The notes below the pieces were generated by a model. It saw only the letters and a program-made list of their open reading frames with translations, did no database searches and was not told where the DNA came from. Positions 1-22,890 of a DNA stretch of 22,890 bases are shown piece after piece. The stretch is from a virus, in IMG/VR virus record IMGVR_UViG_3300042375_000193, positions 1 to 22,890 of that record; one strand, 5' to 3'. The stretch's first letter is position 1. Each line of letters starts with the position of its first letter. The position numbers and the translations under genes were made by a program.

Positions 1-881
<881 letters not shown>

Positions 882-885
<4 letters not shown>

Positions 886-1166
886 GATGACACCGCTCTG
901 AGAGCTTGCGCTGCAGGTAGTTGAAAAGTACCAGCGATGAGATTACATACACCGTTGTAATCAAGACGATTAGTGTCAGTCGTACCCGCAATCGCATTGA
1001 GAACTCCCACTGTGTCTGTTAAGTTTGTAGATACTGAACGTGCCACTGCCCATTGACGAGCAGCAAGTGCTTCACCAACCATTGCTCCTGGTGTTCGATA
1101 GGTGCCACCATTAGCCAAACGATTAAGTTCATCTAATAACGTTGTGCCGTACTGTCCTAGTGCCAC
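882..1166 (-). CDS. Conserved small phage protein, 94 aa, function unknown
   Basis: A 94-aa protein beginning MALGQYGTTLLDELNRLANGG and ending AAQALRAVSS, mostly helical by appearance. The start is GTG at 1164-1166, with AAGGAG 6 nt upstream, which fixes it well. The segment DYNGVCNLIAGT followed by LPAAQALR recalls small proteins in the tail-fibre regions of actinophages, but no function is known to me. It sits between a cluster of tiny basic proteins and the fibre adaptor and overlaps the latter by 4 nt, so it is probably a late virion or fibre-region protein. Confidence 0.75.
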
Positions 1167-1177
1167 CTATATCTCCT

Positions 1178-1339
1178 TTACTTCTTCTTGGTTTTCTTTG
1201 CTGCAGCGTTATCTACTAGATTTGGGTATGGTCGTCCTGCTGCCTTAGCCCGTGCCTTTGCTGCAGTCTTTTGCTTTGGCGTTAGCGCCTTTGATTTCTT
1301 TTTAGGATTTGGTTTATCCCAGAATGCTGTCTTCTTCAT
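1178..1339 (-). CDS. Very basic 53-aa protein
   Basis: Short frame from ATG at 1337-1339 to TAA at 1178-1180, giving MKKTAFWDKPNPKKKSK... and ending AAAKKTKKK. About a third of residues are Lys or Arg; acidic residues are few and there is no membrane segment. The start overlaps the stop of the preceding gene (1336) in an ATGA junction, and the next gene follows after 11 nt that carry its ribosome-binding site, so its place in the operon is firm. The composition suggests nucleic-acid binding or packaging inside the head, but that is inference; no family is recognised. Confidence 0.75.
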   Translation of the reverse strand: MKKTAFWDKPNPKKKSKALTPKQKTAAKARAKAAGRPYPNLVDNAAAKKTKKK

Positions 1340-1614
1340 TTGCAACTACAATCCCAAGCACGAAGTGACTTGTTAATTCTTGAGTTCGGATCTTTAGCTG
1401 TCTTACTAGAAGTGTTCTTTGCCTTCATCCCACACATACGACCACAGAAAGACTTGCGCCTAGCTGCAGACTTAGGAGACTTAGCAGCCTCGGCCTTCTT
1501 AACTGGAGGCTTGAGATTCATACCCGCAGCTTTGGCAGAGGCACGACCTTTTGCATTCAGGCCACCCTTGGGGTTCTTACCCTCTGCTCTTTGCCACGCT
1601 GGAGACTTAGCCAT
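1336..1614 (-). CDS. Conserved basic protein, DUF6321-like, 92 aa
   Basis: A 92-aa Lys-rich protein. The N-terminal stretch PAWQRAEGKNPKGGLNAKGR (about residues 5-24) is a pattern I associate with a conserved domain of unknown function found in phages and some bacteria (labelled DUF6321 as far as I recall). It is followed by a short LKPPVK motif, a SFCGRMCGM segment with two Cys, and an SLRAWDC end. It starts at ATG 1612-1614, overlapping the previous TAA in a TAATG junction. The function is unknown; composition and place among other basic mini-proteins point to a DNA-associated or structural part. The overlapping plus-strand frame is a shadow. Confidence 0.8.
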   Translation of the reverse strand: MAKSPAWQRAEGKNPKGGLNAKGRASAKAAGMNLKPPVKKAEAAKSPKSAARRKSFCGRMCGMKAKNTSSKTAKDPNSRINKSLRAWDCSCK

Positions 1615-1736
1615 TACTTAGCAGACTTACCCATCGCACCGGTTTGGAGTGATTCGTATGTCTCATACTTCTTAGCACCATCATATTGCTTGTCAGGTGT
1701 TGGGTACTTTGTGATGTCTTCTTCGTAGTTTTCCAT
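1614..1736 (-). CDS. Small protein, 40 aa
   Basis: ATG at 1734-1736 to TAA at 1614-1616: begins MENYEEDITKYPTPDKQ and ends GAMGKSAK. Both ends use one-base TAATG junctions with the neighbouring genes, which is the main support for its reality. Tyr-rich and mixed charge, no motif recognised. The sequence KQYDGAKKYETYESL looks like a single amphipathic helix. Function unknown. Confidence 0.65.
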   Translation of the reverse strand: MENYEEDITKYPTPDKQYDGAKKYETYESLQTGAMGKSAK

Positions 1737-1864
1737 TACTTCTTCTTCCCCATCTTCTTAACCTGCTTCTTAATCATTTTCTTGCCAGTCTTCTTAGCTG
1801 CCATCTTAGCCATTGCCATACCTTTTGCTGTGTATGGGTATTCTTTTCCACCTACGTTTGGCAT
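1736..1864 (-). CDS. Very basic 42-aa protein
   Basis: ATG at 1862-1864 to TAA at 1736-1738: starts MPNVGGKEYPYTAKGMAMAK and ends in a Lys run (VKKMGKKK). AAGGAG lies about 6 nt before the start. The N-terminal pattern PNVGGKxYPYTAKGMA recalls short phage proteins seen in virion gene clusters. It is coupled to the next gene by TAATG. With about 14 Lys in 42 residues it is probably nucleic-acid or capsid-interior associated, by inference only. Confidence 0.7.
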   Translation of the reverse strand: MPNVGGKEYPYTAKGMAMAKMAAKKTGKKMIKKQVKKMGKKK

Positions 1865-1873
1865 TGCTTCTCC

Positions 1874-2146
1874 TTAGTTTTTGAAGGTCATTGAGATCCC
1901 ATCGAAAGCCTTACCAGCCTCGTTGGAAAGTTTAACTGCTGCATCTATATCTTTGCTCTTTGTTGAACGAGGTTCTATACCTTGCCGTGTTGCATCGTAA
2001 TAGGACTGTAGTTCCCTATCGTGTTGCTTAGCAGTAGGTAGTTCTCTGTGGTTTGCCACACCTACGCTCAACTCTAGTTCTCCCACTTTGCAACCAAAGC
2101 AATCTTCTACATACTCAAGATGCGTGGTGCGTCTATGTAAACTCAT
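1874..2146 (-). CDS. Conserved phage protein with CFGCK motif, 90 aa
   Basis: I chose ATG at 2144-2146 (MSLHRRTTHLEYVEDCFGCK) over an in-frame TTG at 2159-2161. The ATG overlaps the upstream stop in an ATGA junction, and the family I recall begins at this point. Residues 16-19 are C-F-G-C, preceded by His5 or His9 candidates, so a small metal site is possible. The C-terminal half (RELQSYYDATRQGIEPRSTK) looks helical. Similar proteins are common in actinophage head or tail regions without assigned function. Confidence is high that it is a gene and low on its role. Confidence 0.8.
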   Translation of the reverse strand: MSLHRRTTHLEYVEDCFGCKVGELELSVGVANHRELPTAKQHDRELQSYYDATRQGIEPRSTKSKDIDAAVKLSNEAGKAFDGISMTFKN

Positions 2147-2466
2147 ACTGGAGTTAACCAACTTCCATATCCTGCAGCAGTAAGCACACCTGCCTGGTAG
2201 TCGCTAATCTCGTACTCGTGTCCACCAAGGAAGTAATAACTAGCTGCTGCTAGATCATCTTGGCTTGGAGTCAACGTAGCAGTTACTGTAGTTCCATTAA
2301 CAATTAAAGTCTGTCCTCGTGGGATATCAGTCATACTAGGAGCAATAGCTCCATCAATGGTGCCACCATTAAAGCGACGACCTGCAAGGCGTGAGTATGG
2401 AGTGAACTCGTTATAGTCCGTTCCCCAAGTTTGCCACTGGTAGGGAGTCATTAGTGTGTATGCCAT
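2143..2466 (-). CDS. Small virion-region protein, 107 aa
   Basis: ATG at 2464-2466 is preceded by AGGAAAGG about 6 nt upstream, which favours it over an in-frame TTG six bases further out. The protein starts MAYTLMTPYQWQTWGTDYN and ends with YYFLGGHEYEISDYQAGVL then a Gly/Tyr-rich tail. That end resembles small proteins encoded just after capsid genes in phages, where head-completion or head-tail joining proteins often lie. No defined family is recognised. It is the first gene after the capsid gene, separated from it by a hairpin at 2488-2511. Confidence 0.75.
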   Translation of the reverse strand: MAYTLMTPYQWQTWGTDYNEFTPYSRLAGRRFNGGTIDGAIAPSMTDIPRGQTLIVNGTTVTATLTPSQDDLAAASYYFLGGHEYEISDYQAGVLTAAGYGSWLTPV

Positions 2467-2487
2467 ATCCAACCTTTCCTAAGTGAC

Positions 2488-2511
2488 AGGGGTGGGTTTG
2501 ACCCCACCCCT
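2488..2511. terminator. Strong GC-rich hairpin between capsid gene and downstream genes
   Basis: Perfect 9-bp inverted repeat AGGGGTGGG / CCCACCCCT with a 6-nt loop, lying in the 63-nt gap after the capsid stop (2530) and before the next gene start (2466). There is no T tract on either strand, so it is more likely an attenuator, partial terminator or mRNA-stabilising element that sets the capsid level above downstream genes than a full intrinsic terminator. Confidence 0.6.
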
Positions 2512-2529
2512 GCCGTTGCACTAGCGGAA

Positions 2530-3711
2530 TTATCCGTTTGTTGCGGCTGACTCAATGCGATAGAGCGCAGCTTCACGAAGGCGTGCAAAGCCTCCGAAGT
2601 AGTACCAACCGATTGTGCGGAAACGACGTAGCGCATCAATCTCTGGACCGATAACGGTTGAGATATCTGCAGCCTGTGCTTCAGCCAATGCTTCACGACC
2701 AGCGACGATTGCGCGGTAGTTGTTGGTGAATGTAACAGTACCTGTGTCTGCTGCTGAAGTAACGTTAGTTGCTGTCAGTGCATAGGTAAATGTTGTTGTT
2801 GATGGTACAGATGCGATTGTAAATGTACCGTTAAGTGTTGTTGCAGTTACGCAAGCAACTGTTACGACCTGGCCTACGCCAAGACCGTGAGCAACTGCTG
2901 TAGTAATTGTTGCAACGTTTGATGTCAATGCACTGTTAGTGATTGACACTGTAGGTGTGATACCTGTTGACAACTTTAGACCGTTTAGGACACGTGGTGT
3001 CTCAACGATGAAAGCGCCTTCGATAACGCCTACTGCACCAGCAACGAACGGTGTACGCTCAACGTACTTTGTTAGCTCCTGGAAGCCACCTGTACCAGTT
3101 TCAGCACGAAGATCGGCTGACTGACGTGGGTGTAGGTATGCAGCATATAGTTCACCCATACGAGGCAATGCCTTGTTTGTGCGTAGTGATACAACAGCGT
3201 TACGGATATCCGCAACTGTCATTGTGTCTACTGGGAGAATTCCTGATGATGCAGTTGGAACAGTTCCTGATGGACCGTTTGAGTAGATCACGTTAGTTCC
3301 TGCTGAGAGGACCTGACCTACTACGTTGTCAATAGAATCTGCTGCGTTGTAAGCGATGATGTCAGCAAGAGCTGAATCAACATCGTTGAAAGAAGTTAGG
3401 TTTAGCTTCTTTGTTGTTGTAACTGCTGAACCGTATTCGTTCAGTGTTACTGTAACCTGTGATGGGTTACCTAGTGCAATGCTTGAAACATCTGAAGTTT
3501 CTGTCAATGTAGATGTAGCCTGAGCCAAATCTGAATAGATTGAGAAAACAACTGATGATCCTGGCATAGCCTGTTGCACGGGCTTAACATCAGCTAATGA
3601 ACGCATAACAGGAATGGAACGTAGTGCCATTCTTACATACTGGTCGTATGCTGCTTGTACGAGTGAGCTGATGCTAGACGTGGTTGTGGGGGTACCTGTT
3701 GGGATAGCCAT
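2530..3711 (-). CDS. Major capsid protein (N4-gp56-like HK97 fold) with Ig-like insertion
   Basis: A 393-aa protein. The N-terminal QAAYDQYVRMALRSIPVMR (about 19-37), the central GELYAAYLHPRQSADLR (about 186-202) and the C-terminal AIVAGREALAEAQ with IGPEIDALRRFRTIGWYYFGG (about 334-374) match the layout of N4-gp56-type major capsid proteins, which have the HK97 fold and build the icosahedral shell. Residues about 252-327 interrupt this core with a Thr/Val-rich beta segment (ALTSNVATITTAVAHGLGVG ... TTTFTYAL) of the type found in phage surface Ig-like modules. The start is ATG at 3709-3711, with AAAGG about 11 nt upstream. It lies directly after the scaffold gene, the usual order. The capsid call is firm; the family label is from memory of the pattern. 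Confidence 0.88.
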   Translation of the reverse strand: MAIPTGTPTTTSSISSLVQAAYDQYVRMALRSIPVMRSLADVKPVQQAMPGSSVVFSIYSDLAQATSTLTETSDVSSIALGNPSQVTVTLNEYGSAVTTTKKLNLTSFNDVDSALADIIAYNAADSIDNVVGQVLSAGTNVIYSNGPSGTVPTASSGILPVDTMTVADIRNAVVSLRTNKALPRMGELYAAYLHPRQSADLRAETGTGGFQELTKYVERTPFVAGAVGVIEGAFIVETPRVLNGLKLSTGITPTVSITNSALTSNVATITTAVAHGLGVGQVVTVACVTATTLNGTFTIASVPSTTTFTYALTATNVTSAADTGTVTFTNNYRAIVAGREALAEAQAADISTVIGPEIDALRRFRTIGWYYFGGFARLREAALYRIESAATNG

Positions 3712-3743
3712 TTGTGGTCTAGCCTTTCTTGTTTAGGATCGGA

Positions 3744-4208
3744 TTAGAGTCCAGACAATCTAATAACATCATCCAGTTCTTCTTTGCTGTTTGCATTCAT
3801 TAGTTTTTGCATAATGTCTCCGTTATGTTCTGGTGATACACCAGAATCTGCGGAGTTTGTCATACGCTTATATGCGGCAGCATCGTTTGGATTTACATTA
3901 GGTGTCTGGTTTTGGCTTACTTCAATGCCGAATACATCGGCATAGTCTTCAAGCCATTTAGATACAGACTCTTCAGTTGGGTCTATATCCTGTGGGATAA
4001 ATGAAGCAATTTTGCTGTTTACCCCGCGAGCTGCGAGGGCATCCTTTATTGCTCTTTCGCGTTGGCCCTTACTTAAAGTTTCAAACTGAGAACGAAGTTC
4101 TTGCAGTTCTTTATCTTTTTGTTTTGATGCCTTGCGTAGTTGCTTTACTAGATCGTTAGACGAATCTTCTGTGAAGTCGTCGTCATCCTCGTAGTCGTAA
4201 TTGGACAT
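3744..4208 (-). CDS. Capsid scaffolding protein
   Basis: A 154-aa, acidic, mainly helical protein: an Asp/Glu-rich head (MSNYDYEDDDDFTED), a coiled coil at about 18-60 (KQLRKASKQKDKELQELRSQ), then ARGVNSKIASFIPQDIDPTE and a C-terminal helix (SKEELDDVIRLSGL). This is the usual form of phage scaffold proteins, which guide procapsid assembly and then leave or are degraded. It sits immediately upstream of the capsid gene with a 32-nt gap. GGAGAAGG about 6 nt before the ATG at 4206-4208 supports the start. Confidence 0.82.
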   Translation of the reverse strand: MSNYDYEDDDDFTEDSSNDLVKQLRKASKQKDKELQELRSQFETLSKGQRERAIKDALAARGVNSKIASFIPQDIDPTEESVSKWLEDYADVFGIEVSQNQTPNVNPNDAAAYKRMTNSADSGVSPEHNGDIMQKLMNANSKEELDDVIRLSGL

Positions 4209-4327
4209 AGTGGTCCTTCTCCCTATTAGTTGTTGGCATAGGCCTCATATTCGTTTGGGGAAACGGTATGGCTCCTACTTCTGGTCTTGTTATCGCTCCA
4301 CTAGGCCAGTCGTTCTAGTGGCAGGCT
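4209..4327 (-). other. Unexplained 119-nt gap, possible decayed short gene
   Basis: No single frame is open with a start codon. On the minus strand one frame reads SGAITRPEVGAIPFPQT (about 4302-4252) with no usable start. Another frame continues as NEYEAYANN and a stop at 4226-4228. Joined by one frame change near 4252 they would give a plausible short protein end. This could be chance, a remnant or an assembly indel. The final 16 nt hold the scaffold ribosome-binding site. Confidence 0.3.
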
Positions 4328-5680
4328 TTATAGTACTCCGGCTCTGTCTCGTGCTATTGCACCAGCACCGGCACTACCGCTAAATGCGGCAGTTTCTAGT
4401 GATGTTAATTTCTTACGCTGCTTTGCAGCCTCTGTTGAACCAGCAAGTCCAAAGACTTCAGCTTCTGCTGTTGTCTGTGTGTATGGAGATTGCTTGTAAA
4501 TCTCTGCTAGTTGTCCACCACGTGGAGCAACTTCTGCAACTGTCTGGAAACCTTGTTGTGCTTGAGCCTTGGTAATACCGGCTGCGCCTAGTTCACCTGC
4601 ACGAGTACCTGTGATTCCTAGTCCTGCTTGAGTAGCAGCGCCACCAATTTCTGCAGCAGTTACCTTGCGCTTAATATCGGTAAGTGCCTTAGTAGGATCA
4701 AGTGTGTAAGCCAAGATATCGCCGTTAGTAATATCTGGATAAAATGCTTTAAGAGATGCAAGAACTTCTGGATTAGCATTAAGAACACGAGACTGTGCAG
4801 TCATTATACGGTCTTCTAATTCAGTTGCAGATACATCGTTAGCAATAAACTTGTTGAATCCTTCTTGGATTCCCATATCACCACGTGTGTAATACTCTGC
4901 AGGTAGGCCATAGTTACGCATAATGTTCTGGTACTGGTCTTCAAGGCCTAGATACTCAGCCTCTGAGATAGCAGCAAGGCCCTTTTGAATACGTTGAGCA
5001 TTAGCAGCAAAGCGCTTCTTATAGGCATCTGTCTCACGTAGTTTAATTGTAAACTCTGATGGTGATGCTCCGCCTGTGATTAAACCCTTAAGTGGTTCAA
5101 CCAGCGCTTCTAGTCCATATTGCTTAAATTGAGAATAAAGCAAGTCGTAGGCAGATTGACGTTCACCTTGTGCTGCTGCAGCAGCAGTTTCTGCTGCAAT
5201 CTGTGCAGCAGATTTTAGGCCAGTTTGAGTAATGGTTTTAGTATCTTCAGTATCTTCAGTGTCACCTTCAGTTACAACTTCAACACCATTTTTATATGTT
5301 TTACCACCCTCGGTGCCAGTAAAAGGAACACCACTAAAGTAAAGTATTCCACCAAGCATTTGAAAAACATTACTTCCAACTTTAGCCAAAGATGCTGGAT
5401 CGGTATTTTTAGTAGAGGATATATTGCTACCAGGTACACCAAGTAATCCACCCTTAGCAGTAAAAGATTTAAGTGCTGCAGTTGTTCTAGCTGCTTCTTG
5501 AGCAATAGGAGATGATGCAAGGCGTGCTGCAGTTACTTGTTGAGCACGGGTTAAAGGCTTTGATGAAGCGCTTGCTTGTCCTATTGCAGCAATTCTAGCT
5601 TTTTCTGCTATGTCTGCTGCTTTTGCTGCAGCTTTTGCTGCAGCCATACGTGCTTCGGCTGCGTCTTCGTATGCTCCCAT
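4328..5680 (-). CDS. Conserved virion-module protein, 450 aa
   Basis: A 450-aa protein. It has an Ala-rich helical N-terminus (MGAYEDAAEARMAAAKAAAK), a short acidic repeat (TEGDTEDTEDTKT, about 137-149), an Ala-rich helix, and a helical C-terminal half. The segment ending TQTTAEAEVFGLAGSTEAAK with RKKLTSLETAAFSGSAG near the C-terminus is a pattern I recognise from uncharacterised actinophage proteins encoded near the scaffold. It has no signal peptide or membrane segment. It starts at ATG 5678-5680, 3 nt after the previous stop. Its place between portal and scaffold, together with two other long helical proteins, suggests an internal or ejected virion protein. This is inference; no enzymatic motif is visible. 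Confidence 0.75.
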   Translation of the reverse strand: MGAYEDAAEARMAAAKAAAKAADIAEKARIAAIGQASASSKPLTRAQQVTAARLASSPIAQEAARTTAALKSFTAKGGLLGVPGSNISSTKNTDPASLAKVGSNVFQMLGGILYFSGVPFTGTEGGKTYKNGVEVVTEGDTEDTEDTKTITQTGLKSAAQIAAETAAAAAQGERQSAYDLLYSQFKQYGLEALVEPLKGLITGGASPSEFTIKLRETDAYKKRFAANAQRIQKGLAAISEAEYLGLEDQYQNIMRNYGLPAEYYTRGDMGIQEGFNKFIANDVSATELEDRIMTAQSRVLNANPEVLASLKAFYPDITNGDILAYTLDPTKALTDIKRKVTAAEIGGAATQAGLGITGTRAGELGAAGITKAQAQQGFQTVAEVAPRGGQLAEIYKQSPYTQTTAEAEVFGLAGSTEAAKQRKKLTSLETAAFSGSAGAGAIARDRAGVL

Positions 5681-5683
5681 TAT

Positions 5684-7324
5684 TTACCCCTGGAATCCAA
5701 AGTCCTGAAGGACCTTAAGTGCTGCGTTTGAAACTTCTTCTTTAGCAGCACCTGTGTACTGCCAACGATTATCTTGACGTAACGCTTTCTTAAAATCGTA
5801 CAGGTTCATATCACCCTTATCAGTAATAGCCATACGAAGAGTACTATCGTTAAGGTCAATTTGGTTGGGATCTAACTCAAGGGTAGATGCCATAGTTTGA
5901 CGATATGGCGCATAGATAGCTTCTAAATCATAACCTTGACCAAGTAAGCCACGTACATATTGTGGTTGTCCTTGTGCAGCTAACATACGAGCATCTTGTG
6001 CTACACGGTTGATATCAATAGAGCCATCTGCTAGACCACGCAATACTGCTGTCTCAATATCGCCACCTGCAGTAATTGCAGAGACATTGGGCAGGATATC
6101 CTTTAGAGAAAAACCGTTTGCCTTAGCAATACCTTGTAATGTTTGGTAGTTCTGTAGTGCTTGACCACCAAAGCCAGTTTGCTTTGTGCCTGTTCCAACG
6201 ATGCTTGTTGTCTTTCCAATGAAAGGAGTAATCAAAGCATTGATTGCTAGTGGATCATCTTCTAAATTACCATCATAAATCTTTTGAGCAACGCTTTGAG
6301 CTTGCTCGTCTGTAAGAGTTACACCAGCAATTTCTTTTGCCTGTGCTTTAACAGAACGTATTTGCTTGCCAAGATACATACCGTATTCGGTATTCTTGAC
6401 ATCTTCGCCAGCCTTAAGAAGATCATTATACTTCTCACGGTTAACAATCTTTGTACGTACTGACTCAGAGTTTCTCTGCCACCAAGGAGTTAACTTTGCT
6501 TTAGAAAGAAATATCGTTGGGTCCATATCAGTAGCTACTGCTTCTACAAGAAGTTCACCAAGTTTAGGATCTAACTTAAAGATATAATCAGGTAGGTCAT
6601 ACCAGAACTCTGTCTTAGCAAGAAGAGTATCTAGTGGAGTTTTAGTTCCGGCTAAGCGTGCTGCATTTTGTGAATCTGTGAAGCCACCTCCAGGAGTTAC
6701 TGTAGGTGTTTCAACAGTCGCACCAGGTGTACTAGGCGCTGGCTTTGTTTTGCCTCCAGTGCTTGGCAAAGGTGTCTTAGTTAAAGCACCAGGCTTTACC
6801 TCAGGCTTAGCGCCTGCAACTACTGATGGTTTTGTACCAGTTGAAGTTATTGTTTGAAATCCAGGCACTGCAGTTTTAGTTAACTCTGCACGAGCTTCAA
6901 TCTTATTAACTGCTCGCTTATTTATGGATGTCAATGCACCCTTGTAGTCATCTACAAGGTCTTCCATATCTGTTTTAATCTTTTCAGCAGCAGCACTTGT
7001 TGGGTCAAGTTGGAGATCAAGGGCTTCCTGTAATTTTGCATACTTGCCTTCAATAAGTTTTGCTTTTTCTTGGCCCTTTTTTGAGCGCTCTTCAGCAACA
7101 AACTTTTTTAAGACTGTATTAGCTTGCTTTAGATCTTCTTGTAATTTTTCTAATTCTTTTTGGTCTAGTTTGTAATCTCTTAAAGACTTTGCACGTAACT
7201 CTTCTGAGTAGTCAACACCTTCAGCAAATTTCTTATTTGTATTAAGGCTTCTTTTAGCCGTAGAGATAGCACGTTCTATGCGGTCTACGTTTCCTTTAAG
7301 GCGGTTAAATCCTGCTTCAGCCAT
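5684..7324 (-). CDS. Virion-module protein with N-terminal coiled coil, 546 aa
   Basis: A 546-aa protein in three parts. Residues 1-150 are a Lys/Glu-rich coiled coil (for example LKQANTVLKKFVAEERSKK). Residues about 155-215 are a Pro/Thr/Gly linker (KTPLPSTGGKTKPAPSTPG). The rest is a helical domain containing LTPWWQRNSESVRTKI (about 275-290) and a late repeat-like region (LAAQGQPQYVRGLLGQGY). The WWQRNSESVRTK motif occurs in uncharacterised large phage proteins. The ATG at 7322-7324 overlaps the previous stop by one base (TAATG). It is probably part of the internal or ejection protein set with its neighbours of 1561, 213 and 450 aa. A tape-measure role cannot be excluded, but it is short and sits upstream of the capsid gene, which argues against that. 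Confidence 0.75.
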   Translation of the reverse strand: MAEAGFNRLKGNVDRIERAISTAKRSLNTNKKFAEGVDYSEELRAKSLRDYKLDQKELEKLQEDLKQANTVLKKFVAEERSKKGQEKAKLIEGKYAKLQEALDLQLDPTSAAAEKIKTDMEDLVDDYKGALTSINKRAVNKIEARAELTKTAVPGFQTITSTGTKPSVVAGAKPEVKPGALTKTPLPSTGGKTKPAPSTPGATVETPTVTPGGGFTDSQNAARLAGTKTPLDTLLAKTEFWYDLPDYIFKLDPKLGELLVEAVATDMDPTIFLSKAKLTPWWQRNSESVRTKIVNREKYNDLLKAGEDVKNTEYGMYLGKQIRSVKAQAKEIAGVTLTDEQAQSVAQKIYDGNLEDDPLAINALITPFIGKTTSIVGTGTKQTGFGGQALQNYQTLQGIAKANGFSLKDILPNVSAITAGGDIETAVLRGLADGSIDINRVAQDARMLAAQGQPQYVRGLLGQGYDLEAIYAPYRQTMASTLELDPNQIDLNDSTLRMAITDKGDMNLYDFKKALRQDNRWQYTGAAKEEVSNAALKVLQDFGFQG

Positions 7325-7965
7325 TAGCGACCACCACCCAATGCGTTCATAAATGTCTCATAGAAACCAAGGACTTTGTTAGCCTTGCCTTCATCTGTAC
7401 CTGAAATTTGATCTACTAGGTATTGCTTTTCATCTAAACCAGCCATAGTTGTCTGTGTCTGCTTAGCACCCTTACCGTAGGTTGTTGTGCTCGCTGCTTT
7501 ACCTTCAACAGCCTTAAGCATTGCTGAATACTTCTTAATTTCAGCAGCAGTAGCTTTGCGTCCCAAAGTGTCTCTGATGATTGAATCAACTAATTGTTGT
7601 GCAGCCTCTGGCTTATACTTAGTTACGCTAGTAACTGTAGTTGGGCCTGTATCTGTACCTGTGCCACCAAGAGAGACAGTTTCCTGTAGAAACTCATCGC
7701 GTCCCATAGGACGCACTGCGCTGATAGATAAGCGTGCTTCTTCTGCAGCAGAAAATGCTCTTTGTAAAGCAGGTGTATACTTATCAGTAATCTTACCCTT
7801 GTAGTATCCAGCCGCTTTGAGCAACTTGGAGTAACCAGTAATTAGTGCTGGGCTTTTAGCAACAACAGATAAGAACTCTGTGTAATCAGAGGTAGTGTTA
7901 GATTGCTTTTCTTCAGGTGTGCGTGGAGTAATCTTCGCTACACTGCTACTTGAACCTACTGGCAA
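7324..7965 (-). CDS. Conserved protein with peptidoglycan-binding-like segment, 213 aa
   Basis: A 213-aa protein that starts at a TTG (7963-7965) with AGGAG 8 nt upstream, giving MPVGSSSSVAKITPR. Residues about 40-75 (SKLLKAAGYYKGKITDKYTP and the ALQRAF that follows) look like the three-helix peptidoglycan-binding fold (LxxAGYYxGxxDxxxxxALxxAF), normally a cell-wall targeting module. The middle is Thr/Gly-rich; the end GKANKVLGFYETFMNALGGG is a pattern recalled from other actinophages. The gene lies between the giant protein and the coiled-coil protein, 1 nt from each. The wall-binding segment would fit a virion protein that helps penetrate the cell wall during ejection. That role is inference. 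Confidence 0.72.
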   Translation of the reverse strand: MPVGSSSSVAKITPRTPEEKQSNTTSDYTEFLSVVAKSPALITGYSKLLKAAGYYKGKITDKYTPALQRAFSAAEEARLSISAVRPMGRDEFLQETVSLGGTGTDTGPTTVTSVTKYKPEAAQQLVDSIIRDTLGRKATAAEIKKYSAMLKAVEGKAASTTTYGKGAKQTQTTMAGLDEKQYLVDQISGTDEGKANKVLGFYETFMNALGGGR

Positions 7966-7966
7966 T

Positions 7967-10900
7967 TTAGTCTCCTAACAATCTACCAAAGAGTACATTA
8001 TATGCACTCTGTGTGTTCTCATTAAACTCTGAAAGTTGACGCATTTTGATAATAGTTTCTTCCTTATTCATATTGATAAGGAACTGGCTACCGCCAATAC
8101 CTTCGAACTGGTCCTTAGTTGCCTTGTATGAATTGTAAAGATCCATCATCTGACGCAACTTCTTAGTTGTTTCAGGCGCTGCCTTATATGCAGCCTTTTC
8201 ATCTAGCATCTTCTGCAAGTCGTTGAGTGCTTTCATACGCTCAATAGCCTTCTTGCCGCCCTGTGCTAGTTCTTCCTGCACAAGTGGTCGTCCAGCCTTG
8301 AATACTGTTGCCCAATTTTGGAACTCTGCACGAAGTTGTGAACGTTCAAAGTCTGTACCTACAGACTTAAGACCTTCTTCGTATGTGTTCTTCTTTTCGT
8401 AATAAGTCTGCATATCTGCTGCAGTCTGTACCTCACGCATAAAGTCAGCGACTGTCTTATTGGTACGAAGACCCATATCAGTCATAGTCTTGTAGGCATC
8501 CCAAGAGTATCCAGCCTTGTGAGGAATAAGGAATGCTGCACCTTGTGGATATTGCTTAAATAGTGATTCGTTACTGTCAACGAAGTCGCCTGATTCCTTT
8601 GCGTAACGGAAGTAAGCAACAGTTGAACGCTCTGATTCTGATACAGTAAATGGCATCTGATCTGGGTAACGCTTTACCCATTCAGTCATTGCTGTATCGT
8701 AATCGCCGTACTTATCTAGTAGCCCATACCAGGTCTGCTTGAATGATGCCTCACCATTATCGCGTACCCAGTCAGCCATCTCAGACTTAAGCTGAACTTG
8801 TGCTGTAGCAGGTGCAGTAAAGCCATAGACAACACGCATACCTAGGATACCTAGTGTGGTGTTCTTCAAACGAAGACGGTAATCATCTAATTCTGCTGCG
8901 CTAAATGGAATTGGTATCTCTTGTCCATCAACTGTCTCATACTTTTGCACAAGTCCGTGTCCACCTGCTTCAAGATATGTCATAGCCTTACGCATAGCTG
9001 ATGCGTACTGACCATCACGCTCATCTTGGTTCATTGCTGAGTAGATACGGTTGACGTGTGCTGGCAAGAATGCTGAAACCATTGGTTGGTCTTCTGCATA
9101 CTTACCTAAAAGTGTAGTTGTGATGCGATCTGCGGCCCCTGGGCTAAAGATACCTACAAGGTTTGATGCAACCTTGATTGAGAAACCAGATAGTGGTCCT
9201 GCAAGTGTAGGAACTGCTGACTCTGGGTTCAAAGATGGTGTAATCATCTTTAACTTAGCACCAAACTCTACTGGGAATGGTGTCTTAAACTCTGCTGGTA
9301 CACCTAATGCCTGCATTGCAGCTTGAACTGCCTTGTAAACGTACTGTGTACCAGGATAGATGAAGTATGGCTCGCCCTGATCGTCATTTTGTACCCAACC
9401 TGAGTGGGTTACACCCTCATAAGTAAGGCTTGCCTTAACAATAGCCTCTGGGTTGTAGCGCACAACGCGGTACATACGACGATAGAAGTCTTCAGTAGCA
9501 CGATAGAAGCGTGCAAAGTTACGAATCGAGAAAGCCATCTGGCTTTGTATTGCAGGGTTATCAACATAAGCCAATGTCTGCAAACGTGCTCGGTCTTCTA
9601 CAATCTCTGCTAGCTTTGTACGTGCATTAAACTCTGCTTTAGCAAGTGCTGTTGGGTCTGTAATACCCTTTTGATATGATGCAATAAAAGCCTTTTCAAA
9701 TCCAGACTTGTCAAACTCCTTACGGAGCTTAATCATCTCAGACAGAACCATAGGTTCACGTGATAGACGAGCATTAGCCTCACCTAACCAGTCCCAACCC
9801 CACTCCATCATAGATGTGGTGTAGTTACCAGTATCTGTTACTGGTACTAACTGCGGTCCAACAATGTAATCTGGGACATCATCAATGTTTTTAGGTAGAT
9901 CATCAAGACCTAACTTACCGGTAATACGATACTCACCTAGTTCATCATCCCAAGAACGAACCTTAGCGAGTAAGTCTCTATTAAGTTTGCCGTCCTTCTT
10001 AACAAATAGTTGCTTTGCTGCGTCATAAATACGCTTTGCGTGTTCTTCTGTGCTGATGCCACGCTCTTCCATACGGAATGCTGCAACCTGCTTAGCGTTT
10101 GCTGGGTCATTAAGCCAATTAGCAATCTTGCCAATTGCAACCTCTGCATCAATTGCTTCATCGCCAAGGTTCGCTACTGCAATACGGCCTAGTCTGTCAT
10201 TTGAGTAATACCCAATACGCATTGCCCAAGAAACTTGATTTGCTTCATTAGCAAGAGGTGCCATACTTGTATAAGCCTTAGCGCCTTTAGCACGTGCAAA
10301 CTTGCCTTTTGGCAAGTTGTAACCTAGTTCACTTGTACGAACATTGTTCTTACGAGCAAAGTTAAGTGTACGTGTAAACGTATCAGCTCCAGTAAATGCG
10401 TTCTTGCCACCTTCAACAACATCCATAAGGGCATTGTCTAGGTCACCAAAGAGAATCTGCTCTTGCAGATACTTGCGGTCATCAACAGTAAACTTACCTA
10501 AACCTGTTTGGTCATAGAAACGTGCAAGTTTACCCTCGTTCAAAGCCTGTGCAGTAATCTGGCGAATCTTGACTACATCGCCTTGTGCTGCCACAATAGC
10601 CTGTGAATAGTGCTTGGCTTCTTTACCATTAACAAAACGAATTACTCCACCTAGTGGATCTTGTGCTGATTTGCCTAACTTAGTTAGACCTTCTTCTACT
10701 TGGCGTGCTGTACGCAAACGAGTTGATAGAGCACGTGCCTTTACTAAACCAAATGGTGACTCACCAATTGCAAGGTGGACCATTAAATCTTCTGTTGCGT
10801 TACGAATAGCATAACGAGGACCAGCAAGAGTTAAGAATGACCAACCTGTGGTCATCTTCTCCACCCAATTAGAATGTGCAAGTCCGGCAATCTGTTGGAT

Positions 10901-12652
10901 AAGTCCTGAACGGCTTGCTGCTCGGTCAATATCACGAACACTAAGCGTAGATACATAATCTGATAGGTCAGACAAAATCAAACCTACTTGCTCACCATCT
11001 GGTAGAGCTGCTGGATTGTATCCAGTACGAGGATCTGTTACAGCAAACTCACGCTTAGGCGTAGCCTTCAACTGGTCTGCAATTACTTTGCCTTCTTTGG
11101 TTACATTTAACCCGCGAATGTCAGCGATAGTTGATTGTAAACCGTAAAAGATTTCCTTCTTGCGTCCTACTTCAGCATTATCAAATGCTTGTGCAATTAA
11201 CTTAGATTCATTCTTTGGAAGAACCAAGCGTGCATAACGGTAAACTAATGATGCGCCATCTTTAGAGGTAACATCAAACAAGTCATCTTGAAACATAGGC
11301 ACTTGTGTAAACTTAGCCTTGAATCGGTCAATGCGATACTGAACCTGCGCCATAGAAAATCGTGCTGTTCCTTTAGCATTACGGTTAGCCTTGACTGTAT
11401 TGACAATAGTTTCTTGACCGTCAATGACTGCCTTTGCAATACCGTCATCAGTAGCTGCTCCACCGAAGTAAAGGTCATCAACAAATCTAGGACCAATTTT
11501 ATCTAGGTTAATAACTTTATTAACAGTAGTAACAGAAAGGATGCGTGCTTTGCGAGCTGCATCTAAGCGTGGAATCATCACACGCTTGCGACCAATCTGG
11601 CCCTTCATCATCTCTTCTAGTTGCTTGGCATTCTCAAAGAAAGCCTTAGCGCTGAGAGCATCTGTAATAGGCACAGCATCATCTGCTGTGTTAATAAAAG
11701 ATTTAATTACTGGATCACCAAACTCAGGAGCAAGTCTCGTAAGACGTTGCTTGATAGCAACTGCTTCCTTTGTAGCACCAGAATCAATAGCTTTCTTGTA
11801 GGCTGCAAGGTCTGCGCCATATGAGTTCCAAAAGTTTTGTACTTGTGGACGTGCAAATACTTCAGTTACTTTATCTCCGCCAACAACAACATCAACTGAA
11901 TAGCGAGATATATCTACTAGACGTTTTGCTTTACCAGCGACAAGTAGTGGGTCTGCAAGGATGCGGTATGCCGCATCGAATGTACCTGATACTGCACGAT
12001 AGAAAAAGCCTGAACCTTCAACCTGTGCAGGTGTAACAAGGTTTGCAATTTGGCGACCAGGAGAGTACTTAGCAGCTTGTGCTGCATCCAGTGCATCCTG
12101 AAACAAATCATCTTTATTTTGTGCAGCCATTGCTGCAATCTGACGTTCTGAGTCTGTACCAGATGAAGCAATTTGGCTTAACTTCTCACCAGATGCAACT
12201 CGCATTGCAACATTGACGCGATCTGTACCAAACTTTGTTTTAGCATTTTCAATGCGACCTGGGTTAAATACTTTATCGCCTTTATCGTTTGCTTCAGTCC
12301 AAGCAAATCCTAGTTCGCCACGTTCTGCAATAGGAATAACTGCTGCACGATATGCACGAGTTGTAAGATCTGAAACTTCAGTAAGTCCTGCTAGTAATTT
12401 TCCACCTGTGTAGTGCCACGCAGTACCCAACCAGCCACGTTGTGGCTTAGTAACAGGGTCTTCTTCTCCTGCTACACGCTTAAGGGCTGCCTGTTGTTCA
12501 GGAGACTTTGAAGCATAGGCCTGTTGTGCAGTCTTTTGCGGTAAATTAGAAAGTTCACGATGAACGGATAGCGTTTTACTTAACGCTTCCATTGCTTTTT
12601 TTTCTGCAGGAGTTAAACCTGCAGCACTGGAAGCAGCGTTGAGATCAGCCAA
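7967..12652 (-). CDS. Giant virion-module protein, 1561 aa, probable internal or ejection protein
   Basis: The longest gene of the window, 1561 aa, mainly helical with many Lys and Ala. The start is TTG at 12650-12652 (MADLNAASSAAGL) with GAGGTGA just upstream; it directly follows the preceding stop. Recognisable patches are a hydrophobic stretch with WVEKMTTGWSFLTLAGPRYA around residue 595-620 and a Phe/Tyr/Arg-rich region FARFYRATEDFYRRMYR then YFIYPGTQYVYKAV around 1070-1110. I recall similar patches in large proteins of actinophages next to the portal. No protease, transglycosylase or kinase motif is seen. Size, position after the portal and absence of tail genes suit an internal core or DNA-ejection protein; a tail-associated role is the alternative. 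Confidence 0.8.
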   Translation of the reverse strand: MADLNAASSAAGLTPAEKKAMEALSKTLSVHRELSNLPQKTAQQAYASKSPEQQAALKRVAGEEDPVTKPQRGWLGTAWHYTGGKLLAGLTEVSDLTTRAYRAAVIPIAERGELGFAWTEANDKGDKVFNPGRIENAKTKFGTDRVNVAMRVASGEKLSQIASSGTDSERQIAAMAAQNKDDLFQDALDAAQAAKYSPGRQIANLVTPAQVEGSGFFYRAVSGTFDAAYRILADPLLVAGKAKRLVDISRYSVDVVVGGDKVTEVFARPQVQNFWNSYGADLAAYKKAIDSGATKEAVAIKQRLTRLAPEFGDPVIKSFINTADDAVPITDALSAKAFFENAKQLEEMMKGQIGRKRVMIPRLDAARKARILSVTTVNKVINLDKIGPRFVDDLYFGGAATDDGIAKAVIDGQETIVNTVKANRNAKGTARFSMAQVQYRIDRFKAKFTQVPMFQDDLFDVTSKDGASLVYRYARLVLPKNESKLIAQAFDNAEVGRKKEIFYGLQSTIADIRGLNVTKEGKVIADQLKATPKREFAVTDPRTGYNPAALPDGEQVGLILSDLSDYVSTLSVRDIDRAASRSGLIQQIAGLAHSNWVEKMTTGWSFLTLAGPRYAIRNATEDLMVHLAIGESPFGLVKARALSTRLRTARQVEEGLTKLGKSAQDPLGGVIRFVNGKEAKHYSQAIVAAQGDVVKIRQITAQALNEGKLARFYDQTGLGKFTVDDRKYLQEQILFGDLDNALMDVVEGGKNAFTGADTFTRTLNFARKNNVRTSELGYNLPKGKFARAKGAKAYTSMAPLANEANQVSWAMRIGYYSNDRLGRIAVANLGDEAIDAEVAIGKIANWLNDPANAKQVAAFRMEERGISTEEHAKRIYDAAKQLFVKKDGKLNRDLLAKVRSWDDELGEYRITGKLGLDDLPKNIDDVPDYIVGPQLVPVTDTGNYTTSMMEWGWDWLGEANARLSREPMVLSEMIKLRKEFDKSGFEKAFIASYQKGITDPTALAKAEFNARTKLAEIVEDRARLQTLAYVDNPAIQSQMAFSIRNFARFYRATEDFYRRMYRVVRYNPEAIVKASLTYEGVTHSGWVQNDDQGEPYFIYPGTQYVYKAVQAAMQALGVPAEFKTPFPVEFGAKLKMITPSLNPESAVPTLAGPLSGFSIKVASNLVGIFSPGAADRITTTLLGKYAEDQPMVSAFLPAHVNRIYSAMNQDERDGQYASAMRKAMTYLEAGGHGLVQKYETVDGQEIPIPFSAAELDDYRLRLKNTTLGILGMRVVYGFTAPATAQVQLKSEMADWVRDNGEASFKQTWYGLLDKYGDYDTAMTEWVKRYPDQMPFTVSESERSTVAYFRYAKESGDFVDSNESLFKQYPQGAAFLIPHKAGYSWDAYKTMTDMGLRTNKTVADFMREVQTAADMQTYYEKKNTYEEGLKSVGTDFERSQLRAEFQNWATVFKAGRPLVQEELAQGGKKAIERMKALNDLQKMLDEKAAYKAAPETTKKLRQMMDLYNSYKATKDQFEGIGGSQFLINMNKEETIIKMRQLSEFNENTQSAYNVLFGRLLGD

Positions 12653-13063
12653 CTAGTCACCTCGCGCAACGGCCTGCTGATACAAGATGGCAATAGAACC
12701 GTCTGTGTCATATGGCAACATCTTTGCTAGCGTATCTGAAGTCTTTGTAACAGACTTTTGCATCATCAATGCTTTTGCTGGTGAGCCTGCGCCCATATCA
12801 ATACCTGAAGTAATTGGTTCTGCTGGTCGTGTAGTTGGTGCAAATAATTCTGTTACTGGTGCCTGTGTTGCTGCTTCACGCACATCTCCTGCACGGGTTG
12901 GACGAACATCACCAGTCTTGGCTAGCGGAGCACCAGACTGAATAGCCTGTGTCTCTACGCCTTCGCCGTATGCCTTGGAACCCATTTCTAATTTATCTGT
13001 ACGAACTGAGAACTTACCTGGACCTGATACGCCTGCCTTTGGGTTCATTGGTGCAGTTGTCAT
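12653..13063 (-). CDS. Conserved small protein downstream of portal, 136 aa
   Basis: I chose ATG at 13061-13063 (MTTAPMNPKAGVSGPGKFS) because AGGAGG lies 4-5 nt upstream and the gene then meets its neighbour in an ATGA junction; an in-frame start 45 nt earlier would overlap more. The protein looks mostly disordered (Gly, Pro, Thr, Ala), with the conserved-looking patches TELFAPTTRPAEPITSG and LPYDTDGSIAILYQQAVARG. I recall these in actinophage proteins of similar position. No function is known. Probably a head-completion or internal virion protein, by position only. Confidence 0.75.
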   Translation of the reverse strand: MTTAPMNPKAGVSGPGKFSVRTDKLEMGSKAYGEGVETQAIQSGAPLAKTGDVRPTRAGDVREAATQAPVTELFAPTTRPAEPITSGIDMGAGSPAKALMMQKSVTKTSDTLAKMLPYDTDGSIAILYQQAVARGD

Positions 13064-13272
13064 TTGTCCTCCTCTAATCTTTCTAAATCTGCTGTCATAT
13101 CTTCCCACGCTCTATTAGTTTGGGTAAGATGATTTGATTGATAAATTGTTAACTCCATTAACTCACCTGTTAAAGTTTCAATAGATGATGCAATGTTGTG
13201 TATAAAGCCTATGCCTACTACAACAAAATCAAGAAAGCGCACTGGACGAGGAACATATTTATCATCTTTCAT
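13060..13272 (-). CDS. Small conserved phage protein, 70 aa
   Basis: ATG at 13270-13272 (MKDDKYVPRPVRFLDFVVVG) is taken as the start; a GTG 12 nt upstream is too close to the GGAGG to be used. The N-terminal half has a hydrophobic stretch FLDFVVVGIGFIHNIA (about 13-28) that may be a membrane or amphipathic helix. The C-terminal half is acidic and ends with a helix that contains AWEDMTADLERLEED. The pattern RFLDF...ETLTGELMELTIY is seen in other phages beside the portal. Its stop overlaps the next start by 4 nt. Function unknown. Confidence 0.72.
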   Translation of the reverse strand: MKDDKYVPRPVRFLDFVVVGIGFIHNIASSIETLTGELMELTIYQSNHLTQTNRAWEDMTADLERLEEDK

Positions 13273-13301
13273 CGCCCAGTACACCCTCCGTTAAAAAGTT
13301 A

Positions 13302-13445
13302 TTATCCCTTTTTGACTGCGTTTCCGCGTCGTCCTGCTGGCATCATTGATGGTACTACCTTGCCTGGTCCTGCTGGCTTGGAGGTATCCTTCTTGCCTTC
13401 GACGGCTTTTGACATTGGTGCTGCTGCACGTGATCCTTTATTCAT
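13302..13445 (-). CDS. Basic 47-aa protein
   Basis: ATG at 13443-13445 preceded by a strong GGAGGTG; stop TAA at 13302-13304 is followed by a second TAA. It encodes MNKGSRAAAPMSKAVEGKKD ... MMPAGRRGNAVKKG, a disordered, Lys/Arg-rich peptide. It has the same character as the other basic mini-proteins of this operon. No known family. The strong ribosome-binding site is the best evidence that it is expressed. Confidence 0.7.
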   Translation of the reverse strand: MNKGSRAAAPMSKAVEGKKDTSKPAGPGKVVPSMMPAGRRGNAVKKG

Positions 13446-13461
13446 ATTACACCTCCTCTGA

Positions 13462-15219
13462 TTATGCTGCGCCGGTGATACCAGCTAGTAGTTGGGCTAT
13501 ATCGGGTTTTTGACCAGCAGCAGGGGCCTGACCAGCTTGTTCTTGTGGAGGTTGCTGCGAGGCAGGAGCGGGGGCCGCACCTGCTGCTGGAAGCTGTTGT
13601 TCCATACCTGGAGCCATAGGTGGCATCTGCTGGGTTGGAGGTGGTTCTGGTGTAAATGCTTTTTCGATTGTGCTTTCTAGCGATTGACCCTTTTGGCGAC
13701 CTTGGATAACAGATGCAATACGGGTAATGATTTCACTAGGGTCTTGACCTTGCGCTGCAAGGGCTGGAATGGCTTGAGCATACTGAGCAACAGCCACCCG
13801 CAAAGAATCACGCATTTCTTCGATATCAACACGTTGTTCCTCCTGCGTAACATTTAAGTCCATTGGAATCTCACGACGTACATAGTCACGAGATACGAGC
13901 TTGTCTGAACGCATTTGTAGTAAAGCAATGATGGCACGGTTAGGATCCATACCAGACATAATTCCGTAGCGTACATCTACGCCGTACTCACCCTTGATGT
14001 CACGAGATGGTGTGTACTTGAGAACGTAAGGTGTTCCGTCATCTGTTCCCTTGATGGTCTTTGGAATACCACCAAATACTTTCTCATCTGCTTCAAAGCA
14101 TACTGAGATAAGTTCTTGGAACATACGAGCAAACTGAGCTTGTGCTGCCTTGATCTGTGTATCAAAGCCTGCTTGTAGTGCTTGTACACCGCGACCAGTA
14201 ACTACTGATGCGTCAATGTTACCTGAACGAGATTCAGGATAACGAGCACCAAGGCGTAGTTCACGCTCAAGGACTCCGGACTCTGTAAAGACTCCAGGTG
14301 GTAGTTCTAATGAAACACGACGAATGCCTTGTGGATTGGCAGAGCGCATAATGGAATCTGGACCAAGAGCAAGTTCTTGCACATCTTGTGGGATAGCAAT
14401 AGGTGCTTGGATAGATTTCTCTGCAGCTTGAATCTGCAAGATTGCAAAGCGAGCACGAGCAAGTTGAACTGATAGAACATCATCAAACTGTCCACGTGCT
14501 TCACCATCTAGGGAGGAACGCATAATGACAGATGCCATTGGTCGTCCTAAGATATTTGGCGTACGTGATAGTACTAAGTTCTTGCGCTCTGGTAAGTAGA
14601 GCAGGTCTTGGTCTTTATCGTGGTACTTGACCATTGAGATATAAGGAGAAGAAAGGCCATACTGGTTTCGGCCTAGAATCAAATCGTAATACTCTGGGTA
14701 CTGCGCCGCTAATGTCTCAGCATCGGTAACGATGACCTGCATAACAGATAACACACGACCATAACGATCTAACTCTGGGTAAGTACCGAATGGGTTGAGC
14801 ATACGGATACGAGGATTGTTGTCCTCAAAGTCCATCTCAACCATACCGATACCAAGACCGTAGGTGTTATACCAGTCTGCGGCTGTATACATCTGCAGTT
14901 GTAGGTCAGAGTTTGTTACATAAAAGTTTGCAATACGAGTTCTAGTATCTGCTGCCTTGCGTGCTGCATCTGAAACCATATTGGTTGCTGAGCAGTTAAA
15001 GGATGGCAGTGGTGCCATTGCTTCGGCTAAGTCACGTGCTGCGACGTCAATGAAGTTTGCAACCAGAGGCTTTGGGTATTCCTCTGAAAACATTGCTGGG
15101 TATACCTTAGAGATATCACCCTGACGCACTGAGAGCACATCACGCATACGTTGATCTCGCGCTGATGAGCGCGTACGTAAGCGTGCTAGCTTAGCGTCTA
15201 CTTCTTTGACTGATAACAA
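13462..15219 (-). CDS. Portal protein
   Basis: A 585-aa protein encoded just after terminase, the usual place of the portal, the dodecameric ring at the DNA-entry vertex. The N-terminal third (RTRSSARDQRMRDVLSVRQG, then VANFIDVAARDLAEAMAPLP) and the central segment (ADWYNTYGLGIGMVEMDFED, RMLNPFGTYPELDRYG) match portal-like proteins that I recall from actinophages. Long helices with QAGFDTQIKAAQAQFARMFQ would form the stem and crown. Residues from about 520 are a Pro/Gln/Ala-rich disordered tail ending PDIAQLLAGITGAA. The start is TTG at 15217-15219 with AAGG about 7 nt upstream; the next ATG would drop conserved residues. Role inferred from pattern and synteny. Confidence 0.82.
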   Translation of the reverse strand: MLSVKEVDAKLARLRTRSSARDQRMRDVLSVRQGDISKVYPAMFSEEYPKPLVANFIDVAARDLAEAMAPLPSFNCSATNMVSDAARKAADTRTRIANFYVTNSDLQLQMYTAADWYNTYGLGIGMVEMDFEDNNPRIRMLNPFGTYPELDRYGRVLSVMQVIVTDAETLAAQYPEYYDLILGRNQYGLSSPYISMVKYHDKDQDLLYLPERKNLVLSRTPNILGRPMASVIMRSSLDGEARGQFDDVLSVQLARARFAILQIQAAEKSIQAPIAIPQDVQELALGPDSIMRSANPQGIRRVSLELPPGVFTESGVLERELRLGARYPESRSGNIDASVVTGRGVQALQAGFDTQIKAAQAQFARMFQELISVCFEADEKVFGGIPKTIKGTDDGTPYVLKYTPSRDIKGEYGVDVRYGIMSGMDPNRAIIALLQMRSDKLVSRDYVRREIPMDLNVTQEEQRVDIEEMRDSLRVAVAQYAQAIPALAAQGQDPSEIITRIASVIQGRQKGQSLESTIEKAFTPEPPPTQQMPPMAPGMEQQLPAAGAAPAPASQQPPQEQAGQAPAAGQKPDIAQLLAGITGAA

Positions 15220-15228
15220 TGGAGGTCC

Positions 15229-15444
15229 TTACTTAGACTTTTTAGTTAATCCTGGGTACTTCTTAGCAATGGCTTTCTTTGCATTTGCTTCAGACTTCTT
15301 AACACCTGCAGGTGATACCTGACGCTGGTATTCTTTTACAGCAGCAGGTCCTGTAAGTGGCTTAGGCATAGGCTTCTTAACACCAGTTGATGGTGTACGT
15401 GGTGCCATTGGCTTCTTAGGCGCAGGCTTCTTCATTTGTGCCAT
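15229..15444 (-). CDS. Very basic Pro/Lys-rich protein, 71 aa
   Basis: ATG at 15442-15444 with TAGGAG upstream, giving MAQMKKPAPKKPMAPRTPST and ending IAKKYPGLTKKSK. About one quarter of residues are Lys, with many Pro and Ala and almost no acid, so it is probably disordered. It lies between terminase and portal, 9 nt before the portal start. It may bind DNA or the portal/terminase complex; no family is recognised. Confidence 0.72.
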   Translation of the reverse strand: MAQMKKPAPKKPMAPRTPSTGVKKPMPKPLTGPAAVKEYQRQVSPAGVKKSEANAKKAIAKKYPGLTKKSK

Positions 15445-15453
15445 TACTATCTC

Positions 15454-15810
15454 CTACTTGTTTACTGAGCCGCGAAGACCGCTGCCACTGCCGAATGAAC
15501 CAATACCGCCGCGCATACCTGAACCACCACGTGCCTTTACAGGAACTTTTGGTGTTGAAGGCCTTGCTGTACGTTGACCTTTTTTCTCTTTTGCTTCGCG
15601 GTCAATTTGCTTTGGGATATTAGGTTCTTTTTTCATCTTTGCTTTGGCTTCTGCTTTTGTTAAAGCCTTGCCTGCTAAACGAGTAACCGTAGGTTTCTTT
15701 GTATTAACACGTGCTTCTTTAATTACATTCTGATACTTAGGCTTACCTGAACCTTTTTTAGTTTCTTTGTAAGTTTCAGGTTTTCCTTTTGCGCCTTTAT
15801 TAGTAGCCAT
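15454..15810 (-). CDS. Very basic Lys/Gly-rich protein, 118 aa
   Basis: I chose ATG at 15808-15810 (MATNKGAKGKPETYKETKKG), which has AAGGAG 7 nt upstream and begins 11 nt after the terminase stop; a longer frame upstream would overlap terminase without a ribosome-binding site. The body is Lys-rich (LAGKALTKAEAKAKMKKEPN) and the C-terminus is a Gly/Ser/Arg tail (GGSGMRGGIGSFGSGSG). It is histone-like in composition but not in sequence. Likely DNA-interacting or head-interior protein, by inference. Confidence 0.72.
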   Translation of the reverse strand: MATNKGAKGKPETYKETKKGSGKPKYQNVIKEARVNTKKPTVTRLAGKALTKAEAKAKMKKEPNIPKQIDREAKEKKGQRTARPSTPKVPVKARGGSGMRGGIGSFGSGSGLRGSVNK

Positions 15811-15820
15811 TGTTGTCTCC

Positions 15821-17680
15821 TTAGATGAATGTGCGGTCTTTCTCTGCGAGCAGTTCATCTATGTTGATAACTGTTCGTTTGCCTACTTCTTGTCGAGATA
15901 GGAAAGGGTTTTTCATATGGTGGGTCTTGTGCATACCTTGGTTGAGCATCTCACGTGCTCTAATCTCACAGAACCACAGAGCCATCACCATATCGGTCTT
16001 GCCTTTAGTAGTAGGCGACCACGTAATCAATTGCTCAATGAGCGCCTTAACGTTTTCAGTTTGATCTGAAGGTAAGTGAATAAGGTTATCGCGGTGGTGC
16101 TTGCCATCGAACTGCTTGGTGCCGAACAAAGTTGACATTGATGCAACACCAAAGCCTGAGTCCCACTTGTTGGTTCCAGTATGGTGTTCCCGCAGTAGCA
16201 CTCCTCGGCTGGCCAAGTTTGCACGGATACCTTCATCCTGAGTTAAGAAAGATTGAAATGCGTTCTTCTCTACAATCCACTCACTGGGTGAGTAGAGGGT
16301 AGTCCAGTCAAAGATTAGCTGACGGATTGCAGCAGGCGTTGGCCTAGTAATTTTAATAGCATCAACGATATAGCGTTTATGTGTAGCCCTATCAACAGCG
16401 TAACAAACGACGGCTGTATCACCAACCATAGCGGGATCAAGACCACAAATAAAAGAAAAGCCGTTGACATCACGCGGATGGCCTGGGTTACCAGGAACCA
16501 AGCGACCTGCTTTACGCATACCATCTATAGAACCTCGCACACATACTGGGTCAAAGATGGCATCATCTGAGATATCTTGTTGTTGATAAACCAAAGCCCA
16601 GGTGCTTGCATCCATAGCTTGGCGTTCGTTGTAAAGGTTGCGACCATTCCATCTAGGATAGAGGCCGTCCTCATCTTTATCAGATTCCATCTGACCATCA
16701 AAGGGGGCATCACTTGCAGGCCAGAGGGTTTCCCACTTGTCGGGGTCATTGTCTGTAGAAAGCAGAGCCGGCATTGCAAGGTAGGTCCAAGGGACCTGTC
16801 CACCAGGGTAGCGGTCTTCTGAGCGTAGCTCCTTGTATAAATCTACTGCAGATACTCGCGTACCAATAATAATCAATTTACCAGTAGGGTTCAAACGAGA
16901 GCGCACATCCTGGGTAAGCCATCTAATCTGCTTCTCAAACTCGTTGGCGTTCTTCAAGGTTACTGCGTCATCTACTATAATCATATCTGCACGCTTGCCG
17001 TAGATCTGACCACCGATACCAACGGCTTCGATGTTCGGGTCTTTCTCGCTGGACTCACGAAGCTCATCACCAAAGGTGACACGGGTAGCCTGCCACGAGG
17101 CTGACTTAGAGTTAAACCCTACGCCAGCAGCGTAAGCCTGTTGGAGTGCTTCATAATTTGGATGAGTCAGGCGTTGCTTGATGGCGTAGAGAAAGTCGGC
17201 AGCTAACTGCTGCGTCTGAGATACGATGAGTACTCTAAAGTTAGGGTTCTGACATACCTGCCACGTGACGTAATCAATGGTTACAGTCATAGACTTGGCG
17301 TGGTTGGGCGGAATGTTAAGAAGGATTCTGTTATTAGCTAGACCCTTTTCGTACTTCATACTAGGATGTAGCCAGCCAGGTTCTCTACCTTCGATTACAT
17401 CAATCAGGTTCTGCTGGTGTGGGAAAGTGCGGGAGTGTAGGTACTTCTGGCGAAAGTCTGGAAAGCTCAGGTCGTGTACATCAGATGCTGCAAAGGACTT
17501 ATCCTTTAGACCAAGGCGTGTTCGGTCTACCTTGTCTGTAAATATCTTGTCGGTTCTGCGATAGTACTCGTAGGTCTTCATTGATTTGCCGGCGGAGGTA
17601 CAGGCGGCCTCAATGGTCATACCTTCAGCTACACAGCCAAGGATAATTCTCTTGGCGATATCAGCACTATTTTCAGCCAT
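15821..17680 (-). CDS. terL: Terminase large subunit (packaging ATPase/nuclease) with N-terminal HTH
   Basis: A 619-aa protein. It pumps DNA into the procapsid through the portal and cuts it. Visible motifs are a Walker-A-like NIPPNHAKSM (122-131), of the deviant form common in TerL; Walker B DMIIVDDAV (232-240); motif III IIGTR (271-275); and the RNase-H-like nuclease start CGLDPAMVGDTAV (412-424) with the first catalytic Asp at about 415. Residues 20-42 (EAACTSAGKSMKTYEYYRR) look like a helix-turn-helix of the type found in small terminase subunits, and no separate TerS gene is seen. The ATG at 17678-17680 overlaps the upstream small gene by 8 nt. Firm call. Confidence 0.93.
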   Translation of the reverse strand: MAENSADIAKRIILGCVAEGMTIEAACTSAGKSMKTYEYYRRTDKIFTDKVDRTRLGLKDKSFAASDVHDLSFPDFRQKYLHSRTFPHQQNLIDVIEGREPGWLHPSMKYEKGLANNRILLNIPPNHAKSMTVTIDYVTWQVCQNPNFRVLIVSQTQQLAADFLYAIKQRLTHPNYEALQQAYAAGVGFNSKSASWQATRVTFGDELRESSEKDPNIEAVGIGGQIYGKRADMIIVDDAVTLKNANEFEKQIRWLTQDVRSRLNPTGKLIIIGTRVSAVDLYKELRSEDRYPGGQVPWTYLAMPALLSTDNDPDKWETLWPASDAPFDGQMESDKDEDGLYPRWNGRNLYNERQAMDASTWALVYQQQDISDDAIFDPVCVRGSIDGMRKAGRLVPGNPGHPRDVNGFSFICGLDPAMVGDTAVVCYAVDRATHKRYIVDAIKITRPTPAAIRQLIFDWTTLYSPSEWIVEKNAFQSFLTQDEGIRANLASRGVLLREHHTGTNKWDSGFGVASMSTLFGTKQFDGKHHRDNLIHLPSDQTENVKALIEQLITWSPTTKGKTDMVMALWFCEIRAREMLNQGMHKTHHMKNPFLSRQEVGKRTVINIDELLAEKDRTFI

Positions 17681-17837
17681 TGTTTGCCCGTCTCATCTCT
17701 TCTACTAGAATTGCTGCCGCGATTTTGCGGCGCATTTCTAAGCGACGGGGTTCTCGCTGCGCTTTATACTGGTTCCAGAATTTTCTACTAGAGGTCGTTT
17801 TTAGATAAATTTCTTCTTCGGTGTAGTTGCGTATCAT
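17673..17837 (-). CDS. Basic 54-aa protein, first gene of the late operon
   Basis: ATG at 17835-17837 to TGA at 17673-17675, giving MIRNYTEEEIYLKTTSSRKF ... LEMRRKIAAAILVEEMRR then ANNG. The C-terminal half is an Arg-rich amphipathic helix. It overlaps the terminase start by 8 nt, which suggests translational coupling. The ribosome-binding site is poor. It is the first gene downstream of the candidate late promoter. It may be a terminase partner or a regulator, but it is too short to name. Confidence 0.6.
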   Translation of the reverse strand: MIRNYTEEEIYLKTTSSRKFWNQYKAQREPRRLEMRRKIAAAILVEEMRRANNG

Positions 17838-17886
17838 CGGCGCGGATGCTCATTTCTTATACTAGGTCGAATGATTTTCTACTAGT
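17700..17886. repeat. Three copies of TTCTACTAG
   Basis: TTCTACTAGA occurs at 17700-17709 and 17783-17792, and TTCTACTAGT at 17877-17886. The last two share the 11-mer TTTTCTACTAG. Spacings are 83 and 94 nt. Two copies lie inside the 54-aa gene and one in its leader, so they may be a binding site array near the start of the late operon, or chance. Confidence 0.4.
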
Positions 17887-17898
17887 AAATAGATCTAT

Positions 17899-17961
17899 CC
17901 CCACTAAAAGTACTGGGCAGTTCGGGCTTAACGCCCGAGGGAGCTACAGCGAACTGAGGGG
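17899..17961. other. Nested stem-loop region, possible structured leader RNA
   Basis: Three nested complementary pairs: CCCC (17899-17902) with GGGG (17958-17961), CAGTT (17918-17922) with AACTG (17952-17956), and CGGGC (17923-17927) with GCCCG (17933-17937) around a TTAAC loop. An alternative pairing extends the middle stem to CAGTTCG/CGAACTG at the expense of the inner one. It lies in the predicted 5' leader of the late transcript. No known riboswitch or ncRNA class is recognised. Confidence 0.4.
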
Positions 17962-17982
17962 TAAGACTTAACTCGGCCTAGG

Positions 17983-17998
17983 GGCCTCGCTAGAGGCC
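17983..17998. other. Tetraloop hairpin GGCCTC-GCTA-GAGGCC
   Basis: Perfect 6-bp GC-rich stem with a 4-nt loop in the leader of the late operon, 22 nt beyond the nested stem-loop region. There is no following T run, so it does not look like a classical terminator. Confidence 0.5.
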
Positions 17999-18038
17999 AA
18001 ACCGTATCTACTCAGGGCCTTTCCTATTAAAGCCCCTT

Positions 18039-18044
18039 ACTATA
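18039..18044 (-). promoter_or_regulatory. Candidate -10 box of the late (leftward) promoter
   Basis: Minus-strand TATAGT, inside a TTATATATAGTAAGG stretch that is the most AT-rich part of the intergenic region. The matching -35 position carries only ACCAGT, a poor match. A start near 18032 would place the Crp/GlxR-type box (centre 18091.5) about 60 nt upstream, close to the class I activator position, which would compensate for the weak -35. Inference only. Confidence 0.4.
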
Positions 18045-18083
18045 TATAAGGCAGGAAACGAACTGGTTTTCTCGCTTTTACAA

Positions 18084-18099
18084 TGTGACTTACATCACA
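18084..18099. promoter_or_regulatory. Crp/GlxR-type operator TGTGACTTACATCACA
   Basis: Perfect palindromic TGTGA-N6-TCACA whose spacer CTTACA also fits the actinobacterial GlxR/Crp consensus TGTGANNTANNTCACA (established for Corynebacterium GlxR and mycobacterial Crp). It is intergenic, between the divergent operons, and next to an AT-rich -10-like stretch. Twelve specified bases would arise by chance about 0.0014 times in 22.9 kb under equal base use. This suggests that a host cAMP-sensing regulator acts on a phage promoter. Confidence 0.65.
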
Positions 18100-18374
18100 C
18101 CTACTATAACCGCAGGTCAGAGCTATATTATGGGATCTCACTTTAGGAAATATATTTTGTTGGGGAGTAACCGGACCACCGCGCCACAATTCAACAAGGG
18201 GGGGTCACCGTTACGGCCTAGACCCTAACCGTATGGCTAAGGGTTAGACAGTTGCGGGCTAGATGTCTAGGGAGTTAGAAAAGAGATAGGGGCGCACTAC
18301 CTACCCGGCACACCTAACCCTTAACCCTTGCAGCTATTAAGTAACCGCCTAACCTTGCAAGGCCTAGCCCTATC

Positions 18375-18408
18375 CGATAGAGCCGGGCCATTACTCACCC
18401 GGCTATCG
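18375..18408. repeat. Bulged inverted repeat
   Basis: CGATAG-(AG)-CCGGG pairs with CCCGG-CTATCG around a 10-nt spacer: an 11-bp stem with a 2-nt bulge. It lies in the palindrome-rich part of the divergent region, close to the next palindrome. Confidence 0.55.
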
Positions 18409-18414
18409 TGTAAC

Positions 18415-18428
18415 TATCTGGCCAGATA
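18415..18428. repeat. Perfect 14-bp palindrome TATCTGGCCAGATA
   Basis: Seven-base arms meet without a spacer, the usual form of a homodimeric protein-binding operator. It lies 7 nt after the bulged inverted repeat and about 135 nt before the candidate rightward promoter. Confidence 0.55.
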
Positions 18429-18562
18429 CTAGGCGGACCTATCACCTTTGCAGCTGCCACCGGGCTAACCCTGGTCCCTGGCCTATCGGCCCGGCCCTAA
18501 CTCTTATTAGATCCGATTAGATAAGTGACCCGACACGGGCCAGAATTGACCCGGTTAGGTGG

Positions 18563-18592
18563 TTGACATCGCTATACCGTAGGCATTACCCT
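18563..18592 (+). promoter_or_regulatory. Candidate rightward promoter
   Basis: TTGACA at 18563-18568, an 18-nt spacer, and TACCCT at 18587-18592, which keeps the key T1, A2 and T6 of the -10 hexamer. It points to the first rightward gene, with a start expected near 18599, where an inverted repeat begins. It is the only perfect -35 hexamer noticed in the divergent region. Confidence 0.55.
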
Positions 18593-18598
18593 CTACTT

Positions 18599-18629
18599 AT
18601 TAGAGACCACCTACCTAATCGTCTCTAAT
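18599..18629. repeat. Inverted repeat in first rightward leader
   Basis: Perfect 9-bp arms ATTAGAGAC / GTCTCTAAT with a 13-nt spacer, overlapping the predicted transcription start of the rightward operon. It can be an operator for repression of that promoter or a 5' hairpin in the mRNA. It is followed directly by the ATAAGGGT ribosome-binding leader. Confidence 0.55.
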
Positions 18630-18646
18630 GGATAAGGGTAAAGATT

Positions 18647-18790
18647 ATGACTAACAAGCCAGACCTATATCAGCAGGGCTTTATAGATGGCGCAAAGTAC
18701 GCTATTGAATACCTAAGTGACTTATTCGATGGTATTGAAGAGACCGACATCTATGCAGATTACTTTAGTAATGAAGAGGAGACTAACTAA
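18647..18790 (+). CDS. Small acidic protein, 47 aa, first rightward gene
   Basis: ATG at 18647 with AAGGGT 7 nt upstream; begins MTNKPDLYQQGFIDGAKYAI and ends FSNEEETN. The net charge is strongly negative and it is probably helical in the middle (YAIEYLSDLFDGIEE). The QGFxDGxKYA start is a common motif in tiny phage proteins of early regions. It joins the next gene by TAATG. Function unknown; host-takeover proteins are often of this size and charge. Confidence 0.75.
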   Translation: MTNKPDLYQQGFIDGAKYAIEYLSDLFDGIEETDIYADYFSNEEETN

Positions 18791-19077
18791 TGAATACTAA
18801 AGATATAAAAGATATTATGAATAAGATTGAAGAGACCGCGCCTAATGGCTCTAAAGTAACCTGGTCATATCCTGGTTATGTCTCTATCGTGTTGCCTAGT
18901 GGAGTTGAACTAGCCTTTGGTGAATCACTAGAGAGCGATAGTGGATATTCTTGGAATGCCTACGATTTAGACGGTACTAATAACATCCTCGACTCATTCG
19001 ATGACCTAAAGGATATTGACCTAATCGTCTCCACCTTATGGGACCAGGCTAAGCAACTAGTGAAGGAGAATATCTAA
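18790..19077 (+). CDS. Hypothetical acidic protein, 95 aa
   Basis: Starts at the TAATG junction with the preceding gene (MNTKDIKDIMNKIEE) and ends TLWDQAKQLVKENI. It reads as an N-terminal helix, three or four beta strands (KVTWSYPGYVSIVLPSG; VELAFGE), an acidic turn and a C-terminal helix, so a small alpha+beta domain. No family is recognised. The stop region carries AGGAGAATATCTAATG, which serves as ribosome-binding site and start of the next gene. Confidence 0.75.
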   Translation: MNTKDIKDIMNKIEETAPNGSKVTWSYPGYVSIVLPSGVELAFGESLESDSGYSWNAYDLDGTNNILDSFDDLKDIDLIVSTLWDQAKQLVKENI

Positions 19078-19219
19078 TGAATTGCGACATATGCCAGGCA
19101 AGCGAGAATCTTTTATCAGAATCAACTAAAGCAACCCTGCGCTCTAATTGGACCGGAGTGGACTTTTATAATGCAATCTGCAATGAATGTTGGAATAAGC
19201 AAGAGGAGAATATCTAATG
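19064..19219 (+). repeat. Two copies of the junction AGGAGAATATCTAATG
   Basis: Identical 16-mers at 19064-19079 and 19204-19219, each comprising the ribosome-binding site, the stop of one gene and the start of the next. Both upstream proteins therefore end in ENI. This suggests gene-cassette duplication or recombination at a shared junction. Confidence 0.7.
19077..19217 (+). CDS. Mini zinc-ribbon-like protein, 46 aa
   Basis: TAATG start; C3-D-I-C6 and C35-N-E-C38 form two CxxC knuckles 28 residues apart, the form of a zinc ribbon. Nothing else fits in the chain, so it is likely a single zinc-bound unit that binds nucleic acid or a host protein. Its last bases repeat the same AGGAGAATATCTAATG junction as the gene before it. 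Confidence 0.72.
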   Translation: MNCDICQASENLLSESTKATLRSNWTGVDFYNAICNECWNKQEENI

Positions 19220-19438
19220 GCTAAATTGCAAGATTATGAGATTGAAGAGCAATATAAAGAGATGTTAGACGATTGCTATGGCACGGTTAAGATTGCGGGA
19301 TATGAATACGGGACCGCTTACGCATTACAAGAGTGTGACCCTATTGCCTACCGTGTAGGCCTATCCGATTATGAAGGGACTCAAGAGTGTGCAGAATGCT
19401 CTAATGTCTTAAGCGATTGTGAGTGTGATGATGAATAA
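19217..19438 (+). CDS. Conserved small phage protein with Cys-rich tail, 73 aa
   Basis: Begins MAKLQDYEIEEQYKEMLDDC. The central segment YGTVKIAGYEYGTAYALQEC then DPIAYRVGLSDYE (about 21-53) matches a small family that I recall from many actinophages: V-x-I-x-G-x-x-Y-x-x-x-x-A-L-x-x-x-D-P-x-A-x-R-x-G. No function is assigned. The C-terminus adds C58-x2-C61 and C68-x-C70, a possible metal site appended to the conserved domain. The start uses the TAATG junction. Confidence 0.8.
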   Translation: MAKLQDYEIEEQYKEMLDDCYGTVKIAGYEYGTAYALQECDPIAYRVGLSDYEGTQECAECSNVLSDCECDDE

Positions 19439-19592
19439 CCTCACGCCTAGAGGGTGGCTAGTGTTAGGCATTGCGATAGGCCTAGCCATTGCGGGCTTAT
19501 GGTGGGTATCTGGTCATATCTGGTATATAGAAGGAGAGGGCTATTGTATCGGGACACTCTTAGAGTGTGACCCTGCAGCTTTCACTAGGTAG
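19431..19592 (+). CDS. Single-pass membrane protein, 53 aa
   Basis: ATG at 19431 overlaps the previous stop by 8 nt. MNNLTPRGWL is followed by a hydrophobic helix VLGIAIGLAIAGLWWVSG (about 11-28) and a short outside-type tail with two Cys (C39, C46) and ECDPAAFTR. The positive residue before the helix suggests the N-terminus is inside. Small one-helix proteins like this are frequent in actinophage early regions; a holin or superinfection role is possible but unsupported. Confidence 0.7.
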   Translation: MNNLTPRGWLVLGIAIGLAIAGLWWVSGHIWYIEGEGYCIGTLLECDPAAFTR

Positions 19593-19600
19593 GTGACTCT

Positions 19601-19630
19601 CGCTCTCTTGCTCGATTGAGTGAGAGAGCG
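19601..19630. terminator. Long hairpin before the clamp gene
   Basis: Arms 19601-19613 (CGCTCTCTTGCTC) and 19618-19630 pair over 13 positions, with two G-U wobbles and the loop GATT. It lies just after the membrane-protein stop. There is no T tract, so it may act as an attenuator, processing site or mRNA-stabilising element. Confidence 0.55.
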
Positions 19631-19634
19631 GGGG

Positions 19635-19650
19635 CCGATTACCTAATCGG
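19635..19650. repeat. Palindrome CCGATTA-CC-TAATCGG
   Basis: Perfect 7-bp arms with a 2-nt centre, 4 nt after the long hairpin and 31 nt before the clamp start. The CCTAATCG word also occurs in the leader of the first rightward gene (18614-18621), so a shared operator is possible. Confidence 0.5.
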
Positions 19651-19681
19651 ATCTAAATAACTAAGAGATAAGGGTGAGAGA

Positions 19682-20311
19682 ATGACTGCTGTAAAAGAGA
19701 ATGAGAGCAAGATAGTGAAAGAGGGAGAGACCAACCTGGTGATGAATAACATCACTATCGGATCTATTGACCTATTAGAGTTGCTAGAGGGCGCAATTAC
19801 TCACGCGGATAAGGGTAAGTCTGCCCTACGCTCTCTTAATAGCGTGCAGCTGCTAGGTGGGGCAGGTAGTCTAATAGCCCGTGCCACCGATAGATACCGC
19901 TTAATCGAGGGTAAGATAGCGGGAGAGGGCCATTTAGACCATACTCTTATCGCGCTAGATGATATTAAGAGAGTGATAGAGGTGGCTAAGGCTAACAAGC
20001 TAGGCTTGTTTACTCTTAACCGTATAGGTGACCTGCTAACCGTGAGCACTAATGGCAGCTCACTCACACTTACCGTGTTAAGTGAGAATTACCCTAACAC
20101 CTTCAGCGATCTATTCGCTAAGGGAGAGGTAACCGCTATTGAGACTATCGCTTTCAACCCTGCATTCTTCGCTGATTATGCGAAGATAGTAGGCAAGGGT
20201 GTGCAGGTATCGGTTACTTTCAAGGGAGAGCGTATGCCTATGGTAATCGGACTAATAGGGGATAAAGTGGAATGGAAGGCTCTCCTTATGCCTATGCGCT
20301 TAAGCAATTAG
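19682..20311 (+). CDS. Short sliding clamp (DNA polymerase III beta-like), 209 aa
   Basis: Similar to the C-terminal half of bacterial beta clamps, which encircle DNA and tether polymerase. Evidence: LLELLEGAITHADKGKSALR leading into a strand; ARATDRYRLIEGK (about 67-79), the ATDRYRL signature; ENYPNTF (135-141), equivalent to the YPD turn; and the C-terminal LLMPMRL (201-207), nearly the universal MPMRL end. Only about three beta-alpha-beta-beta-beta units are seen, against six in the 366-aa bacterial protein. The first 20 residues are extra to the fold; ATG at 19682 has AAGGGTGAG upstream, while a later ATG at 19742 has none. It implies phage-encoded replication. Good confidence on the family. 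Confidence 0.82.
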   Translation: MTAVKENESKIVKEGETNLVMNNITIGSIDLLELLEGAITHADKGKSALRSLNSVQLLGGAGSLIARATDRYRLIEGKIAGEGHLDHTLIALDDIKRVIEVAKANKLGLFTLNRIGDLLTVSTNGSSLTLTVLSENYPNTFSDLFAKGEVTAIETIAFNPAFFADYAKIVGKGVQVSVTFKGERMPMVIGLIGDKVEWKALLMPMRLSN

Positions 20312-20320
20312 TTAGTGGCG

Positions 20321-20361
20321 TACTATCTTATTCTACCTATATAGGGTAGAGTAAGGTAGTA
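20321..20361. terminator. Long hairpin after the clamp gene
   Basis: 17-bp stem (arms 20321-20337 and 20345-20361; ACTATCTTATTCTACC pairs with GGTAGAGTAAGGTAGT) with two G-U wobbles and a 7-nt loop, 9 nt after the clamp stop. It has no T run. It is the third of three hairpins that precede an ATAAGGGT leader on this strand. Confidence 0.6.
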
Positions 20362-20408
20362 TCTTACTAAGAGCTAGTGAGATAGTTAAGAGAATAAGGG
20401 TGAAAGTA

Positions 20409-20567
20409 ATGACGATAGAGAGAGTAAAGCATAGTGGCGCTTATGTAATAAGCGAGATAGCGGGAGAGGGTAGTAATGCTTATCTATTTACCCGCAGCTA
20501 TTACGGTTACACCTTAGCGCAAGCTAAAGCACAATTTAAACTAGCGATAGAGGGAGAGGTAAAGTAA
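20409..20567 (+). CDS. Hypothetical protein, 52 aa
   Basis: ATG at 20409 with AAGGGTGA upstream, giving MTIERVKHSGAYVISEIAGE and ending AQFKLAIEGEVK. It looks like a small beta sheet (strands AYVISEIAG and AYLFTRSYYGY) followed by a helix (LAQAKAQFKLAI). The tail EGEVK results from GAGGGAGAGG, which is the ribosome-binding site of the next gene. TAATG junction. No family is recognised. Confidence 0.72.
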   Translation: MTIERVKHSGAYVISEIAGEGSNAYLFTRSYYGYTLAQAKAQFKLAIEGEVK

Positions 20568-20731
20568 TGAATGATTATGGCTTTATAGTAGAGGATCTAG
20601 GCTTAATCTGCCCTAAGTGTGCAGATAACCCGCTCTATCAAGATGTATTAGAGCGAGTAGAATTATCAGGTTATCCCGATGGATACAGTTGCGCTGAGTG
20701 CGACGATTTAGTAGAGGGAGAGGTGGCTTAA
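20567..20731 (+). CDS. Mini zinc-ribbon-like protein, 54 aa
   Basis: TAATG start; C15-P-K-C18 and C42-A-E-C45 are spaced as in a zinc ribbon. It is acidic elsewhere (VEDLG; ECDDLVEGEVA). The stop-proximal GAGGGAGAGG again doubles as ribosome-binding site for the next gene. A nucleic-acid or host RNA-polymerase contact would be typical of such ribbons, but nothing specific is visible. Confidence 0.72.
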   Translation: MNDYGFIVEDLGLICPKCADNPLYQDVLERVELSGYPDGYSCAECDDLVEGEVA

Positions 20732-20838
20732 TGAGATGTAGATACTGTAAAGCGATCATTCAATATACAAGCAGTCAGGGCGGGGTTTACTGGTCTTGTC
20801 AAGATTGCGGTAGAGATACGAAAGTGGAGGTAGCGTAA
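20731..20838 (+). CDS. Mini zinc ribbon, 35 aa
   Basis: One of the shortest genes: MRCRYCKAIIQYTSSQGGVY then WSCQDCGRDTKVEVA. C3-x2-C6 and C23-x2-C26 with the WxCxxCG pattern make a near-minimal zinc ribbon with nothing around it. The start is in a TAATG junction and the stop in another TAATG, so the coding call rests on the tight packing plus the clear motif. Confidence 0.72.
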   Translation: MRCRYCKAIIQYTSSQGGVYWSCQDCGRDTKVEVA

Positions 20839-21065
20839 TGCAAGAATTAAGCGAGACTAATTACCGTATTAGTATTCGAGAGTTCGAGGATATGGAGAGC
20901 GAGAGCCAGAGAGCGTGGTTAATAGATCTATTAGACACTAACGGTAATTGCATAATCGAGGGAGCCGGCGTAGCCGGTACTTTAATGGCAGCTATGGGAG
21001 AGGCGGGTAAGGCTATTACTTTACACCTAGCTGATGAATGGCTAATGGCAAGGGGGACACTATGA
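20838..21065 (+). CDS. Hypothetical protein, 75 aa
   Basis: Begins MQELSETNYRISIREFEDME, includes a strand-like ESQRAWLIDLLDTNGNCIIE, then a Gly/Ala-rich turn (GAGVAGTLMAAMGEAGKAI) and helix HLADEWLMARGTL. It looks like a small alpha+beta domain; no family is recognised. TAATG at its start and ATGA at its end couple it to both neighbours. Confidence 0.72.
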   Translation: MQELSETNYRISIREFEDMESESQRAWLIDLLDTNGNCIIEGAGVAGTLMAAMGEAGKAITLHLADEWLMARGTL

Positions 21066-21265
21066 GTTACGAGCCAGAGCTAAATGACCCGGTATTCTAT
21101 GGGGTAGAGGAGGAGGTAGAGCCTATTAAGTGCTTTAGATGTAGTGATGAGCTAGATGAGGAGGAGATAGTGTGGGCCGATGTTGAGGGCCAGATAGTGA
21201 AAGAGGGCAACGATACTGCGTGGTGCGTATCGTGTTTACCAAGCGAGGGAGATAGCAATGAATGA
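21062..21265 (+). CDS. Small acidic zinc-binding-like protein, 67 aa
   Basis: ATG at 21062 is chosen because it overlaps the previous stop as ATGA; an in-frame ATG 24 nt upstream would increase the overlap and lacks support. C24-F-R-C27 and C55-V-S-C58 form a pair of CxxC knuckles separated by an acidic hairpin (DELDEEEIVWADVEG). It is very acidic overall (MSYEPELNDPVFYGVEEEVE). It might mimic DNA or bind a host protein; this is inference. Confidence 0.74.
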   Translation: MSYEPELNDPVFYGVEEEVEPIKCFRCSDELDEEEIVWADVEGQIVKEGNDTAWCVSCLPSEGDSNE

Positions 21266-21419
21266 AGAGTATCTAGCAGCTAAGGCTAACTTATGTCTTA
21301 ATCAAGCTGAGATAGATCTTAAGCAGGAGGAGATAGCCAGGGCTATTAAGAATCTAGAGCGTGCTAATAGTGCGCTATCACGCTTGTTCGGACTAGAGGG
21401 AGAGGCTGATGATAACTAA
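21258..21419 (+). CDS. Small helical protein, 53 aa
   Basis: ATG at 21258 overlaps the preceding stop by 8 nt, with AGGGAGATAG upstream. The chain MNEEYLAAKANLCLNQAEID is followed by KQEEIARAIKNLERANSAL: a predicted pair of amphipathic helices or one coiled coil. The tail GLEGEADDN contains the next ribosome-binding site. No family known. Confidence 0.7.
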   Translation: MNEEYLAAKANLCLNQAEIDLKQEEIARAIKNLERANSALSRLFGLEGEADDN

Positions 21420-21531
21420 TGAGCTACTTATCGAAGCGTTAGAGATAGCTAAGAATAATTTTGATTATGATGCTGAGTATCATAAGTCAGAAGCCATTGA
21501 AGAGTATCTAAAGGAGTTAGCTGATGAGTAA
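21409..21531 (+). CDS. Small acidic helical protein, 40 aa
   Basis: ATG at 21409 to TAA at 21529-21531: MITNELLIEALEIAKNNFDY then HKSEAIEEYLKELADE. GAGGGAGAGG lies just before the start. It overlaps both neighbours (11 nt upstream, 8 nt downstream). Two short helices are likely; no motif is recognised. The call rests on operon packing and the ribosome-binding site. Confidence 0.65.
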   Translation: MITNELLIEALEIAKNNFDYDAEYHKSEAIEEYLKELADE

Positions 21532-21766
21532 TATCTACACCATACACCCAAAGAAGTCCCCACTTATCCTGCTCTATGAGGTAGTGGACGAGAACGGGAA
21601 CGCTGAATGGGGAGGTAATAACGCTGAGCATTGTATGCAATGGCTAAGCCTTGCTCCTAGCAACTCCCGTGTGCTGGTATCGGGGTGGGAGAGCGATGAA
21701 GAGGACGCTCACTTAGTGGGTCAGAGCCTAGACATCACCGACATCATTAAAGCAGCCAGCTTATGA
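21524..21766 (+). CDS. Conserved actinophage protein of unknown function, 80 aa
   Basis: Begins MSNIYTIHPKKSPLILLYEV and contains VVDENGNAEWGGNN, HCMQWLSLAP, VLVSGWESDEEDAHL and ends ITDIIKAASL. This series is familiar from many phages of Actinomycetota, always small and without assigned function, and is one of the better links of the window to that host group. Its start overlaps the previous gene by 8 nt and its stop overlaps the next start as ATGA. Confidence 0.82.
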   Translation: MSNIYTIHPKKSPLILLYEVVDENGNAEWGGNNAEHCMQWLSLAPSNSRVLVSGWESDEEDAHLVGQSLDITDIIKAASL

Positions 21767-21846
21767 GTCTAGCGTTAGGTCTGATACTAGTAATGCTGGT
21801 AGCATATGTGCTTATAGTGTGGGAGGACAAGATCAATGGAGAGTAA
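21763..21846 (+). CDS. Tiny membrane protein, 27 aa
   Basis: ATG at 21763 (ATGA junction) to TAA at 21844-21846: MSLALGLILVMLVAYVLIVW then EDKINGE. Nearly the whole chain is one transmembrane helix, with a short charged tail. It precedes the lysis-like gene by two positions, so a lysis accessory role is possible. The only direct support is the overlap on both ends (4 nt and 11 nt) and the clean hydrophobic pattern. Confidence 0.55.
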   Translation: MSLALGLILVMLVAYVLIVWEDKINGE

Positions 21847-22117
21847 GCAGGTAAGCGGGAGACAAGTAGTTCATTACCGCAACTACCGCAGGGCAAGAGA
21901 CAAGGCGCTAGTGCGCCTAGCTCACCTATATCCGGACACGTACAAGCAACTGCTTGATGAACAAAGGAGTTTTGATGAGCAAGAGGGCAAGACTTGGAGT
22001 ATTACTCCTGATAGCAGGCTTACTGTTGGTATTCATACCAGAGCAAACGGCGCACCACCCTTTGGAGATCCCGCAGATGCAGGCGAGGACGAAGGCAACT
22101 ATGGAGGAGAAGCGTGA
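21836..22117 (+). CDS. Conserved actinophage protein (GRQVVHYRNYRRAR), 93 aa
   Basis: MESKQVSGRQVVHYRNYRRA, continuing RDKALVRLAHLYPDTYKQLL, is a conserved N-terminal pattern in many actinophage genomes, strongly basic and helical, with no known role. It is often placed next to nuclease or DNA-metabolism genes. The C-terminal part (GIHTRANGAPPFGDPADAGE) is Gly/Pro-rich and ends EGNYGGEA, also a familiar ending. The last 143 nt overlap out of frame with the transglycosylase-like gene, so the C-terminal tail and that protein's membrane anchor share the same DNA. A reading error that merges two genes is possible but both frames look conserved. Confidence 0.82.
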   Translation: MESKQVSGRQVVHYRNYRRARDKALVRLAHLYPDTYKQLLDEQRSFDEQEGKTWSITPDSRLTVGIHTRANGAPPFGDPADAGEDEGNYGGEA

Positions 22118-22388
22118 GAACAAGGCACTTATCATTAGTTACCTCAACGCACTCGGTTACAACGACAGTCAGGTCAAATGTGCGCTCACCCTTTGGACCC
22201 GTGAGAGCCGGCTTGACCACTTGGCAGACAACAAACGATCCAGTGCTTACGGAATTGCTCAGCTCCTTAGAGAGAGAAGTAGCGAGCCTGCTATCCAAAT
22301 CCTCCACGCTGTGCGATATGTTGAGCACCGTTACTCAGGAAGTTTCTGCCGCAGTCTCCAGCACAGCAACAGAGTCGGCTGGTACTGA
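21975..22388 (+). CDS. Membrane-anchored lytic transglycosylase-like protein, 137 aa
   Basis: ATG at 21975 is chosen for the AAAGGAG 5 nt upstream. The N-terminus MSKRARLGVLLLIAGLLLVF is a signal peptide or signal anchor. The domain from about 50 on holds LWTRESRLDHLADNKRSSAY and GIAQLL: E77-S is the likely catalytic Glu of a soluble-lytic-transglycosylase-type fold, and AYGIAQ matches its xxGxxQ strand. The rest (AIQILHAVRYVEHRYSGSFC ... WY) also follows that family. It would cut peptidoglycan outside the membrane, for lysis or for entry. Short compared with cellular enzymes. An alternative start 21 nt upstream is weaker. The stop overlaps the methyltransferase start as TGATG. Confidence 0.8.
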   Translation: MSKRARLGVLLLIAGLLLVFIPEQTAHHPLEIPQMQARTKATMEEKRENKALIISYLNALGYNDSQVKCALTLWTRESRLDHLADNKRSSAYGIAQLLRERSSEPAIQILHAVRYVEHRYSGSFCRSLQHSNRVGWY

Positions 22389-22890
22389 TGAAACTTCTTG
22401 ACCTATATTGTAAGGCAGGGGGAGCGAGTAAAGGTTATGTTGACGCTGGCTTTGAGGTTACTGGTATAGATATCAAGAAGCAGAAGCGGTATCCCTTTAC
22501 TTTCATACAAGCAGATTGCCTGGAGATACTACAAGATTTGGAATATCTACGTACTTTTGATGTGATTGCAGCTAGTCCACCCTGTCAAACGCATAGTGCA
22601 ACTAAGCACTTGCGTAATGCACAAGGCAAGAGCACGGATAAGATAGATCTAATTCCACAAACAAGAGAAGCTTTAATTGCCAGTGGTATAACTTATGTCA
22701 TTGAAAATGTACCAGGTGCACCATTAATTAATCCAGTACAGTTTTGTGGCTCATCATTTGGATTGAAGGCACGCAGGCATAGACTCTTTGAGTCTAATGT
22801 GCCATTAGTAGGTGATCAATATGCGATCACAAGACACAGGGTAAACCTGTTGGTATCTATGGTTCAATGCGTGATGAGATCCCTGGAGGT
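22388..22890 (+). CDS. DNA cytosine-5 methyltransferase, 5' part, with apparent indel near 22820
   Basis: Starts MKLLDLYCKAGGASKGYVDA (motif I, AdoMet binding; K replaces the usual G of FxGxGG, as in other phage Dcm-like enzymes). Then ASPPCQTHSA (motif IV, catalytic Cys of PPC), YVIENVPGAP (motif VI, ENV) and ARRHRLFES (motif VIII). It methylates C5 of cytosine, probably to protect phage DNA from restriction. After VPLVGDQY near 22822 the expected family continuation CDHKTQGKPVGIYGSM is in another frame (22822-22890), as though one T were lost from TATTGC. The gene continues past the window edge. Confidence 0.88.
   Translation, partial: MKLLDLYCKAGGASKGYVDAGFEVTGIDIKKQKRYPFTFIQADCLEILQDLEYLRTFDVIAASPPCQTHSATKHLRNAQGKSTDKIDLIPQTREALIASGITYVIENVPGAPLINPVQFCGSSFGLKARRHRLFESNVPLVGDQYAITRHRVNLLVSMVQCVMRSLE

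Follow-up and report, generated by a model that had tools for sequence, protein, structure and literature searches.

Both gene-boundary mosaicism and start-associated sequences are already known in actinobacteriophages (PMC3029335, PMC3203893). At gene 68 of Island3/Brujita, single small genes have been inserted or replaced at gene boundaries, and the same study described one case with shared 3' ends of adjacent genes, which was called a first example (PMC3029335). Mycobacteriophages of Cluster K carry a short conserved start-associated sequence upstream of many genes from different families (PMC3203893). It is a long-standing question whether short boundary sequences guide exchange, and how exchanged genes stay functional (PMC3029335). 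High gene flux has also been reported between the genomes of phages E7 and F5, which share 96.8% ANI and encode WhiB (PMC10202952).

We analysed a 22.9-kb virus fragment from IMG/VR (hereafter the window) which carries a locus of small genes with features of each of these systems. As in gene-boundary mosaicism (PMC3029335), single small genes of the locus change at boundaries; unlike the shared-3'-end case of that study, single-gene exchange is here widespread over 75 cassettes and accompanied by a recurrent ribosome-binding-site motif. As in Cluster K, a short motif precedes the starts of unrelated genes. However, the Cluster K motif is the 13-bp GGGATAGGAGCCC, which has no match in the window with up to 2 mismatches allowed, whereas the purine-rich motif that precedes the starts of unrelated genes in our locus is GAGGGAGAG-like and belongs to the upstream gene, within which it is located. 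Our literature searches returned no description of this locus, and a region that combines an enrichment of minimal zinc proteins with start-codon swaps of single genes and a relaying ribosome-binding site appears to be undescribed in the limited literature searched. The lambda nin region is likewise a series of small, overlapping genes whose content varies, some of them reported to be zinc-ribbon-like, but its host, position and content are unlike those of the window locus.

The fragment has its structural arm on the minus strand and its arm of small genes on the plus strand. The terminase large subunit (TerL, phrog_38; 15821-17680, minus strand) gave its best matches to the cultured 'Ca. Planktophila' phages LanE43AprE7/LanE43AprF5 (46-47%) and its next to Streptomyces phages (44%), which suggests that the window phage belongs with E7/F5 in the same broad lineage. 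WhiB is an actinobacterial marker typical of actinophages. A Pfam search detected no whiB in the 22.9-kb window, which is itself a fragment, but whiB scored above the Pfam cut-off in 13/13 longer relatives. Given the TerL relatives and the WhiB of longer relatives, the host is likely a freshwater actinobacterium. A scan of bacterial and archaeal genomes with an alignment of the clamp protein described below returned zero relatives, so the genomes scanned offered no prophage-based link to a host.

The initial annotation of this DNA had described a run of five tiny zinc-ribbon-type proteins, composed of Cys pairs and little else. All five ORFs are present at the starts given (19077, 19217, 20567, 20731 and 21062; 46, 73, 54, 35 and 67 aa), each with paired CxxC motifs or, for 19217, a CxxC and a CxC, and every one of the five starts has a purine-rich ribosome-binding site and a preceding stop codon that abuts or overlaps it. 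The term 'run' is loose, however, as two of the ORFs precede a clamp gene and three follow it, with other tiny genes mixed in; the five are not uninterrupted because the clamp gene (19682-20311) and small genes without Cys pairs intervene. The Cys pairs are predicted to bind zinc and to give minimal folds of the ribbon, knuckle or treble-clef kind. The zinc-type genes received no informative name from Pfam, PHROGs, NCBIfam or PADLOC, and PDB profile searches with their proteins gave no significant match.

The upstream group begins with a 95-aa gene without Cys pairs (18790..19077, plus strand), which has 52% identical homologues in two related loci (L012 and L013) and whose 3' end holds the ribosome-binding site of z19077. 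The latter (19077..19217, plus strand) encodes the 46-aa CxxC/CxxC protein, in which the four Cys are invariant in all five aligned sequences (65-72% identity). The 73-aa product of z19217 (19217..19438, plus strand) has a different construction, with a 52-aa phrog_9294-type domain followed by a C-terminal CxxC-x6-CxC. Residues 8-63 matched phrog_9294 in a profile search (E=3e-13), and this domain is common to z19217 and its homologues in Vibrio, Escherichia and Acinetobacter phages. The CxxC/CxC tail was kept in 3/3 actinophage sequences, whereas C20 and C40, which are outside the zinc-type set, were lost in a relative. Relatives from Vibrio, Acinetobacter, Pseudomonas, Proteus and Escherichia phages lack this tail and, unlike z19217, end in others without CxxC/CxC. 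The z19217 protein is a domain widespread among phages of many Gram-negative hosts, to which the CxxC-x6-CxC was here added. Viral-contig scans with z19217 gave only two distinct relatives. The protein thus fits neither the description 'Cys pairs and little else' nor that of a minimal zinc scaffold; the 21062 protein has a conserved N-terminal tag in addition to its pairs. A 25-nt inverted repeat that brackets 18507-19656 was set aside, as it was kept in 1/57 relatives in an 8-mer core test.

The clamp gene (19682..20311, plus strand) encodes a 209-aa DnaN-like sliding clamp/processivity factor (phrog_947, E=2e-8; TIGR00663, E=4e-6, which is below the curated cut-off), with homologues of 41-89% identity. 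It is a conserved anchor on the left of a variable block of small genes, which is delimited on the right by a conserved 80-aa anchor gene, g21524 (21524..21766, plus strand). Scans of viral contigs with the clamp and with g21524 (for the latter, the best 80 of 399 relatives were taken) gave 167 loci besides the window, and 75 distinct clamp-to-g21524 intervals, the window's own included.

Uninterrupted hairpins flank the clamp gene on both sides: one of 17 bp upstream (19597..19634, plus strand), and one of 19 bp that separates the clamp stop codon from the next small gene (20320..20362, plus strand; z-score -5.2). A stem of at least 12 bp was present upstream of the clamp in 53/75 relatives, compared with 0/75 shuffles, and downstream in 68/74, with a median of 18 bp compared with no more than 10 bp in shuffles. 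The post-clamp stems have 44-53 distinct arm sequences, so that pairing is conserved while the letters vary. Wobble pairs are tolerated and, on the plus-strand transcript, U-G outnumbers G-U (189 vs 75), as would be expected of an RNA element. Rfam matched no known RNA, the hairpins of relatives showed no clear T-tract 3' of the stem, and scans for promoters and terminators did not rise above chance. We infer that the two hairpins may be RNA processing or partial termination sites which separate expression of the clamp from that of the variable blocks.

Downstream of the clamp, the window has a member of family 1 (g20400; 20400..20567, ATG at 20409, plus strand), the usual first gene of the block, which is present in 40/75 cassettes and directly first after the clamp in 34. 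It is followed by z20567 (20567..20731, plus strand), which encodes the 54-aa CxxC/CxxC protein, is flanked by a pair of 13-nt direct repeats (TAGAGGGAGAGGT; positions 20548 and 20712), and has four Cys invariant in 6/6 aligned sequences of 45-64% identity. Its best PDB sequence match, to the RPB9/TFIIS-type ribbon 1qyp, was not significant (E=0.16), and its AlphaFold model (mean pLDDT 52) was too poor for use. The next gene, z20731 (20731..20838, plus strand), is a putative orphan gene for a 35-aa CxxC-x16-CxxC protein, called on its ribosome-binding site and stop-start overlap; no homologue was found among the loci of relatives, and the best match in a phage database had E=0.1. A swapped module without Cys pairs follows, the 75-aa g20838 of family 19 (20838..21065, plus strand), and then z21062 (21062..21265, plus strand), whose 67-aa product consists of a tag and a CxxC/CxxC domain. 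The four Cys are invariant in 14/14 aligned members of this family, in which the N-terminal tag MxYEPxLNDPVFY precedes differing Cys domains or none. The AlphaFold model of z21062 has a pLDDT of 67 overall and about 70-80 over the Cys core, with short beta strands; Foldseek found no significant fold match, and its best weak matches were other zinc folds. Before the right-hand anchor lies g21258 (21258..21419, plus strand) of family 0, a near-universal small gene present in 73/75 cassettes, whose immediate upstream gene is drawn from 37 families.

Conservation of the Cys pairs, the lack of which the initial annotation had named as a refutation, was borne out for four families, in which the predicted zinc Cys are invariant, and had no homologue to rest on for z20731. 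Besides Cys, the alignments of z19077, z20567 and z21062 contain invariant W, G, P, D and Y columns. Median dN/dS was 0.13 for the 21062 family, 0.19 for 20567 and 0.20 for 19077. Four of the five families are under purifying selection, with the value for z19217 coming from one usable pair only. With the Cys kept and these families under purifying selection, four of the five genes pass the check that the initial annotation had set.

To survey the block in relatives, genes were called with a simple caller based on codon use (with Cys codons neutral) and ribosome-binding sites. By these approximate calls, from which all block counts are estimates, the 75 cassettes contain 592 small genes, which cluster into 173 families; 103 families have a single member. 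At least two Cys pairs were found in 157/592 small genes, compared with a mean of 24 and a maximum of 35 when residues were shuffled within proteins. Genes of this type make up 26.5% of those in the block, compared with 12% over the 1.5 kb that precede the clamp and 2.9% beyond g21524. They fall into 52 of the 173 families; the commonest, family 2, is present in 35/75 relatives and most others in one or two. The upstream neighbours of the 37 members of family 2 come from 20 families, and the downstream neighbours from 17. The initial annotation had proposed looking for the same set of genes in related phages. What is conserved is only the class, tiny four-Cys proteins, while the genes themselves are swapped individually. 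The clamp-to-g21524 interval is thus well supported as a hypervariable, modular accessory-gene region, and we are highly confident in this anatomy, function aside.

Pairwise comparisons showed that genes are exchanged singly, with breakpoints at start codons, and that gains and losses of genes occur where a stop meets the next start. Between the window and one related locus (L133), dS was 1.63 for the clamp, 0.29 for g20400, 0.15 for z21062, 0.86 for g21258 and 0.84 for g21524; a block of 98% identity spans 21061-21261, and L133 has an additional gene 3' of z21062. In L041, high identity begins at the same position, 21061, and extends rightward, while the left-hand genes are unrelated. L027 shares 86% DNA identity over 20827-21067, which corresponds to g20838, with both neighbours different, and L071 has an extra 55-aa gene between its homologues of 19077 and 19217. 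The Planktophila phages E7 and F5 (OX376640, OX376641) carry the same tag-plus-zinc gene as the window (EPQLNDPVFY...CxxC...CxxC), and differ from each other by swapped small genes in the region corresponding to the window's block. Between the two, the tag is identical at 35/36 nt, whereas the zinc domain behind it is 58% identical with the four Cys kept; F5 has a further zinc-type gene which is missing from E7. However, a search of E7/F5 for the clamp protein of the window returned no homologue, their genomes lack the GAGGGAGA linker motif of the window, and their small genes are often ~100 nt apart where those of the window overlap.

The junctions between small genes indicate how swapped genes could remain expressed. 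The ribosome-binding site of the next gene lies within the last codons of each gene. The window has four copies of GAGGGAGA, compared with 0.1 expected, and across the cassettes 166/225 copies lie at most 28 nt before a called start, positions which account for 16% of bases. The motif was not seen before the structural gene starts examined in the window. Linker identity was 0.87 where two loci had the upstream gene in common and 0.41 where they had the downstream gene alone in common, against a background of 0.40. Since the linker falls within the upstream coding sequence, this result is to some extent inherent. The point that matters is that swaps preserve the linker. Since the linker follows the upstream gene, the module is the ORF from its ATG to the tail that serves the next gene. 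We also considered exchange through identical linker DNA, with the linker co-inherited with the downstream gene, and rejected it, as exact identity upstream of a shared gene ends at a median of ~1 nt; a minority of cases reach 13-18 nt.

The reading of the zinc mini-proteins that we favour, tentatively and at somewhat below an even chance, is that they are host- or defence-facing binders, acting in early takeover or counter-defence and encoded in a modular exchange region. The tail codons of each gene hold the ribosome-binding site of its follower, so that an incoming gene would be translated wherever it was inserted. The tiny proteins with two Cys pairs would be made early and bind host or defence targets, a disulphide-free four-Cys zinc site may be the cheapest stable fold for such binders, and rapid replacement of their genes would track host diversity. 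The basis for this reading is turnover among phages of the same host, a Cys scaffold that outlasts individual genes, and position: an operon of small genes beside the clamp, in phages with whiB, is a sensible place for early host-directed genes. 'Early' is based on gene neighbourhood, as no sigma-70-like promoter was found above chance. No anti-defence or transcription-factor family was matched in Pfam, PADLOC and NCBIfam searches, and PADLOC-DB models, which cover defence and not counter-defence proteins, matched none of ten proteins of the region. Gene turnover by itself does not prove a role in host conflict. It is less probable, but conceivable, that the locus evolved for evolvability as a plug-in effector library, in which modules exchanged at the start codon stay translated and four-Cys folds are the preferred minimal scaffold for new proteins that bind the host, with domains also swapped behind a constant N-terminal tag.

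Zinc ribbons are common among replication and transcription proteins, and the zinc proteins could instead be nucleic-acid-binding accessories of the phage's own replication or transcription, which would explain their place next to the clamp gene, and vary by drift rather than conflict. The adjoining DnaN-like clamp and the weak, non-significant match of z20567 to 1qyp are compatible with this. However, core partners should persist, yet most zinc-type families occur in 1-2 of 75 relatives and the commonest in 35, and on inspection of the sequences most of the proteins are acidic, not basic; we consider such a role unlikely. An explanation of comparable, low probability is that these are transient passengers, small ORFs of little function and short residence which enter by recombination into a tolerant region with ready ribosome-binding sites. 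The 103 singletons among 173 families, the 35-aa z20731 without a relative and the permissive operon architecture would all suit passengers, but the clear purifying selection on families with homologues and the ~6.5-fold enrichment of paired Cys would not be expected of them. A Cys-rich pool that stores zinc or counters oxidative damage, for which only the number of Cys would count, could account for a class that is kept while sequences and identities vary. This is very unlikely, as constraint extends to positions other than Cys (dN/dS about 0.13-0.20; invariant W, G, P, D and Y columns) and each protein has four Cys, unlike metallothioneins. Finally, that the proteins are relics of Fe-S WhiB-like regulators, which likewise have four Cys, is barely credible despite whiB in 13/13 longer relatives, since whiB genes are separate there, none of the five proteins matches PF02467 and their Cys are spaced as two separated pairs.

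With many parallel single-gene exchanges and a recurrent ribosome-binding-site tail, the locus bears on how exchanged genes stay functional, and E7/F5 on 'Ca. Planktophila' are a cultured system which already holds related swaps. The results suggest that phages of some of the most abundant freshwater bacteria encode a large number of minimal zinc proteins that have escaped annotation, and new mechanisms of host takeover or counter-defence are likely to be found among them.

The gene for a DnaN-like sliding clamp is flanked by long uninterrupted hairpins, at window 19597-19634 on one side and 20320-20362 on the other, whose pairing is kept across most of the related viral loci while their sequence varies. 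A clear T-tract is absent, and Rfam gave no matching family for them. The block of small genes upstream of the clamp gene is enclosed by a 25-nt inverted repeat (84%; 18507-18531 / 19632-19656), which, judged by an 8-mer from its core, is not conserved in relatives (1 of 57).

Towards the ends of the window lie a minus-strand gene (2-547) for a collagen-like protein with G-x-y repeats (GPTGATGATG...), probably a virion fibre, and the 5' part of a gene for a C-5 cytosine DNA methylase (22388-22888; PF00145, E=3e-5), which is truncated at the window end.

The cultured Planktophila phages LanE43AprE7 (OX376640) and LanE43AprF5 (OX376641) also carry tiny genes encoding paired-Cys, zinc-type proteins, at 38681-38824 in the former and at 24032-24163 and 25578-25718 in the latter. 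Zinc-domain and gene replacement set these phages apart in a remaining background that is ~97% identical.

Window 19217-19372 encodes a phrog_9294 domain (LD..Y...DP.A.R.G..D), found widely among phages infecting Gram-negative hosts; within the window's lineage, this domain has gained a Cys tail.
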